Assembly: GCA_018660835.1 (NCBI GenBank)
Contig: JABJJN010000008.1
Span: 172,977 to 236,976, forward strand
DNA: 64,000 nucleotides
Direction: 5' to 3'
Source: Gemmatimonadota bacterium
GTDB taxonomy: Bacteria; Latescibacterota; UBA2968; UBA8231
Each line of letters opens with the position of its first letter. The first letter of the stretch is position 1. This document shows positions 1-64,000 of the stretch, piece by piece. The notes under the pieces were generated by a model. The model did not search any database, was not told the DNA's origin, and saw only the letters and a program-made list of their open reading frames with translations. The position numbers and the translations under genes are program-made.

Positions 1-33
1 ATATCCTGTTCATGCGTCGCTTTCGATGATGCC

Positions 34-72
34 CCTGTCAGGGCCCCCTGTCAGGGACCTCTGTCAGGGAAG
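34..72. repeat. Three tandem 13-bp repeats (CCTGTCAGGG core)
   Basis: Three consecutive 13-bp units begin at 34, 47 and 60. Each carries [CT]CTGTCAGGG followed by three variable bases. Each core is a near-palindrome (CCCTG/CAGGG around one base), so each could form a small hairpin. The last unit overlaps the final codons and stop of the kinase gene at 64-915. The 13-bp spacing differs from the 11-bp period of Pho boxes. The role is unknown. Confidence 0.6.
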
Positions 73-915
73 ACCGATTTTTCGAGCCAGGACCTGCGCC
101 GACACACGAGACTCAGACGCGAAACGAGCAAACATCCAGGTTTGAACCCGCTTGCTGTCCAGTTCGGCCAGTTCGCAGAAATGGGAAATCGTCGCCTCAG
201 CCTTCTCTGCAAGTCGCTCCTTGGCGTCTCCCAGGTGCTGAGTTGCGTCGTACGCCGGATCGCCGACATAGGGTTTCGGGTCGATGGCCAACCATGGCGT
301 CCTCTCCGCTCTCAGGACGTTGCCGGGGTGTAGATCCGTTGCCAACATAACTGACTCCGTCGCATCTGCTGCAAGCTGTGCACGTAGTTGGTCCCCTTCT
401 TCCTTAAGACCGAAGTCATACTCCGGCTCCGGCTGATCAGACGGACCACTGCGCCATGTCTCGACCATCTCTACCAATGTTCGAAACATTCCCTGCGGCG
501 GGTATCTCTTCCTTAAGCGCATCAAGATGTCGGCGACGACACGATCCTGAACTTCGAGAGGCTGGGCCTTCAGCGAGTCGCCAGGAATGCAGCGTTCCAA
601 CAACATCGCGTTCCTTGCCCGATCCGACTCGAGCAGCAGGACAGTCGGATCGCCACGCCAAAATGCCAGCCCCTTGATTTCATCATCTGCCTGAATGTGT
701 GGCATGCCGAGTTTGAGGATCGCTGCGTTCCCATCTTGGCGACGACAGGGAGCGACCCAGGAGACGGAGGCATTCTCAAGAATCGGGTCACCAAGTTCGA
801 GTGACCATTCATCCTCGAGGGCCTGGATGTTTGCGGGCAGAGCGCTGAGCCACTCTTTGTCTGCCTCACTCCTGCAGACCTTGTCCAGAAACTCGGGAAT
901 GACGAGAGCAGTCAT
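64..915 (-). CDS. Aminoglycoside/streptomycin 6-kinase-like phosphotransferase
   Basis: A 283-residue protein resembling the APH(6)/hydroxyurea-kinase branch of the protein-kinase-like fold. The catalytic loop reads TDLHPGN (D194, N199) and the metal-binding segment is IDPKPYVGDPAYD (D212). The usual HGD histidine before the catalytic Asp is replaced (LATD). The start overlaps the stop of the enolase-superfamily gene upstream as ATGA, so it is probably translationally coupled as the last gene of a sugar-processing operon. The true substrate may be a sugar or sugar-like metabolite rather than an antibiotic. The fold is well supported by the motifs; the substrate is unknown. Confidence 0.8.
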   Translation of the reverse strand: MTALVIPEFLDKVCRSEADKEWLSALPANIQALEDEWSLELGDPILENASVSWVAPCRRQDGNAAILKLGMPHIQADDEIKGLAFWRGDPTVLLLESDRARNAMLLERCIPGDSLKAQPLEVQDRVVADILMRLRKRYPPQGMFRTLVEMVETWRSGPSDQPEPEYDFGLKEEGDQLRAQLAADATESVMLATDLHPGNVLRAERTPWLAIDPKPYVGDPAYDATQHLGDAKERLAEKAEATISHFCELAELDSKRVQTWMFARFASESRVSAQVLARKIGLP

Positions 916-2162
916 GTCGTGAGCGATTCCAGCACCATGCCCTCGCGCTTGAGTCGAGCATACATCTGCTCGAATTCTGCCCCGCCGTCGTCATCCCAGT
1001 AACGCGTCTTGATCGGTGCGCAGAAGCTGAATGGCACGAGGCCCCGTTTCCAGTCAGGGCGCACCATGAAGTGCCCCGATGCGTCTGGATCCATAGGAAA
1101 ATACATCTGCGCGCCATTCGCGAAGCTTGATGCAATGATCCATCGCGATGGTGCGGGTAGTTCCAGATTCTTCAACCGCTCCAGCGCGTCGCGGTCAAGA
1201 CTGAGTCCCAATCCGGGCTTCTCAGATACTCGAACGCAGCCATTGATTGGCTCGAGTCGTTCGTGTACAACATCATCGGTCCAGGTTTCCGTATCGGTGT
1301 GGAAGTGAAGATTCGCTGACGGAAAAGAAGCCATCATGTGCGTCGTCATGGCGCGGGAGATCGTCGTACCCACATTCTGGATCGAAAAAGGGATGTTTCC
1401 GGCACCAAACAATCCCGCCTGACGCGTGACGGGACCGAGCAGTTGGTGGCCGCGGATATAGGCATCCCCCGCCCCCATCAACACCTCGTGTGTGCAGTCG
1501 AGGGCCGCACGATGTCGTACGATGGGCAGGCGAATACGCTGACGCAGATCGATCGAGCCCTCGATGTCCTTCTCGTCCATCACATCTTCGAAACAACCGG
1601 CAATGGGATACTCCTGCAGTCTCGTGAGCAGATCGACCATGTGGTCGTCCGTTCCGCCACCGGTGAAGTCATAGTGGACGCGAAAGCCCGACGGTGCGAC
1701 AGCCTGCATCGCCTCCGTCTGCTCAAAGACATTCTCAAAGGGCGACAGGTGGTACTTCATCCATGTGTACCCCATCGAAGCGTAGCGCTGCACTGCCTCG
1801 GCCATGTGATCCGGGTGGGTCGAGACAGTCCAGCTGCCCACGGGCACCCATGACCGGTACTTCTGTCCAAACAGCTTGTACACCGGCACTCCCGCCGCCT
1901 GGCCCATCAGATCGTACATCGCCATGCCCAAGGGCAGACTCAACTCATCGCCCATCCAGTCGAAGGGACTTGAGCCGATGTAGCGCTCCAACACGGCAGG
2001 ATCCACAACCCGCCCACCATCGCCAAGTCCGATCAAACCCGTATCCGTGTGGGCCACATAAATCGTTCGTCGCGTGGGCGGCCCGTAGTGACTCAGGGGA
2101 TAGTGCAGCCAGTCCTTGAAAGGCAGACTGATTTCGTGCACCTCGATCTCGGTAACCTTCAT
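912..2162 (-). CDS. Enolase-superfamily (mandelate racemase/MLE-like) protein
   Basis: A 416-residue protein with the two-domain mandelate racemase/muconate-lactonizing enzyme layout: an N-terminal capping domain, then a modified TIM barrel. The barrel shows a Lys in YTWMKYH, an acidic residue in VHYDFTGG and the Glu of CFEDV. The third metal-ligand position, normally an acidic residue after LPI, reads VRHRA. The start chosen is ATG at 2162 (MKVTEIEV), because extending upstream would overlap the previous gene by about 95 bases. A second protein here (39880-40959) shares the unusual third-ligand segment. Likely a sugar-acid dehydratase or epimerase, or a relative with altered chemistry. Confidence 0.82.
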   Translation of the reverse strand: MKVTEIEVHEISLPFKDWLHYPLSHYGPPTRRTIYVAHTDTGLIGLGDGGRVVDPAVLERYIGSSPFDWMGDELSLPLGMAMYDLMGQAAGVPVYKLFGQKYRSWVPVGSWTVSTHPDHMAEAVQRYASMGYTWMKYHLSPFENVFEQTEAMQAVAPSGFRVHYDFTGGGTDDHMVDLLTRLQEYPIAGCFEDVMDEKDIEGSIDLRQRIRLPIVRHRAALDCTHEVLMGAGDAYIRGHQLLGPVTRQAGLFGAGNIPFSIQNVGTTISRAMTTHMMASFPSANLHFHTDTETWTDDVVHERLEPINGCVRVSEKPGLGLSLDRDALERLKNLELPAPSRWIIASSFANGAQMYFPMDPDASGHFMVRPDWKRGLVPFSFCAPIKTRYWDDDGGAEFEQMYARLKREGMVLESLTT

Positions 2163-2175
2163 GTCTCGGTGGCCG

Positions 2176-3744
2176 TCATGTAACGACGTGTTCGTAGTAA
2201 CCGAGGTCGGCATCGACGAAACCCCGAGGCGAGCTGCGTCCCATGAGATAGTGGATCTCGAGTTCCACATCGCGCAGGCTCACCGTTCCCACAACCGCCG
2301 CATCTCGGTGACGCAAAGTCACCTCCAAGGTGTTCTCACCCCGTTGCGGCCATGCATCTGCTCCGAGTCGGAAGACATACCAATAGGTGGGCCCACCACG
2401 ATGACGAGGTGCCTGCATTCTGTACATCTGATTGATACGACGACAAGTATCTAACGGCAGCTCACACTCGTTGAGACGGAAGAGCACGTCATCCAACTCG
2501 GTGTTCTGAGCCAAACCGATACGCAACAGCACTTCGTGTACACGCCCCTCTTCGTGCGCGGCATGTAGATCGTCGCTGATCACCAAGGACACTTGAGCAG
2601 GTGTGTCGGTCTCAAGGGGAACAGGTAGCTGCGCCTCCGCTCCCGCTGGAGCAGCAAAACTGCTGTCCGTTGGGATGTAGTAGTATTTGTCTCGCGTCGC
2701 CATGATATCGGGGAAAGGCAACTCGCGCAGACGTTCATAGAAGCCGGCTTCATAGGGCCAGTGATGGAACCACTGTGCCAGGTAGAGCCCGTCGACGCCC
2801 TGATCCCAATAGTTGCAGGCCTGTGCCCGCATCATCGAGATGGGCCCCTCCCCCACACGATCCGAGCCAACGCTGGAGTGCAAAGCCGGAATCACGCTGC
2901 AGTCCGTGTCTTGTGTCAGTTCCAACAGAGGCCGGAAATCGAGATTCGGGTCCAGACGATGGGGACCGCCGAATGTCTCTGGCAGGACCACATCAACAAT
3001 CCCCTGGCGAATCCACTCTGTTACATCCAGACCGATCTCGTAGCCCATCTCCAGATCCAGGGGTACCCGTACGGCAAGTTCACGATCTTCCCCGCTACGC
3101 CTCACCGCCTCGTGAATCTGTCCCACAAAGTCCGTCATGACTCCTCGACCTGAGCCCACTTCATCGGGATGGAAGAAGCGAGGCTGGACATTCAGTTGCA
3201 GTTCGAACCCGGCTACGTCGTATGTCGACAAGGTTTCTTCGATGACGGCAAAGCGTTCCTGACGAACTTCCTCGTGGACGAAGTCGAGTCCATCCATCCA
3301 TAACAGATCGGCATGGTTCGCTCGTGCTCGAATCTCCAGATGCGGATTCTTGTGCCGGAAGTCCGAACAGCGCACGGTGGCACTCTCTGGCCCCGGATTC
3401 TGTACCAGAAGACAAGGATAAAGGCGGATGCCACGCAGTCGCGCGCGCTCGCAGACCAGACGTAGAGGATCATCACCGGACTCGATCAGACCCATCGCGT
3501 TCTGATGGGCGCGACGGAAGATCAGATGGTCCCACTCTGTCACGTTGTGGCCGAGCAGTTCCCCCGCCTGGGTCTCGTGCAGCATGGTGCGTCCTTCCCC
3601 CAGACAGAAGGAAACCGCCTCCACGGGCGTACCCGCCAGTTCATCGATGCACGCTGCGAACTGCTCCCGATACATGGGAGGTTCGTAGCGGTAGATGTGC
3701 GGGTGTCGACCGTCGTGATAGAACCAGATACGCGGAGTTGTCAT
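2176..3744 (-). CDS. TIM-barrel glycosidase-like protein (paralogue A)
   Basis: About 522 residues with no signal peptide. An N-terminal barrel-like region (roughly 1-370) resembles family-10-like glycosyl hydrolase proteins of uncultured bacteria, followed by a beta-rich C-terminal domain. It aligns in architecture with the protein at 4873-6534. Where that paralogue has VDGVELDFMRHP, this one has VAGFELQLNVQP (FELQLN at 180-185): the Glu is kept, the Asp and Arg are lost. ATG at 3744 was chosen because GAGG lies six bases upstream; a start at 3792 would overlap the preceding gene. Likely cytoplasmic carbohydrate processing; the activity is not established. Confidence 0.72.
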   Translation of the reverse strand: MTTPRIWFYHDGRHPHIYRYEPPMYREQFAACIDELAGTPVEAVSFCLGEGRTMLHETQAGELLGHNVTEWDHLIFRRAHQNAMGLIESGDDPLRLVCERARLRGIRLYPCLLVQNPGPESATVRCSDFRHKNPHLEIRARANHADLLWMDGLDFVHEEVRQERFAVIEETLSTYDVAGFELQLNVQPRFFHPDEVGSGRGVMTDFVGQIHEAVRRSGEDRELAVRVPLDLEMGYEIGLDVTEWIRQGIVDVVLPETFGGPHRLDPNLDFRPLLELTQDTDCSVIPALHSSVGSDRVGEGPISMMRAQACNYWDQGVDGLYLAQWFHHWPYEAGFYERLRELPFPDIMATRDKYYYIPTDSSFAAPAGAEAQLPVPLETDTPAQVSLVISDDLHAAHEEGRVHEVLLRIGLAQNTELDDVLFRLNECELPLDTCRRINQMYRMQAPRHRGGPTYWYVFRLGADAWPQRGENTLEVTLRHRDAAVVGTVSLRDVELEIHYLMGRSSPRGFVDADLGYYEHVVT

Positions 3745-3775
3745 CTGTAGCCTCTGTCTCCCTCGTCTTTTCTTC

Positions 3776-4873
3776 TCAGCGGTGCCAGTCATAGTCGAGA
3801 CCAGCCGAACGATCTTTCAGGGGCAGCTCAACTCGACATCCGCCCTGTGCCGCAGACATTTTCAAGGCCACTTCGACCTCCAGCGCCATCGCCACACGGC
3901 GACCCGAGTTCTTCGGTTCGTCGAGTCTGCCCGCCAGACAATCCATCACATCATTGAGACCATCGATGGCGGCACCGCCAGCTTGGTTGAGTTGCACACC
4001 CGGCCAGGGCCATTCGATTCTCGTCACGCCCGTTGATGTCTCGACGTCTTTGAAGATCTGCCAGGGCGTGTAGTTGCCGGCGTGCAGGATTTCTCCCGTC
4101 GTGCCCGTGAGGCGAACCGCAGGGGCTCCCTTGCGAAAATGCACGCCGAGGCCACCACCTGTCACCATGAGACCATCACCGCGAAATTCGCCACTACCCG
4201 ATTCGCGCGGGTCTTCATCGCCATGGCCAATCACCCAGGCCGGTGCGTCAGTGAGGAAGTAGGCCCAGTTTTGGTGTTGAGCAAAGACCACAGATTCCAT
4301 CGACACCAACTCACCAATCGCGCCCTCTGCCAGCAATCCACGAGCGACGGCAAAGGACGGATGGTTCACGGAAGTCGCCCCACAGACCAGGGGCACACCC
4401 GCCGCGGCGCAGATACTGACCATACGCTCTGCTTCCTCGATTGTGTCAGCAATCGGCTTCTCCGTGACGATACCCTTGGCACCACATTCGACGGCCAGGC
4501 AGGTCAGTGCCGCGCGTCCCTTCGTGTTTGACGCAATCGCGACGATCTCTGGTCGCTCTGTTTCCAACATCTGTCGGGCATCTGTGTACAACGCGTCGAC
4601 AGCATAGCGTTGTTGGAATGCCGCCAGTCGTTTTGGATCACGCTCCGCCGCCGCAACCAATTTGATCTCAGGACGATCGGCGAGAGCCTCGGCGTAACTG
4701 GTTGGCACATTGCTGCGTGGATTGTGCCGTTCGTGGTACGGGAATCGACGGTGCACGTCGAGTTCCGGTGTGGGGCGATCAACATCATCTACATGCCAGT
4801 GCCCCATACGTTGCGCCAGATCGTAGAGCATACCCATCCACCCGAGACCGATGATCGCACCTCGATAGCTCAT
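3776..4873 (-). CDS. Gfo/Idh/MocA-family NAD(P)-dependent oxidoreductase
   Basis: A 365-residue protein with an N-terminal Rossmann nucleotide-binding motif GLGWMG (residues 9-14) and the family's EKP signature (138-140), followed by the alpha/beta substrate domain. Family members oxidise or reduce hydroxyls of sugars, inositols and sugar acids. Its ATG shares one base with the stop of the upstream gene (TGATG), which indicates tight coupling. It sits between two related glycosidase-like proteins and before an enolase-superfamily gene, so the operon probably trims, oxidises and dehydrates an unusual sugar. The substrate cannot be read from sequence. Confidence 0.9.
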   Translation of the reverse strand: MSYRGAIIGLGWMGMLYDLAQRMGHWHVDDVDRPTPELDVHRRFPYHERHNPRSNVPTSYAEALADRPEIKLVAAAERDPKRLAAFQQRYAVDALYTDARQMLETERPEIVAIASNTKGRAALTCLAVECGAKGIVTEKPIADTIEEAERMVSICAAAGVPLVCGATSVNHPSFAVARGLLAEGAIGELVSMESVVFAQHQNWAYFLTDAPAWVIGHGDEDPRESGSGEFRGDGLMVTGGGLGVHFRKGAPAVRLTGTTGEILHAGNYTPWQIFKDVETSTGVTRIEWPWPGVQLNQAGGAAIDGLNDVMDCLAGRLDEPKNSGRRVAMALEVEVALKMSAAQGGCRVELPLKDRSAGLDYDWHR

Positions 4874-6534
4874 CAGCTTTGCTCCTTGTAGGCGATGGTG
4901 ATCTCCACGCCCTCCACAGTCAACTGCCCTGATCCCTTCTCGCCAACACGGATCTCTACCTCATTCACGCCATGCCGCAGGGACGATGCCGTCACGTCGA
5001 ATTCGACGAGTGTCGTGTCTTGCTCCACCAAATGGGGATACGTGGGATAATCGGCCCAGAACAGAGGGGCGATCTGCTGGCGCGACCAGCCACCGACCTG
5101 CACAACAGCTTTCTCCCATGTCAGAGACTCGCCATTGAGATTTACCTCGAGTCGACCGATCTCACTCAGCGGGCCCACTACCTGCGGAGCGACATCCGCT
5201 GCAGTCACATCCTGTGAAGTCGAATGTTCCGTGGCCAATCTGATCGCCACGATACACTGGCTGAGCGCATCCTCCTCAAGTGCCTGTTCTATATCATCCG
5301 CAATGCGCACCTTGATGACAGGCCCCCTGCCCCGAAAGCCAGGCTGTAACAGAACAGGCAATTGCGTGCAGGGACTCGCATAGCGAAAGGCACCAGAGTG
5401 CCCTTCGACTGGACTGACCGGCCCCGCGCTGTCCGTACCGTGGATCTTGTCACTTCGTGCCATCCCCTCTGGATCAGACAGTTCCTTGAAGATCCGTTCG
5501 TTCCAGTCACGGGGCATGGTGTAGAAATTGTAGAGATAGACGCCGTCAGCACCGTCCTCATACCAACGACTCGCCAGGGCACGCAGATGACGCTCGTCGA
5601 TATAGCGTGTTGCCTCGATACACCCATAGATGCGGCAGTTGGTACCCTGCGCCGCGTCGACGAAGGAGGTCACCGGTGTCTCAAAGGGAACAAAGCCACC
5701 GCCAACGACGACGATATCCACCAGATCCTCATCTATCCAGGTCACCACATCGAGCCCCGTGCGCAGCGAATCGGGCAGAGTGGGTGGCACACGTACGATC
5801 AACCACTGGCGGCGATCGCTCTGCTCTTCTCTCCGTCGTAGTCGCGCTTGCACTCGCCGTAACAGGTCCGTCATCAGATACGCATTAGCTTGCGCTTCCT
5901 CGATGCGGAACCATCCTGGATGGCGCATGAAATCGAGTTCGACACCGTCTACATCGAATTGCTCGAAGGTCTCACAGATGACCCTCTCCATATACTGGCG
6001 CACGTGAGCGAAGGCGTAGTCCTTGCCCGTGCGCATCGCCCATTCCAGTGATCCTTGCGGCAGCACCTCACCGGGTCGGCCAATCAACAGATCTGGCCGC
6101 TCCCGGCGGAAACTGCCATACCCGGGATGCGCAGGATCGATGACGTAGTGGCTGTTCATGCGCACACGTGGAAAGAACGGGATTCCACGACGGCGGCAGT
6201 CGGCGGCGAGCACGGTGAGTGGTCCGCCATCGGCAGCAATCAGTGCTTGCAGATTCTCTGCGATCCGCTCCTCGGCACCAGGTGTGGCGGAGTGCACGAA
6301 GGAGTTTTTCGTGCCATCGAGTTCGGCGGCAGACGCACCGAAGTGCTCACCAGATTCCAGCTCACACTGGTAGACCTCGTGATCGCCGATACTCCAGCCC
6401 AGAGCCCCTGCCGTATCGGCGTAGCTACCGACGATCTTCTCGCACAGATCGTGCGCCGTGACGGGTGGTTGAGTGGCCATAATCCACCCATCGTCGGTAA
6501 AAATGATCTTGGGGAAAGGTTCGTTGCGGTTCAT
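4873..6534 (-). CDS. TIM-barrel glycosidase-like protein (paralogue B)
   Basis: A 553-residue protein, first gene of the minus-strand operon. The barrel segment VDGVELDFMRHP (195-206) resembles the strand-end motif of family-10-like glycosyl hydrolases, with an acidic pair and the Arg-His expected at an active site. A beta-rich C-terminal domain of about 150 residues follows. No signal peptide is seen. ATG at 6534 is the first in-frame start; an AGGAGG lies about 16 bases upstream, unusually far, so the exact start is uncertain. It shares its layout with the protein at 2176-3744 but keeps the acidic motif more fully, so it is the better candidate for an active enzyme. Confidence 0.74.
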   Translation of the reverse strand: MNRNEPFPKIIFTDDGWIMATQPPVTAHDLCEKIVGSYADTAGALGWSIGDHEVYQCELESGEHFGASAAELDGTKNSFVHSATPGAEERIAENLQALIAADGGPLTVLAADCRRRGIPFFPRVRMNSHYVIDPAHPGYGSFRRERPDLLIGRPGEVLPQGSLEWAMRTGKDYAFAHVRQYMERVICETFEQFDVDGVELDFMRHPGWFRIEEAQANAYLMTDLLRRVQARLRRREEQSDRRQWLIVRVPPTLPDSLRTGLDVVTWIDEDLVDIVVVGGGFVPFETPVTSFVDAAQGTNCRIYGCIEATRYIDERHLRALASRWYEDGADGVYLYNFYTMPRDWNERIFKELSDPEGMARSDKIHGTDSAGPVSPVEGHSGAFRYASPCTQLPVLLQPGFRGRGPVIKVRIADDIEQALEEDALSQCIVAIRLATEHSTSQDVTAADVAPQVVGPLSEIGRLEVNLNGESLTWEKAVVQVGGWSRQQIAPLFWADYPTYPHLVEQDTTLVEFDVTASSLRHGVNEVEIRVGEKGSGQLTVEGVEITIAYKEQS

Positions 6535-6659
6535 AAGACGCCAATATAGACCTCCTGCCGCCAGATCTCGATAAACCTTTTGCTCTTACCTGGAATCTTA
6601 TGATGGCAGCAAAAGAGAAATCGCTTTTCTGCACATTGATCGCCACTACAGGATTGCAA
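6535..6659. promoter_or_regulatory. Divergent intergenic region with promoters for both flanking units
   Basis: This gap separates the minus-strand sugar operon from the plus-strand amidohydrolase, so both promoters should lie here. I could not identify a convincing -35/-10 pair on either strand. Confidence 0.35.
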
Positions 6660-8246
6660 GTGACCAGATTCAGATTCCTCTCCAATTCCGTCTTCCTTTT
6701 GATCACCTGCATCGCCCGCATTTCGATGGGCGATGTGGGATCTGCCGCTGCCCCCTCCATCATCATCGAGAACGTGAACATCATTCCTCTGGACGCCGAC
6801 CATGTCCTGTGGAATCAGCATGTTGTCGTCGAGGACGGCTCCATCACCCGGATGGGTCCACAGGACGAACTGAATCGCCCGTCGACTGGCCAGATAATTG
6901 ATGCAGACGGCGCTTACCTGATCCCGGGGCTCACCGACGCCCACATTCACCTGCTGGATTCGCGCGAACTGACCGTCTACCTGGCAAATGGTGTCACCAC
7001 CGTTCGCGACCTGGGTGGGTCGGACTGGCATCTGAATTTGCTGCGGGAATTGTCGACAGACACGACCGCCATCCCCAGACTCGTCGTGGCGTCGGCGGGC
7101 GTGTCAGATCAGATGGCGAGTGTCGCCAGGCAGACGGTGACCGCATCCAGACTGAGCGGCTACCCTCTCATCAAAATGATGAGTGCCCCAGATAGCGGCA
7201 CGTATCTTGATTTCATGAGCGAAGCACGGGCGCAGGGAATGCCCGTCATCGGCCACATTCCGCGCAGCATCGACCTGCAGACATTCATTACCGGCAATTG
7301 GCAGAAGGAGATCTCTCACCTCGAAGAGCTGATCTACGCCTACACCGCTCACCACGGTCACGACTATGGGCCAGCTGTCATTGATCTGCTTACACAGACC
7401 ATGCTCGACAATGACATCTCCATCGTGACGACGCTCGTACAGTTCCGTTCCATGATCCGTCAGCTGGAGTCTATTGATGATCAGCTCCACCAGCCTGCAC
7501 TGGAAACGGTCTCTCCTTTCACGCACCTGTCCTGGACGATGGACAACTACTCCATGCATTTGGAGCCCTCTCTGCTGCCGGAGTTACGCCAGCAGTTCGA
7601 CTTCCTGCAGAGGTTGGTTCGTGCCTTGGACGAAGCTGATGTGCCCCTCATGCTGGGCACAGACTCTGGTGTATCTGCGGTCGTTGCAGGAGCCGCAGTA
7701 CATCAGGAGTTGCAGTTGCTCGTAGAAAGTGGGCTTTCGCCCTATCGAGCCTTACGCATGGCCACAAGAAAACTCGATCCCATGGGACCAATGGCCGCGC
7801 AACCTGGCAGGATTGGCATCGGTGAACCTGCTGACTTGGTGATGCTCGCGGCCAATCCCCTCGACGACATCACCAACACTCAGCGAATTGAGGGGGTCAT
7901 GATGGGTGGGACCTGGTTGGCCAAGTCAGCACTGCAGCAGCGGTTGGCCGCGCTACAGCAGGCCTATCTACAGGAACGGAAGTTCACCGAACTCGTGATG
8001 GCAGACGGCATCGAACCCGCCCTGGCAACCATCACAGGGCCGAATATCCAATCCTCACACCGACTCGACCTGGCCGCCTACGAGTATCTGATCCGCGGCT
8101 TCCTCTCCATCGGTGGTGGTCAAGTGGCACAGCAGCTGGCCGACACGGCGAGAGACCTCTACCCCGAAAACGATCTGAGCCATTTTCTGCAAGGCATGGT
8201 TGCAGAGGCCGTGACGGCAGCGACAGTTGAGGCAGCACGCCCGTGA
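6660..8246 (+). CDS. Exported amidohydrolase-family protein (imidazolonepropionase-like)
   Basis: The metal-dependent amidohydrolase fold is marked by HIH (95-97), a Lys in YPLIKMM (172), His in VIGHIPR (199), His in SHLEE (220) and Asp in GTDSG (335), the usual ligands of a binuclear or mononuclear site. The GTG start at 6660 is preferred: AGGA lies six bases upstream and the N terminus becomes a clean signal peptide (two Arg, then a hydrophobic run ending near GSAAA). An in-frame ATG at 6600 has no such support. A C-terminal extension of about 100 residues follows the barrel. Likely a periplasmic hydrolase of cyclic amides or peptides; substrate unknown. Confidence 0.82.
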   Translation: MTRFRFLSNSVFLLITCIARISMGDVGSAAAPSIIIENVNIIPLDADHVLWNQHVVVEDGSITRMGPQDELNRPSTGQIIDADGAYLIPGLTDAHIHLLDSRELTVYLANGVTTVRDLGGSDWHLNLLRELSTDTTAIPRLVVASAGVSDQMASVARQTVTASRLSGYPLIKMMSAPDSGTYLDFMSEARAQGMPVIGHIPRSIDLQTFITGNWQKEISHLEELIYAYTAHHGHDYGPAVIDLLTQTMLDNDISIVTTLVQFRSMIRQLESIDDQLHQPALETVSPFTHLSWTMDNYSMHLEPSLLPELRQQFDFLQRLVRALDEADVPLMLGTDSGVSAVVAGAAVHQELQLLVESGLSPYRALRMATRKLDPMGPMAAQPGRIGIGEPADLVMLAANPLDDITNTQRIEGVMMGGTWLAKSALQQRLAALQQAYLQERKFTELVMADGIEPALATITGPNIQSSHRLDLAAYEYLIRGFLSIGGGQVAQQLADTARDLYPENDLSHFLQGMVAEAVTAATVEAARP

Positions 8247-8252
8247 GCGCCA

Positions 8253-10058
8253 TCAGAACCTGAGAATGATGAAACACAGAGCCATGACCACAGTCGGCAG
8301 TGCTGCCCCGGCGAGAAGACCTGCGGGCGAGATCCCATGGGGGAAATACCTCTTGAGGATGGATTGGCCCGCCGGGTTGGGGGCATTGGCGATGACCGTA
8401 AGGCCACCCCCTGTGACGGCACCAGCGACGACGGCATACTTGAGCGTGTCGGTAAAGCCAGGCACGAGTGTGCTCAGATAGGTAATGGCGGCATTGTCAT
8501 TGAATGCGGTCAGCACCGTCGCTCCAAGCAGGAGGGGGATTTCTCCAAGAGATCCGAGAACAGGGGCGATCCACCATCCCTGTACCCCACCGTGCATGAC
8601 CAGCCCCGCGAGGAAAAATCCAACCAGCAGTGGCGGCTTGAGATCTAGTCGGTTCTGATACGGTGAGGTCGCTTGTGCGAAGCCCAGATAGAACAGAAAG
8701 CCGCCAATGAATAGGGCCGGGTAGTGGGCATTGAATACGGTCCATGCCATGAACAGGATATGGATCAGGATCATCCACCCAGGAACGAAAGCCTCACGTT
8801 GATCCCAGTTCGGATCTCGGTACGGTGGCCGCTGATCGTGAGACAGCAACCCCGGAAGGGATTTGCGCATGGTGGCCATGCGGATCTCCTCGAAGCGTTG
8901 CTCAAAGGCCTCGTCAAGCAAGGCGCGATCAATCTCATGATGGTGCTCTTCTTGCAGCGCATCCACGTTCTCGAGGATCTGCGTATGCAGTTGTGTCTTG
9001 ATCTCGGCACACCTGGCGTCGAAAGAGGCATTGAAGCCCAACTGCTCCCCGACACTCGCCTCCAGCGCTTCGAACTCGCGTTCGAGATCGGCGCGCTTCA
9101 CATAGCGTGACTGCAGCTCCCGCTTCATGCGGACAACGGCGTATTTGACCTGCAGTTCATCCATTTCACTACGGAAGCGCAGGAAGTAGATCCCATTGGC
9201 AATGAGAATACCGATGACGGCCTTCCAACCGAAGGAGGTCAGCATGTGCACCAGACCCCAATCCCAGGGGCCGGCGACCATCAGTACGGGCGGTGCCGCA
9301 AAGTGGGTCAATGTTCCGCCGACGGAAATATTGACGAACAACAGACCCAGTGTGGCGTATTTGAAGCGATTGCTGGGTGCCAGCGCGTAGAATTTCTCTC
9401 CCAACAGTAGGGCCGAGATGGTCATCGCTGCGGGTTCGGTGATGAAGGAACCCAGAATCGGGCCCACCGTCAGAATCGTCAGCCACCACGCGGCCAGCAT
9501 TCCACCAAATAGGTTGGCCACCTTCCACATCAACAGCTCTGCCGCCTTCAGCATCGGGCGCGTGGCAGCCAAGATCATGATGACACCAACAAACATCGGC
9601 TCCGTGTAGTTGACCGTCGTCAGATACCCAATCGCCGTGTGCCAGTCATAGAAGCCGATGATGGCACCAACCAGAGCGATCGCCCAGATCCCAAACACCG
9701 CCTCCACTTCACCGAGGAAGTGGAAGACACCGGAGCCGAAATGCACAGAACCCTTCGGTTGCTCTCCCGATGCAATACGTGCTGCATGTTCATGCTCCCA
9801 TCGATGGGAGATCTCCATCAGCCGACTTGTGAGAAACGTGTGGATGATGGCGCAGAGAAAGATGATCGTCGCTGCCAGATTAAAAGGCTCTGCCTCGACC
9901 CGGTGGATGAGAACATCGACGATGCTGTCGAGATGGCCGTCAGCATAAGATTCCAGGACGGGCGGAAACTCGACACTGGATGTGTGACCTCCGGAGGCGG
10001 CGGAAGCCATTGTTGCTGACAGGGATAGAAGTATGATCAGGCACGCAACGCGTGTCAT
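8253..10058 (-). CDS. Putative Na+/H+ antiporter (Na_H_antiport_3 type)
   Basis: About 601 residues. A cleavable signal-like N terminus is followed by many hydrophobic segments, a charged, coiled-coil-prone insert at roughly 300-400, then more membrane segments. FNDNAAITYLSTL and ANAPNPAGQ near the C terminus are characteristic of this putative sodium/proton antiporter family. ATG at 10058 is chosen over the in-frame TTG at 10064 because GAGGG lies about eight bases before the ATG. It is convergent with the amidohydrolase, only six bases apart, with no visible terminator between them. Role: ion and pH homeostasis in the inner membrane. Confidence 0.85.
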   Translation of the reverse strand: MTRVACLIILLSLSATMASAASGGHTSSVEFPPVLESYADGHLDSIVDVLIHRVEAEPFNLAATIIFLCAIIHTFLTSRLMEISHRWEHEHAARIASGEQPKGSVHFGSGVFHFLGEVEAVFGIWAIALVGAIIGFYDWHTAIGYLTTVNYTEPMFVGVIMILAATRPMLKAAELLMWKVANLFGGMLAAWWLTILTVGPILGSFITEPAAMTISALLLGEKFYALAPSNRFKYATLGLLFVNISVGGTLTHFAAPPVLMVAGPWDWGLVHMLTSFGWKAVIGILIANGIYFLRFRSEMDELQVKYAVVRMKRELQSRYVKRADLEREFEALEASVGEQLGFNASFDARCAEIKTQLHTQILENVDALQEEHHHEIDRALLDEAFEQRFEEIRMATMRKSLPGLLSHDQRPPYRDPNWDQREAFVPGWMILIHILFMAWTVFNAHYPALFIGGFLFYLGFAQATSPYQNRLDLKPPLLVGFFLAGLVMHGGVQGWWIAPVLGSLGEIPLLLGATVLTAFNDNAAITYLSTLVPGFTDTLKYAVVAGAVTGGGLTVIANAPNPAGQSILKRYFPHGISPAGLLAGAALPTVVMALCFIILRF

Positions 10059-10142
10059 CGACAAGACCCTCGGTGTTCGGTTTTTTGGAGGAAGACGCGG
10101 CCCTAAATATGGGCATTCACGAAGTTCGCCGCACGGTGGTGA

Positions 10143-12011
10143 TTATTGAGTTCCGTAGAGGTCATCCAGAGGACGGCCAGCCATCTCCCGTGGCAACAAA
10201 TTGTCCAGCCACTCCACCGACCGACCATCATGCGTCTGGCCTCGATAGGCCAGCAGATCATCGTCGTATTGCAAGCCGTTGTCGAAAGTCGCTCCCGACA
10301 GGTTGCGGGTTTGACCACCCCCATTGAGCGCGAAGGGGACCAGATGATGGCGGAAGTTACCGGTCCGTGACGATCCGTCGGCATCGGACGAGGCGCCTTC
10401 TAGGTGCTGGTCAATGTTGCGCGTCATTCCCGGCTCGAAGAAGTAACGATTCCGACAGTCGGGATGAGCCCCGTAGTTGCCTGCCAGATACTCGGACATG
10501 GGTTGCTTGCCCATCACCTTCGCCTCCAGCAGGTCCACGGTGAGATTCATCAGTCCCACCAACCCTGTATGACTCCAGTGATCCTCACCCCCCCGATTCG
10601 CCTGCTCGAGCGTATTCAGACTGATCAGATGGTCCGTGTAAAAGCCGGCAGGAACGTGGTCGTTCTTCTCCGCCAGCTTCGCCATGTCGAACAACACGCG
10701 GCCAAACAGCGGTGTGTGCGGTCCATCGGACAACCCATAGACGAAGACGAAGGGCTTCCACACGCGCCCCGTGTCGAGATGGTGCTTCGCCAAGCGCAGG
10801 AATTGCCGTGGATCGGACGCCTGCCTCTGCCCACCCATCAACTCGGTGATCTTCGCATTGATCGCCGCAATATCCGCCGGTTGAAATGAGTGTCGTCCGT
10901 CGAAGGCCTTCGCATACCGACCGAGCAACTGGCTACCGAATTCGACGCCGGCATTGCCATAGGGATCGCTGCCACTACCATGCCAAGGACTCAGGGCGTT
11001 GACCACGGCAAGCATCCCTCTATTGGGATCCGGATCTGGCACCAACCGTTCGTCGCCAGGTCCGTGCGCGTGTGCCCGAAAACCAAGAAGGGCCGCACAG
11101 GCTGTCACTGTGGCGCGGTCGTCACCAAGGGTAGGGCGCAATGCCTCTAATGCCTGTCTTACCCAGAGCGCATCCGTGCCGCCGAAGTAGGTCAGCGTCG
11201 AGGAGATGGGCCCCGATGTGTAGGCGCCATCGAAAAGGTCTGCCTGGCTCGCTGACTGCATGACGGCCAATACCGGTGGGCCACCTGCTGAAGAGCCTGT
11301 AAGAAATCGATAGCGACGTTCATGCTTGCCGCGATTCGCGGCGACCGCCGCAAAGGGATGGATCTCGTCCAACTTGTGGGCCGCGGTGACGATGGTTTTC
11401 TCTGAAAATTCCGTATAGAGAACTTGATAGCCTCTGGGTGGCAGCGCGTACATGATCGCATACCCGCGGCGCAGCCAATGGAAACCCTCAAATGTGTCAG
11501 GCGTACGCACGACGTTGCCCCCTTCGTCGACGCCGACGCTGCGATCCACCGTGTCCGCATCCCACTGCGGCACAGGCCCCATCAGGTGGGACGGCACGAT
11601 CTGTTCCGACATGGCGACACCATTTTCACCACCCCAGGCAGGGTAGATCGAAACAAGGACACTACCATTCCACCCCTGCACGTCACCGGCATCGGCAAAG
11701 GAACCGGTCCCCGACGGGTCTGGAATCAGCAACCGATACATGCCGAGGCGGTTCGGATCCCCCACATCCAAACTTCCCCACTCCTCCGCATAGGGCATCC
11801 TCTGCCCATGGATATTCTGTACTACTTGGTAGCTGTGCTCCGCTTGCAGCTTACGTACCGGTATCCATTCCCCCGAGGCCGCGTCGCGCGTGCCAATCGG
11901 GCACCCTTCCTCGGGCGAGCCCGTCGGAATCATTTCCGCTGTGCGACCATCCGAGGCGGGCCACAATGGTTGCCGCAGACATTGATTGAACGGTTGAAAG
12001 TGCTCACTCAT
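10143..12011 (-). CDS. Alpha/beta-hydrolase-like protein with GSSAGG nucleophile motif
   Basis: About 622 residues. GSSAGG (239-244) looks like the nucleophile elbow of a serine hydrolase, and a late DHWSHTGL could supply the histidine. No signal peptide is seen. Overall it resembles large tannase-like or oligomer-hydrolase proteins, but I do not recognise the exact family. ATG at 12011 (MSEHF) is chosen because it overlaps the stop of the GNAT gene as ATGA; a longer frame to 12089 would run inside that gene. It is the last gene of a barrel/GNAT/hydrolase operon. Esterase is inferred from the motif only. Confidence 0.65.
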   Translation of the reverse strand: MSEHFQPFNQCLRQPLWPASDGRTAEMIPTGSPEEGCPIGTRDAASGEWIPVRKLQAEHSYQVVQNIHGQRMPYAEEWGSLDVGDPNRLGMYRLLIPDPSGTGSFADAGDVQGWNGSVLVSIYPAWGGENGVAMSEQIVPSHLMGPVPQWDADTVDRSVGVDEGGNVVRTPDTFEGFHWLRRGYAIMYALPPRGYQVLYTEFSEKTIVTAAHKLDEIHPFAAVAANRGKHERRYRFLTGSSAGGPPVLAVMQSASQADLFDGAYTSGPISSTLTYFGGTDALWVRQALEALRPTLGDDRATVTACAALLGFRAHAHGPGDERLVPDPDPNRGMLAVVNALSPWHGSGSDPYGNAGVEFGSQLLGRYAKAFDGRHSFQPADIAAINAKITELMGGQRQASDPRQFLRLAKHHLDTGRVWKPFVFVYGLSDGPHTPLFGRVLFDMAKLAEKNDHVPAGFYTDHLISLNTLEQANRGGEDHWSHTGLVGLMNLTVDLLEAKVMGKQPMSEYLAGNYGAHPDCRNRYFFEPGMTRNIDQHLEGASSDADGSSRTGNFRHHLVPFALNGGGQTRNLSGATFDNGLQYDDDLLAYRGQTHDGRSVEWLDNLLPREMAGRPLDDLYGTQ

Positions 12012-12493
12012 GAGTTCTCCAGAACGGATTGATCGCCAAACGTAGCACCCTCCGCAGGCCGCCAGTGATATTCCACGTCGGGCACACACTCCGGCGCAGG
12101 ACTGATACCGAACTTCACGGCGAGAAAGCCGAATTTCTCGTAGAAGCTGCGTGCCCGTTGATTTTGTTGGTGTGTGTGCAGCTCAAGGCCCTGTGGAGCG
12201 AGACGCTTCGCCTGCGCCAGCAGCGCCGTTCCAACCCCAAGTCTTTGGTAGTCAGGGTGAACATAAAGCCGGTCAATGTAGGATCCCTTGAGCGCCACGA
12301 ATCCACGTAGACCCTGTGTAGACTCCTCGATCCATATCTCACAGCTGGCGTGTATGACACCAAGAAAGATGTCGAGGGCCTTGGACTCTGTGAGCTGCTG
12401 AAACGACGGTAGGTAGTCGTATTCGTCGAGGCCGGACCGATGCCATATACGCGCAGCCTCCAGCGCATCATTTTCGTCGAAGAGGCGAATCAC
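12008..12493 (-). CDS. GNAT-family N-acetyltransferase
   Basis: A 161-residue single-domain protein. The acetyl-CoA pyrophosphate-binding motif is YQRLGVGTA (82-90), preceded by the beta strand IDRLYVHP and followed by the usual FYEKFGF near the C terminus. It starts with GTG directly after the stop of the outer-membrane barrel gene (TAGGTG, no spacer) and overlaps the next gene by four bases, so the three form one transcript. The substrate (amino group of a small molecule or protein) is not predictable. Confidence 0.88.
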   Translation of the reverse strand: MIRLFDENDALEAARIWHRSGLDEYDYLPSFQQLTESKALDIFLGVIHASCEIWIEESTQGLRGFVALKGSYIDRLYVHPDYQRLGVGTALLAQAKRLAPQGLELHTHQQNQRARSFYEKFGFLAVKFGISPAPECVPDVEYHWRPAEGATFGDQSVLENS

Positions 12494-13777
12494 CTAGAAG
12501 AGATTTCCGAAGGAGAGCAGCACGACATTGCCCTCTGCTGAGGCAGCAAAATCGGCACGAAGACTCAGTTGTGAATTCCAGGTCACTCGGCAGCCAAAAC
12601 CACCACTCCCATGCAGCTCCGCCGGGTCCAGAACCTTCCCAACACTCGGGGCCACGCGGCCTGCATCGCCAAAAAGCATACCAAGCGTCTCGAAGTAGTG
12701 TCCCCGCCAGCGCACACTCTTGAACGTGCGCCGCAGCTCGGCCGAATAGAGCATCTTCTTCTTGTCCGCGAAGCGTCGCGTCTTGAAGCCGCGCATAAAG
12801 GAGCCTCCCCCAACTTCGACACCACGAATTGATCCTCCCACCTCCGTCAGTTCGTAGAAGGGCGCATCGTCACCGAGACTCTCGAAAACAACGCGGGTAA
12901 CCAGGACATTAGGGCTCGTGGGCGCCAGAAAAGACGGACGCCAGTAGTGCGTGTTGATGAGCGTGATGCGCCGGTAACCGTAGTCCGCGCCCAACAGCGA
13001 GCCACCCAGTTGCAAGGAGGCTTCACTCAGCAGCCCGGCCGTTGGTAACTCCTGGTCATTACGAGAGTCAAACATCAGTCCCACAACGATGAAATTTGCC
13101 CAGCCGCCACCGCGTCCACGCACCTCCCCCTCCCGCAGATTGAACACGTAGGAGGCATCCGCCTTCACTTCGTCGATCCGACTGGGAACACCGCGATTGA
13201 AGCGCAATCCTGAGAAAATGATCATCGGCTCCAACTCAGCATACTCGAGATCGAAGGCCGACTGTTGCTGCTCTAGCAGGTAGCGGTAGTAATCGGATTC
13301 CTCTTCGGTCTTTTGCTTGTCGATCTTGGTATCGTTGCCAATGCCAAAGAAATTGGCACCACGATTCTTGAGATCACGCGTCAGGAGCCTCGCATTGACG
13401 GGGAGTCCGAAAGGGGTAGGGAACTCCAGACGCATATGGTGGTTGCGCTTGCCCTTCGTCGTCAGATACCACTGGAAATTTGCGCGGTAGACATAAGGCT
13501 CGCGACCGTAGTTGGCCACCTCAAGCCAGCCACCATAGTGCAATCCACTGGATGGCGTGAAGAATGTGATGGGGAGCGCCGTGGCGCCATACGGGACACC
13601 ATCAAGGTCGAAGGTACGCCGCCGACTGAGACGTTCGTAGCCCTGCTTGGCCCGGTTGCGTGCATCTCGTGCTGCCTGTTCTAGACTCTCTGTTTTGTCT
13701 TCAGCCAATAGAGGGGCCGGCAGGTTCGGCAGTAGCACACTGACGATCAACAGAAGCAGGTAGTAGGCAGATCGCAC
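12494..13777 (-). CDS. Outer-membrane beta-barrel protein, Omp85/D15 surface-antigen type
   Basis: A 427-residue protein with a signal peptide (hydrophobic run at about 5-25), no obvious POTRA domain, and a barrel of alternating strands ending in a C-terminal Phe. FMRGFKTRRF matches the conserved RGF/RGY strand of Omp85-superfamily barrels. GTG at 13777 has GGGAG about eight bases upstream. It is much shorter than BamA, so it is probably a barrel-only relative involved in secretion, lipid anchoring or lipase-like display. The operon with GNAT and a hydrolase offers no specific clue. Confidence 0.82.
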   Translation of the reverse strand: MRSAYYLLLLIVSVLLPNLPAPLLAEDKTESLEQAARDARNRAKQGYERLSRRRTFDLDGVPYGATALPITFFTPSSGLHYGGWLEVANYGREPYVYRANFQWYLTTKGKRNHHMRLEFPTPFGLPVNARLLTRDLKNRGANFFGIGNDTKIDKQKTEEESDYYRYLLEQQQSAFDLEYAELEPMIIFSGLRFNRGVPSRIDEVKADASYVFNLREGEVRGRGGGWANFIVVGLMFDSRNDQELPTAGLLSEASLQLGGSLLGADYGYRRITLINTHYWRPSFLAPTSPNVLVTRVVFESLGDDAPFYELTEVGGSIRGVEVGGGSFMRGFKTRRFADKKKMLYSAELRRTFKSVRWRGHYFETLGMLFGDAGRVAPSVGKVLDPAELHGSGGFGCRVTWNSQLSLRADFAASAEGNVVLLSFGNLF

Positions 13778-13919
13778 GCGTCAGTCTCCCGCAGGGCCTG
13801 GATGACCCGAATGGAGCGGTTCTAGAGTCTCGGTATCTGAGAACGGTAGAGGCTCACGCTGCACTCAGGCAAGCGCGCCAACCAGTCGACGCTGTGGCGA
13901 GGCGCACAACCGCAGTATG

Positions 13920-14840
13920 TCAGGCGGATCGTCGCGCTGCGCCAGGGCCCTCGCCAAAGTAGCGTTTGAAGGCCTTTGCGAAGGCGTACTCAGATTGATA
14001 ACCCACCTCGGCAGCGATCTGAGCCGTACTCAGTGTGATATTCTGCAGCAAGCGGCGAGCAGCCAGCATACGCCAACTCCACAGATAACGGGCCGGACTT
14101 TCACCGACGAGCTCGCGAAAACGAGCGGCGAAGACCGCGCGAGACAGACCGGCCACCTGGGCCAACTCCTCGATCGACCACGAGCGCTCCGGTTGCAGAT
14201 GAATCCGACTCAGACTCTGGCCAATCTGCGGATGCGCAATGGCAGCCAGGAAACCCTTCGCCGGCGGCGAATCACGCAGATGCAGTCTCAGGGTCTGGAT
14301 CAGCAGGGCCTCCGCGAGTCGATCGACAACAACGGCGGCACCTTGCTGTTGGGACTGCGACTCAGCCGCCGCCAGCTGTGCCGCCGTCGCCAACCAGGAC
14401 GTCTGCTCTTCCTCTGCCGTGGGCACGACGAGTACGATGGGAAGTGTGGTAAAGAGCGGGTGCGAGACGGTCTGATCCACATCGAAGTGTCCACAAACAA
14501 GGCGTGTCGATTCGCCCTCGCCGCCATAGGCAGCTTCCCCATCGGGACCCCGTCGAGGTTCGCCGAGCAACTGACCCGCAGGCACCGCGAGTGTGTCGGT
14601 GGAAGAGACGAGTTCGTGAGCATTGCCGTGTGGCAGGAGTGCGATGTCCCCACCTGTCAGCCGCGTCGCCGGCAGACCCGGGCCCCGTAGCCAGCACTCG
14701 CCTGAAGCGATGACGTGGAATGCCGCCACATTGTTCGCCGGGACGGCCATCCCCCAGGGTGCCCGGAAGTCCGACTGGAAATAGACAGTGCCACGCAGAC
14801 GCAGAGCTTCCAGGGCGGAGGCGAGGACATCGAGACTCAT
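13920..14840 (-). CDS. AraC-family transcriptional regulator with cupin-like sensor
   Basis: About 306 residues from ATG at 14840 (MSLDVLAS), which lies seven bases after the YHS stop and has GAGGG just upstream. The N-terminal half resembles the cupin-type ligand domain of AraC regulators (LTGGDIALLPHGNAHEL). The last 100 residues contain the double helix-turn-helix with the typical QIAAEVGYQSEYAFAKAFKRYFG. It probably binds DNA and controls the neighbouring YHS gene or a nearby unit; the effector is unknown. Confidence 0.88.
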   Translation of the reverse strand: MSLDVLASALEALRLRGTVYFQSDFRAPWGMAVPANNVAAFHVIASGECWLRGPGLPATRLTGGDIALLPHGNAHELVSSTDTLAVPAGQLLGEPRRGPDGEAAYGGEGESTRLVCGHFDVDQTVSHPLFTTLPIVLVVPTAEEEQTSWLATAAQLAAAESQSQQQGAAVVVDRLAEALLIQTLRLHLRDSPPAKGFLAAIAHPQIGQSLSRIHLQPERSWSIEELAQVAGLSRAVFAARFRELVGESPARYLWSWRMLAARRLLQNITLSTAQIAAEVGYQSEYAFAKAFKRYFGEGPGAARRSA

Positions 14841-14847
14841 CGGCCCT

Positions 14848-15312
14848 CTACTCCAGTGATGTCCATGAAGTGACGGCGACTTCGTGCAGATGTTGCTCAT
14901 TGGCATTCCACATGATCTTCGTATTCACCGCTTGTCCCTGGTACAGGTCATTGAAGAAAACGAGGAGTTGCCCATTGTAGATCTTGAACGTGCGCGGATC
15001 GGCTGAAACCTTCGCCTTGTTCGTGGCAACACCAAAAGCGCAGTAGCCATGGTAGGCCGGAGCGTAGAGGGCTGGATCAGCGTGGAAGAGATCTCGATTC
15101 GCCGCAGATGAGAAGTAGAATGTGACACCGTCGTGCGTCGCGCCGAATTTTGCCTGACCTTGGACGGCCCGGTCTTGCGTATGGTAGGCGACCACATCAT
15201 ATCCATCGAGCACGACTCCATCTGCATTGGTATGCCAACTGTTGGGCGTAGCACTGGCCATCATCGACGTCGCCATGAGTAGAAACAAGATCATGAGGTA
15301 GCGGCCAGACAT
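14848..15312 (-). CDS. Exported YHS-domain protein
   Basis: A 154-residue protein with an N-terminal signal peptide (hydrophobic run ending near SATPN). It contains one YHS domain: GYDVVAYHT, FYFSSAANRDLF, YAPAYHGYCAFGVA, then KVSADP. These domains are found in copper- or heavy-metal-handling proteins, and the Cys/His residues may bind metal. AGGAG lies seven bases before the ATG. The following AraC gene starts seven bases after the stop, so the two are probably co-transcribed. Likely periplasmic. Confidence 0.85.
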   Translation of the reverse strand: MSGRYLMILFLLMATSMMASATPNSWHTNADGVVLDGYDVVAYHTQDRAVQGQAKFGATHDGVTFYFSSAANRDLFHADPALYAPAYHGYCAFGVATNKAKVSADPRTFKIYNGQLLVFFNDLYQGQAVNTKIMWNANEQHLHEVAVTSWTSLE

Positions 15313-15520
15313 ACTGTGGACTCCTGACTTAGGGTGGCGAAGTGAAATCGATCACTGCACCACCAAATCTCTCTAGCAGACAGATGCAGAAACATGCTCC
15401 GGCGTCGCATTCTGATGTCCGATTGGCTTAAAGTTTACAAGAATTGGAGCCTTGTCACTGAACTTGCCGCATCCAGCCCGCGCGATACGACGTGGGGCAC
15501 CATATAGGAAGCCGAACGAC

Positions 15521-16357
15521 ATGAATGACACACCTAAGCACAGCATCAGATATCAGATATTGAACAAGCATCAAAAGGATGGTGTCGAGAATTTTCGCGA
15601 TATCGACGTAGACGCGACGACTGAGGAACTTGAGCAACTGGACCGGGATGGGTATCTGGTTCGCGAGGCCCTTTTCGACGCCGACCATCTGTTGCGACTC
15701 AGAGCCTCCACGGACAGACTGTTCGGCGATGAGGTGGACCTGTCCAAGAGGAAGACCGCCGAACGATCATGGGGCTCGATCTTGCGTTATCTGGAGGACA
15801 AGGATCCGGTCTTCCTGGACTTGATCCAATACGAGCCCATCCTGTCCATCGCACGAGCCATGATGGGACCCATGCTGCGCCTACGAGGACTGAGTGCCCG
15901 AATCAGCTGGCCTGGCGAGGAAATTCAATCCGCCCCTTATCATCAGCATCTTCGCGTCAACACGATTCCGCGCCCGCCATGGTTCAGCGCACCCCACGGG
16001 CTCGATGCCCTGATTTATCTCGATGATCTCAACGATGACACGGGCCCGGTTTGTGTGGTCCCCGGTTCACATAAGTGGGTGGATCGCGAACCACCGTATC
16101 AGCAATTCGACCCGGTGGAGAGCGAACAGATCGTGCGTGTTGCCGCAGGGAGCGTCGTCATGATGCACTCAAATGTTTGGCATCGAACGGGCCCGACCCT
16201 CAGCGCCAATCGCAGAATGCTCATCCTCAGTTACACGCCATGTTGGCTAAGACGCTCGCCATACGGATCTCCACCGGAGAACGGTCTGACCGCTTCGCTG
16301 CTGGATGATGCGGATGAGGGCCTGCGAGAATTATTGGGCGTGGCAGGACACAGCTGA
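15521..16357 (+). CDS. Phytanoyl-CoA dioxygenase (PhyH)-family protein with altered iron motif
   Basis: A 278-residue protein from ATG at 15521 (AGGAAG nine bases upstream). It has the PhyH double-stranded beta-helix pattern: ALIYLDDLNDDTGPV, VVPGSHKW, and a distal His in VWHRTGPT followed by an Arg. The first iron motif, HxD in the family, appears as HQH at 141-143, so the carboxylate ligand is missing. This may mean a variant iron site, a halogenase-like open site, or loss of activity. It stands alone between the YHS gene and a two-component system. Confidence 0.82.
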   Translation: MNDTPKHSIRYQILNKHQKDGVENFRDIDVDATTEELEQLDRDGYLVREALFDADHLLRLRASTDRLFGDEVDLSKRKTAERSWGSILRYLEDKDPVFLDLIQYEPILSIARAMMGPMLRLRGLSARISWPGEEIQSAPYHQHLRVNTIPRPPWFSAPHGLDALIYLDDLNDDTGPVCVVPGSHKWVDREPPYQQFDPVESEQIVRVAAGSVVMMHSNVWHRTGPTLSANRRMLILSYTPCWLRRSPYGSPPENGLTASLLDDADEGLRELLGVAGHS

Positions 16358-16387
16358 CACGGATTCTGGCCGCATTCTTACCACATC

Positions 16388-16405
16388 ATGACAGGATCGT
16401 GACAC
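16388..16405 (-). promoter_or_regulatory. Pho-box-like direct repeat upstream of the two-component pair
   Basis: Read on the minus strand, two TGTCA cores start 11 bases apart (GTGTCAC, GATC, CTGTCAT), which closely fits the CTGTCAT-N4-CTGTCAT Pho-box layout. It lies 43 bases before a sensor-kinase/PhoB-like regulator operon, although its orientation is opposite to that operon. A possible -10, TATGTT, lies at 16424-16429. It could be an autoregulatory site; a chance match cannot be excluded. Confidence 0.4.
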
Positions 16406-16447
16406 TCTCTGGGGCTGATCTGCTATGTTTCGGATCAGGAATAGAAC

Positions 16448-18394
16448 ATGCCAGGACACAGACTCCGCCTCACCCTCTTTCTGGGTCTCATCGTCGGCCC
16501 CGCCGGCATCCTCACCTTCCTCAGCCTGCGCGCCGCTCTCGATGAGCAACGTAGTGCCCTCGCCGACGTACGCGTGCGTGTCCCGGCGATCCGGGCTCAA
16601 TTGGATGCCCGTCTCGCGCGGATCGTCGACGACCTCGCAACTGATCCGATACAGGCGGATGCGAGCGAGCATCCGGAAATCATGTTCCGGTTTTCTCTGG
16701 ATCCTCAAGGCCACTTCACCAGCCCGAGGGTGTTGCATCCCGCCCTGCCCGATCGGAGTCCTGCATTTTCAACAGCGATCCTGCGAGGTCAGACGCTGGA
16801 ATTTGGTGAACGAGCACCTCTGAGGGCCGCCGAAGCCTATCGCCACGCCATCATCGCCGCCCAGTCCCCCGGTGAGCAAGCGGAAGCACTCAACGCCCTC
16901 GGCCGGGTACTGCTCGCCACGAGAGACACGGACGGTGCTTTCCAGACACACCAGCAACTTTGGGATTACCCGAAGACATTGGACACCGACGGTGCCCACC
17001 CGCTCACCCTGAGCACATTGCGTCTGGCTCAACGCATCGCGGTTCCTTCAGCGGCCACGGGCAGGATCCAACTCATTCAGGAGTGGACGGCAGCGGTCAT
17101 CGCCCAGGACATTCCGTTGCATCCCGGGACACTGCTCGCCGTCAGCCAACTGCGGAAGTCACTTTGGCCCTTTCGCGCGCAGGAGAAGCTCGAACTGCTC
17201 GCCGATCTCGATCGCGTCGCTCGTCAGGCAGAATTCGCGATGGCATACGATCATCTGCTGGAGACGGCGATCGTGCGCCCCGAGGCGACCTATCTCTGCT
17301 GTCGCGGTTCGACGGGGGCAGATCTGCTCGCCGCCGCACATGCAACCGAGTCGGGAGGGGCCGTTGGCGTCCGGATCGACCTGCAGGCGCTGACGGACGT
17401 GATCCTGGCGACGGATTCAGGTCAGGCCTTGCGAGACGCAGGCTTCGAAATCGCCTTGTTCGGCGCCGATGAGACCCTCGAATTCGAACAGCGATATGGC
17501 GATGATGTGCGACTCGTCACTACCGCGAGCAACTTCGTCTATCGCCTGAATCTGGGGATCTACTCGCGCGATCAGCCCTTCGTCTTTGAGCACTACCGCA
17601 ACCGCAATGCCCTGTTCGTGGGTGGCATCGGACTACTCGCTGCCACCATCGGACTCGGTCTGTGGGTGGTGATTCGAGAAACGACCCGCGAACTGGAAAC
17701 AGCGCGACTGCGTGCTGAGTTTGTCGCCAATGTCTCCCACGAGTTGCGCACACCGCTCACCACCATTCGCATGTACGCTGAAACACTGCTCCTCGATCGC
17801 GTTAGCAGTGACGAGGAGCGCCACGAATACCTGCGCACGGTGATGCGGGAGGCCCAACGTCTGAGTCGAATGGTGGGAAACATCCTCGACTTCTCGCGCC
17901 TGGAGAGTGGCCGCAAGGACTTCGACCCGATAGAGCTTGATCTAGGCCAGGTGGTGCGCGACACGTTGGATGAATTCGAACCCGTCTTCGACGAGCAACA
18001 CTTCGAGGTCGCTGTCGATGTCGACAACGATTTGCCGGTGATTCATGCCGATCGAGAGGCGTTGGCGACAGCCGTCGCCAATCTCGTGGGCAATGCTGTG
18101 AAGTATTCGTCCGCAGAACGAGAAATCGATATTCGCGTCTATGCGGTCAAGGCAGAAGTGTGCGTCGACATCTCAGATCGGGGCATCGGTATTCCGGAGA
18201 CCGAACGCGTGGTCGTTTTCGACAAGTATCGTCGCGCCAGCAATGTTGCGGGTCGTGCAACAGGTACGGGTCTGGGCCTTGCTCTGGTCGCCGGCATTGT
18301 CACATCTCATCGTGGTTCAGTCGAGGTTCTTGCAAGAGATGGCGGTGGAACCACCGTGTCGATGAAATTCCCTATTCACAAGAAGCTGACCTAG
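16448..18394 (+). CDS. Sensor histidine kinase (PhoR-like class)
   Basis: A 648-residue inner-membrane kinase. A first membrane segment lies at about 8-28, followed by a roughly 355-residue extracytoplasmic region containing a helical, TPR-like stretch. The second membrane segment is at 388-410. The HisKA motif NVSHELRTPL has the phospho-acceptor His at 431, and a full HATPase domain follows (N-box NLVGNAVKY, DRGIGIPE, GTGLGLALV). AGGA lies seven bases before the ATG. The response-regulator gene follows after one base. The large sensor domain differs from the usual PAS-containing PhoR, so the signal is not clear. Confidence 0.92.
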   Translation: MPGHRLRLTLFLGLIVGPAGILTFLSLRAALDEQRSALADVRVRVPAIRAQLDARLARIVDDLATDPIQADASEHPEIMFRFSLDPQGHFTSPRVLHPALPDRSPAFSTAILRGQTLEFGERAPLRAAEAYRHAIIAAQSPGEQAEALNALGRVLLATRDTDGAFQTHQQLWDYPKTLDTDGAHPLTLSTLRLAQRIAVPSAATGRIQLIQEWTAAVIAQDIPLHPGTLLAVSQLRKSLWPFRAQEKLELLADLDRVARQAEFAMAYDHLLETAIVRPEATYLCCRGSTGADLLAAAHATESGGAVGVRIDLQALTDVILATDSGQALRDAGFEIALFGADETLEFEQRYGDDVRLVTTASNFVYRLNLGIYSRDQPFVFEHYRNRNALFVGGIGLLAATIGLGLWVVIRETTRELETARLRAEFVANVSHELRTPLTTIRMYAETLLLDRVSSDEERHEYLRTVMREAQRLSRMVGNILDFSRLESGRKDFDPIELDLGQVVRDTLDEFEPVFDEQHFEVAVDVDNDLPVIHADREALATAVANLVGNAVKYSSAEREIDIRVYAVKAEVCVDISDRGIGIPETERVVVFDKYRRASNVAGRATGTGLGLALVAGIVTSHRGSVEVLARDGGGTTVSMKFPIHKKLT

Positions 18395-18395
18395 G

Positions 18396-19142
18396 ATGCC
18401 GAAAATTCTTGTTGTCGAGGACGAACGCCCTATCTCCAAAGTCATCGTCGACAACCTCGCCTTCGAGGGCTTCGAAGCGATCGCCGCCTTCGATGGCCCG
18501 TCGGGTCTGGAAATGGCGATGAATGACGAACCTGACCTCGTCTTGCTGGACATCATGATGCCGGGCATGAATGGCTATGATGTCTGCCGCGCACTGCGAC
18601 AGGCGGGCAGGGACACACCCGTGATCATGTTGAGCGCTCGTGGCGAGGAAGTCGACAAGGTCCTTGGACTTGAGCTGGGCGCCGACGACTACATCACCAA
18701 ACCCGTGGGCGTGCGCGAATTGATGGCAAGAGTTCGTGCTGTGCTGCGTCGCGCACCCGGTTCAGCGGTGCCACAGACTGAGTCTTCCCCAAGACCTCTG
18801 GATTCGAAGCTCGTGCTCCAATTCGGCACAGTGTCCGTCGACTTTGAGACGTATGAGACAGTCGTCGGTGGCAATGTCATCCATCTCTCACCGAAGGCTT
18901 TCGGTGTGCTTCGTCTTCTTTGGTCACGCGCCGGCAAGGCCGTATCGAGGGCGGACATTCTTCAACAGGTCTGGGGCTATGACGCCTTGCCCACAACCCG
19001 CACCGTCGACAATCACGTGGCGGAACTGCGCGCCGCCGTCGAGCAGGATTCCGGCCAGCCTCAGCATCTGCTGACCGTCCACGGTGTGGGCTACCGTCTC
19101 GTAGATGTGCCTGCCCCCCCTGCGGACATGACGGAAACGTGA
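18396..19142 (+). CDS. OmpR/PhoB-family response regulator
   Basis: A 248-residue regulator. The receiver domain has the acidic pocket (E8, D9), phospho-acceptor D52 in LLDIMMPGMNG and K102 in YITKP. The C-terminal winged helix has the family features (HLSPKAFGVLRLL, TRTVDNHVAELR, TVHGVGYRLV). It begins one base after the kinase stop, so the two are a cognate pair. A Pho-box-like repeat before the kinase suggests a possible link with phosphate control, but this is inference. Confidence 0.94.
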   Translation: MPKILVVEDERPISKVIVDNLAFEGFEAIAAFDGPSGLEMAMNDEPDLVLLDIMMPGMNGYDVCRALRQAGRDTPVIMLSARGEEVDKVLGLELGADDYITKPVGVRELMARVRAVLRRAPGSAVPQTESSPRPLDSKLVLQFGTVSVDFETYETVVGGNVIHLSPKAFGVLRLLWSRAGKAVSRADILQQVWGYDALPTTRTVDNHVAELRAAVEQDSGQPQHLLTVHGVGYRLVDVPAPPADMTET

Positions 19143-19215
19143 CGCAATCCATACGATACTCGCACCTGGCCGTGACAAGCGACCAGCGCGTCGTCCTATC
19201 TTGAATTCAGGCATT

Positions 19216-20022
19216 ATGAAGACACTCTACTACATCCTTCTGACCGGCTCTGTTGCCCTTGCCTCGCAGGCGGTGGCGCAACCCGCCACATCGTGGTGGG
19301 AGCGCCCCCTCGTCGCACCAAGAATTGAACTCGATGCAGAGGCGCTTCTGGCATCTGCCCTGCATCAGGAAAAGGCTCTTGGGAATATCGACTCTGCACT
19401 GACCCAGTATCGGCAGGTCCTGCGCCTCCATTCTCAGCATCGTGCGACAGCATCGACGGCTCGCCGGGCCAGATCGAGACTTGCCCACCTGGAGAGTGCA
19501 GACCTGACAGCCAGGCCGAGGACGGGCTCAAGTGTGGTGCCGCGACGAGTCACGCCGTTGGTTCGAGTTGCTCGAAGTCTGCAAATCTCACCAGCCCGCG
19601 CAGCGACGACGAACGCATCTGCTGGTGTGGCAGATCCTTTCGGTGCCCGACGCCGGTGGTTGAGTCGATCCTTACGATTGCGCGGCCAAACCGACAGCAG
19701 AGCCTCACAGGTCGCACCGGCGCTGCTGGCCATCGGCCATGCCGCCGAGACCATGCGATCGGCACTAGGTCTGCGTGGGATCGCCGCATACGTGGAAAAT
19801 CAACTTCGCCAGAGTCGTGATCGTTCCATGACACCACACGAGCTTCTACTGGCGGCAATGGATCTGGAACAGGAACACGAAGATTTCGACGGCGCCACGA
19901 GGCGTTATCGAGAGTTGGTTCAGCTGAATCTCACTGGTGGGATCGCGACCCACCTGAACCTGCGAGCCCGACTCGGACTCGAGCGCTGCGAGAACTGGCA
20001 GCGCTCATCCAGCGGCTCCTGA
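19216..20022 (+). CDS. Exported TPR-like protein of unknown function
   Basis: A 268-residue protein with a signal peptide (MKTLYYILLTGSVALASQA) and a probable cleavage site near AVAQ. Two short helical repeats resemble TPR units, one near 30-70 (ALGNIDSALTQYRQVLRLH) and one near the C terminus (HEDFDGATRRYRELVQLN). The middle is Arg/Ser/Ala-rich and low in complexity. ATG at 19216 gives the best signal peptide and has CAGG upstream. It follows the response regulator by 73 bases and precedes a MotA-like gene, so it may belong to the same transcript. I do not recognise a named family. Confidence 0.65.
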   Translation: MKTLYYILLTGSVALASQAVAQPATSWWERPLVAPRIELDAEALLASALHQEKALGNIDSALTQYRQVLRLHSQHRATASTARRARSRLAHLESADLTARPRTGSSVVPRRVTPLVRVARSLQISPARAATTNASAGVADPFGARRRWLSRSLRLRGQTDSRASQVAPALLAIGHAAETMRSALGLRGIAAYVENQLRQSRDRSMTPHELLLAAMDLEQEHEDFDGATRRYRELVQLNLTGGIATHLNLRARLGLERCENWQRSSSGS

Positions 20023-20051
20023 ACCGCGGCGCAAGTCGCAGGAGCATCATT

Positions 20052-20465
20052 ATGCGCATCCTTGGAATCGTCATTCTCGTCACGGGTATGTTGATGGGCA
20101 TTGGCAGCAACCTGGCTGCCTTCATCGATCCACCATCGCTCCTCATCGTCGTAGCCTTTACTCTCGGCGCCCTATGGATTTCGGGCGCCTCCATTCCGGG
20201 CATGATTCGGGCTTTGGGATCCACCCAGATCGACGCCACTGAGGCTGCCACGGCTGCCCGATCGTGGGGGCTGGCGAGCAAGGCGGCGACAGCCGCCGGT
20301 GTGGTCGGCGTGTTGATCGGTGCCGTGATCATGCTCAGGAACATCGACGACATTGGCGCGATCGGACCGGGGCTGGCCATCTGCATCCTTACCAGTCTCT
20401 ACGGACTCGTCGTCGGCTACGGCTTCTGCCTGCCCTGCCAGCGTTACGTCGAATCTCGCCAATAG
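20052..20465 (+). CDS. MotA/TolQ/ExbB-like short membrane protein
   Basis: A 137-residue protein with an N-terminal membrane segment, a hydrophobic hairpin near AATAAGVVGVLIGAVIML, and a last segment LAICILTSLYGLVVGYGF. The order and the GPGLA motif recall the pore helices of MotA/TolQ proton channels. It is much shorter than the 220-280 residues of MotA and lacks the large cytoplasmic loop. AGGAG lies seven bases before the ATG. No MotB- or TolR-like partner is adjacent. A function as a channel is uncertain. Confidence 0.62.
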   Translation: MRILGIVILVTGMLMGIGSNLAAFIDPPSLLIVVAFTLGALWISGASIPGMIRALGSTQIDATEAATAARSWGLASKAATAAGVVGVLIGAVIMLRNIDDIGAIGPGLAICILTSLYGLVVGYGFCLPCQRYVESRQ

Positions 20466-20549
20466 AGGCTCCATGGGGCGAGGTGGCGCAATCATTGGCA
20501 CGCGTCCGCCTCGCTCCAGGCAGCCTCTCGTCCACGTGCCCACTTTAGA

Positions 20550-20790
20550 TCAGTCGGCGATTCCCTCTTCGAGAAGCCGCTTGAGTAGAACAAGATCCTT
20601 GTTATTTGCCCGCCGGATCATGAAGGACATGAAGGCCGTCATCAGCGCCGAGAAACCCGATGGTCGTCTTCCATTCGACGGACTTGATATTAACATACCA
20701 CACCGGCACATTGTCCGGATTCGCTGCAAAGCTGGCGACAAGGTGCCGTGGCCGGTCGATGATGAGACTCGTGGTGACGTCAACTGCCAT
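20550..20790 (-). pseudogene. Remnant of an SRPBCC (polyketide-cyclase/START-like) gene
   Basis: From ATG at 20790 the frame encodes a recognisable SRPBCC N terminus (MAVDVTTSLIIDRP to NIKSVEWKT, to about 20668). A different frame then encodes the family's C terminus (SGFSALMTAFM to LLKRLLEEGIAD, ending 20550). Intact relatives are about 145-150 residues; here about 60-65 central residues are missing and the ends are out of frame. The junction lies near 20663-20668. An internal deletion with frameshift explains this best; an assembly collapse is the alternative. Confidence 0.7.
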
Positions 20791-20882
20791 ATTGATCCTT
20801 CCGTTTCCTGCCACCTCGCTCATCACACCCGTGCTTGTTAGTTTTTCTGTGCCCTAACCCGTCAACTTGGCCGGATGTCAGC

Positions 20883-23267
20883 ATGCCGCACCCACGACTC
20901 GGGTCTTGCACCATCTCAGTACTGCTCCTGATGGCCATCTCTTGTCCTTCCCCTCTTGCTGCTGAGCTAGAAGTCATGGAAAACGACCTCCGCCTGATCG
21001 GTGGACTCGGAGGACTCTATCTGCTCGCCGAACCTGGAGAACTCTCCGTCTCTGTGTACAAACGAGATCGACACGAGGGCAACAGGGCCACTGACCTGCG
21101 TGCAATCCTTCTCGGGCCAGATCGTATGGTACTCGACGAGGTCATCATTCAGGGCAATGACCAGGCAACGTTGACGACGCAGGTAGAAAGCAGGGGCGTC
21201 TACGTCGTCAATGTGACGGCCGCTTACGATAGATACGGCGACAATGTGTGGTGGGGGTTCAGCACCACCAGCAGCAAGTATCTGGTCGAGACGTCCCGTG
21301 GACACAAGGACGCTCGCCACGTGGAGCCGATCACTCTGGGACCCTCCCTGGCCGAAGACGAATCAGATCTATCCTATGACATCTGTTTTCTACCCAGTGA
21401 GCGCGGGTTCACCATCGAGCTTGAAGGTCTCAGTGGCGACGAACCACCGAGCTTGTTCGACAGCCAGATGAGGTTGCAGGGCACCCTCGACGTAGCCGCA
21501 GAGGGTACAGCAACCCTGACGGTCCCGCCGACGGATCACGAACCAGGCGAGCCCTGGTGCCTCCATCTTCCAGATGGCGCCTCGCAGATACTGATCGACG
21601 GTGTCACCCAGTGGGAGCAGGGAGACCGCCTCGACAATCTCTCCCTGTGGTCGCCGAATCGCGCCAGTTTCTTCCCCCTTCATGATTTACGTTGGGCTCT
21701 CACTCCTTATGCACATGTCTTTCATGCAGAGTCCGACACCGCATACGAGGTAGATTTTCGCCTCCACAACAATGGCTCAGACACAGACACTCTTCGGCTC
21801 ACCGTCGAGTCTGATGCTCTGCAGGTGTCACTCTCTGAAGAAAGTATCACTGTGGCCCCCGGTGAGGCAGCCTCGATCACCGCACGAGCGATACGTTCCG
21901 TAAACGCCACCGTTGGAGAGACAGCGGTAGCTCGTCTCATCGTGACGTCTGCCCGACATCCAGAGTTCGAGACGTGGTCCCGCCTCGAGGCCCGTAGCGA
22001 ACCAGTCACATCGACACCGGTCGAATTGCCCCTCGTCTACCGGCCCTATGAGCATGAGAACGCACAGTTTGGTTACACGCCCGACTACCCGAATGACAAT
22101 CAGATGTACTTCGGGCCAGATAATACAGCGTGGATCCGCGCTAACGATGGCTTGCATCGCTACACGTCGCATCAATGGGACTTGATCGACACCATACCGG
22201 GCAAGAGGGTTCGCGCCAGTGGTTCGAAGATCGCCTTTGGCAACAAGGGCGAAGTCTGCCTGCTCGCCGCATCCACCGACGGGCCTGCCTATCTCTACTC
22301 AGCAGATGCGGGCAAGACTTTCTCCGAAGCCTTCACAGATGCGCCGAAATCAAGAACCCAGGCTGACATCGAACAATTTGCCGGCCATAATCTGCCAGCA
22401 GGCCCAGCACCCTTCGTTGTCGCCACGCAGACCGGAGGCCCTGATCCGGCGAACTTCTGGCGGCGCGTCAATGACCTGAATCTCTATCTGCCAGAGTTCG
22501 ACGCGGGTAGTTTGACCGTCGGCGAGCCGATCCCCGTTTCACAACAAGCCATTGGCATCTCGTCGCACTCCGGGATTCCCTCTGCCATCGCTTCAGCTGG
22601 TGATCGCGTCCACGTCATCTGGGGCGAGGCAACAGACCCTGACGTCGATATGCCAGGTGTACCCGCCTTTGTCGCCACGTGGGATCGCAGCGAAAATCGC
22701 TGGCTCGGCGCGCCGAGTCTGGTCGGTTATGGCCCCCCGGCCAACGACGTCCACAACACGCCGAGTCTGGTCATCGATTCAGAAGGATACCTGCATACGC
22801 TGACGGGTACGCATGGGTCGCCCTTCGCCTACGCGCGCTCCCTGGCACCTCACACAGCCCACGAGGGATTTACGGAACCGGTGTTGGTGGAGGAGGGACT
22901 GCGCTCAACCTACGTCGGTCTCGTCTGTGGTCCCGACGACACGCTTCATCTGGTATTTCGTGCGTGGAAGGATGATGGCCTCTACCACCCTCACAGCCAC
23001 TACGCCAATCTCGGCTACAAACGAAAAACAAAGGACGGCGAGTGGGAACCAATGCAGCGACTTGCCGTGGCCCCCTTCTCCGAGTATTCGATCTGGTATC
23101 ATCGCCTCACCATCGATCGACGCGGCCGACTCTTCGTGTCCTTTGATATCTGGTCCACCTTCTGGTTCTATCGAACCGACCACGTGGGCCAGCGTCGCAA
23201 GACGATCATGTCCCCTGATGGTGGCGATACGTGGCAACTACTGCAATCAAGCGACCTTGGTGACTGA
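20883..23267 (+). CDS. Exported BNR-repeat/propeller protein
   Basis: A 794-residue protein with a signal peptide (hydrophobic run ending near SPLAAE). The first 200 residues look like pre-peptidase-type beta sandwiches, followed by an Ig-like/CARDB-type region (about 280-380). The C-terminal 400 residues carry BNR-type propeller repeats (YSADAGKTF, MSPDGGDTW) found in sialidase-like and neuraminidase-fold proteins. Catalytic Arg and Tyr residues of true sialidases cannot be assigned by eye. ATG at 20883 is chosen for the signal peptide. Likely cell-surface or periplasmic glycan binding or hydrolysis. Confidence 0.75.
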   Translation: MPHPRLGSCTISVLLLMAISCPSPLAAELEVMENDLRLIGGLGGLYLLAEPGELSVSVYKRDRHEGNRATDLRAILLGPDRMVLDEVIIQGNDQATLTTQVESRGVYVVNVTAAYDRYGDNVWWGFSTTSSKYLVETSRGHKDARHVEPITLGPSLAEDESDLSYDICFLPSERGFTIELEGLSGDEPPSLFDSQMRLQGTLDVAAEGTATLTVPPTDHEPGEPWCLHLPDGASQILIDGVTQWEQGDRLDNLSLWSPNRASFFPLHDLRWALTPYAHVFHAESDTAYEVDFRLHNNGSDTDTLRLTVESDALQVSLSEESITVAPGEAASITARAIRSVNATVGETAVARLIVTSARHPEFETWSRLEARSEPVTSTPVELPLVYRPYEHENAQFGYTPDYPNDNQMYFGPDNTAWIRANDGLHRYTSHQWDLIDTIPGKRVRASGSKIAFGNKGEVCLLAASTDGPAYLYSADAGKTFSEAFTDAPKSRTQADIEQFAGHNLPAGPAPFVVATQTGGPDPANFWRRVNDLNLYLPEFDAGSLTVGEPIPVSQQAIGISSHSGIPSAIASAGDRVHVIWGEATDPDVDMPGVPAFVATWDRSENRWLGAPSLVGYGPPANDVHNTPSLVIDSEGYLHTLTGTHGSPFAYARSLAPHTAHEGFTEPVLVEEGLRSTYVGLVCGPDDTLHLVFRAWKDDGLYHPHSHYANLGYKRKTKDGEWEPMQRLAVAPFSEYSIWYHRLTIDRRGRLFVSFDIWSTFWFYRTDHVGQRRKTIMSPDGGDTWQLLQSSDLGD

Positions 23268-23366
23268 CCATTCAACACCGACAGTGCATCCGCTCTCGTG
23301 TAAGTGATGGCTACTGTCCCTTCTTTCGGTTCTGACATGCCATCACGAGAAGACGAGCAAAACACA

Positions 23367-24476
23367 ATGGAATTGCTGCAACTTGGCTGGGATGCACACT
23401 TCGAAGTGCCCTTTGGGGAGTATCGCGAACGTGGTCTGCAGGCTGGCCGGGTCTCCATCCAGCATCGCGATCTGTATCACCTGATGACGACGGACGGTGA
23501 AGTAGAGGGGATCGTCACCGGGCGCCTGCGGCACGAGGCGAGCAGTCCCGCAGACTTCCCTGCCGTCGGCGACTGGGTCGCCTTTCAGCCAAGTGATATG
23601 GATGGTCCCGTCGCCATCCAAGCCGTTCTACCACGACGCAGCACCTTTTCGCGACAGGCGGCCGGCACGGTGCCTTACGAACAGGTGATCGCCACCAATA
23701 TTGATACGGTGTTCATTGTCAGTGGTCTCGATGACAACCATTCTGTGCGTCGAGTTGAGCGCTACGTGACACAGGGTTGGGAAAGCGGTGCAGTACCCGT
23801 CCTGCTCCTCAACAAGGTCGACCTGTATGGCGACCCTGAGGCAATTCTCGAGGAAACACGAGCAGGATTGATCGGCGTCGACGTTCATGCCGTCAGCGGC
23901 GAACGTGGCGACGGAATAGGTGCCCTGGCTCCCTACCTGGGGCCGGGCAAGACCGTCGCCTTTGTCGGCTCCTCGGGCGTCGGCAAGTCCACCCTCATCA
24001 ATCACATCGTTGGGCGCCAGGAGATGGCGACCACCGAAGTGCGCTCCGGGGACTCACGCGGCCGCCACACGACGACGCACCGAGAATTGGTTCCCATGAC
24101 AGGCGGGGCATTGCTGATCGACACACCGGGGATGCGTGAGTTTGCTCTCTGGTCAGATGACGATGGCGGTGCCGAGAGTGCCGAAGACCCTCTCGAGGCC
24201 TTCGACGACATTGCCGCTTTGGCACGCAAATGTCGCTTCCCAGACTGCCGCCACATGAACGATGTCGGTTGCCGCGTTCAGGAGGCGGTGCGGAGAGGCG
24301 ATCTCGACTACAGTCGCGTGCGCAGCTATCGCGGCCTGGCGAGAGAGATCGACATCGCCGCCAAACGCAAGAAGCCGGGACGCATGACGGCGGACGCCGA
24401 CTCCAAGCGACGCGCCAAACGCTCAGACCGACGGTCTGAGAAGCGGCGACTTCGCGAAGACATGGACGAGGACTGA
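23367..24476 (+). CDS. rsgA: Ribosome small-subunit-dependent GTPase A
   Basis: About 369 residues. An N-terminal OB fold is followed by a circularly permuted GTPase with NKVD (149-152), P-loop GSSGVGKST (201-209) and DTPG. A zinc site follows (Cys-x5-Cys-x-His-x5-Cys in CRFPDCRHMNDVGC), with a basic C-terminal tail. RsgA releases late 30S assembly factors in the cytoplasm. ATG at 23367 (MELLQLGW) matches the usual RsgA beginning; in-frame starts at 23307 and 23337 would add up to 20 residues. No good ribosome-binding site distinguishes them. Confidence 0.93.
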   Translation: MELLQLGWDAHFEVPFGEYRERGLQAGRVSIQHRDLYHLMTTDGEVEGIVTGRLRHEASSPADFPAVGDWVAFQPSDMDGPVAIQAVLPRRSTFSRQAAGTVPYEQVIATNIDTVFIVSGLDDNHSVRRVERYVTQGWESGAVPVLLLNKVDLYGDPEAILEETRAGLIGVDVHAVSGERGDGIGALAPYLGPGKTVAFVGSSGVGKSTLINHIVGRQEMATTEVRSGDSRGRHTTTHRELVPMTGGALLIDTPGMREFALWSDDDGGAESAEDPLEAFDDIAALARKCRFPDCRHMNDVGCRVQEAVRRGDLDYSRVRSYRGLAREIDIAAKRKKPGRMTADADSKRRAKRSDRRSEKRRLREDMDED

Positions 24477-24542
24477 TCCGATGGCACTGTGTCGCACTGA
24501 GGATCGGCTACGGGTGTAACTACCAGAAGTGAAGCGGGCGCC

Positions 24543-24596
24543 CACGCGTCTATCGCGTGTCACATCGAGGCAGCGATAGCTCACCTAGCTGTCGCT
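24543..24596. other. Two consecutive perfect stem-loops between rsgA and the cytochrome gene
   Basis: The first hairpin has 6-bp arms CACGCG/CGCGTG with a 5-base loop (24543-24559). The second has 10-bp arms AGCGATAGCT/AGCTGTCGCT with one wobble and a 5-base loop (24572-24596). Neither is followed by a U-run, so they are not standard intrinsic terminators. They may be an mRNA 3' end or a structured leader. The rest of 24477-24724 shows nothing recognisable. Confidence 0.45.
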
Positions 24597-24724
24597 CATT
24601 CGACCCACATCCGCCCCCATCATCCGGTCCTCTCTGATCAATCGCTGGTGAATCAGCTTATGCGTTGCTGGTACGGAGATTGCAATAGCGGCGGTGGGTG
24701 AGCGGCAGTACACGGGGTAGTGGG

Positions 24725-26020
24725 ATGGATGATGAGGGGCGGCGGATCCGAGTTCAAGGCTGCTGCGGATTGACCCTGGCGCTGCTGACGGCAGCGCTGA
24801 TGGCAGGTGGATGTGGTGATAGTGATAACGGTCGTCGCGCCGTAGACTCTGGTCTTGCCGGGTCTCACGGTAGTTGCCAGGAGTGCCATCTCGACGATGG
24901 TGCCCTGAAGCTTCTCGCACAAGAACCACAGGAGACGCCCGAAGACTCGGGCGAAGGGTGAGGCGGATCTGTGCCTCCGTTGGAGGCGTGGAAAAAGGTC
25001 CTTGTTGATTCAACATTCCTTGCCACGACACACGGACAGCGACGCTGTGTCGATTGCCATGGTGGCAATGCCGATACGGACGAGATGGTCTCAGCCCATG
25101 ATGGGTTGATCGCTGATCCCTCGGACGCTTGTGCGGACTGTCACATCTCGGAAGCGGCGCATTTCGAAGACTCCCAACACGCTCAGCTGCATGGTTATCG
25201 GAATCTGATTTCCGCACGTGCGGGCGTCGAGCAGATGACGCCCGACATGAATCAGATGTTCGAGGCCAATTGCAACACCTGTCACGTGACTTGTGGCCAG
25301 TGTCACATTTCCCGACCGCATTCCGTCGGCTCCGGCTTCGTTGCAGGTCATCAGATCATGCGACGGCCATCGATGGTGGAAAACTGCACAGCCTGTCATG
25401 GCAGTCGCATCGGCGCGGAGTTCCGCGGCGAAAACACCGCGATCCCCGCCGACACCCACTATCTGCAAGGGATGCAGTGCGTCGCCTGCCACGGCGCAGA
25501 TGAGATGCACGGGCATGGGCGGCAGGGCGACACACGCTATGAGGTCGACGTCGCACCCGCCTGTGAAGACTGTCACGAAACAGCATCGACCAATGCCTAC
25601 CACGAGCCCCACGGCGACAAGGTGCAGTGCCAGGTCTGCCACAGCACCACCTACAAGAACTGCTACAACTGCCATGTCGGAGAAGGGCTTGAACAACCCT
25701 CCGAAATGGACTTCAAGATCGGCCGTAATCCACTCAAGTCCGACACGCGGCCCTATGACTTTGTTGTCCTTCGACACATCCCTATCGCGCCAGATTCGTA
25801 CCGGGACTATGTCTCAGGTGCGCTCGTCGATTTCGCCACGATCCCCACGTGGAAGTACGCCACGCCTCACAATGTGCAGCGAAGGACTCCCCAGACAGCA
25901 GACTGTACGAGCTCGTGTCACGGGAATAAAGAGGTCTTCCTCACGGCAACCGATCTGGTCGGCCTGGCGCCCGAGGAAATCGCCGCGAATCAGGGTGTTG
26001 TAGTCGAGGTGATCCCATGA
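24725..26020 (+). CDS. extKL: Multihaem c-type cytochrome lipoprotein, probable selenoprotein (ExtKL-like; in-frame UGA at 24959)
   Basis: Read through the TGA at 24959-24961, the frame encodes about 431 residues. A signal ends in a lipobox (LMAGGC). One CxxCH motif precedes the UGA; after it come nine CxxCH and one CxxxCH motif (CTSSCH), eleven haem sites in all. The two halves are in the same frame, and the downstream part has no signal peptide of its own. The UGA follows SGEG and precedes GGSVPPLEAW. A SECIS-like hairpin begins six bases later. This matches what I recall of ExtKL, a multihaem cytochrome of selenite/tellurite-reduction ext clusters that is a selenoprotein in some lineages; the adjacent rhodanese lipoprotein supports it. 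Likely periplasmic or outer-membrane electron transfer. Alternatives: premature stop or sequencing error. Confidence 0.78.
24968..24992 (+). promoter_or_regulatory. Candidate bacterial SECIS element
   Basis: The stem has 11 pairs, including three G-U: the 5' arm is 24968-24978, the loop GUU is 24979-24981 and the 3' arm is 24982-24992. The upper six pairs are GCCTCC/GGAGGC. The loop begins 18 bases after the UGA, contains G first, and the structure is inside the coding frame, as in known bacterial SECIS elements. The surrounding frame remains open and haem-rich. Confidence 0.62.
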
Positions 26021-26055
26021 CCATGGAGATTTCTACTCTACACAAGGAGACCATC

Positions 26056-27054
26056 ATGCGAGCAATCGCGTTTGCAGTGGCAGTGACTATGACTGTATTC
26101 ATCAGCGGCTGTGGCGATGACGATGACGATGGCGTGAATGGCCCAGGGGCAAGCCTCGAGTTTGACGTCATCCAGGCCAATGTGGATGCCTACGTAGATA
26201 GCGACATCGGCCCCGTGACCACCGCGCAAGCACTGTTCGACAATCTCAACGATGGGAATGCGAGCAACAATCCGACGATCGTCAGCGTGCGCTCTGCCGC
26301 GCACTACGCTCTCGGCCACATCGAAGGAGCGATCAATATCCCCTGGCGGGCCATCGCCGAACCGGAAAACTTGGCGATGCTCTCCAAGGACGACGACATC
26401 GTCGTCTACTGCTATACCGGCCACACGGGGGGCGTCGCCACGACAGCCCTGCGTTCACTCGGCTACAAGGCGACGAACATGAAGTTCGGCATGGTCGCAT
26501 GGTCGAAAGATCCCACCGTGCGCGCCACGACGCCATTCACCGAGGCCACGGAGGCGCACGACTTCCCTGTGGAAGCGACGCCAAACGAGCCAGGTACGTA
26601 CGCGTTGGCAGATCCTGACTATACGAGTTCGAACGCCGAGGACGTCATCGTCATGGCGGCGATCGAGAACTACCTCGTGGACAGTGCACCGGTCATTAAG
26701 GCACAGGCGTTGTTTGATAATATCAATGATGGCAATGCCGCCAATGATCCCGTCGTCGTGAGCGTACGCGCTCCCGAGCACTATGCGGTGGGCCACATTC
26801 CTGGTGCGATCAACATCCCCTGGCGTCAGGTGACCAAGTCAGAGAATCTGGAAAAGTTGCCGACTGACAGACAGATCGTCGTCTACTGCTACACAGGACA
26901 CACGGGCGCCGTGGCAACGACTGCACTGAATCTGCTCGGGTATGATGCGGTGAATATGAAGTTTGGAATGGGCGCCTGGACCACGGACCCTGCCGTGCGT
27001 GTAGCTGCTCCATTCTCCGAGGACGCGGTGATGGGCTTCCCGGTCGTGCAGTAA
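26056..27054 (+). CDS. extH: Tandem-rhodanese lipoprotein (ExtH-like)
   Basis: A 332-residue protein from ATG at 26056, with AAGGAGA six bases upstream, which decides the start over ATG at 26017. The signal ends in the lipobox FISGC, followed by an Asp-rich linker. Two rhodanese domains (about 50-165 and 210-320) are near copies: both contain AQALFDN, GHI.GAINIPWR and the active-site loop CYTGHTG with its catalytic Cys. Rhodaneses bind persulfide or selenide sulfur-family groups. It lies 35 bases after the cytochrome and before a strong terminator, so the two form one unit. ExtH, a rhodanese-like protein of selenite/tellurite-reduction operons, is the closest known match by context. Confidence 0.82.
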   Translation: MRAIAFAVAVTMTVFISGCGDDDDDGVNGPGASLEFDVIQANVDAYVDSDIGPVTTAQALFDNLNDGNASNNPTIVSVRSAAHYALGHIEGAINIPWRAIAEPENLAMLSKDDDIVVYCYTGHTGGVATTALRSLGYKATNMKFGMVAWSKDPTVRATTPFTEATEAHDFPVEATPNEPGTYALADPDYTSSNAEDVIVMAAIENYLVDSAPVIKAQALFDNINDGNAANDPVVVSVRAPEHYAVGHIPGAINIPWRQVTKSENLEKLPTDRQIVVYCYTGHTGAVATTALNLLGYDAVNMKFGMGAWTTDPAVRVAAPFSEDAVMGFPVVQ

Positions 27055-27099
27055 TCACCGCCCAACCTCGAAACCGCAGGCGTCAGCTACGATGTCCGC

Positions 27100-27144
27100 G
27101 GGGGGACGCGTCACCCGCAACGGTGGCGCGCCCCTGTTTTTTTT
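27100..27144 (+). terminator. Rho-independent terminator after the rhodanese gene
   Basis: A GC-rich stem (GGGG, CGCG and CACC on the left arm; GGTG, CGCG and CCC on the right) with a 5-6 base loop is followed directly by eight T residues (27137-27144). It lies 45 bases after the rhodanese stop and closes the cytochrome/rhodanese unit. Confidence 0.78.
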
Positions 27145-27412
27145 GGCCGGGTCCCATCATCCGTTACGTCTCTCTGATCGCAAGTACCCTGCCAATACAT
27201 CGCATCTGGCCTTGCGCTAGAGCAAGTGTGTCATCCTCGACGCACCGGGTGATGCGGGTCCCATCATGGGGGAATCATGTCTCGCTTTCACCCTTATCAG
27301 AGGCACTGGCTGGCACCGCTCTCAGGGCACGAAGGAAGGAAGAGTCCGGGCACCGATTCTGCTCACTGTTCACTTGCAGGTGCTCGGATCGTCGCGAACT
27401 TGAGGAGAATGG
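27145..27412. other. Intergenic region with a 13-bp direct repeat
   Basis: With the terminator, the gap 27055-27412 holds no gene. The 13-mer CGGGTCCCATCAT occurs at 27148-27160 and again at 27255-27267. The second copy is followed by GGGG, so CCCATCATGGG is a near-palindrome. No confident promoter was seen, although the following gene must have one here. Confidence 0.5.
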
Positions 27413-29269
27413 ATGCACAGCGTGAGAAATTGGCGGGAACGCTACACGGACAAGACCAGAAGCGCCGAAGAGGCCGTCGGCGCCGCGCGAGCGGGGCACC
27501 GCGTGTTCATCGGCTCCGGCGCCGCCGAACCACAGACTCTCGTGGAAGCACTCTCGGAGCGTAAAGACATCAGTGACGCCGAGATCGTCCACATCCTCAC
27601 CCTCGGCGTGGCCACCTATGCCGAACCCCGGCTGGGGAATCGTTTCCGGCACAACGCCTATTTCATTGGTGCCAACGTGCGCGATGCCGTATCCGAAGGC
27701 CGAGCGGACTACACACCAATCTTCCTTTCCGAAATCCCTGCACTCTTCCGCGAAGAGCGGGTCCGAATCGATGTAGCACTGGTCGAGGTGAGTCCGCCGG
27801 ATGAACACGGCTACTGCAGTTATGGCGTCTCCACCGACATTGTCAAAGCGGCCACCGAGAGTGCGCGTGTCGTCGTGGCGGAAGTCAACGAACAGATGCC
27901 ACGCGCCCTGGGTGATTGCTTCGTGCACGTACGTGATATCGATGTATTGGTGCCGACGGATCGCCCCATCCTTGAAGCGCGACAGGGAGAGCCAGACGAA
28001 TTGTCGCAGAAGATTGCCCGCCACATTGCCAACCTCATCGAAGACGGCTCCACCTTGCAGATGGGCATCGGCACGATCCCGGATGCGGTCCTCCACTACC
28101 TGTCCGATTCGAAGGACCTGGGCATTCACACAGAGATGTTCAGCGACGGCATTATCCCCCTCGTGGAGAAGGGCGTCATCACCAACAGTGCCAAGACGCT
28201 TCACCGCGGCAAGATCGTCGCCAGCTTCGTCATGGGATCGCGAAAACTCTACGACTTCATCGACAACAATCCCCTCGTAGAATTTCACCCAACCGAATAC
28301 ACGAACGATCCCTTCATCATTGCCCAGAATGACAAGATGGTTGCTATCAATGCCGCCATCGAAGTGGATCTGACAGGACAGGTGTGTGCCGATTCATTGG
28401 GCACTCTGTTCTACAGCGGTATCGGCGGCCAGGTAGACTTCGTCCGTGGTGCCGCGCGCTCCCGTGGCGGCAAGCCGATCATCGCGCTACCCTCGACTGC
28501 CGTGAATGGCACGATCTCCCGCATCACGCCGAGTCTCAAGCCTGGCGCCGGTATCGTCACCAGCAGAGGCGACGTCCACTACGTGGTGACGGAGTATGGC
28601 ACGGCCTATCTGCACGGCAAGACCATGCGCGAGCGTGCCATGGCGTTGATTCAGATTGCCCACCCAAAATTTCGTCCCTGGCTGCTGGCTGAAGCCAAGA
28701 CGCGCAACCTCGTCTACGCCGACCAGATAGAGCAGCCGGTCCGGATGACCCTCTATCCAGACGATATCGAACAGTCGATCGAATTGAAGAACGGCGAACA
28801 GGCTTTTCTACGACCACTCAAGCTCACTGACGAACCTCTCGTGCGGGATCTGTTCTACCGACTGTCACCGGAGGCAATCCACTACCGATTCTTCCGCAGC
28901 ATCCATTCCATGCCACACACGCAGCTCCAGGATCTGATGACCATCGACTATGAGTCGGACATGGCGATGGTCGTGCTCACGGATCGAACCCAGGACGCTC
29001 GCATGCTCGCCATCGGCCATTACTTGAAGGACCAGCGAACGAATTTCGCTGAATCAGCCTTCCTTGTGCTGGATGAGTGGCAGAACCTGGGGATTGGTAC
29101 GAAGCTGATGGCCTCCCTGGCTGAGACCGCCCGGTGCCATGGGGTCGTAGGCTTTACTGCAGAGGTATTGGCTGACAACCTGGGGATGCTGCGTGTCTTC
29201 CATAAGTGTGGCTACGCCGTTGAGAGCACGCTGGCAGATGGGGTCCACTCCCTGCGGATCTCATTCTGA
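27413..29269 (+). CDS. Acetyl-CoA hydrolase/4-hydroxybutyrate-type CoA-transferase fused to GNAT domain
   Basis: A 618-residue protein. Residues 1-450 are the two-part CoA-transferase fold with a probable catalytic Glu in HTEMFSDG (E241) and the glycine-rich YSGIGGQVDF. Residues 465-618 form a GNAT acetyltransferase domain (motif QNLGIGTKLM). Such fusions are known in acetate and CoA metabolism; the GNAT part may acetylate a protein or regulate the transferase. GAGGAG lies six bases before the ATG. It is cytoplasmic and apparently a single-gene unit. The acceptor/donor pair is not predictable. Confidence 0.87.
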   Translation: MHSVRNWRERYTDKTRSAEEAVGAARAGHRVFIGSGAAEPQTLVEALSERKDISDAEIVHILTLGVATYAEPRLGNRFRHNAYFIGANVRDAVSEGRADYTPIFLSEIPALFREERVRIDVALVEVSPPDEHGYCSYGVSTDIVKAATESARVVVAEVNEQMPRALGDCFVHVRDIDVLVPTDRPILEARQGEPDELSQKIARHIANLIEDGSTLQMGIGTIPDAVLHYLSDSKDLGIHTEMFSDGIIPLVEKGVITNSAKTLHRGKIVASFVMGSRKLYDFIDNNPLVEFHPTEYTNDPFIIAQNDKMVAINAAIEVDLTGQVCADSLGTLFYSGIGGQVDFVRGAARSRGGKPIIALPSTAVNGTISRITPSLKPGAGIVTSRGDVHYVVTEYGTAYLHGKTMRERAMALIQIAHPKFRPWLLAEAKTRNLVYADQIEQPVRMTLYPDDIEQSIELKNGEQAFLRPLKLTDEPLVRDLFYRLSPEAIHYRFFRSIHSMPHTQLQDLMTIDYESDMAMVVLTDRTQDARMLAIGHYLKDQRTNFAESAFLVLDEWQNLGIGTKLMASLAETARCHGVVGFTAEVLADNLGMLRVFHKCGYAVESTLADGVHSLRISF

Positions 29270-29278
29270 ACACTTGAC

Positions 29279-29364
29279 CATCGCGGCGACACTTGCCCTG
29301 TGCCTATCCTGCACACGATACTGGGCCCTGTAATTTCATCCACGCGCTTGAACCTGTCGCGATG
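29279..29364 (+). other. Possible structured 5' leader of the antiporter gene
   Basis: An outer pairing joins CATCGCG..GACA (29279-29292) with TGTCGCGATG (29355-29364), leaving a two-base bulge. It encloses a perfect 5-bp hairpin TGTGC/GCACA with a 7-base loop (29299-29315). It ends 34 bases before the ATG of the KefB-like gene. It matches no riboswitch I can name, and compensatory variation cannot be tested here. Confidence 0.3.
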
Positions 29365-29398
29365 ATTTCTCTGACACTCTAGCAGTGAAAACGATTCT

Positions 29399-31966
29399 AT
29401 GCATGATATCGCCCTCGATCTGCTGATTCTTCTCGGCGGCATTTGGCTCGTCGCTATCACGTTGCGTCCCCTCGGACTACCGACAGTGATGGGCGAGCTG
29501 ATCGTCGGTGTTGTTGTGGGACCTGCCGTGTTGGGTTTGATCCAACCCGACGACGCGATCAAGCTGCTGGCGGAAATCGGCATCTTCTTTCTGATGTTCC
29601 ATGCTGGCATCGAAACCCAGCCAAATGAATTCTTCGATGCCGTGAAGCGCTCCATGGGTGTCGCCATCGTCGGCGCCATCGTGCCTTTCAGTGTGAGTTT
29701 TGGTCTTGCCCTGATGATTGGCCTGGATGTGATCGGCGCCACCTTCGTCGGCCTGACGATGACGGCCACTGCCGTCGTGATCACTCTCAAGAGTCTGAAA
29801 GATCTCGATCTGGCCAACACGCGAGTGGCACGGATCATTATTGCCAGTTGTGTGATCGATGACCTGCTCACCCTCATCTTTTTTGGCCTGCTTGTTGGTG
29901 TTCTTACGGGCGGAGAATTCGAACCGATCAACATTGCCATTACTCTTGGCAAAGTCATCGGTTTTTTCGCTGTCTGTTTGTCGTTGGCATTGTTTGTGTA
30001 TCCACGTCTCAGTCTGCCTTTTCGCTCAGAGGGGGGCAAGGGCTTCACCTTCGTTTTGTGCACCGCCTTGGCCGCCGGGCTTTTTGCCGAGGCGATCGGT
30101 CTGCACATGATCCTCGGTGCCTATCTGGCCGGTCTGTTTTTCGAGGAGAAGGTCGCGCATCCGAATCTCGTCAAGGTCGTAACGGACCGAGCCTATGGGA
30201 TCGCGTATTCCTTTCTTGGTCCCATTTTTTTCATCTCACTGGGATTTTCGATCACCTTCGATATCACAGCAGCTCAGGTCGGTCTCGTCCTGCTTCTGAC
30301 AACAATTGTCATTGTTGGTCAGATCGCCAGTGCGGGCAGCATGGCCTTGCGCATGGGATTGCCTAAATGGGAAGCCCTGACCGTCGGTGTCGGCATGTGC
30401 GGCCGCGCCGAAATGGCTTTCATCCTCGCGTCACTCGCATTGAGTCAAGGTGCCTTTGATCAGACGATCTTCACGATGCTGATCATGACAACCTTCCTCC
30501 TCAATCTGTTTACGCCGCTGGCTCTGAAGGGCTGCGCCATGCTCTTGCAGGGTCGTGCGGCGCGACAGGAAGGCGCCACCCGCGGCGTTGTTCAGATAGA
30601 CAAGTTCAACGCCCCTCTCGTCGAGGAACGCTTTGAGGGTCAATTGCCACGTACGCTTCCTGATGTCGAGGAAGGTGTCGTCATCTACGGCTATGGGCCC
30701 GAGGTGGACTCCTTCATGCGGGAACTGGAGGACCACGAATTGCCGTGGGTCGTGATCGAGGAAGATGAAGCCGTTGCGCGGCGACTGCATGCACATGGCC
30801 AGCATGTGGTGCATGCTACCCTGGCCGATGAAGATCTTGATTTGCGACAGCTGGCCGGCGCTCGCGCCCTTGTGGCCAATGGCCCCGATGAGGGAAACGC
30901 CCTGTTTGCTCTGGGTGCTCGAGAACAGGGATTTTCTGGTCCCATTGTGGCGATGGTCAAACAGCCAACACACCGAGAACCGATGATGCTCGCCGGTGCG
31001 ACGGCCGCTTTCACACCCAATCATGTCCTGGCTGCGGTCATCGCCGTACGCGCCAGTGCCCGAATCGGTCCCCGTGTCGCCGGCATTCAACCTCTGCATC
31101 AATTGTTGGAGGTCGCCGAGATCCGAGTACACGAGGGCAGCCCTCTCGCCCATAGCTCATTGGCAGAGACGAAATTGCGAACGGTGACAGGTGCGCACAT
31201 TGTCAGCCAGTGGCGCGACGGCGAGCTGCGCTCTCCCCCTGGCCCACAGGATGAGTTGAAACCTGGCATGTTGCTCGTCGCGGCAGGATCCCCTGAGAGC
31301 ATCCGTCGGCTCAATGACATCGTCCGACCCATCACCCAGCATGGTCCCCTCGTGTTGGTGGGCTCCGGCGATGTCGGCGAGAAGCTGGCTGAGATTCTTG
31401 GAAGCGCCGGCGAGGAAACATGCGTGATCGGTTCTGAAGCAGATCCCCACGTCGATATCGTCGCCGATGTGCTGGACCCTGTTGCCTTGGATTCCACACC
31501 GGTGAAAACGGCGCGAGCCGTGATCCTTGCCTTCGACGCCGACAGTACCACACTGCTGGCCACGACGGTCATGCGCGCCTACGCCCCCGATGTGCCGATC
31601 ATCGCCAGTGTATCCCTCGTAGAGAATGTGGGTCGCATTCAACAGGCGGGAGCGGACTTCGCCTTGTCCGTCAGCCAGGTGGCCGGCCAGATCCTCGCCC
31701 ATCACGTGCTCGGCGAGACGGTTTCACACCAACCCCGGATCAAATTGCTGAAGGTGCAACCAGGTGGCCTGGTGGGTAGTAACCCCATCGAGGCACAGAT
31801 GCGTGAACGCACGGGCTGTTCCGTCGTCGCCATCGAACGAGCTGGCGAGATCATGATGGACATTCCACCCACCTTCTCGCTCGTCGAAGAGGATGCGATG
31901 TATCTGTGCGGCACGGCGGACGCCTTCAACCGCCTGTTCGATCAGTATCCCGTGCCGAGAAGCTAA
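29399..31966 (+). CDS. KefB-type monovalent cation:proton antiporter (CPA2) with two RCK/TrkA modules
   Basis: An 855-residue inner-membrane transporter. The first 385 residues are a 12-13-segment exchanger domain. From about 420 a TrkA-N-like Rossmann domain (VVIYGYGPEVDSF) and a TrkA-C domain follow. A second Rossmann domain begins near 645 (LVLVGSGDVGEKLAEILGS) and is followed by another TrkA-C. Such doubled cytoplasmic modules gate K+/H+ or Na+/H+ exchange by binding nucleotides or dinucleotides. It is longer than KefB/KefC of E. coli (about 600) because of the second module. The CPBP protease gene follows 21 bases later. Confidence 0.9.
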   Translation: MHDIALDLLILLGGIWLVAITLRPLGLPTVMGELIVGVVVGPAVLGLIQPDDAIKLLAEIGIFFLMFHAGIETQPNEFFDAVKRSMGVAIVGAIVPFSVSFGLALMIGLDVIGATFVGLTMTATAVVITLKSLKDLDLANTRVARIIIASCVIDDLLTLIFFGLLVGVLTGGEFEPINIAITLGKVIGFFAVCLSLALFVYPRLSLPFRSEGGKGFTFVLCTALAAGLFAEAIGLHMILGAYLAGLFFEEKVAHPNLVKVVTDRAYGIAYSFLGPIFFISLGFSITFDITAAQVGLVLLLTTIVIVGQIASAGSMALRMGLPKWEALTVGVGMCGRAEMAFILASLALSQGAFDQTIFTMLIMTTFLLNLFTPLALKGCAMLLQGRAARQEGATRGVVQIDKFNAPLVEERFEGQLPRTLPDVEEGVVIYGYGPEVDSFMRELEDHELPWVVIEEDEAVARRLHAHGQHVVHATLADEDLDLRQLAGARALVANGPDEGNALFALGAREQGFSGPIVAMVKQPTHREPMMLAGATAAFTPNHVLAAVIAVRASARIGPRVAGIQPLHQLLEVAEIRVHEGSPLAHSSLAETKLRTVTGAHIVSQWRDGELRSPPGPQDELKPGMLLVAAGSPESIRRLNDIVRPITQHGPLVLVGSGDVGEKLAEILGSAGEETCVIGSEADPHVDIVADVLDPVALDSTPVKTARAVILAFDADSTTLLATTVMRAYAPDVPIIASVSLVENVGRIQQAGADFALSVSQVAGQILAHHVLGETVSHQPRIKLLKVQPGGLVGSNPIEAQMRERTGCSVVAIERAGEIMMDIPPTFSLVEEDAMYLCGTADAFNRLFDQYPVPRS

Positions 31967-31987
31967 CATGGCTATGTCCAAGGGCCG

Positions 31988-32650
31988 ATGACGGCCAACA
32001 ACCCGCTCGCCGAAGCGGGCACGACGCTGATCTTTGCTGTCGCGCTCGTCGTCGAAGGCGCACTGTTTGTGGTGGCCATGATTCTGGGCGCCCTGTTCGA
32101 TGCGCCACCTATGGCGACATGGGCCGGTGCCGATGCGACCTCTGCTGCCTGGGGTCTGGCGGCGAGTCTGCCACCGGCGCTGACCATCATGTGGGCCCTG
32201 CATCAACGTGCGGACTTCGCCTGGCGCTTGCTCGAACAAGCGGAAGAATCAGTCGGGGCGTTGCTGCGCCTGGCACCCTGGCAATTGGCCATCGTTTCGA
32301 TGATGGCCGGATTGACGGAAGAAGCTCTTTTTCGCGGTGTGCTGCAGATAGCCGCCACCGGCACACTCGCCGCATGGCTGGACGGTGCCATGGCACAGAT
32401 CTATGGCATCGGCGTCGGCGCCCTGCTGTTCGGACTCGCCCACCCCATCAGTCGCACTTACGTGGTGTTCGCTGTCCTCTTTGGTAGCTGGATGGGTGTC
32501 CTGCTACTGCTGACTGGCAATCTGTTGGCGCCGATCGTCGCCCATGCAGCTTACGATTTCATCCTTCTGCTGTACATCAGATGGGCCTGGCAGGATCGTC
32601 CAGGTCATGGGGCGGAATTGCCCGTCGCCGAGGCAGACGAATTGGCCTAG
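31988..32650 (+). CDS. CPBP-family intramembrane metalloprotease
   Basis: A 220-residue polytopic membrane protein with the three CPBP/Abi signatures: EEALFR (E111, E112, R116), FGLAHP (H152) and HAAYD (H186, D190). These residues form the metalloprotease site inside the membrane. Relatives process prenylated or bacteriocin-type peptides or act in immunity. The ATG lies 21 bases after the antiporter stop, so the pair is probably co-transcribed. The substrate is unknown. Confidence 0.88.
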   Translation: MTANNPLAEAGTTLIFAVALVVEGALFVVAMILGALFDAPPMATWAGADATSAAWGLAASLPPALTIMWALHQRADFAWRLLEQAEESVGALLRLAPWQLAIVSMMAGLTEEALFRGVLQIAATGTLAAWLDGAMAQIYGIGVGALLFGLAHPISRTYVVFAVLFGSWMGVLLLLTGNLLAPIVAHAAYDFILLLYIRWAWQDRPGHGAELPVAEADELA

Positions 32651-32686
32651 CCTGCGAACGATTCCGGACGACGAACGATCCGCCGC

Positions 32687-33127
32687 TTACTGCAACCACC
32701 CTTTAGCGATCGCCGCTCTGCAGAGCACGATCATGGCCGCACCCAGCACGATCGCCACCAGCGGCATCACGACGGCCGATGACCCCATCAGACTAACCGC
32801 ATCGCTCATGAACCAGATGTGCGTCGTCTGACTGAGCACGCCGAGGATGCTGGCAATAAACAGGGGCAGGGCCCACTTCCTCCTGATCAGCAGACAGATG
32901 CAGCCGAGTGTTCCACCGAAGACCTCGAAGGCAAACACGAAGTTCACCCAACTTGGGATGCCCGCCAGATGCTGGCGCTGCACCTGGGGCATGGCCTGAA
33001 GCAATTCATCCGTTATGAAGACACGCATGAAAAAGGCAGATGTGTCCATCAGATACCACAGAAGGGCAATGACAGAAACCACCCGAAACCAGACAGGTAC
33101 GGACAGGTCAGCTGTTTCTTCAGTCAT
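32687..33127 (-). CDS. Small four-segment membrane protein of unknown function
   Basis: A 146-residue protein with about four hydrophobic segments (about 15-35, 60-82, 88-108, 115-138) and a short polar N terminus. The beginning (VPVWFRVVSVIALLWYLMD) resembles a small family of uncharacterised membrane proteins. It is downstream of the PHP phosphatase by 50 bases on the same strand and convergent with the CPBP gene. No function can be assigned. Confidence 0.75.
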   Translation of the reverse strand: MTEETADLSVPVWFRVVSVIALLWYLMDTSAFFMRVFITDELLQAMPQVQRQHLAGIPSWVNFVFAFEVFGGTLGCICLLIRRKWALPLFIASILGVLSQTTHIWFMSDAVSLMGSSAVVMPLVAIVLGAAMIVLCRAAIAKGWLQ

Positions 33128-33177
33128 GGGGATGCCTCAGAAAAATGGTTGGCAGAGTGAGTGCTTTGACCGTGACG

Positions 33178-34032
33178 TTACGAACATCCTCGGGGCATGG
33201 GCCAATCCGTGTCGAATCCGGCGCCTTGCAACAACGATATCCCGACCTCGAGATGGCGCCCCACGGTGGCGACACCGTGGGAGTCGTCGCCAGGCACACA
33301 GGGTACACCGAGTTCAAGGGCAACTTCCAGAATAGACCCGGTCACATAGGGCTCTGACGCGCCTTTTTCCAGGGCCCTGACATTCAGGTCCAGGATCGCG
33401 CCGATTTCTTTGGCTCTGTTGAGATTTCGACGGATTCGATCCTTGATCACCGGCATCTGCAGCCGTTCGACATAGTCCTTGTCATGCATACGAATCAGAT
33501 CGAAGTGGCCGATCACTGCAGGCTTCAGGGCGCCCATCAGTTCGAACTGTTGGTCGAAATACGCACAGTAGAGTTCAACAATGCCGCCGACCTTTGCCGC
33601 TGCCTCGGCATACAATTCAGTCGTCCAGTCGATGACGACATCATTCACATGATGGACGGACCCGACGATGTAGTCTGGTTCGTGTTGCTTGCTCAGTTCC
33701 TCCACGTGCTCGATGTATCCAGTGCAGCACTCCGTCTCGAAACCGACGAAGATCTTGAGTTTGTCGCGATACTCTTTCTGCAGGGCTCGCGCGACAGAGA
33801 CATACTCATCGAATTTCGCTCTCCTGGACGCAGCGGTCTCTCCCGCCTCAAGCTCGCCATGAAACAGAAAATCATCCGACACAGGAGGGATGTGTTCCGT
33901 AAGGCCCACCCAGGCAAAGCCCTGTCTGGCGTATTCATGCACGACTTCGGCCAGGGAATCCTCACCATCACCGAATCGGGTGTGCCCGCCATGGACGGAA
34001 ACGTGAGCAATATCTGTGCGTGGATCTGACAT
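33178..34032 (-). CDS. PHP-domain phosphatase (histidinol-phosphatase-like)
   Basis: A 284-residue protein from ATG at 34032 with GAGG four bases upstream. PHP metal-binding motifs occur in order: HGGH in place of the usual HxH, TEHIPP, GFETE, GSVHH, GHFDLIR and DDSHG. This fits the HisK-type histidinol phosphatase group. No other histidine-biosynthesis gene is near, so it may instead act on another phosphate ester. It follows a PhyH gene by 58 bases on the same strand. Confidence 0.87.
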   Translation of the reverse strand: MSDPRTDIAHVSVHGGHTRFGDGEDSLAEVVHEYARQGFAWVGLTEHIPPVSDDFLFHGELEAGETAASRRAKFDEYVSVARALQKEYRDKLKIFVGFETECCTGYIEHVEELSKQHEPDYIVGSVHHVNDVVIDWTTELYAEAAAKVGGIVELYCAYFDQQFELMGALKPAVIGHFDLIRMHDKDYVERLQMPVIKDRIRRNLNRAKEIGAILDLNVRALEKGASEPYVTGSILEVALELGVPCVPGDDSHGVATVGRHLEVGISLLQGAGFDTDWPMPRGCS

Positions 34033-34090
34033 GATTCCTCGAGCGGATGGGTGCATGGTCACAGTGACTTGCAGATAGACCAGGTCTGCC

Positions 34091-34897
34091 TCAAACGTCC
34101 GCTTCCGATGGCACATTGTCCTGGCAATACACCGGACGGAAGAGAGTCTGCCGTTTGAAGGGCATTTCCTGTAGATGCTCTGGATGCGGCTCCCATTTGT
34201 GCCATTTGTTGCCGATCACATTGTAGCAATTGAAGACGGACACTCGGTCTACCTCGTCATTTTCCCAGGGCGCGCCGGAGTGACACAGAGCCTCGGTGAA
34301 GATCAGTGCGGACCCTGCAGGGCACTCATAGTCATCCCAGATGTCGCTCGTGGGGTCAGCTGTTGAGGCGGGAGGGGGAAAGGCTCCCTTGTGGCTGCCC
34401 GTCAGCAGCAGTGTTCCCCCTTCGCCTCGTTCCACGGGATTCAGCTCCCACACGACGCGTGTCAGACCACTATGGGCCCGGTCATGATGCTGATGATACG
34501 TGTGCGAATTCCCCGGAAAGTTGAACAGACCTCGTCCCCCATGGGGTGCAAAATTGTTGTGCCCCTTGCCGCGGATGGTCAGGAAAGTGCCCTCCATGCG
34601 AAAACCATAGGCATCCTCCCCGGCGTAGCCATTGCTGACGAATTCATCCATGAATCCCATCACAACGGGATGGTCACTCAACTGCTCAAGTGGGCCACCA
34701 ACAGAGGATCTGTGATGAGGTGGGATGGAGTCGGAATCTTCCTTCAGGCGGTAGCAGAACTCCCGCATCGTCGTGATCTGTTCCGCCGTCAGGACACTGG
34801 GCAGCAGCAACCATCCGCGCGTATCGAAAATGAAGCGCTGATCCTCGGTGAGAGGGATGGTTGGCAGACCGTCGGCATTTGTTGTCGGATGTGGCAT
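34091..34897 (-). CDS. Phytanoyl-CoA dioxygenase (PhyH)-family protein
   Basis: A 268-residue Fe(II)/2-oxoglutarate-dioxygenase-fold protein. The first iron motif is HHD in YHQHHDRAH (HxD intact). GGTLLLTGSHKG is the family loop, and a distal His lies in ALCHSGAP with a following Arg (DRVSVFNCYN). Its substrate is unknown; such enzymes hydroxylate lipids and small metabolites. It heads a minus-strand unit with the PHP phosphatase and a membrane protein, divergent from the RmlD-like gene. Confidence 0.87.
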   Translation of the reverse strand: MPHPTTNADGLPTIPLTEDQRFIFDTRGWLLLPSVLTAEQITTMREFCYRLKEDSDSIPPHHRSSVGGPLEQLSDHPVVMGFMDEFVSNGYAGEDAYGFRMEGTFLTIRGKGHNNFAPHGGRGLFNFPGNSHTYHQHHDRAHSGLTRVVWELNPVERGEGGTLLLTGSHKGAFPPPASTADPTSDIWDDYECPAGSALIFTEALCHSGAPWENDEVDRVSVFNCYNVIGNKWHKWEPHPEHLQEMPFKRQTLFRPVYCQDNVPSEADV

Positions 34898-34992
34898 GGT
34901 TGCTTCCCTTTGGACACATTGGGTTTCCTAGTCTGCCTGAATGTAGGCACTTGTAGCTGTCAGATTCCAAACTCGTAGCCTGAGAATTTTCC

Positions 34993-35814
34993 TTGTCCAG
35001 ACCAATACCAGATCTGCTGTTCGGTGCCACCTCTATCGTCGGCTTCACCCTCGCCCGACGTTTCCCCACACTACGCCCCTTCGTCCCACCTGCCGCCAAG
35101 AATGACTGGCCTGCTCTGCATCTTGAGGACCCGACCTGGTTGCAGACACTGTTCTCAACGCAACCGGCGCAACGGTTGATCTACTGTCACGCCGTGTGCG
35201 ATGTGAGCAAGTGTGAAGAGAATCCAGACTGGGCATACGAAATCAATGTCCGGCATATCCAGCGCCTCCTCGAGGCGCTACCCGACACGACACGACTCAT
35301 CTATGTCTCGTCAGACCACGTATTCGGTGGCGATGGGATCTACGACGAAAAATCGGATACATGTCCGATCAGTGTGTATGGACACACGCGAGTCGAAGCC
35401 GAGAGACTCGTTCTGACACGAGAGCGATCTCTCGTTCTGCGCGCAGGTTTGCCCATTGGCACCTCGTACAATGGCCGCAGCGGGCATAGTGACTGGCTCG
35501 AGTACCGCCATCGACGCAATCTACCCATCACCATCGTGGAAGATGAACACCGCTCGGTCGTCTGGGCCGATGACCTGGCCAACCGCATCATGCAATTCGC
35601 CGCAAGTGACGAGACAGGACTGCGACACATCGCTGCGACGCAAGCGATCTCGCGGATCGAGTTGGCGCAATTTCTGTCTCAGCATCTGCAGATCGATCTT
35701 GTATACGACACGGCCAGCCGCCACGAGCAACCAGCACCCCATCTGGGTCATGTGGAACTGACCAGCGTCTACAAGGGCCACTTGTATCAGCCACTACCAA
35801 GTGTGTTGATTTGA
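34993..35814 (+). CDS. RmlD-like sugar-nucleotide reductase/epimerase (SDR)
   Basis: A 273-residue extended-SDR protein. The N terminus shows a nucleotide-binding loop (LFGATSIVG), then YVSSDHVFGGDG and the active-site segment SVYGHTRVEAE. The catalytic Lys of YxxxK is Arg here, which may lower or change activity. The middle domain is short (RmlD is about 290-300). It starts with TTG at 34993; no ATG exists near the N terminus. It probably reduces or epimerises a deoxysugar intermediate, but no other sugar-nucleotide gene is adjacent. Confidence 0.75.
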   Translation: MSRPIPDLLFGATSIVGFTLARRFPTLRPFVPPAAKNDWPALHLEDPTWLQTLFSTQPAQRLIYCHAVCDVSKCEENPDWAYEINVRHIQRLLEALPDTTRLIYVSSDHVFGGDGIYDEKSDTCPISVYGHTRVEAERLVLTRERSLVLRAGLPIGTSYNGRSGHSDWLEYRHRRNLPITIVEDEHRSVVWADDLANRIMQFAASDETGLRHIAATQAISRIELAQFLSQHLQIDLVYDTASRHEQPAPHLGHVELTSVYKGHLYQPLPSVLI

Positions 35815-35922
35815 CAACCAGACGTCGCCGTTGTTGGTGGCCAATCGGCCGCGATGAACGCAGCACCAGTTGCTCAGCTACAAACTACTGGCTACACACC
35901 ACTATCTAGCGGGTAACGTGTC

Positions 35923-36330
35923 ATGTCGAAACGAGCCATCGTCACTGCCATCGTCAGCACCCTCGTCTCCATGGTGCTCAACATCCTCATCCACGGCATT
36001 CTCTTCGGCAACATGTATGCCGAGTATGCCGATCTGTGGCGTCCACCAGAGGAATTCAGGATGTGGCTCATCCTGGCCCAGACGATCGCTCAGATCGTCG
36101 TCTTCATCTTCATCTACGAGCGTTGGATACCGGTCAAGAGTCTGGGTCGTGGCATCGCCTACGGCACACTCTGGGGGATCGTAATGGGTTTCGGCTCCGC
36201 CAGCGGTTATGCGACGTTGCCTGTAGAGCCCATGGTCGGCTGGGTCTGGTTTGTCTCTGGCGTACTGCAGATGGTTGTTTGCGGTGCCATCGTGGGCGCC
36301 ATGGTGAAGGCACCGACTGGCACAGAATGA
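35923..36330 (+). CDS. Small membrane protein of unknown function
   Basis: A 135-residue protein with about four membrane segments (7-29, 48-68, 80-98, 108-130). The first segment follows MSKRAIV, and the protein ends in a short polar tail. It resembles uncharacterised small membrane proteins seen in many bacteria, but no specific name is safe. It lies 13 bases before the methyltransferase gene, so the two are probably co-transcribed. Confidence 0.72.
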   Translation: MSKRAIVTAIVSTLVSMVLNILIHGILFGNMYAEYADLWRPPEEFRMWLILAQTIAQIVVFIFIYERWIPVKSLGRGIAYGTLWGIVMGFGSASGYATLPVEPMVGWVWFVSGVLQMVVCGAIVGAMVKAPTGTE

Positions 36331-36343
36331 TCTGGTCCAAGAA

Positions 36344-37192
36344 ATGACGGACCCCACCTACGCAGATCTACACGAAGCGCACACGCGACCGGCGCCATTC
36401 TCGGTGTATACGACCGACCGACTGTGGACGGATGATTACATCTCTGCACAGATGCTGAACTTCCATCTTGATCCCGATCTGGTGGCTGCATCACGACCGG
36501 CCACCACGATTTCGCACTCGATCGACTGGATGACGCAACGTTTTGATCTGGGCCCGGGCAAGCGCATCATAGACTTTGGCTGCGGTCCCGGGCTCTACAC
36601 AACACCCTTTGCACAGTTGGGTGCCACCGTCACGGGCATCGACTTCTCTGCGCGTTCTCTCGCCCACGCGCGCTCGACGGCAGCTGTTGCAGGCCTGTCA
36701 ATCGATTATGTCGAAGCCGACTATCGCCAGTATCGTGTGATGGGCCCAGCAGATCTGGTCACACTCATCTACTGCGATTTCTGCGCCCTGCCGCCAACGG
36801 ACAGACACAACCTTCTGTGTTCATTCCGCGATCTGCTCGCCGACGGCGGGCATCTCCTGTTGGATGTGGCGTCCACCTCCGCTTACGCTGCCCGACAAGA
36901 GACCGTGCTGTTCTCGGAGCGGCTGCTGGATGGCTTTTGGGCGGCAGGACCATACTACGGACTCATGCGGACCTTCCTATATGATGACGACTTCATCGGT
37001 CTGGACAGATACACCATCTGGCAACCAGATCAGCGTTGGGAGGTCTACAACTGGATGCAATATTTCACTCCAGACACGTTAGCCACTGAATTGTCTTCGG
37101 CAGGGCTTCGGATGGTCGAAACCCTCGGTGATGTCTGTGGCGCTGCATATGACCCGAAGGCTGAGGAATTCGCCGTCGTTGCCGCCGTGTGA
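36344..37192 (+). CDS. Class I SAM-dependent methyltransferase
   Basis: A 282-residue protein with the Rossmann-like SAM-binding motif DFGCGPG (77-83) and an acidic residue after VTGID for the ribose hydroxyls. Motif II/III equivalents lie in ADLVTLIYCDF and LLLDVAS. About 70 residues precede the fold. The substrate (small molecule or lipid) is not predictable. A perfect 12-bp palindrome follows the stop directly. Confidence 0.88.
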   Translation: MTDPTYADLHEAHTRPAPFSVYTTDRLWTDDYISAQMLNFHLDPDLVAASRPATTISHSIDWMTQRFDLGPGKRIIDFGCGPGLYTTPFAQLGATVTGIDFSARSLAHARSTAAVAGLSIDYVEADYRQYRVMGPADLVTLIYCDFCALPPTDRHNLLCSFRDLLADGGHLLLDVASTSAYAARQETVLFSERLLDGFWAAGPYYGLMRTFLYDDDFIGLDRYTIWQPDQRWEVYNWMQYFTPDTLATELSSAGLRMVETLGDVCGAAYDPKAEEFAVVAAV

Positions 37193-37196
37193 CAAC

Positions 37197-37208
37197 CTAC
37201 CATGGTAG
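37197..37208. other. Perfect palindrome CTACCATGGTAG
   Basis: A perfect 12-bp palindrome begins five bases after the methyltransferase stop and eleven bases before the predicted -35 of the propeller gene. It could be an operator or part of a weak hairpin; there is no T-run. Confidence 0.35.
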
Positions 37209-37218
37209 AAATCTTGCA

Positions 37219-37247
37219 CTGACGGAGGGTCACCTGTCGGGTATATT
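37219..37247 (+). promoter_or_regulatory. Predicted sigma-70-type promoter for the propeller gene
   Basis: CTGACG (-35) and TATATT (-10) are separated by 17 bases and lie 17 bases before the ATG at 37264. GAGGTGA precedes the ATG as ribosome-binding site. Confidence 0.45.
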
Positions 37248-37263
37248 CGCCGTGAGGTGAACG

Positions 37264-38343
37264 ATGAAACCCGTCCTGATCATATCTGTCCTGCTACTGT
37301 GCAGCGTACCCACCATGGGACAGGATGTGCCCCTCAACCTGACATCCGGTTTGCGCGTATACAACGAGGGCGCTGCCTGGTCCCCGGATGGCAGCCAGAT
37401 CGCCTTCATGAGCCGCGAGGAATCCGATGCCGCGATCTACGTCGTGCAGGCAGATGGTTCTGAGTTGACCCAGCTCACGGATGGCTCGGGCTACGATCTC
37501 AATCCGGCCTGGTCACCTGATGGCACACGTATCGCGTTTTCCTCGCGGCGCGCAGGCGATGAATCCCGCATCTACACGATGGCTCCCGATGGTAGCCAGA
37601 TTCAACCGCTCACGGCCTCCCTGGAGGGAGGACGGCATTCGACACCGTCATGGTCACCGGACGGCAGCCAGCTGGCCTTTGCTGCGGTCACCTCGAATGG
37701 CACAGATATCTTCGTGGTCGACCTCGAGAGCGGCCAACTGCGGCAGATCACGACGCACTCAGGGATCGACGACCAGCCGTTCTGGTCCCCTGATGGGACC
37801 CTCGGCTTCGTCTCCAATCGTGAAGGCGGGCGCGGCGATCTGTTTCGCATGTTGCCATCGGATGAGCCTGAGAATCTGACCAACCATCCCGCTCGCGATG
37901 TCCTCTGGTTCTACACGTCTGCAGGGACAAACCCTTGGTCACCCGATGGTCGATGGATCCTGTTCTCCTCCGACAGAGATTCCGCCATCGATTCAGGCGA
38001 TGTCTATATGCTCAGCGTCGACGATGGCACGGTGCGACGACTGACCTTCTCTCGGCTAACAGAATTTCGCTTTTCCTGGGCGCCCGACAGTCGCCGCATT
38101 GCCTACGACTATTCGAGCCAGGGCCGGGATGATCTCTTCGTTCTCGACATCGAATCGGGCAGGGTCACGCGAGTGACCGACGAAAGTGACGGGGGCAAGC
38201 GACCCGTCTGGTCTCCGGATGGAACCCAGCTTGCATATTTCTGCCCCGCACTGTCGGCAGCGACATTTGCACCGTGTCCGCCACAAGATCAATCGAGACG
38301 ACCGTCACGACACCCGGCCTGCAGACACTCAACGGTGACGTGA
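37264..38343 (+). CDS. TolB-like propeller protein, exported; 5' part of a likely frameshifted gene
   Basis: A 359-residue protein with a signal peptide (ending near TMGQD) and about six TolB/PD40 repeats, each with WSPDG or SPDGTQIAF. The last repeat ends in SPDGTQLAYF near residue 326. The remaining tail is Cys/Pro/Arg-rich and unlike a propeller blade, as expected for a wrong frame. The next gene overlaps by 70 bases and has neither a signal peptide nor a ribosome-binding site. Both features suggest one longer gene split by a single-base indel between about 38240 and 38265. Confidence 0.78.
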   Translation: MKPVLIISVLLLCSVPTMGQDVPLNLTSGLRVYNEGAAWSPDGSQIAFMSREESDAAIYVVQADGSELTQLTDGSGYDLNPAWSPDGTRIAFSSRRAGDESRIYTMAPDGSQIQPLTASLEGGRHSTPSWSPDGSQLAFAAVTSNGTDIFVVDLESGQLRQITTHSGIDDQPFWSPDGTLGFVSNREGGRGDLFRMLPSDEPENLTNHPARDVLWFYTSAGTNPWSPDGRWILFSSDRDSAIDSGDVYMLSVDDGTVRRLTFSRLTEFRFSWAPDSRRIAYDYSSQGRDDLFVLDIESGRVTRVTDESDGGKRPVWSPDGTQLAYFCPALSAATFAPCPPQDQSRRPSRHPACRHSTVT

Positions 38344-39875
38344 GTATCAACTCGGCAAGTGATCTCGAGGAATTTCGGGAGCTTGGCGGCACGGCCTTCA
38401 AACTCTTCGGATCCCTTACCATCCGGAACACCGAGCTCACCGATCTGACTGCCCTCAGCGGTCTCGAAGAGATCGAGGGCGGCAACCTGCGGATTCAAGG
38501 CAACAGCTCTCTCGTGTCACTACAAGGGCTCGAAAAGGTCCGCCAGGTCAATGAATTGCAGATCATCTCCAACAATGCCTTGCAGAGCCTCGAGGGCCTC
38601 ACGGGTCTGAGGCAGGTGACCTTCGACACGCAGATCACTGGCAACCGCACGATGCAGAGCCTGCGCGGCCTCGACTCCTTGCAGCGCTCAGGGCGACTCG
38701 TGATCAGCAGCAATGCCGAGCTGGCAGATCTTCAAGGGCTGGAGAGGCTCAGGATCGTCGGTGGCTGGCCAAGTTATGCCTACGAGGACCTCATCATCAG
38801 GCACAACGCCTCTCTGCGTGATCTGCGCGGACTCGAATCCCTCACCCACGTTGATGGCATTCTGCAGATTAGCAGCAATGCGACACTTGAAAACCTCGCC
38901 GGACTCGAGCAACTCGAGTACGTGCAATTGACGCTGCAGATTGAGAAGAATCCTGAATTGACCAACCTCGATGGTCTGGCGAATCTGCGGCAGTTCCCCG
39001 GACAGGCCACCCTGGGATACGACCGAGGCAGTCTCATCATCGCAGAGAATCCGTCCCTGACGAGTGTGCGAGGGCTGGCTGGGCTCAACGATATCAACAC
39101 GACACTCACGATACAGGACAATGGCGCACTGGAATCTCTTGAAGGGCTGGGTGGCATCACCGTCGCGAGCCTGACGGTGTCGGGAAACGACACACTCACG
39201 AGTCTATTCGGCCTGGGGCTGAGTTGGATGGGGCCTTCTCTCATCTCGAATAACGCCTCCCTGGAAACGCTCATCGGCCTTGATAGTGTCGACACCGCGA
39301 GAGAACTGACGATCGAGAGAAATCCTGTATTGACGAGTCTCGTCGGCTTGGGCCAATTGCAGGAGGTGCGACAGAATCTGACGATTCGTGAGAACGAGGC
39401 TCTCCTCAATCTCGACTCGTTGACCTCGCGGACTGAGGCGGGTGGATCCTTGCTGATTCGGGACAACGAGGCCCTGGACGAGGTGTCCATTGAACACCTG
39501 TTGCTACAGATCGGTCGCGCCACGCCGCCGACAGATAACGACAGCACAGATGACAGCGATTCCTCAGCGACCGGTGGCGACACCTCAACACTGCCAACAC
39601 GAACCCAGTTGCTACCGGCGTTTCCGAACCCATCGAATTCCTCGATGAGCGTAGCCTATGATCTGGCCGAAGGATCCGAGGGTCGTCTGCAGCTGTATTC
39701 TGTGTCCGGACAACTCGTGCGCAATCTGGTCTCCTCAGAGCAGCCCGCAGGATACCACGTTGTCACCTGGGATGGCCGCAGTGATGATGGTGTTCCCGCC
39801 GCTGCAGGCGTGTATCTGATTCGCTTTCGTGCCGAGCAGACACTGCAAACCGGCAAACTCATGCTGCTGCGATGA
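38274..39875 (+). CDS. Receptor-L-domain-like repeat protein with C-terminal FlgD/T9SS-type sorting domain
   Basis: A 533-residue protein of about 16 short beta repeats of the SLEGL/LTI.DNPAL kind, resembling receptor L-domain or short LRR proteins. A Ser/Asp/Thr linker follows. The C-terminal domain (FPNPSNS, LYSVSGQLVRNL, WDGRSDDG, AAGVYLIRF) matches the FlgD/T9SS type A sorting module that directs proteins to the cell surface. A start at the GTG at 38274 leaves no signal peptide and no ribosome-binding site. This fits a continuation of the preceding propeller gene, which has the signal peptide. Confidence 0.78.
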   Translation: MSATRSIETTVTTPGLQTLNGDVSINSASDLEEFRELGGTAFKLFGSLTIRNTELTDLTALSGLEEIEGGNLRIQGNSSLVSLQGLEKVRQVNELQIISNNALQSLEGLTGLRQVTFDTQITGNRTMQSLRGLDSLQRSGRLVISSNAELADLQGLERLRIVGGWPSYAYEDLIIRHNASLRDLRGLESLTHVDGILQISSNATLENLAGLEQLEYVQLTLQIEKNPELTNLDGLANLRQFPGQATLGYDRGSLIIAENPSLTSVRGLAGLNDINTTLTIQDNGALESLEGLGGITVASLTVSGNDTLTSLFGLGLSWMGPSLISNNASLETLIGLDSVDTARELTIERNPVLTSLVGLGQLQEVRQNLTIRENEALLNLDSLTSRTEAGGSLLIRDNEALDEVSIEHLLLQIGRATPPTDNDSTDDSDSSATGGDTSTLPTRTQLLPAFPNPSNSSMSVAYDLAEGSEGRLQLYSVSGQLVRNLVSSEQPAGYHVVTWDGRSDDGVPAAAGVYLIRFRAEQTLQTGKLMLLR

Positions 39876-39879
39876 CCGG

Positions 39880-40959
39880 CTACACCCTGTAGCGATCGAC
39901 AACGTCCATGTTCAATGTCACACCCAATCCCGGCGTCTCAGGAATCGTCACCATGCCCTGTGTCACTTGAATGGGCTCATTGAGCAGAGTCGCTTCCTGT
40001 AGATGCTGCATCGACACATGACCCTTCGTTGAATTCGGGATCGCCGCAGCCAGATGCAGCATGAAGAAGGTGGAGAGGTCTGTGCCATCGCCGCCCAACT
40101 GCATCCAGAAGGGCCGATCTCGTGCCCCGCAGATGTGGGCATCCCTCTGTAAGGCGGCGACACTCGTGCCCAGGATGAAATAGTCGTAGACACCACTGTG
40201 CAGCGCGTCGATCGCATCGGGTGCACCGATGTGATGCGCCAGGGGCAACTCCAGAGCTGCGCGAATCTGCCTGTACCCATCGATGTCAGATTGCTTGATC
40301 GGTGACTCGAGGCAGTGCACGAGAGGGCATGCCTTCAGTTGCTTACCAATATCGATGGCACGCTCGACGGTGCCGAAGGTCTCGTTTGCATCGACGGTGA
40401 TTTCGTAGCCAGCAGGCGCGACATCGGCGATCGCAGCGACCTGCTCCACCACATCTGTGTGGGCGCGGCGTTTGAACTTGTGTACCACGTAGCCTTGTGC
40501 CAGCGCACGCTCTGCTTCGCTACGCAGGACATCAGGTTCGAAACCATGCGACCACCACGCCAAGGGCACCGTGGCTCGCGCCGGTCCCAGCACTCGCGAT
40601 AGAGGCAGGCCAGTGATCTGTCCCATCAGATCGTAGAAGGCCATCTGCAGCGGCCCCACACGGTCATCGCCCAGATACTCGAAGGGACTGTGCCCCACAT
40701 AGGCCGCCAATTCATCCTCTGTGAGTGACTTGCCCTCGCCCAATCCGACGCGTCCGTCCTCATCAAAGACCTGATAGACAGTGGTCTTCACGGAGGGGGC
40801 CTTCGCAGCCTTCCATGTAGCTCGGAGCCCCTCTTCATCGGCGGCAAATTCTTCATCTGTCGAACGGTTGGCATAGGACCACCCCTTGCGCAGCGGTTCT
40901 CGGACATGCTCCTGATAGGGGATGTCCAGGGCGATGCTTTCGATGCGAGAGATCTTCAT
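39880..40959 (-). CDS. Enolase-superfamily (mandelate racemase/MLE-like) protein, second altered type
   Basis: A 359-residue protein with capping domain and barrel. KFK (in HKFKRRAH) supplies the KxK base pair, Asp in ITVDANE and Glu in HCLES the first two ligands. The third ligand segment reads LPLAHHIGA, where most members have an acidic residue. The C-terminal strand LHLAAAIPN is typical of the superfamily. AAGGA lies eight bases before the ATG. It shares the unusual ligand region with the protein at 912-2162. It is 15 bases downstream of another superfamily gene, so they form one unit. Confidence 0.85.
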   Translation of the reverse strand: MKISRIESIALDIPYQEHVREPLRKGWSYANRSTDEEFAADEEGLRATWKAAKAPSVKTTVYQVFDEDGRVGLGEGKSLTEDELAAYVGHSPFEYLGDDRVGPLQMAFYDLMGQITGLPLSRVLGPARATVPLAWWSHGFEPDVLRSEAERALAQGYVVHKFKRRAHTDVVEQVAAIADVAPAGYEITVDANETFGTVERAIDIGKQLKACPLVHCLESPIKQSDIDGYRQIRAALELPLAHHIGAPDAIDALHSGVYDYFILGTSVAALQRDAHICGARDRPFWMQLGGDGTDLSTFFMLHLAAAIPNSTKGHVSMQHLQEATLLNEPIQVTQGMVTIPETPGLGVTLNMDVVDRYRV

Positions 40960-40974
40960 TTCTCGATTCCTTGT

Positions 40975-42156
40975 CTAGTCGAAGACGACGTGTTGCGTCT
41001 TGTGGGCGTCGATGAAATCCCAGTCGTAGGTCACGCCAAGTCCTGGCCCTTCCGGCACGGGGACGCATCCGTCCTTGCCCAGGTCTTCAGGTTGATCGGA
41101 GTAACCGCACGCATATACAGGCGGAATGATGTTCGGCATGCCCGGACACATGAGAGCCATCTCATACATGTGGGTATTGCGGATGGCGGCATTGCAGGCG
41201 CGATGTGCGGGTCCGCAGGCATGTAGTTGCAGATCGAGACCAAGTCCCTCGCAGAAGTGGGCGATCTTCATCACCCCCGTGATCCCCATGTCGTATTCGG
41301 GGTCAGCATGGATCATGTCGCAACCACCATTGAGCAGGAAGGATGCCTTCTGCTCCAAGCCGCGTACATGTTCACTGACCAGCAGCGGCGTCTTGATCTT
41401 TTCGCGCAAACGTTGATGGCCATGGGCAGAAACACCCGAGTCGCGATAGGGATCTTCGTACCAGAAGTAACCGGCCTCGTCGCATGCCTCACCCACAGCG
41501 AGGGCATCCATCCAGGTGCGCAGCTGGCAGGCGGGATCGACCATCAACCGCCAGTCGTCTCCCACACGAGCGCGTACCCCCAGCACATTGCGCACCTCGC
41601 GGGCGACGTCGCCATTGTTCCAGCCATGGATCTTGAAGCCGTGAAATCCCTGCTCTTTACACTGCTGTGCGTAGTCAGCAAAGGCTTCCGGTGTATCGAG
41701 ACCACCCGGTGATTCCTGTGCGTGATAGGTACTGGCATAGGTGGGTAGACGATCCTTGAAGCCTCCCAGCAGAGCGGCCACTGACGTGCCAAGCTTCTTT
41801 CCTGCCAGATCCCACAGGGCATTATCCAGTACACCATGACCCATGTGATCGTAGGCGCGCAGCTCACGCTTCATGTCGTCGTAGATTTTTTCACGCTGAT
41901 CTGCATTCCGCCCCACAAGCAAGGGCGCCAGCATACACGCCTGTGCCAGGGTGGCGGGCGTTCCCACCCAATGGGCGACATATTCCCCATCCACGCCATC
42001 GTCGGTGGAGATTCTCACGGCGAATCGCCGCGCCTTGAATTTCCCTCCCTTCACGTAGGCCATATTGCCGACGCCTGCCGCAGCCTGCTCGAGACCAATG
42101 TTGTCGACGGTGAACTCAAATTCGGTGATTGCTACGGCTCTGATCGTGCTTGGCAT
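40975..42156 (-). CDS. Enolase-superfamily sugar-acid dehydratase/racemase-like protein
   Basis: A 393-residue mandelate-racemase-type protein with ordinary ligands: FKIHGW (Lys-x-His) as base, Asp in LMVDPA, Glu in FWYEDP and Glu in LLVSEH, then His in LQLHACG. This pattern fits acid-sugar dehydratases or racemases. It is first in a two-gene unit with the neighbouring superfamily member at 39880-40959, which has altered ligands. The substrate cannot be named. Confidence 0.88.
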   Translation of the reverse strand: MPSTIRAVAITEFEFTVDNIGLEQAAAGVGNMAYVKGGKFKARRFAVRISTDDGVDGEYVAHWVGTPATLAQACMLAPLLVGRNADQREKIYDDMKRELRAYDHMGHGVLDNALWDLAGKKLGTSVAALLGGFKDRLPTYASTYHAQESPGGLDTPEAFADYAQQCKEQGFHGFKIHGWNNGDVAREVRNVLGVRARVGDDWRLMVDPACQLRTWMDALAVGEACDEAGYFWYEDPYRDSGVSAHGHQRLREKIKTPLLVSEHVRGLEQKASFLLNGGCDMIHADPEYDMGITGVMKIAHFCEGLGLDLQLHACGPAHRACNAAIRNTHMYEMALMCPGMPNIIPPVYACGYSDQPEDLGKDGCVPVPEGPGLGVTYDWDFIDAHKTQHVVFD

Positions 42157-42268
42157 ATGTCTCTATCTCTTGGCTTGTCTGGGACTCGGTCACGAAAATC
42201 TCTGAGACTCGCTTTAGAAAGCGCTAATGACTTTCACGAGGCAATTCACCTGCGACACGAGAGGAACA

Positions 42269-42583
42269 TCAGGCGGCCACGTATTCCACGCCCTCACGCA
42301 GCAGGGATCCCCAGGCCTCTCGATCCAGGACGGCCACGGACAACCATTCTTTGAAGACCTTCTTTGCCGGGGCAAAGGACTGCCCCCTTCCTTGCGCGAT
42401 CAGCGCCGCAACCCGTTCTCGCGGCAATTTCACTACGAGTCCTGATCCCTTGTAGTCCACAAGCGCCAGGAACTCCTCTCCCACGCGCAAGCAGCGGGAC
42501 TTCATGATGGTGCCCTCGACGACTCGCGGATCCTCAACCTGTAATTCTTCAGCCAGATCCCAGAACAGTTCCTCAGCCGTCAT
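42269..42583 (-). CDS. YjbR/TfoX-N-like small protein
   Basis: A 104-residue protein in which the central segment (SGLVVKLPRERVAALIAQGRG, then FKEWLSV) resembles the MmcQ/YjbR and TfoX N-terminal fold. Members are poorly characterised; some bind DNA or act in competence regulation. The start overlaps the end of the ceramidase-like gene by 11 bases, and GGAAGAGGGG lies just upstream, so translation is coupled. Confidence 0.72.
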   Translation of the reverse strand: MTAEELFWDLAEELQVEDPRVVEGTIMKSRCLRVGEEFLALVDYKGSGLVVKLPRERVAALIAQGRGQSFAPAKKVFKEWLSVAVLDREAWGSLLREGVEYVAA

Positions 42584-43883
42584 TCTTCCCCTCTTCCTTT
42601 GCCTGTGAACTCAGGAGCAAGAGACGTAGCCCCGCCTCAACAGCAGCCTCGACGCCTTCGGCGAAGGGCGCCAGCTGGCCGAAGCGTTTCCACGCGCCTG
42701 TCTCGTAGCCACCTTCCACGAGCGCCCGATCTGTCGGCACATAACTCTGACAACCCTGGGTGTAGCCGAGGGCGATGGTATGATCACCAAACAACGCCTG
42801 TGCCTGCATACCGTATTCGAGAAAGAACTCACCCGACATACCCACCAGTTGCACCGAGCCGATGGAGAGAGCGGAAAAGCGAAAGGACATCGATGACGGT
42901 GGCTCCTCACGAGCCGCCTCGACAGTCTGGGCCCAGCGCCGCAGACCCTGGTGCTGATGGCTGGCGACAGCGTCACCCGGTTCTTCCCACTGCGAGGCCA
43001 GAATCATATCGATCTCCTCCACCGTTGGTAGCGGTGCAAGAGGAAGTTCGTGTAGAACCCGACGTGCGGAGATGGCATCCCCTGCCACGATTTGGGCGCT
43101 CTCTAACCCGGCATTTACACCGGCTTGTAACTGCTGCGCACAGTCAGCGGCATCGGCAGGGTCGCATTTGCGAAATCCTCCCGCGTCGTTGACCAGGTGC
43201 GGTCGCACGTTGCCAAAAGTACCAGGCAAGAAGAGGGCAACACCGCCGTGCTCCTCTTCAAGGGCCAACGATGTCTGTCCCGGATAGTCGCCGGAGATCT
43301 GTGGACCGAGCAGGATCGTGGGATGACAGCAGTAACTGTAGCACAGACCCACGAGAGAGTCGTCCTCACCACGCAGTGCCAGGACGGGGACATCGTTGTC
43401 GCATACGCCATCTGGATTGGGCAGCATTGAACAACCGTCAGGCCCCAGGAGGCGACGATTGACATTGAAGTAGCAGGCGCCCGTGCCATGCTCGAGACGC
43501 ACTTTTTGCAACTGACCACGCAGAGCACCCGCCGCCGACGACAGTAGCGAACACACCGTCTGCCAATACGGTCCCAGCCCCGTATAATCATCGATGGCAC
43601 CCACAATGGGGGCGGAATGACTGTGGCTGACCATGATCCAGACCGCTTCAGGGGGCAGGTCCGAGGCCAGACAGAGCGCACTCTCCAGACGCTCCAACTC
43701 CGGCAGACCCACATTGAGCACGTCGAGTGTGACCAGCAGGGCCGCGCCCTGACCATCTGAATCGATCAGTACGAGACGTGCATGCACATCATCGAGCACG
43801 CCCGCCTTCAGATCGATAAACGCATCTGGCCACACGCCACCAAGAGGTGGAGTGATGCATACCTTGTCACACGCTGCGAGCAT
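42573..43883 (-). CDS. Neutral/alkaline ceramidase-like hydrolase
   Basis: A 436-residue protein resembling the N-terminal zinc amidase domain of neutral ceramidase. Motifs include SHSHSAP, CCHP, SGDYPG and GYTQGCQSYVPTD near the C terminus, the usual order of zinc ligands and loop. No signal peptide is seen, so it appears cytoplasmic, unlike typical secreted ceramidases. The Ig-like C-terminal domain of full ceramidases (about 650 residues) is missing. GGAGG lies six bases before the ATG. Substrate: an N-acyl lipid or another ester; uncertain. Confidence 0.8.
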   Translation of the reverse strand: MLAACDKVCITPPLGGVWPDAFIDLKAGVLDDVHARLVLIDSDGQGAALLVTLDVLNVGLPELERLESALCLASDLPPEAVWIMVSHSHSAPIVGAIDDYTGLGPYWQTVCSLLSSAAGALRGQLQKVRLEHGTGACYFNVNRRLLGPDGCSMLPNPDGVCDNDVPVLALRGEDDSLVGLCYSYCCHPTILLGPQISGDYPGQTSLALEEEHGGVALFLPGTFGNVRPHLVNDAGGFRKCDPADAADCAQQLQAGVNAGLESAQIVAGDAISARRVLHELPLAPLPTVEEIDMILASQWEEPGDAVASHQHQGLRRWAQTVEAAREEPPSSMSFRFSALSIGSVQLVGMSGEFFLEYGMQAQALFGDHTIALGYTQGCQSYVPTDRALVEGGYETGAWKRFGQLAPFAEGVEAAVEAGLRLLLLSSQAKEEGKNDG

Positions 43884-44114
43884 TGATGCCTCCGTATGGA
43901 TACTGCCATGTACCTATGGGTTGATACTGCGCAACAGAAAAACAGGCAGTTATGGCGACGAAACGTAAGCGCCTCGTTAAGGTCAAGCGCCGGTCAAAAT
44001 CGCCTGCCATATTCGCACTCCACCGCTGCGCTCAATACGTTGGAGGCGAATCGTTGATGCCCTTCGCTGCTGTTTGCTGCGCCAAGCCATCAAGTTCAGG
44101 GAGATACCTGTGCC
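43884..44114. promoter_or_regulatory. Divergent intergenic region, ceramidase-like gene and enolase-superfamily gene
   Basis: This gap should contain promoters for both directions. I saw no convincing -35/-10 pairs or stable terminator. A very basic open frame begins at 43952 but is not credible as a gene. Confidence 0.35.
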
Positions 44115-45230
44115 GTGAAGATTTCACAGATCAAAACCTTCCTCGTCGATCGCTACCTGCTCGTCCGTGTCTATACAGACATGGGCATCGTCGGCAATGG
44201 CGAGGCGGGCTACTGGGAGTCCCATGGCACAACGGCTGAGCACATCGCTTCTCTGAGTGAGTACTTCGTTGGTCAGGACCCCCGCTGCATCGATCACCAT
44301 CAGCAGGTGATTTCCCGCAACACACATTTCTCTGGCGCCGTCCTCAGCGCCGCCCTCAGCGCCATCGACATTGCTCTGTGGGACATTCTCGGCAAGAGCG
44401 TAGGACTGCCAGTCTATCAGCTTCTGGGTGGCAAGTGCCGGAACAGGGTACTTGTCTTCGATAACATCGACGGCGCGACCATCGAAGACCGCGTCACCTC
44501 TGCCACCAAGTCTGTGACCGAAGGCTTCACTTCCCTGCGCACGAACCCATTCTTTGCCGGATTCGAGCAGCGTACCTCCACAGCGAACATCACACAGGCC
44601 ATAGACTTGATCGCCGCCTTGCGCGACGCGATCGGCTTTGATATCGATCTGGGGGTCGAGATCCACCGGAATCTGCAGCCGGATGAAGCCATAACCCTCG
44701 CCGGGGCCCTCGAGCCCTATCGACTCAAGTATTTCGAGGATCCCCTGCGTCCGGGCTCTCTCGAAGCACACGAATATGTGGCCAGGCACATCGACATCCC
44801 CATGGCTTTGGGCGAGCGCAGCTATGATCTGTTTCAGTTCAAGGATCTGATCGATCGCGGCATCGCCGCGTTCATTCGCACAGATCTCTCGTTAGCAGGT
44901 GGTTTCACGCAAGCAAAGAAGATCTCCGGTATCGCGGAGGCCGCAGCGACACAGATCTTTCCACACCTGATGGGAAGCCCGGTAAATCACGCAGCCTTTA
45001 CCCATCTGGCTGCGTCGATCCCCAACTACTACGTCATGGAAGCCGGTCAGCACACACGGGCTCAGTGTAGCCTTGTGGACGACCCCTTCGAAATCACCGG
45101 CGGTTACCGCGAGATCCCGGATCGGCCAGGGATCGGTGTCGAGATCAATGAGGAGGTGGCAGCTGGTCTGGCTGCAGAGACGCGCTCTGCTGCTGGGACG
45201 TATGCCGCCGACGGGTCAGTTACCCACTGA
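44115..45230 (+). CDS. Enolase-superfamily protein, galactonate-dehydratase-like subgroup
   Basis: A 371-residue protein with GTG start. Ligand segments include LGVEIHRN, Glu in KYFEDP and Glu in MALGERS. A His in FPHLMGS is the likely acid/base. The KxK site is absent (SLRTNPF), as in several sugar-acid dehydratases that use a His. A GGGAG lies about 11 bases before the GTG, rather far. It is convergent with the carbohydrate-related gene at 45280, which may handle the same substrate class. Confidence 0.86.
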   Translation: MKISQIKTFLVDRYLLVRVYTDMGIVGNGEAGYWESHGTTAEHIASLSEYFVGQDPRCIDHHQQVISRNTHFSGAVLSAALSAIDIALWDILGKSVGLPVYQLLGGKCRNRVLVFDNIDGATIEDRVTSATKSVTEGFTSLRTNPFFAGFEQRTSTANITQAIDLIAALRDAIGFDIDLGVEIHRNLQPDEAITLAGALEPYRLKYFEDPLRPGSLEAHEYVARHIDIPMALGERSYDLFQFKDLIDRGIAAFIRTDLSLAGGFTQAKKISGIAEAAATQIFPHLMGSPVNHAAFTHLAASIPNYYVMEAGQHTRAQCSLVDDPFEITGGYREIPDRPGIGVEINEEVAAGLAAETRSAAGTYAADGSVTH

Positions 45231-45279
45231 TTGTCTTGCTCGTGGACTTCAGGTAGCAGGGACACTGATCTGTACGACG

Positions 45280-46734
45280 TCAGCCATTGCCGAAGCGTAT
45301 GCTGAACAGATCCGCATCGCGCAGTACCCATCGCAGACGCACTGGACGACGGGCCAACACGCCAACATCGGCCCCATGAGTCCAGGTGACGATACGCGAT
45401 ATCTCGTCGCCTACGATCTGCGTACAGTCGTCGAGTCCGTATCCGGGAAGCACCTTGCCGTCCACATCCTGTATCTCGACTCGCACTGATCCTGCCGCAC
45501 CCGTCCGGTAGTTGATTTCTAATTGTTGACCGGAGAAGACGAGGGGCTTGGTCAGCATTTCACCACCGGCCCAGGGCGCGTTCACCGACGCAAAGCCATC
45601 CACTCGCAGCAGCAGTCGCTCAACATGCCACGTGTCCTGCATGTAGTGACGGGCGACGAAGGTCATCATCTGCTGCTCACCACATGGCAGGATACCCGTG
45701 AGGGGATAGTTCGTCCGCGACACCCAGTTTTGTGCCCCAGGGCCGGGACGAATGAAACTCTCCATGAAAGTGCGATCGTATGTCGTGGTGCCCGCACGGC
45801 TCGTGAGCAACACGGCGTCGGCACAGTCATTGTCATAGGAGTGACCGCGTGTGTCATATAGACCGATCGTCTTCACCTGTGCATCCGTAACGACCCGACG
45901 ACCTTCCATGAAACGTGCAGCGACAGCAACGTATTGGTGCGGTGCGCGGAAATATGGCACCGTGTTGTTCGTATAGAATTGCTCACGCTCTGTCTCGCCG
46001 TAACTCATCGGCACCGGATCCGTCCAGTGTTTGAAGTCCGTTGATGTCGTGCGTGCCATCGATCGGTAGCCATCCATGAAGCGATAGTAGAGGACCCAGG
46101 CTTTTTCAGATGCACTCCAGAACATGGTATTGCCACCATCGAAACAGTTTCGCAGATCGCTGACAATCTCCGGCTGCTGTGCCATCTGGCTGAAGGTGAA
46201 GCCATCCTCCGAGCACCGGACGACGAGCCGCTTCGGCCCCTTTGGATCTGCGAAGGCCGTATGTTTCTCGCCCTCGAGGGTCTCACTTGTCAGCGCTTTG
46301 ATGCGTTCATGCGCCGGCACATCGGGTCCCTCATCGAGCCACACAGCTGCCATCAACATCGGTTTGCCTGATCTCTCTGCCGTAACATTTGTGCCGCTCT
46401 CTCCGGCTCGTCCCACCAGACCCAGATCAGGCTTTGTCCATGTTGCACCATCGTCACTGGTGGCAACACAAAGCACACCACTGTCGTCTCCAGCGGTGAG
46501 CGTCATGGACCGGTAGTACATCAGATACCTGTCGTCATGCCTCAAGACAGTGACAGGCCCATTGGCGGGGCCCTCCCATGGTCGATCGAGTCGGATCGCC
46601 ACGCCACCTGACACGGGTTCGTGCAGTTTGAGCGCAGTATCTGTCATGCGCTCTATCAGCAGGTAGTCGACGAATAGTTCGCGACGATCGCCGATCTCGA
46701 TCGGTCGATCTCCGAGTTCGATCGCGGGGTCCAT
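45280..46734 (-). CDS. Propeller-type glycoside-hydrolase-like protein
   Basis: A 484-residue protein from ATG at 46734, preferred over an in-frame GTG at 46743 because AAAGGTG lies five to six bases before it. The first 350 residues form blades of a five-bladed propeller of the GH32/GH43 or sialidase-like class (TSDDGATWTKPDLG, CSEDGFTFSQM). A C-terminal jelly-roll (about 375-480) resembles a carbohydrate-binding module. No signal peptide is visible. Catalytic acids cannot be named. Likely a cytoplasmic glycosidase or lyase-like protein; specificity unknown. Confidence 0.75.
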   Translation of the reverse strand: MDPAIELGDRPIEIGDRRELFVDYLLIERMTDTALKLHEPVSGGVAIRLDRPWEGPANGPVTVLRHDDRYLMYYRSMTLTAGDDSGVLCVATSDDGATWTKPDLGLVGRAGESGTNVTAERSGKPMLMAAVWLDEGPDVPAHERIKALTSETLEGEKHTAFADPKGPKRLVVRCSEDGFTFSQMAQQPEIVSDLRNCFDGGNTMFWSASEKAWVLYYRFMDGYRSMARTTSTDFKHWTDPVPMSYGETEREQFYTNNTVPYFRAPHQYVAVAARFMEGRRVVTDAQVKTIGLYDTRGHSYDNDCADAVLLTSRAGTTTYDRTFMESFIRPGPGAQNWVSRTNYPLTGILPCGEQQMMTFVARHYMQDTWHVERLLLRVDGFASVNAPWAGGEMLTKPLVFSGQQLEINYRTGAAGSVRVEIQDVDGKVLPGYGLDDCTQIVGDEISRIVTWTHGADVGVLARRPVRLRWVLRDADLFSIRFGNG

Positions 46735-46808
46735 GGGAATCACCTTTGTTTGGGGCTGACAGCGGTTGAAGGCAAACTAACCAAAGAGCGGGAAACAGAG
46801 AGCGAAAT

Positions 46809-47801
46809 ATGAAGACAAGAATCCTGGGAAGAACAGGGCTGGAGGTGGGTGAACTGTCTTTGGGCGCCGCCTTCGTGACGCGCGGCGAAGGTGGATTCGA
46901 GGGTTCCCTGCCTGTCGTTCGCCGCGCACTGGAACTTGGGTTCAACCTGGCGGACACTTCCGCCGACTATGGCGACAGCGAGGCATCTCTCGGCTGGGCC
47001 CTTGAGCAGGCAGACCAGCCCTGCATCGTTTCCACGAAACTGGGCCCACCACCTGGTTGGACTGACTTTCAACCGAAGGACAAGGATCAACTGAGACGTA
47101 TTGTCGATCTCAGCCTGAAGAATCTACGCCGTGATGTGATCGACATCATGATGGTACATGAACCGGATCGTCCGGGTCAGTTTGACTGGTACGACGACGA
47201 CATCTCCTTCCACGGACCTGTCGTCGACCTGCTGCAGGAACTCAAAGAGGAGGGGCTCATTCGCCACACAGGGATTGGCGGTACCGGTGTGTATGAATTG
47301 GCTCGCCTCTGCGACACGGGTTGGTATGATGTCGTGCTGACCGCCTTCAATTCGAGTCCTCTCTGGCGCGACGCCCTGACCCATGTCATTCCCTCTGCGA
47401 ACAGGCATAACATGGGTGTCTTCCTCGCATCCCCAACGCAGCAGGGCTGGCTCGTCAGGAAATACGAGCAAGTCGCCAACGGTGCGCGCTGGCTGGCACC
47501 ACAGCGACGCGAACAGCTACAGGCCCTTTATGATCTGGTTGATGACATCGGCATCGAGCTGCCGGTCCTCTGCCTGCGCTGGGCACTGGGCGTCGAGGGT
47601 GTGTCTACTGTGTTGACGGGCCCGCGCAATGTGGAACAACTCGAGCAGAACTTCACTGCCGTCGAACAGGGACTCTTGCCTGACGAAGTAACCAGGAGAC
47701 TGGACCACATATACCAGATGCTACCACATCGCCCCTTTGAAGAGCCCGCCGGTTGTCATCTCGACAGCAGCGACTATTGGGGTCCCGCACACGTGCGCTA
47801 G
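46809..47801 (+). CDS. Aldo/keto reductase
   Basis: A 330-residue TIM-barrel oxidoreductase. The catalytic tetrad is visible: D49 and Y54 (ADTSADYGDSE), K77 (VSTKLG) and H117 (MMVHEPD). The protein reduces carbonyls of aldoses or steroids with NADPH, usually in the cytoplasm. It is divergent from the propeller hydrolase (74 bases apart), suggesting shared control, and convergent with the next gene. Close relatives act in sugar catabolism, such as L-fucose or L-galactose dehydrogenases, but this is not certain. Confidence 0.9.
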   Translation: MKTRILGRTGLEVGELSLGAAFVTRGEGGFEGSLPVVRRALELGFNLADTSADYGDSEASLGWALEQADQPCIVSTKLGPPPGWTDFQPKDKDQLRRIVDLSLKNLRRDVIDIMMVHEPDRPGQFDWYDDDISFHGPVVDLLQELKEEGLIRHTGIGGTGVYELARLCDTGWYDVVLTAFNSSPLWRDALTHVIPSANRHNMGVFLASPTQQGWLVRKYEQVANGARWLAPQRREQLQALYDLVDDIGIELPVLCLRWALGVEGVSTVLTGPRNVEQLEQNFTAVEQGLLPDEVTRRLDHIYQMLPHRPFEEPAGCHLDSSDYWGPAHVR

Positions 47802-47864
47802 ATCCTGGCGATCTCAAGACACGACCTGTAAGAACGAGGCGCCCGCCGCGTGGCTTAACCAGCA

Positions 47865-49793
47865 CTAAAACGGTGTGGCATAGGATGGGTCGTTGACGTA
47901 ACGCTGCGTGTCCAGATCGAGTCGAATCTCCATGCCTGCCGGCAGATCAACCTGTAATCGACCGTTGTCGAGTTCCAGCGTGTGTTCCTGGCGCGTAATC
48001 GGTTCGGCATGATACGTCCCGGCGTAGCCGCCCAGGTCACCCGGCCAGACACTGTTGCATGACTCGTAGGTGGCCTTGGTGAAGCGGTGTTCGCCAAAGG
48101 CGCCCGCCTGCAGCAACACACGGCGGCTCTGCGTCGCACTCGTATTGACGAGACGTACAACGGTTCGATCCGCCGCCAGGGTCTCAACCAATGCACCAAC
48201 ATCCTGCGGCAATCCTGAACGTTTCTCGTCCATATCGAAGTAGCGCACGCGAGCATGCAGCAGTCCGCCATTGTAAATCGGCTGCGGTGCCCCCATCGTC
48301 AGCTGAATCAGCGCCTCTGACGTCACTGGATTGCCCCATTGCCAGTGGTGGATATGGTGCTGCGTGCCGACACTTTCGTCTTCTCTCACCTGCGCCATGC
48401 GACGACAGACCTGCTGGTAACTCGCCTGCTGGATCCGCTCCGGGTAGTCAGGATTCTCTCCAGCGAGAAATCGCGACCAGGGCTGTTCGTGACCACTGTC
48501 GTGTTTGTCGCGGAAGGAGTGCACCTGACTCCAGTCATTCGCCTCGGCCTGCTGGAGACGCTCCACGCGCTCCCAGTCGTCGTCCCGCATGGATAGATGC
48601 CACAGATACACCGGATAGAGGGCACTCATCGGCATCCAGTCGAACCACCCGGCGTCGCCATAGCGATAGGGCACGAGAAAGGTCTTCTCCCCTTCAGGTA
48701 CGGTGTCGAGTTGCTTTTTCCACTCCTCACCCACGCTCATGTGCTCTTGTCGATGGTCACGCATTTCACCCAGTTCCAGGATGCGATCCATCTGTTGCCG
48801 CGGCAGTTCTAGATACTTCTCGTCGCGCGTCAGCAGATACGCATTGGCCCCTGCATCGACGGTGGCAAAGTGCATGGTGAGGAAGCCGTGCGGGAAGGTC
48901 CATCCATAACGCCCCCCATACCATTTGCCATCGACAAACTCACCCACCTTGCCAGAGGGGCCGATCTGGTCTGGCAACAATCCGCCATTGTCCTGCGCAC
49001 GCTGTAACCAGGCGTCGGTGTATTCGACAACCCAGTCGCGGTACTTCTCCTGCTGCGTCAGCATGAAGGCATTGGTCATCATCGATGTGATCGCAAGATT
49101 GGCCGGTGCGTCACCCGCCTTCCAACGCTGCTGCATGGCGGCGCCCATGCGTTTCGCATTGGCCGGGTCAGCCAGATCCTTGACGGACTCAATTCCCGGT
49201 AGATCGAAGAAGGGCAGGCCATAGGGTTCCATCGTCGTGCCCACAGGGCTGTATTCGCGTCCATCCGCCCCATCCGTAACGATTGCCCCCTTGCTGCCAT
49301 TGAGCCCGGATAACACGACCCGGTGCTCGGGATCGTAGTTGATCGCCTCTTTGTCCTCATTGAGGTAGAAGCCAGCGAAACGTTTGGCCAGCTCCAGTCG
49401 GCGCGTGCTCGTCGGCGCCGCAAGGCACAGGTGATAGAACAGTTCATCAGCTTCCGACTGATGCATCTGGTCTTCGCGGAAGCCATAGTCCTTGTGATAG
49501 GATCCAAGTCGCATGAGCTGACCTGTCACTGCTTCGAACTGACGCTCCGCCAGGGATAGCAGGTGCTCACTACCCCCCATGAGATAAACGAGGGGCCAGT
49601 TGAAGAAGGGCTCGAAGTAGTCATCGGGAGATCCACCACCCCAGGCATCGTCCCAGATGAACTCGCCATTGTCACGCGTGAAATGCTGCAGGAACGGCTC
49701 GACGACAGTGTCCATCGAGTCGAACAAATGACGCTGCCAGATAGCCCATGATGGCATCTGTTCAACGGGTAGATCAGCGATGATGTGTGACAT
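47865..49793 (-). CDS. Large (alpha/alpha)-barrel-like glycosidase-type protein, function unknown
   Basis: About 642 residues. A first helical half (1-400) has Trp/His-rich loops (DDAWGGGSPDDYFEPF, YGWTFPHGF) typical of (alpha/alpha)6-barrel glycosidases and lyases. A beta-rich C-terminal part follows. No signal peptide is seen. ATG at 49793 has GGAG six bases upstream; an upstream TTG is less likely. It lies in a neighbourhood of sugar enzymes. I do not recognise the exact family; carbohydrate processing is inferred from layout. Confidence 0.68.
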   Translation of the reverse strand: MSHIIADLPVEQMPSWAIWQRHLFDSMDTVVEPFLQHFTRDNGEFIWDDAWGGGSPDDYFEPFFNWPLVYLMGGSEHLLSLAERQFEAVTGQLMRLGSYHKDYGFREDQMHQSEADELFYHLCLAAPTSTRRLELAKRFAGFYLNEDKEAINYDPEHRVVLSGLNGSKGAIVTDGADGREYSPVGTTMEPYGLPFFDLPGIESVKDLADPANAKRMGAAMQQRWKAGDAPANLAITSMMTNAFMLTQQEKYRDWVVEYTDAWLQRAQDNGGLLPDQIGPSGKVGEFVDGKWYGGRYGWTFPHGFLTMHFATVDAGANAYLLTRDEKYLELPRQQMDRILELGEMRDHRQEHMSVGEEWKKQLDTVPEGEKTFLVPYRYGDAGWFDWMPMSALYPVYLWHLSMRDDDWERVERLQQAEANDWSQVHSFRDKHDSGHEQPWSRFLAGENPDYPERIQQASYQQVCRRMAQVREDESVGTQHHIHHWQWGNPVTSEALIQLTMGAPQPIYNGGLLHARVRYFDMDEKRSGLPQDVGALVETLAADRTVVRLVNTSATQSRRVLLQAGAFGEHRFTKATYESCNSVWPGDLGGYAGTYHAEPITRQEHTLELDNGRLQVDLPAGMEIRLDLDTQRYVNDPSYATPF

Positions 49794-49893
49794 CAATTAC
49801 TCCGATTAATGGATCGAACTACTCCGACTTTTTTGGACGCGACGAGGACTTATCCTATCACCCTGGGCCCCTCGTGCACCATAGGGGACCATC

Positions 49894-50637
49894 TTACCGT
49901 TCATCAGGTGAAATCTTCACGTCCCCCCAGGTCACATTTTCCACAGCCGTTGACGGGGGCGTCAGCAAAGTGAACGTAAAGGTTCCCATCTTCGCGGGGC
50001 CCACGAGTTGCCCCGTCGGCTCTGTGATTACAGAGATCGCCTCAGGTGGATCATTCTGTGGCCCACCGAGAGGCCACTGATTGGCACTACGTGTGCCACC
50101 ATCAAAGGGATGCAGGTCCACGACAACGGATGGCTTCCACTGGCCATTCTCGAACAGTGGCAACCCCGAGACGCCGACAAACCAGTCTGGACTGGGGCCC
50201 AACATGGTGACAAGCGTCACGAGAGGAAAGGTGTCGTCCACATCGAACTCGACACTCAGATCGCCGCAGCTTGTGGCCATGGTGGCAGCAGGACAGAACC
50301 ACCAGCGGTACTCCAGTGTCTGGAAGGCTCTGTTCCCTACCTCCGCCTGGATCTCCTCATCGGTGAGGATGTTGATCACGCCAGTCTCTGCCATCTGCAC
50401 CATACCGGGGCTGGCGAGTTCGCCGACCTGCCAGAAGGACACGTTGTCATTGTGTGTGCCACCACCGAGCCAGGAGAAATGTGCGTCCGTAGGAGCGATT
50501 CGTTCCGGGTGCGTTTCCTCACTCCAAGTGTTGTCGACATCCAGCCGATAGCGAACGACGCCCGCCCTGGCCTCTGTTGCGTTGAGAAGAATCTGCGCTG
50601 CGAAAACCAAGCCCAGGAATAGATGTGTCGTCTTCAT
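49894..50637 (-). CDS. Exported spondin-domain protein
   Basis: A 247-residue protein from ATG at 50637 with AGGCGG upstream and a signal peptide ending near ATEARAG. A spondin-type domain follows: YRLDVDNTWSEETHP, HFSWLGGGTHN, MLGPSPDWFVGVSGLPLF and DLHPFDGGT. The domain is better known from animal F-spondins, but bacterial members occur, mostly exported and of unknown role. A longer upstream frame to 50787 would give no signal peptide. Likely periplasmic or surface binding. Confidence 0.85.
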   Translation of the reverse strand: MKTTHLFLGLVFAAQILLNATEARAGVVRYRLDVDNTWSEETHPERIAPTDAHFSWLGGGTHNDNVSFWQVGELASPGMVQMAETGVINILTDEEIQAEVGNRAFQTLEYRWWFCPAATMATSCGDLSVEFDVDDTFPLVTLVTMLGPSPDWFVGVSGLPLFENGQWKPSVVVDLHPFDGGTRSANQWPLGGPQNDPPEAISVITEPTGQLVGPAKMGTFTFTLLTPPSTAVENVTWGDVKISPDER

Positions 50638-50832
50638 AGTCTGCCGCCTGTGTAGTGCATAGTGGGATTCTATGCGCCGGTGTGCACCGCCTTGAATCTC
50701 TCCTGCACGCCGGATGAATACAACCCTTACATGGGCCTCCCCTTGACCACCCTGCGGAATTGAACCTTTCGTCCCTGTTGATACCATTAAATCCGCTCAG
50801 ATGCTGAAGCCACTCCGGGACGCGCAAACCAA
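50638..50832. promoter_or_regulatory. Divergent intergenic region with a weak promoter for the acylase gene
   Basis: TTGAAC (50760-50765) and TACCAT (50782-50787), 16 bases apart, could be a promoter toward the acylase gene. No clear counterpart was seen for the spondin-domain gene. Confidence 0.3.
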
Positions 50833-53220
50833 ATGAATCTCTCTGACAAAGATCTGTTACAGCAATTGGGAACAGGCGCCACCATTGCCAGTGTCTGCGG
50901 GGCGGCAGGTTGCACGCGCGCTGAGTTTGATCGCTGGTGGCAGGAGACCATCGACCGACGTGTGCCACGAGCCGACGAGATCCACGCCCCCGTCGCGTCT
51001 CCTGTCCAGATTGAGCGGGATGAATGGGGCATCCCACATATCCATGCCGACAATGACAGAGATCTGTTTGTCGCCTTCGGTTACGCCATGGCTGAGGACA
51101 GGTTGTTTCAGTTGGACTACCTGCGGCGCAAGAGCACGGGACGACTGGCACAGATTCTTGGTGAGGAAGCGCTGCCGTCAGACTTGTTGGTGCGAACCGT
51201 CGATCTCGCGGGCATCGCGGCGACAGAATGGGATCGGCTGCCGACGGAGACACAGCAGTTGCTGACCTCCTTCACCGCCGGAGTCAATGCCGTCATCGAA
51301 CAGTCGATGCAGAATCTGCCCGTTGAATTTGATCTGCTCGGTTACGAGCCAGCCCCATGGACCGAAATCGACTGCCTTGCGATTGAGAGCGAATTCCGTT
51401 GGTATCTGACGGGTCGCTTCCCGGTCATCGTCATTCCCGAGTTGGCAAAGCGAACCCTCGGCGATGGTGCACTCTATGGGCAATTCATGTCCGGCGAGGC
51501 CATGGACGAGAGCATCCTGCCTGCAGATGGTTATCCGAGTTCCTCCGAGCGCCATGCAGCGGAGCCACTGTCTGCGCCGATGGGAGGATTCGATGACGGG
51601 ACCGGTAGCAACAACTGGGTTGTAAGTGGCAGAATGACCGAGAGTGGCAAGCCCCTCGTCGCCAGCGATCCACATATCGCCATTGAAGCCGTCTCCTGCT
51701 GGTATCAGGCACATCTGTGTGGTGGCTCCTTCAATGTGGCAGGGATGAGCTATGTCGGCATGCCTGCCATCATGTTTGGGAGAAACGAGCAGGTCGCCTG
51801 GGGTATTACAAACAACATCTGTTCCCAGCGTGACCTGTATCAGGAAAAGACGGACGCCGATCATCCGAATTGCTTTCTGTACGATGGTCAGTGGGAACCC
51901 TGGCACGAGCGCACGGAGACCATAGAGGTCCGTGATCAACCGACGGTCGTGGAAGAGATTCGCATCTCGCGCAATGGACCGATGGTCGACAAGCTCTTGC
52001 CCCCACCGGCCGATACGACGGGACCCGTTTCGCTCAAGTGGCTAGGTATGTTTGAAGGTGGCTGGCTCACGGCGATGCTGGCGATGAATCGTGCCCAGAG
52101 CGTCGCCGAGTTCAGCGACGCTCTGCGCCCGTGGCATGTCCCTACGTTCTCTCTCGTATTTGCCGATACGCAGGGCGACACAGGACTGAAGCTCAGTGGA
52201 CGAATCCCACTTCGGCATGTGGAGGAGCGTGGTTATCGCCCCGGCTGGGATCCGGCACATCAGTGGGATGGATTGCTTGCCTTTGAAGACATGCCTGGCG
52301 TGATCAATCCGGAGCAGGGCTTCGCGATCACCGCGAACAACCCCGTGGCGACGGACGATTTCCCCTATCCCTTGTCCTGTACGGCGCCCGCTGGTTATCG
52401 CGCTCGACGCATCCGACAGATGCTCGCTGACAGCAAAACAGGTCACTCGCCAGCCACATTTGGGGCGATGCAGCACGATGCCCTGTCGCTACGGGCCGTC
52501 CACTGCCTGCCACATCTTCTGCAACTTCTCGATGAACAACAGCCAGCTGATACGCTGACACAGCAGGCGATCGAAGTTCTACGGGGTTGGGATGGTCACG
52601 TGCTGCCGGATGCGGTGGGGGCGACGATCTTCAATGTCTTCATCATCCATTGGACACGTGTGGTCCTGGCAGAGCGCTTTGATGAGGCAACGCAGGCGCT
52701 GCTGGCCCCAGGCTCTGAGGGACTCTCCACCACCCTACTTGAGATCGATGAACACGGTTGGTTCGCCAACGATGACCGCGGACCTCGTTGTCTTGCGGCG
52801 CTCAAAGGAGCCCTCGATGACATTTCGCAGCGCCTGGGCTCCGATCTGGCCGGGTGGCAGTGGGACAAATTGCATCACCTGATGATGCATCACGTCCTCG
52901 CCGCCCGTGGCGAACTGCGCGAGCTTCTCACCTATGCGGGCATGGGCGTTCGCGGCGACATGCAGACCGTCGGCAATACAGGTGGTGGTGCAGATTGGGA
53001 ATCACTTTCGGGCGGTGGCTTTCGTATGATCGCCGACCTGACAGACTCATCGACTTTGTACACCGTCGATGCACCGAGCCAATCCGGCCATCCCGGCAGT
53101 CCGCACTACAAAGATCAGCTCGCGGATTGGCTTGCCGGCGACTACCACGACCTGCCCTTGCAGCGTGACAAGGTCGTCGTCAGCCGTACCCAGCAACTGC
53201 TCCCCCCCATCTCCAGGTGA
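50833..53220 (+). CDS. Penicillin-acylase-type Ntn hydrolase with an N-terminal HTH-like extension
   Basis: A 795-residue protein of the penicillin G/AHL-acylase class. The nucleophile Ser259 lies in TGSNNWVVSG, where self-cleavage would expose it. The alpha part (about 55-225) and the long beta part match the family, including NPEQGFAITANN. There is no signal peptide, although most acylases are exported. Instead residues 5-45 (GATIASVCGAAGCTRAEF) look like a helix-turn-helix. A PhyH gene starts ten bases after the stop. It may cleave an amide in the cytoplasm, for instance an acyl-homoserine lactone or N-acyl compound; substrate unknown. Confidence 0.86.
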   Translation: MNLSDKDLLQQLGTGATIASVCGAAGCTRAEFDRWWQETIDRRVPRADEIHAPVASPVQIERDEWGIPHIHADNDRDLFVAFGYAMAEDRLFQLDYLRRKSTGRLAQILGEEALPSDLLVRTVDLAGIAATEWDRLPTETQQLLTSFTAGVNAVIEQSMQNLPVEFDLLGYEPAPWTEIDCLAIESEFRWYLTGRFPVIVIPELAKRTLGDGALYGQFMSGEAMDESILPADGYPSSSERHAAEPLSAPMGGFDDGTGSNNWVVSGRMTESGKPLVASDPHIAIEAVSCWYQAHLCGGSFNVAGMSYVGMPAIMFGRNEQVAWGITNNICSQRDLYQEKTDADHPNCFLYDGQWEPWHERTETIEVRDQPTVVEEIRISRNGPMVDKLLPPPADTTGPVSLKWLGMFEGGWLTAMLAMNRAQSVAEFSDALRPWHVPTFSLVFADTQGDTGLKLSGRIPLRHVEERGYRPGWDPAHQWDGLLAFEDMPGVINPEQGFAITANNPVATDDFPYPLSCTAPAGYRARRIRQMLADSKTGHSPATFGAMQHDALSLRAVHCLPHLLQLLDEQQPADTLTQQAIEVLRGWDGHVLPDAVGATIFNVFIIHWTRVVLAERFDEATQALLAPGSEGLSTTLLEIDEHGWFANDDRGPRCLAALKGALDDISQRLGSDLAGWQWDKLHHLMMHHVLAARGELRELLTYAGMGVRGDMQTVGNTGGGADWESLSGGGFRMIADLTDSSTLYTVDAPSQSGHPGSPHYKDQLADWLAGDYHDLPLQRDKVVVSRTQQLLPPISR

Positions 53221-53230
53221 AGTAGACGAC

Positions 53231-54109
53231 ATGCTCAACGCCCCTCCCCTGACAGCTGCCGACATCGAGCACTTCGATACGCAGGGTTATCTCATCATTC
53301 GCCAGGCACTTGATGGCAACCGCGTCGGCGAATTGCTGGAGGCCGGTGATCGACTCGTGGCCAGCGATCTGCGCACAGGGCGCCAACAGGCGGGAGATGG
53401 GCGTTACGATGGCTTCCGCAATACGATCGCCCTCGATTCACACTTCACGGATCTGATCGACCACCCCGTCATTCTGCCTGCCGTAGTGCAACTGCTGGGT
53501 GCAGATCTGCATGTGATGACATCTCACTTGATCCACAAACGACCCGACCCAGCGGAACTCCCCGACACGTCGAGACTCCCGGGTTGGCACCGTGACTATG
53601 CCATCGCCATGCGTACCCTCGGGCACGTGGCCATCCCGCGTTTGTTGGTGAAGTGCGCCTTCTATCTGACGGATCTGACCGAATCGCAGCGGGGTGCCAC
53701 GATGGTCTTGCCTGGTAGTCACTTGCTGACTGGGCAGCCAGAGATCCCGGCGGGGGCGTCAGATCCTGTCGGTGCCCTGGAGCCGAGTCTGCAACCCGGT
53801 GATTGCCTGATTTTCGAGAATCGCACTTTCCACGCGGGGGCTCTGCACCGCGGCGCTGACACACGCAAGGCGATCATGGTAGGATTCGGTCACCGTTGGG
53901 TGGTACCGATGGACTATCGATCGCAGGCACAAGACTTCGTTGATCAATTGACGCCACTGCGACGTTTCCTCGTGGGCGAAGCCTTTGAGCAGGTCGAAGA
54001 ATTCCTCCCCTCTGGTGGCCGCAATCCCCTGCAGGAATGGTGCGACACCCACTCGCTGCCTGGCTCACGACAACCACCCGTGCAAGGTGAGCGAGCCGCA
54101 CCCGAATGA
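53231..54109 (+). CDS. Phytanoyl-CoA dioxygenase (PhyH)-family protein
   Basis: A 292-residue protein. ATG at 53231 is chosen because a longer upstream frame runs inside the acylase gene. The iron-binding HxD is HRD in PGWHRDYA. A distal His lies in RTFHAGALH, followed by Arg, and CAFYLTDL and VLPGSHLL are family segments. It is ten bases downstream of the acylase, so the two likely act in one pathway on an N-acyl or amide compound. The substrate cannot be read from sequence. Confidence 0.9.
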   Translation: MLNAPPLTAADIEHFDTQGYLIIRQALDGNRVGELLEAGDRLVASDLRTGRQQAGDGRYDGFRNTIALDSHFTDLIDHPVILPAVVQLLGADLHVMTSHLIHKRPDPAELPDTSRLPGWHRDYAIAMRTLGHVAIPRLLVKCAFYLTDLTESQRGATMVLPGSHLLTGQPEIPAGASDPVGALEPSLQPGDCLIFENRTFHAGALHRGADTRKAIMVGFGHRWVVPMDYRSQAQDFVDQLTPLRRFLVGEAFEQVEEFLPSGGRNPLQEWCDTHSLPGSRQPPVQGERAAPE

Positions 54110-54166
54110 GCGCAGCAGTGTGACCGCCTGATTCCGGCTCGGCCTTCGCACCAGGTTTTGCTCGAA

Positions 54167-55648
54167 TCAGACCTCTTCGAAGGGATGCATCGGGCGACGC
54201 CGAAACTCGTATTCGAAGGTCCGCATATCGGCGGCTGTCACGCCTGCCGTATTCACACGCAACAGCGTCTTGCATACCGGTTCATACGCTGCCACGGGGG
54301 CATGCACCCCTTTGGCCACGAGAATCTGGAAATCTGCCGGCTCCAGATCGATGCTCGTCACCACACCGAGACTCACGGGCACGACGCGCAAGGAAGTGAG
54401 ACTCAGGGTCAAACCCGTGTCAGTCACTACGACAGCCGTGAGTCCCATCTCGAAATGTGTATAGCCACCGTGGCGAATCTCTGATTCTTCGAAGTTCCCA
54501 TCGTGCAGACTCTTGACCGTAACCTGGGCGACCAGGGGCTCACCGTGTAGATCGTCAGTCTTGCCCCCCATCGCCAGTGTCAACGACGCCCCGACACCCG
54601 CTGCCCGCGCCTCATCTTGCGCTGCCTGATCATAGAGGCAGACAAAACCGGTCGTGTCCGCACGGCGATGAATTTCATGGGCGATCAGTGTGCTGTCCGC
54701 CGCCGAACCGCCGCCGACGTTATCGCCCATATCCAGCAAGCACACCGGCCCGGGTGTGGCCACCGCTTGCGCCACGGCAGCCTCGACGGGAATGAACTCG
54801 CCAATGAAGTCATCTTTGTTAGCGAGCATATATGTCGTCAACTCGTCAGCCAGTTGTTGCGCCAACTCAGCATCCCCGTCTGTTACGACGATGGCGGATG
54901 AGCCCATCTCCTCCACATCCGAATAGGGGAATCCGAGATTGATGCTGTTGGACAGCACCGCCGGCTGTGACAACTGACTATTCGCCAGTTCATAGAGCGG
55001 CAGACAGGGCCACAGGGACGTGCCCTGGCGCTCAATGTTGATACCGAAGGGAGGGAACGAGGCCCGCTGCACGGGTCGTACTTCGCCTTGCAGTGTACGC
55101 GCCATCAGATTCGCCGCTTCAAGGCCACGCTCCTTCTGATCCAGATGTGGATTGGAGCGGTAGGCGATCGTCGCATCACAAGCGGAAATCATCCGCTCTG
55201 AGACATTGGCATGTGGATCGATGACGCAGATAATGGGCACATCTGCACCGACCTGTCGCCGCAGTTTCGTCAGCCAAAACCCATCCAGGTCGCGATAGTA
55301 CGGCCCGTCACCTGCATTGGCGCCGTGGGGCGAGACCAGAAATCCATCGAGTTCACCGGCACCAGCGAGGGCCTCGAACATGAGTTCGATCAGATCTTCG
55401 CAGGTCTGCTTCGTAATCGTTCCTGCAGGATTCGTCGAGGTATGAAAAATCGGCACCGCGACCATGTCGGCTGCGGCGAGTCCATCGAAGAAACCGGTGA
55501 TCTGATGCAGACCCCCTGCAAACTCCGTGCGGATCTCCTCCCCGAAGAACATTCCGTCACGACGGAACAGATCCGTCGTTGTTGGCGTCACGGCGAATGT
55601 GTTCGACTCGTGAATGAGTCCAATGATTCCCACTCGTTTTGCTGTCAT
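54167..55648 (-). CDS. M81-family (MlrC-like) metallopeptidase-fold protein, paralogue 1
   Basis: About 493 residues from ATG at 55648. MlrC features are GIIGLIHESNTF at the N terminus, SPHGAN, VIDPHANVS and the glycine-rich DMGDNVGGGSAADST. MlrC itself hydrolyses linearised microcystin, but most relatives in heterotrophs have other, unknown substrates. It is last in the minus-strand operon with a second M81 gene, two SDR genes, a thiolase and a DUF35 protein. Presence of Asp/His metal-ligand segments supports a zinc enzyme. No signal peptide. Confidence 0.88.
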   Translation of the reverse strand: MTAKRVGIIGLIHESNTFAVTPTTTDLFRRDGMFFGEEIRTEFAGGLHQITGFFDGLAAADMVAVPIFHTSTNPAGTITKQTCEDLIELMFEALAGAGELDGFLVSPHGANAGDGPYYRDLDGFWLTKLRRQVGADVPIICVIDPHANVSERMISACDATIAYRSNPHLDQKERGLEAANLMARTLQGEVRPVQRASFPPFGINIERQGTSLWPCLPLYELANSQLSQPAVLSNSINLGFPYSDVEEMGSSAIVVTDGDAELAQQLADELTTYMLANKDDFIGEFIPVEAAVAQAVATPGPVCLLDMGDNVGGGSAADSTLIAHEIHRRADTTGFVCLYDQAAQDEARAAGVGASLTLAMGGKTDDLHGEPLVAQVTVKSLHDGNFEESEIRHGGYTHFEMGLTAVVVTDTGLTLSLTSLRVVPVSLGVVTSIDLEPADFQILVAKGVHAPVAAYEPVCKTLLRVNTAGVTAADMRTFEYEFRRRPMHPFEEV

Positions 55649-55694
55649 CTGTTCTCGTACTCTCCTCAATAGCTGTGAATCTGGCGAGCCTCGA

Positions 55695-56486
55695 CTACTT
55701 GCAGGTAATCCCGCCATCGACGACCAGTTCAGTACCTGTGATATATTGCGCCTCATCAGAGGCCAGAAAAAGTGCTGCATAGGCGACATCCCACGCTGTG
55801 CCCATGCGCTTCATCGGCACCAGATCGTGACGCTTGCGAATCATCTCTTCCTTGTCACCACCATAGCCAGATGTGACGTAGTGCTCAATCTGGGGCGTGT
55901 GCATGAGTCCCGGCAGAATGCAATTGGCACGGATTCCCTGCGCCGCATATTCCATCGCAATCTGCTGTGTCAACTGATTCACTGCCCCCTTCGTGGAGGC
56001 ATAGGAAATGCAGGGATAGCCGATGGCACGAATCGACGCGATGGAAGAGATATTGACGATCGCAGCTGCTCCCTGCTCAACCATCTGCGGCAGACACGTG
56101 CGACAGGTGAGGAACATGCTTTTCACATTCACGGCGAATTGTTGATCCCAGACCTCTGCGGAGATCTCCCCGGTACCACCGACAATGGGGATTCCCACAT
56201 TGTTGTGCAGGATGTCGATGCGCCCAAAGTCGCGGATGCATTGTTCAACCATCTGTGCCACATCCTCTTCACTGGTCACGTCCGCCTCCATCGCCACACA
56301 GCGACCGCCTTCGGCAGTGATGAGGTCCACCGTCTGCTGCGCAGCACTCAGATCACGATCGACGGCGATCACCTGCGCCCCTTCGCGGGCATACACCACA
56401 GCGGATGCCTTGCCATTTCCCCATCCCGGTCCGATGGAACCAGCTCCGGTGACAATGGCCGTTTTGTCTTTGACGCGATCAGTCAT
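55695..56486 (-). CDS. Short-chain dehydrogenase/reductase
   Basis: A 263-residue SDR. The cofactor site TGAGSIGPGWGNG is an unusual expanded version of TGxxxGIG. NNVG lies near 95, Ser147/148 and the active pair Y162 and K166 (YASTK) follow, and the C terminus ends in VVDGG. AGGA lies six bases before ATG 56486. Gaps of 25 and 46 bases join it to the neighbours in the M81/thiolase operon. Likely NAD(P)-dependent oxidation of a hydroxyl in the same pathway. Confidence 0.9.
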   Translation of the reverse strand: MTDRVKDKTAIVTGAGSIGPGWGNGKASAVVYAREGAQVIAVDRDLSAAQQTVDLITAEGGRCVAMEADVTSEEDVAQMVEQCIRDFGRIDILHNNVGIPIVGGTGEISAEVWDQQFAVNVKSMFLTCRTCLPQMVEQGAAAIVNISSIASIRAIGYPCISYASTKGAVNQLTQQIAMEYAAQGIRANCILPGLMHTPQIEHYVTSGYGGDKEEMIRKRHDLVPMKRMGTAWDVAYAALFLASDEAQYITGTELVVDGGITCK

Positions 56487-56511
56487 AAACAATCCTCGAG
56501 AATGCCGCAGA

Positions 56512-56964
56512 TTAGCGGGGTTTGAATACCAGATGCGGACGCAGATCAGACGTTGGCCCTGACGCGTCCAGACTCTCACGTGACGCGTCCAAAGTGACGT
56601 CATCGAAATCCACAAGCAGAGGGAGTCCGATTTTGATGTCCTCTGGGTGACTCGCGTCGACGCCATCGATGCGGGCCACAACACGTGGCCCCTCATCCAA
56701 CTCGACGACACCCGTGCAATAGGGATGTTGTCGGTCAAAGCCCTGCTGAGCCATCCATGGTGGGCCAATGAAGATGGACGTGAAAGCCATCAGCTTTCCC
56801 GTGCCCACCATGGGGATCCATTCCATGTCGCCCATGTGACAGTCAGGGCACAGGGCACGTGGTGGCACCCAGATCGCCGCACACCCGACACATCTGACAC
56901 CCATCAGTCGACCTTCAGCCAGATACTGTTCAAAAGCGTGATCACTCACGATCGACTCCGACAT
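56512..56964 (-). CDS. DUF35 OB-fold protein with zinc ribbon
   Basis: A 150-residue protein with the rubredoxin-like zinc ribbon CVGC...CPDC (residues 25-42) followed by an OB fold. Such proteins bind CoA-type thiolases and support their activity. It starts three bases after the stop of the thiolase gene, the usual partner order. Function: probable subunit or chaperone for that thiolase in a lipid or steroid-type degradation route. Confidence 0.92.
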   Translation of the reverse strand: MSESIVSDHAFEQYLAEGRLMGVRCVGCAAIWVPPRALCPDCHMGDMEWIPMVGTGKLMAFTSIFIGPPWMAQQGFDRQHPYCTGVVELDEGPRVVARIDGVDASHPEDIKIGLPLLVDFDDVTLDASRESLDASGPTSDLRPHLVFKPR

Positions 56965-56967
56965 AGA

Positions 56968-58233
56968 CTACCGCCTTTCCAGGATCGTCACGGCACATGT
57001 GCCACCTGTGCCGCCAATCGATTGAGTGGCACCTATCTGCAGATTGCGATTTGGGATCTGTCGCTCTCCCGCAGTCTGTCGTAGTTGGTGCCAGACCTCA
57101 ATCATCTGTGCCACACCCGTTGCCCCGACCGGGTGTCCCTTGCATTTGAGACCACCTGAGGTGTTGATCGGCTTGGAACCATCTCGTCGCGTCAGCCCTT
57201 CTGCCGCCGCCTTGTGTCCGGTTCCAGCGGCGAAGAAGCCAAGGTCTTCCGTGTGCATGATTTCAGCGATGGAAAAGCAATCATGCACCTCGGCAAATTG
57301 AATATCACCTGCGTCGACACCAGCCATCTGATAGGCTTCCTGTGCAGCGGCGCGTGTCGCCTCGAAGGAGGTCAGTTCATCTGCCGCATGCAGGGCCCGA
57401 CCACTTCCCTGACCGATACCGCGAACGTGAATCGGTGTATCTGTGAAAGACGTCGCCAACTCTTCAGCGACGAGCAACATACACGCGGCACCATCACTGA
57501 TCGGGCTGCAGTCAAAAAGATGCATAGGCCAGGCAATGGGCGGATTGGCTTGTGCATCGGCGAGAAAGTCCTTCTCCGTCTCCCACGCCGGTACGGGACC
57601 ACCCTTTGCCTGTGCTCGTTTGCGGCGCGACTCCATGATCTGGCGAATCGAGCGCTGATGCTGTGCCTTGGGATTGAAGCGGGCATTATCGTGGCTCTTG
57701 ATGGTGACATCCATCAGGTGTTCTCGCGTCGCACCATAGCGCTCAAAATACGCCGTCGCCATCGCGCCAAAGACACCGGGAAAGGTGAAACCCGCCGCTC
57801 CCTCATATGGACTCGACGCCAGCGCCAGCCCTTCCGTCACTTCTTCTGTCGTGCGCTTCGACATGTCCTCGAAGCCACCAACGAGCACGACGTCGTAGAA
57901 GCCTGAGGCAATAGCGAACACCGCCTCGCGAAAAGCCAGGGCACTCGACGCACAGGCCCCTTCGGTTCTGGTCGCCGGTTTGGGTATCAGACCAAGGGCA
58001 TCTGCGAGCACGGCCCCCCAATGCGACTGTTTGACGAAGAGATCATTCGTAAAATTGCCCACATAGAGCGCATCGATCGCATTGGCATCGAACCCCTTGT
58101 CGACAGAACCGCGCATCTCTTCAAATGCGTCGACGAAGAGATTCTTTGAATCTCTGTCACTGAACATGCCAAAATCGGACATGCCCGCTCCGGCGATCGC
58201 CACATTGCGACCCAATGTCCGCTTCCTTGTCAT
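56968..58233 (-). CDS. Thiolase-family acetyltransferase (SCP2-thiolase-like)
   Basis: A 421-residue protein. The nucleophilic Cys is in TEGACASSALAF (C94), the HDCF segment follows near residue 325, and GHPVGATG near 375 is typical of the acyltransferase-type thiolases paired with DUF35 proteins. The usual CNGG-type second active-site Cys is not evident in the C-terminal region, as in SCP2-type members. The DUF35 gene follows directly, so the pair forms one complex. Likely C-C cleavage or formation of an acyl-CoA. Confidence 0.9.
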   Translation of the reverse strand: MTRKRTLGRNVAIAGAGMSDFGMFSDRDSKNLFVDAFEEMRGSVDKGFDANAIDALYVGNFTNDLFVKQSHWGAVLADALGLIPKPATRTEGACASSALAFREAVFAIASGFYDVVLVGGFEDMSKRTTEEVTEGLALASSPYEGAAGFTFPGVFGAMATAYFERYGATREHLMDVTIKSHDNARFNPKAQHQRSIRQIMESRRKRAQAKGGPVPAWETEKDFLADAQANPPIAWPMHLFDCSPISDGAACMLLVAEELATSFTDTPIHVRGIGQGSGRALHAADELTSFEATRAAAQEAYQMAGVDAGDIQFAEVHDCFSIAEIMHTEDLGFFAAGTGHKAAAEGLTRRDGSKPINTSGGLKCKGHPVGATGVAQMIEVWHQLRQTAGERQIPNRNLQIGATQSIGGTGGTCAVTILERR

Positions 58234-58243
58234 CGTTACCCGT

Positions 58244-59743
58244 TCACGTGAGAATCGTCGGCTGTAGATCGGGGATGTCCAGATCCGCTGGAAAATACGG
58301 TCTTGCCAGCTTCTTGAACTCTACATGTTTCAGCGTCGCCGGTGTAGGACCCGGCGTGTCGAGGATGATCATCTCCCTGGCCAACTCGCCATAGGCGAGG
58401 CGAAAGTTCATCGGATTCTTGGCGACAATGAACTTCATCTGCGCCGGCTCGAGATGCACGCTGCGGAGTTGCTCATCAGCCCAGTCATAGGTAGCACGTG
58501 ATGTGATCATGACGCGCACGGCACCGACGGCAAAGATCGCCGTCTTCCCCATCTGCTCGTTGTGTCCTTCGAACTGGCCTCCTGTGTAGACAAACCTGCC
58601 ATCGCTGAGACTCTCGACAGTGCCAGTGAATCGCCGCGCCGATCCCCAGCGCGGATCAAGCTTGTGGCCTATCTCCAGCGTCAACTGCTTCCCAACACCG
58701 GCATCATAGCAGGTCTGCGCAGCCTCCGGGTCAACGACGGGCACAACCGAGGAGACCTCCGTGCCACTGTCTACGAGAGCCGACAACGTGGCAATACTGT
58801 CCCCCGCGGCACCACCACCGCAACAGTCTGAGGTTTCCACGAGAATCACAGGACCACCGTCAACCTGCAACCCCTTGGCGATCGCTGCTGCGGGTGTGAG
58901 GGTCACCGGCTCCAGATCAAAACGGCGATCCCAGTATCGACGCGCGATGTCCTGAGCGAGGGACTTGGCAAGTGCTGGATCATTGTCCGTCACAACCAAT
59001 CCCCCACTGCCCATACCTACACAATCCATGTAGGGGTGGATGAGAAACAGACTCGTCGACAACACGCCTTGTTGCTGCTCGAGAGATTTTGTGTGCCGCA
59101 TCAGATCGGCAAAAGGGTCGTTACCGAGCGTCGAACCATGGATCGCACTCGTGACCACCGGCACCTTACCCATCGCCATCGTCGGTTTGCACTCACCTCT
59201 CAGCATCTGCATCAGCAGGGCGACGGCGCGCTCCCCTGTCTGATACTGATCAGAATGCGGATAGGTTTCCCATGCCAGCAGCGCGTCAGCGTGTTCTACC
59301 ATGGCCGGCGTGATATGCGCGTGCAAATCGAGCGTGGCAATCACCGGAACATCAGGGCCAACCAGCGTACGGGCGACTTGGATCATTTCACCTTCCGGAT
59401 CATCGATCCCCTCCGCCAGGGCGGACCCGTGCAGTGGTAGCAGCACCCCATCCACTGGCCACGCCTGCTCAAGTCGTTCAAACCACTCACCTCGCAGTTG
59501 CTCATAGCAGGCTTTCGTGATGGCCCCACCCGCGCAGGCCGACGCATAGATCAGCGGCGCCGGCTCGGCGCCTGCCGCTCGAAGCGCATGCAGCATGCCC
59601 CCGACGATGCTCGTGTCGAGTTGCAGAACCTGCTCGTCTCTGAACAATTCGGAAGCTTCGTACACGGACAGGTCGATGGGCAGACCACCGAGATGATTGC
59701 ACTCCGTCAGGATTCCACCGACGGCGATACGAGGTGCTGACAT
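58244..59743 (-). CDS. M81-family (MlrC-like) metallopeptidase-fold protein, paralogue 2
   Basis: About 499 residues from ATG 59743 with AGGA six bases upstream. Family features are GGILTECNHLGG, PLHGSA, TLDLHAHI (His ligands), PHSDQYQTG and ETSDCCGGGAAGDS. It differs clearly from paralogue 1 at 54167. The thiolase gene begins ten bases after the stop, placing it in the same operon. Both M81 proteins may cleave different bonds of one compound; the substrate is unknown. Confidence 0.88.
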   Translation of the reverse strand: MSAPRIAVGGILTECNHLGGLPIDLSVYEASELFRDEQVLQLDTSIVGGMLHALRAAGAEPAPLIYASACAGGAITKACYEQLRGEWFERLEQAWPVDGVLLPLHGSALAEGIDDPEGEMIQVARTLVGPDVPVIATLDLHAHITPAMVEHADALLAWETYPHSDQYQTGERAVALLMQMLRGECKPTMAMGKVPVVTSAIHGSTLGNDPFADLMRHTKSLEQQQGVLSTSLFLIHPYMDCVGMGSGGLVVTDNDPALAKSLAQDIARRYWDRRFDLEPVTLTPAAAIAKGLQVDGGPVILVETSDCCGGGAAGDSIATLSALVDSGTEVSSVVPVVDPEAAQTCYDAGVGKQLTLEIGHKLDPRWGSARRFTGTVESLSDGRFVYTGGQFEGHNEQMGKTAIFAVGAVRVMITSRATYDWADEQLRSVHLEPAQMKFIVAKNPMNFRLAYGELAREMIILDTPGPTPATLKHVEFKKLARPYFPADLDIPDLQPTILT

Positions 59744-59844
59744 GCTTGATCCTGAGTTAGGGCCCACGACGAATAGCTATCTGCACTGTTCTCTGTACTC
59801 CCACGATGGTACTCTCCAGGGGCGGGGGCAATAGCGCTGCTTCT

Positions 59845-60609
59845 CTATTGAGCCGTCAGTCCACCATCGATGGGCACCAGAGCGCCGGTCATGAAGGATG
59901 ACGTGGGCTGACTCAGGAAGAAGACGACCTCGGCGATCTCATCAGGTTCAGCAACGCGGCCAATAGGAAGCATCTGGGCTTCCGCCGCCCACGCTGCGTT
60001 GACATCGCCATCGAAATGTTTGTCTGCCAGCCAGGAGAATACGTGATCGGTCAGAGGCGTCTTGACCGTCGCCGGACAGACGGCATTGACGCGGATCTTG
60101 TGTGCACTCAGAGCCAGCGCGAGACTCTTTGCCATCTGCGCCACACCTGCTTTCGTCGCTCCATAGACGATGGACCCCTCTTTTCCCACCAACGCCTGAT
60201 CTGATGCCATCAGCACGATCGTTCCACCCTTGCCGGCGTCACGCATCAATGCTGCCGCCTCAGCCACCGTGTAGAGTGTGCCCTTGAGATTGACATCGAT
60301 GATCAAATCGATGTCAGCATCCTCCATTTCGAAGATGCCTTGTAATTTCTGCACCCCGGCATTCACAAAGAGGGCATCCGGAGCCCCCAGCTTCTCACCT
60401 GCCGCAGCAATCGACGTGCGTACTGCCTGGCGATTGCGCACGTCAGTCGCGAAGAAGTGAACGGATCCGGTGTCGATCTCGGCCGAGATTTTGGCCACGT
60501 CCTCGCCATTGATATCGAAGACGGCTACGTCGAATCCGTGCGTCGCAAACTTGCGAACCGTGGCAGCGCCAATACCGGTGGCGCCGCCCGTGATGTAGAC
60601 TGTTGGCAA
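59845..60609 (-). CDS. Short-chain dehydrogenase/reductase, TTG start
   Basis: A 254-residue SDR with TGGATGIG cofactor motif (7-14), NAG at about 83, Ser136 and the active pair Y149/K153 (YGATK). The TTG start at 60609 has GAGGAG eight bases upstream; the longer frame to 60810 runs into the divergent hydrolase gene and lacks family sequence. It heads the M81/thiolase operon, although 101 bases separate it from the next gene. Confidence 0.9.
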   Translation of the reverse strand: MPTVYITGGATGIGAATVRKFATHGFDVAVFDINGEDVAKISAEIDTGSVHFFATDVRNRQAVRTSIAAAGEKLGAPDALFVNAGVQKLQGIFEMEDADIDLIIDVNLKGTLYTVAEAAALMRDAGKGGTIVLMASDQALVGKEGSIVYGATKAGVAQMAKSLALALSAHKIRVNAVCPATVKTPLTDHVFSWLADKHFDGDVNAAWAAEAQMLPIGRVAEPDEIAEVVFFLSQPTSSFMTGALVPIDGGLTAQ

Positions 60610-60684
60610 TGCAGCTGCTCCTCGTTGCCCGGCCCTGTCGTCCGGGAGTGTTTTTTTGACGCACTTGCTCAGGAGAGTACGGTA
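60610..60684. promoter_or_regulatory. Short divergent region between SDR and esterase genes
   Basis: Both ribosome-binding sites lie here (GAGGAG on the minus strand, AGGAG on the plus). Promoters for the two divergent units must be in these 75 bases or reach into the genes; no hexamer pair is convincing. Confidence 0.4.
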
Positions 60685-61590
60685 ATGGCGGATCGAAGCA
60701 AGATTCTGGTCACCAGCACGATGGACGGCACTGATCAACCATCCTATTTGACCTTGCCTGCAAACTTCGATGCACACAGCAAACCTGCGGGTCTCGTCGT
60801 CTCTCTCCATCCGTGGAGTTCAGGCCTGGAAGGAGGTCGTAGCGAGGATCTGGAAGCACTGGTGTATGCAAGAGGATGGATCTACCTGTGGCCACACTTT
60901 CGCGGCTGCAATAATACACCACAGGCTCTTGGATCACACTTTGCCCAGCAGGACATCCTCGATGCGTTGGCATCGGTGCAGGCCCAATACCCCATCGACA
61001 CAAAGCGAATCTTTCTGACGGGGATTTCGGGTGGCGGCCATATGACGATGCTCATGGCTAGCCGCTACCCGGACCAATGGACCGCTGCTGCTGCCTGGGT
61101 TGGAATCAGTGATCTCACCGATTGGTATGCAACACACAAGGACGGGAAATATGGCGAGATGATGCGCCAATGCCTCGGTGGCGCCCCCGGTGACAGTGAG
61201 GCGATCGATGTCCAATTGCAGGCACGGTCCCCAATCACGCACTTGGCCAACGCCAAAGATGTTGCTCTGGAGATCGCGGCGGGTCGTCACGATGGCTTCA
61301 CAGGCTCTGTGCCCATTCGGCAGTCTCTGCACGCCTTCAATGTGATTGCAGCTGCCGCCGGAGCAGAACTCATCAGCGATGCCGAGATCGAGCAGATGAG
61401 TCGCCCTGACGCCCATCTGGACAATCCTACCCCCTCTGACCAGATCACGGACGCATCTTACGCGACACAGATCTTCCTGCGACGCCAGGCAGCACGGGCG
61501 CGGGTGACCATCTTCGAAGGCGGTCATGAGGGAATCGCCACGGCGACGATGGCCTGGTTCCAGAAAAATGGTGGGGCCCGTGGATCTTGA
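60685..61590 (+). CDS. Alpha/beta hydrolase of the PHB-depolymerase/prolyl-oligopeptidase type
   Basis: A 301-residue protein. The nucleophile is Ser115 in LTGISGGGHM. An Asp lies in AAGRHDGF and a His in EGGHEG near residue 285, completing a triad. HPWSSGLEG near the N terminus fits the oxyanion region. No signal peptide. AGGAG lies about nine bases before the ATG. The MFS gene overlaps its stop (TTGA), so the two likely import and hydrolyse one compound. Confidence 0.87.
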   Translation: MADRSKILVTSTMDGTDQPSYLTLPANFDAHSKPAGLVVSLHPWSSGLEGGRSEDLEALVYARGWIYLWPHFRGCNNTPQALGSHFAQQDILDALASVQAQYPIDTKRIFLTGISGGGHMTMLMASRYPDQWTAAAAWVGISDLTDWYATHKDGKYGEMMRQCLGGAPGDSEAIDVQLQARSPITHLANAKDVALEIAAGRHDGFTGSVPIRQSLHAFNVIAAAAGAELISDAEIEQMSRPDAHLDNPTPSDQITDASYATQIFLRRQAARARVTIFEGGHEGIATATMAWFQKNGGARGS

Positions 61591-62852
61591 GTGATCTGCT
61601 GCGCGGCTATTCTCTGAGTGAATACAACGAGAACGTCCGCCGCTTTTTTCTCTTCGGCATCCCGCTGTTCGCCGGGATGATGATCCAGTCGCTCCTCTAC
61701 AATCTGTATCTGACGCGACTCGGATTTCAAGAGGACTTCATCGGACAGATGGCGGGCCTGGCTCCTCTTGCGTCCGGCATCTTCGCCATACCCACTGGTA
61801 TCATCAGTGATCGCGTCGGTCGTAAACCTTTCTTGATCGCGTCAGCGGCGGTGATGGCCGTCACCCAGATCGGTCTGTGCACCGTCACCGATCGCTCACT
61901 GCTGCTGGTGCTGGCCTTTGTCGCCGGCACATCGGGCGCCTTCATCTGGGTCAACCACGTGCCGTTCCTCAGTGAGAATGCGGCGCCACAACGGCGGGCA
62001 CAGTCGATTGCTATCTGGATGAGCATCCAGGGAGTCACACGCATGGCACTGAGCCTGGTCGGTGGCTCCCTGCCGGATCTGATGAGTTATCTGACGGGAT
62101 ACGGAATCGACGAAGCCGAGCCCTTTCGCTACGCCCTCTTTGTCGGGTCGTTCCTCTGTTTTATCGCCATGCTGCCGTTGCTCGGTGTACATACGACCAC
62201 CTCGCGCAACCGGGCACAGGAACGAGAGGATCCAGTGCCCTTTCCGCTGCGCACCTTCGTTGCCTTTGGCATCACCAGTGCCTGCCGCGGCGCGTCGATG
62301 GGGTTTTCCTTCCCTTTCTTCAACGTCTTCTTCCAGCAGGCCTTGGGGTTGTCGACACCGATGATTGGCCTCGTGTTCTTTCTCAGCCAGGTCGTGGCCG
62401 TGCCCTCGATCGTTCTGGCACCTGCGATTGCACGCAAGTTAGGCGCCATCAAGACCATCGTACCCGCGCGTATCTTCGGCTCCCTGGCGTTGGTGTGCCT
62501 CGGCCTCACAGACCATCTGGGTCTGGGCATGCTCCTGTTTCTGATCTCGGCCATCGTCGAAGCAATTACGACACCGACAGAGATGACCTACGCGACGCAG
62601 ATCATCCCCAGCAGATACTGGGCGCGTATGCAGAGTCTGCGCGTCACCGGCTTTCAGATCCCTGCAGGGCTTGCAAGTCTCATTGCCGGCTTCATCATCG
62701 TCGACTACGGCTACTGGGCTACCTTCGCCATTGCCGGGTCGGCGCGTCTGACGAGTGCCCTGGTCCTGCTGGTGGTCTTTGCAGGGAAAGAGCTTGAGAA
62801 GGCCCAGGGATACAACGTCGGGCCGGACACACAGGGATCTCAGTCCGGATAA
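61587..62852 (+). CDS. Major facilitator superfamily transporter
   Basis: A 421-residue inner-membrane transporter with about 12 hydrophobic segments. The MFS loop motif GIISDRVGRKP occurs between segments 2 and 3. It starts with TTG overlapping the stop of the hydrolase gene (TTGA), an unusual but plausible coupling. The C terminus overlaps the end of the next, convergent gene by 13 bases. The substrate is probably a metabolite handled by the linked hydrolase or the M81 operon; it cannot be named. Confidence 0.9.
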   Translation: MSDLLRGYSLSEYNENVRRFFLFGIPLFAGMMIQSLLYNLYLTRLGFQEDFIGQMAGLAPLASGIFAIPTGIISDRVGRKPFLIASAAVMAVTQIGLCTVTDRSLLLVLAFVAGTSGAFIWVNHVPFLSENAAPQRRAQSIAIWMSIQGVTRMALSLVGGSLPDLMSYLTGYGIDEAEPFRYALFVGSFLCFIAMLPLLGVHTTTSRNRAQEREDPVPFPLRTFVAFGITSACRGASMGFSFPFFNVFFQQALGLSTPMIGLVFFLSQVVAVPSIVLAPAIARKLGAIKTIVPARIFGSLALVCLGLTDHLGLGMLLFLISAIVEAITTPTEMTYATQIIPSRYWARMQSLRVTGFQIPAGLASLIAGFIIVDYGYWATFAIAGSARLTSALVLLVVFAGKELEKAQGYNVGPDTQGSQSG

Positions 62853-64000
62853 TAGAGACCGAAGAGAATCATCATTTCGTCTGTACTGAGCAGCCCGAAG
62901 GCCACGTCGCGAACGCGTGTATTGTCATAGGTAGCGATCAGGCGGAAACCTTCACCTGACTCAAGCACCATCGGTGGATCGTATTCAACGATCGGTGGGT
63001 GTTCCCAATCGTTGGAGAAATACACCTCTTCTCCGTCACGCGCGCCACCAGCGATTTCGACGCGGAATTGCGTATTCAATTCGTGCGCGTGCGAAAACAA
63101 CTGAAACACATTCGCCCTCTCATCGAAGGTGAACACCTGCTCCAGCGTCGTCGTCTGCCCCGCCGGCAGACTGAAATCCGTGTTGTTGAAATCGATCACT
63201 TCCGCCACGTGTTCGATACTACCCGGATCGGCGTAGTGCAGATTGACGAAGACCTCACCCGTCGCGGCACTCGTTGACCGATTCACATAGTGTGCATTCA
63301 TGTCAAAGGCGAAATTGGCGGGAATCTTCAGCGCCACCCCTTCTGGCATATCCATGTTGAAGGCCGGCCACTGGGTCCCTACGAAGAATTGATGGAAGGG
63401 CATGGCGAGATAGTTGGCCAGAATGGGTGTTCCCTCATCATCGCGCAGGTCGCGGAAAACTCCTTCGACGGGAGTCACCCAGTCCGGCGTGCGCTCACTG
63501 AATCCATACAGAATGAAGTGATGACTGCCCTGGCGCATGGCGATTTCAACACGGTCGATATAGACAGGCTCGTCATTCTCCAGGGCCTGATAGTAGAAAA
63601 ACTCCCGCTCTCCCTGTGAGAACACTTCGAAGGGACCCAGGTGCAATTGGGTGCCCCTCACCGGTGGTGAAAGGGCCACAAAATCTTCTGCGCCATACGT
63701 ATAGCGATCAACATTCTCGAGCAACGCCACATCGGCGACCTCGCCCGTCTCAGGTGCGCCGGCGAAGATCCACTTGCGAATCAGTTCCAGTTCGCCATAG
63801 GTCAGCGGGCGCTGAGGTGGCGGCGGCATGAGCGTACCATATTCGGGATGGTCGTTGGCAAAGTGATCTTCGTTGGGTGCGTTGATCTTCTCCCACAGGA
63901 GACTCGTCGGCAGACTGACAGGGCCATCCGCCCCAACCCGCAGAAGTCCATCCGCCAGGGCAGCCGGATTCTTGGGAGCCTGCCCGACGAGCTGTGCGTA
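62840..64000 (-). CDS. Copper type II monooxygenase-like protein with cytochrome-type linker, 5' end outside window
   Basis: The frame stays open to the window edge, giving at least 386 residues. The N-terminal visible part (LVGQAPKNPAALADGLLRVG, then YGTLMPPP and IRKWIFAGAP) resembles the end of a planctomycete-type cytochrome c domain; its CxxCH would lie upstream, outside the window. The rest resembles the C-terminal half of copper type II monooxygenases: SHHFILYGF, MNAHYVN, NLHYADP and LFSHAHEL supply His/Met copper ligands. An internal ATG at 63829 would cut into the cytochrome-like part and is not preferred. Exported location is likely. Confidence 0.78.
   Translation of the reverse strand, partial: YAQLVGQAPKNPAALADGLLRVGADGPVSLPTSLLWEKINAPNEDHFANDHPEYGTLMPPPPQRPLTYGELELIRKWIFAGAPETGEVADVALLENVDRYTYGAEDFVALSPPVRGTQLHLGPFEVFSQGEREFFYYQALENDEPVYIDRVEIAMRQGSHHFILYGFSERTPDWVTPVEGVFRDLRDDEGTPILANYLAMPFHQFFVGTQWPAFNMDMPEGVALKIPANFAFDMNAHYVNRSTSAATGEVFVNLHYADPGSIEHVAEVIDFNNTDFSLPAGQTTTLEQVFTFDERANVFQLFSHAHELNTQFRVEIAGGARDGEEVYFSNDWEHPPIVEYDPPMVLESGEGFRLIATYDNTRVRDVAFGLLSTDEMMILFGLYYPD

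Follow-up and report, generated by a model that had tools for sequence, protein, structure and literature searches.

Table 1 of PMC13188914 (2026) lists 119 prokaryotic selenoprotein families, among which the haem-related entries are ExtKL, GSU2204 and an octahaem cytochrome. The protein family model NF040886 is named ExtKL in that table, and the Geobacter ExtKL, GSU2937-2936, appears as a selenoprotein candidate in PMC1914089. A pairing of multihaem cytochromes with rhodaneses has also been described, in Dethiobacter, where octahaem cytochromes encoded with rhodaneses are put forward as candidates for sulfur reduction (PMC10376724).

Here we describe a multihaem cytochrome gene in a stretch of 64,000 nucleotides, referred to below as the window, from the assembly GCA_018660835.1 of a Gemmatimonadota bacterium (Latescibacterota in GTDB; contig JABJJN010000008.1, forward-strand positions 172,977 to 236,976). 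An earlier note on this DNA had proposed that the gene contains an in-frame UGA decoded as selenocysteine (Sec) and that its product is an ExtKL cytochrome. We compared the gene with its relatives, with models of known selenoproteins and cytochromes and with the selenium machinery of its host. Taken together, the results make it very probable that the protein contains Sec at residue 79 and also belongs to a family distinct from ExtKL.

Results

A cytochrome gene with eleven haem motifs and an in-frame TGA

On the plus strand of the window, a single frame (24725-26020) is open apart from a TGA at 24959-24961 (codon 79) and its terminal TGA at 26018-26020. The haem-rich frame is thus continuous across the internal TGA, as the earlier note had stated. 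If this codon is read through, the sequence and its homologues define a Sec-containing undecahaem cytochrome gene of 431 residues, with the proposed Sec79 in the motif GEG-U-GG, an assignment that draws on the sequence, the relatives and dN/dS. The first 30 codons (24725-24814) encode a signal peptide with a probable lipobox ending at Cys30 (AGGC), as judged by eye and not by a predictor. Haem motif 1, CQECH (24875-24889), precedes the TGA, and motifs 2-11 (25046-25921) follow it, starting at residues 108, 136, 183, 190, 221, 252, 280, 302, 313 and 394. The motif at residue 394 is CxxxCH and the other ten of the eleven are CxxCH. Outside these motifs, the only Cys or Sec residues are 13 and 14 in the signal peptide, 30 in the lipobox and 79. 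The gene product would be a c-type cytochrome that carries eleven haems and is exported and probably anchored by a lipid.

Taken alone, the downstream piece corresponds to an ORF at 24971-26020 with a GTG start nine bases past the TGA and 349 amino acids, in which no signal peptide was visible by eye. The earlier note had placed a lipoprotein signal and one haem motif before the TGA and ten motifs after it, in a second part without a signal peptide of its own; the motif count agreed with ours, and the statements on the signal were borne out by eye.

The TGA codon is conserved among relatives

Genome contigs were scanned with six peptide probes, none of which touched the TGA column, and this yielded 64 loci. 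We aligned 63 relatives, leaving out L057, the in-frame extension of which ran into a stop and the DNA of which reads GEGUGG; one aligned relative, L075, was truncated before the site. The earlier note had asked whether homologues carry Cys or Sec at this position. Of the 62 relatives that cover it, 57 have TGA and two have Cys (L041, L045), while the remaining three have Trp (L035), Leu (L046) and Gln (L085, which is poorly aligned at this column). The Trp codon of L035 (6124-6126) is a TGG where the close relative L044 has TGA, and the hairpin beside it is intact, so that Sec was probably lost recently or the codon is a sequencing error.

A second sample consisted of 301 genomes from the phylum to which G248 belongs; this genome, titled Chloroflexi, contains L059. 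At E values up to 1e-30, 13 matches were obtained, in 12 genomes. Twelve of these matches were full-length with one TGA each, counted anywhere in the match and including a terminal TGA, and one of them also had a TAA; the thirteenth match was partial and had no TGA. Of the twelve full-length matches, four were in genomes already sampled (those of L047, L059 and L055, namely G240, G248 and G245, and that of L084, recognised by accession).

By contig title, the members come from Chloroflexota, Calditrichota, KSB1, Myxococcota, Thermodesulfobacteriota, Bacillota and other candidate phyla, and one divergent member, with 33% identity, is encoded by a named strain, Desulfonema magnum 4be13, whose genome is complete. 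Haem motifs numbered 11 in 48 of 59 members, 10 in six, 12 in one and 13 in four, in a count for which some member rows extend beyond the likely protein end. In a tree of these 59 members (L051, L057, L065, L075, L085 and L088 were left out), which was midpoint-rooted and unsettled by bootstrap, the four non-Sec tips were nested among Sec tips and required three changes, as few as in 34 of 500 label shuffles. The simplest reading of this tree is an older Sec with three losses. Three sequences on contigs labelled Thorarchaeota (L034), Actinomycetota (L041) and Caldisericaceae (L081) grouped with Chloroflexota or Calditrichota sequences, for which misbinning and transfer are as likely as each other.

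Selection around the codon was estimated against L095, a homologue from the taxonomic family of the host that is 67% identical to the window protein and keeps the TGA. The dN/dS ratio was about 0.21 (0.35/1.65) for residues 47-78 (31 codons) and about 0.12 (0.06/0.54) for residues 80-105 (26 codons); when everything downstream of the TGA was included, saturation of dS precluded a dN/dS value. These comparisons support purifying selection on both sides of the TGA, as would be expected of one continuous protein.

The hairpin after the TGA covaries

A bacterial SECIS hairpin follows the TGA at 24968-24992 on the plus strand. It starts six bases past the codon and has an 11-bp stem that includes three G-U pairs and a GUU loop at 24979-24981, the first base of which is the 18th after the codon. 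This is the geometry that the earlier note had described. By itself, the hairpin of the window is unremarkable, since, of 200 shuffled versions of the 55-nt stretch, 25 folded at least as well (z -1.09). We therefore relied on a gapless alignment of 58 sequences, those of the window and its 57 relatives with TGA, that spans 42 bases beginning at this codon. In these sequences G21, the first base of the apical loop, was invariant, and the conserved core, which comprises the seven loop-proximal pairs, had standard pairs in 92.1% of cells and changes on both sides in six of its seven pairs. Covariation of the core was 0.324; shuffles gave 0.110 +/- 0.015, and slid controls did not exceed 0.131. 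When all eleven pairs were considered, 71.9% of cells were paired and covariation was 0.242; conservation was poor in the lower four pairs.

Several of the double changes swap amino acids and yet keep the pair (PPLEA versus APLEP, for example in L052 and L069), and protein constraint therefore fails to explain the covariation. Thus, folding the RNA, as the earlier note had advised, gave a result no better than chance for the single sequence, whereas the conservation of the TGA in 57 of 62 relatives and the covariation of the stem in 58 sequences place the hairpin beyond chance as a conserved SECIS. The four non-TGA forms that were folded kept the hairpin in two cases (L035, L041) and had mismatches in the other two (L045, L046).

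The host carries the machinery for selenocysteine

The host genome comprises 7.09 Mb in 105 contigs and is 93.1% complete, with 8.0% estimated contamination. The selenocysteine genes that the earlier note had suggested seeking there are all present: SelA scored 548.2 bits, SelB 328.6 bits (an ORF of 630 amino acids) and SelD 358.4 bits. The gene for SelD shares its contig with the window and itself has an in-frame TGA, in the motif CGU. A tRNA-Sec was found at 66.6 bits, the best candidate being backed by ARAGORN with anticodon tca, although the tRNA-Sec model also exceeded its cut-off at a second place in the host genome and in five of 14 control genomes. The host SelD (L025, contig C4) is itself a probable selenoprotein, and its hairpin loop lies at the same distance from the TGA as that of the cytochrome.

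In the family of the host, selA exceeded its cut-off in 23 of 25 genomes, and a full-length cytochrome of the kind described here was found in two of the 25 (a third had a weak partial match) and in two of 64 genomes of the phylum. Among the 64 loci, 50 genomes with homologues were scored for selA, which exceeded its cut-off in 43 of them. A link between the presence of selA and the Sec or non-Sec form was sought in these 50 genomes and none was found: selA is present in 39 of 45 genomes with Sec forms and in four of five with non-Sec forms, and its presence therefore does not separate the two. Six of the seven genomes without selA over cut-off carry the TGA form, where gaps in the metagenome-assembled genomes are possible.

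The family appears separate from ExtKL and from other modelled families

The ExtKL model NF040886 has a curated cut-off of 250 bits. It gave no match to the window protein at E values up to 0.1 and matched none of the 59 members at E values up to 1e-3, and ExtKL identity was rejected. The best score of this model in the host genome was 20.6 bits, outside the cytochrome. In the phylum of Desulfonema magnum, NF040886 exceeded its cut-off in 20 of 198 genomes, and all 20 ExtKL loci obtained (L097-L116) encode five haems and carry Sec far downstream in AGHxxPDGU. Together, the model tests and these loci indicate a different haem-carrying selenoprotein family, and the claim of the earlier note that the protein is an ExtKL cytochrome does not stand. 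One genome with the TGA form, G052, also has two adjacent ExtKL-type matches without an internal stop (contig C12, 96118-98740; 493.3 and 491.8 bits).

The window cytochrome passed no NCBIfam cut-off, and defence-system models did not match; in Pfam, it passed the cut-offs of several general models for cytochromes, among them Cytochrome_C7. None of the 119 families of the 2026 table fits the protein, as judged from the table itself and from a scan with those of its models that are in NCBIfam or Pfam. Fourteen families were matched by at least one of the 59 members, and NF040886 was absent among them. One member, L063, matched the UshA-like (seleno)protein model NF041198: in its read-through (497-2188), the tail at residues 478-554, outside the Sec loop, resembles this model at 48.7 bits against a cut-off of 275. 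A literature search returned no title or abstract start that describes the family among the matches listed, and earlier notice elsewhere is possible.

A rhodanese gene adjoins the cytochrome gene

The next gene on the plus strand (26017-27054) overlaps the stop of the cytochrome gene with its start (ATGA) and encodes a two-domain rhodanese (Pfam Rhodanese). The product is a probable lipoprotein (ISGC, by eye) with an active-site loop, CYTGHT, that carries Cys, and it passed no NCBIfam cut-off. ORFs around the 65 loci and the window (66 sources) were clustered by single-linkage BLAST, and the window and L083 ORFs of the rhodanese cluster were scanned with models. This cluster was represented in 48 of the 66 sources, and 48 of its 49 ORFs share the strand of the cytochrome gene, which they precede or follow. 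The active-site loop, where recognised, carries Cys. A motif search for Sec in the rhodanese neighbours returned five TGA patterns, which were judged by eye to be chance.

Clusters of HybA-like Fe-S ORFs and of NrfD/QrcD-like membrane ORFs occurred in 22 and eight of the 66 sources, respectively, one representative of each having been scanned. Their presence is a hint that, in some members, electron transfer is linked to quinones. At L040 (8412-11571), the rhodanese gene is followed by genes for a 434-amino-acid protein that matched neither NCBIfam nor Pfam models and for a further two multihaem cytochromes. This set resembles an outer-membrane conduit, and its ORF clusters occur in 8 to 10 of the 66 sources.

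Conserved histidines and the predicted structure

A structure predicted with Cys in place of Sec and without haem had a mean pLDDT of 84.9 and a pTM of 0.79, with residues 71-80 forming a low-confidence block (58). Seven histidines outside the haem motifs (103, 152, 209, 245, 262, 296 and 382) are present in all 59 members, and three more are nearly so (351 in 57, 125 in 56 and 293 in 52). With ten conserved non-motif histidines for eleven haems, one haem may lack a conserved distal histidine.

Discussion

From sequence comparison, the UGA at codon 79 is almost certainly decoded as selenocysteine. The earlier proposal of a probable selenoprotein is upheld by the sel genes, by the Cys or Sec column of the homologues and by the conserved SECIS. 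Under the standard code, the TGA would instead be a real stop that separates a short lipoprotein with one haem from a ten-haem protein, or else a nonsense mutation or sequencing error; such a reading can draw on the insignificance of the hairpin taken alone and on the GTG ORF that opens shortly after the codon. However, the TGA is kept by 57 of 62 relatives, L095 among them, the hairpin covaries, both flanks of the codon show purifying selection, and no signal peptide is visible in the second piece, although attachment of haem c requires export. We regard a real stop as scarcely credible. There is also next to no chance that UGA is read in these lineages as another residue, such as Trp or Gly, or is passed by leaky suppression. 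The TGG of L035 fits a Trp reading, but the cytochrome gene itself ends in TGA, the host has tRNA-Sec, SelA, SelB and SelD, the SelD gene has its own TGA in CGU, the SECIS covaries and two relatives have Cys.

Granted selenocysteine at residue 79, the protein might still be the ExtKL of a selenite/tellurite reduction cluster, with which it shares haem and an in-frame UGA; a rhodanese-like gene, extH, is also part of the Geobacter ext cluster (PMC5877670). Nevertheless, this identity is very improbable, because NF040886 did not match the protein and exceeded its cut-off nowhere in the genome, and 20 of 20 ExtKL loci differ in their haems and Sec motif. We consider it highly likely that the protein belongs to a separate, also haem-bearing selenoprotein family; a function shared with ExtKL is possible.

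The role of Sec79 can be discussed more tentatively. It would be placed between haems 1 and 2, on a flexible loop, and would act as the reactive group; apart from the lipobox Cys, the mature protein would have no other free chalcogenol. As the sole Cys or Sec outside the haem motifs other than those of the signal peptide and lipobox, Sec79 should react with substrate or bind metal. Since a rhodanese gene adjoins the cytochrome gene, the simplest proposal is a transfer of sulfur or selenium to the selenolate: the exported rhodanese would hold sulfane sulfur (or selenium) in persulfide form and pass it to Sec79, and the haem chain would supply the electrons that release sulfide or selenide. The enzyme would then be a putative respiratory or detoxifying reductase of the polysulfide, thiosulfate or selenite type. 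The substrate, the reactivity of Sec and the partnership with the rhodanese are suggested by genomic context, and we offer this chalcogen-reductase mechanism as a tentative proposal that may well need revision.

Alternatively, Sec might serve one of the haems as an axial ligand instead of binding substrate, and would then tune the potential of that haem or form a selenolate-ligated active haem. Cysteine ligates haem in some sulfur-oxidising cytochromes. The ten non-motif histidines conserved in at least 52 of 59 members for eleven haems would leave room for such a ligand, and the window protein has no free Cys partner for Sec except the lipobox Cys. However, the loop at 71-80 was modelled with low confidence (58), conserved Lys or Met could serve as ligands, and one haem may be five-coordinate; we consider axial ligation by Sec unlikely. 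Similarly doubtful is the broader picture of a widespread undecahaem family with Sec at, or as distal ligand of, an active-site haem, in which a selenolate-haem reductase would act with the rhodanese on extracytoplasmic sulfur or selenium compounds. Under the chalcogen-reductase proposal, the family makes a sulfur- or selenium-reducing role directly testable.

In this family, selenium chemistry would be combined with a long chain of haems, usually with a rhodanese encoded close by and mostly in uncultured lineages; the standard code splits its genes at the TGA. Among described proteins, the family appears distantly related, as far as profiles can tell, to ExtM, a cytochrome with 12 haems from the ext cluster. 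The ExtM model NF040943 scored the window protein at 32.7 bits against a cut-off of 800; it matched 40 of 59 members at E values up to 1e-3, two of which gave 43.2 and 26.3 bits when scanned again. In hhalign, the family aligned to three ExtM proteins with a probability of 99.7 over query columns 9-285, and although haem motifs inflate such scores, the likeness of the GMxCxxCH segment and its surrounding residues goes further than the motifs. These three ExtM proteins, which are encoded beside ExtKL genes and score 1083.8, 1084.4 and 969.8 bits with the ExtM model, share the CHGG and GMxCxxCH segments and the lipoprotein-like start of the family. In contrast, they have 12 haems, lack an in-frame TGA and have no counterpart of the GEGUGG insert between their first two haems. 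The best fold and profile match in the PDB was octahaem tetrathionate reductase (OTR; 1sp3), which has eight haems. The fold match was weak (TM 0.27, Foldseek E 1.9e-3), the profile match had an E value of 1.7e-7, and the OTR model TIGR04315 did not match the window protein and matched two of the 59 members weakly.

The pairing of a multihaem cytochrome gene with a rhodanese gene recurs in ExtH, likened here by description, and in other rhodaneses encoded beside multihaem cytochromes; the octahaem cytochromes and rhodaneses of Dethiobacter, as presented in PMC10376724, are a parallel to the pair in the window and not a test of its mechanism. ExtKL resembles the window protein as a haem c protein with an in-frame UGA. 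In the six ExtKL loci inspected, however, the five haems precede Sec, whereas the window protein has one haem before Sec and ten after it, and the Sec of ExtKL lies in AGHxxPDGU whereas that of the family lies in an N-terminal GEGUGG loop. The window gene would thus add to the 119 families of the 2026 table a selenoprotein family that the table does not contain, found in several bacterial phyla and distinct from the known selenium-containing cytochrome.
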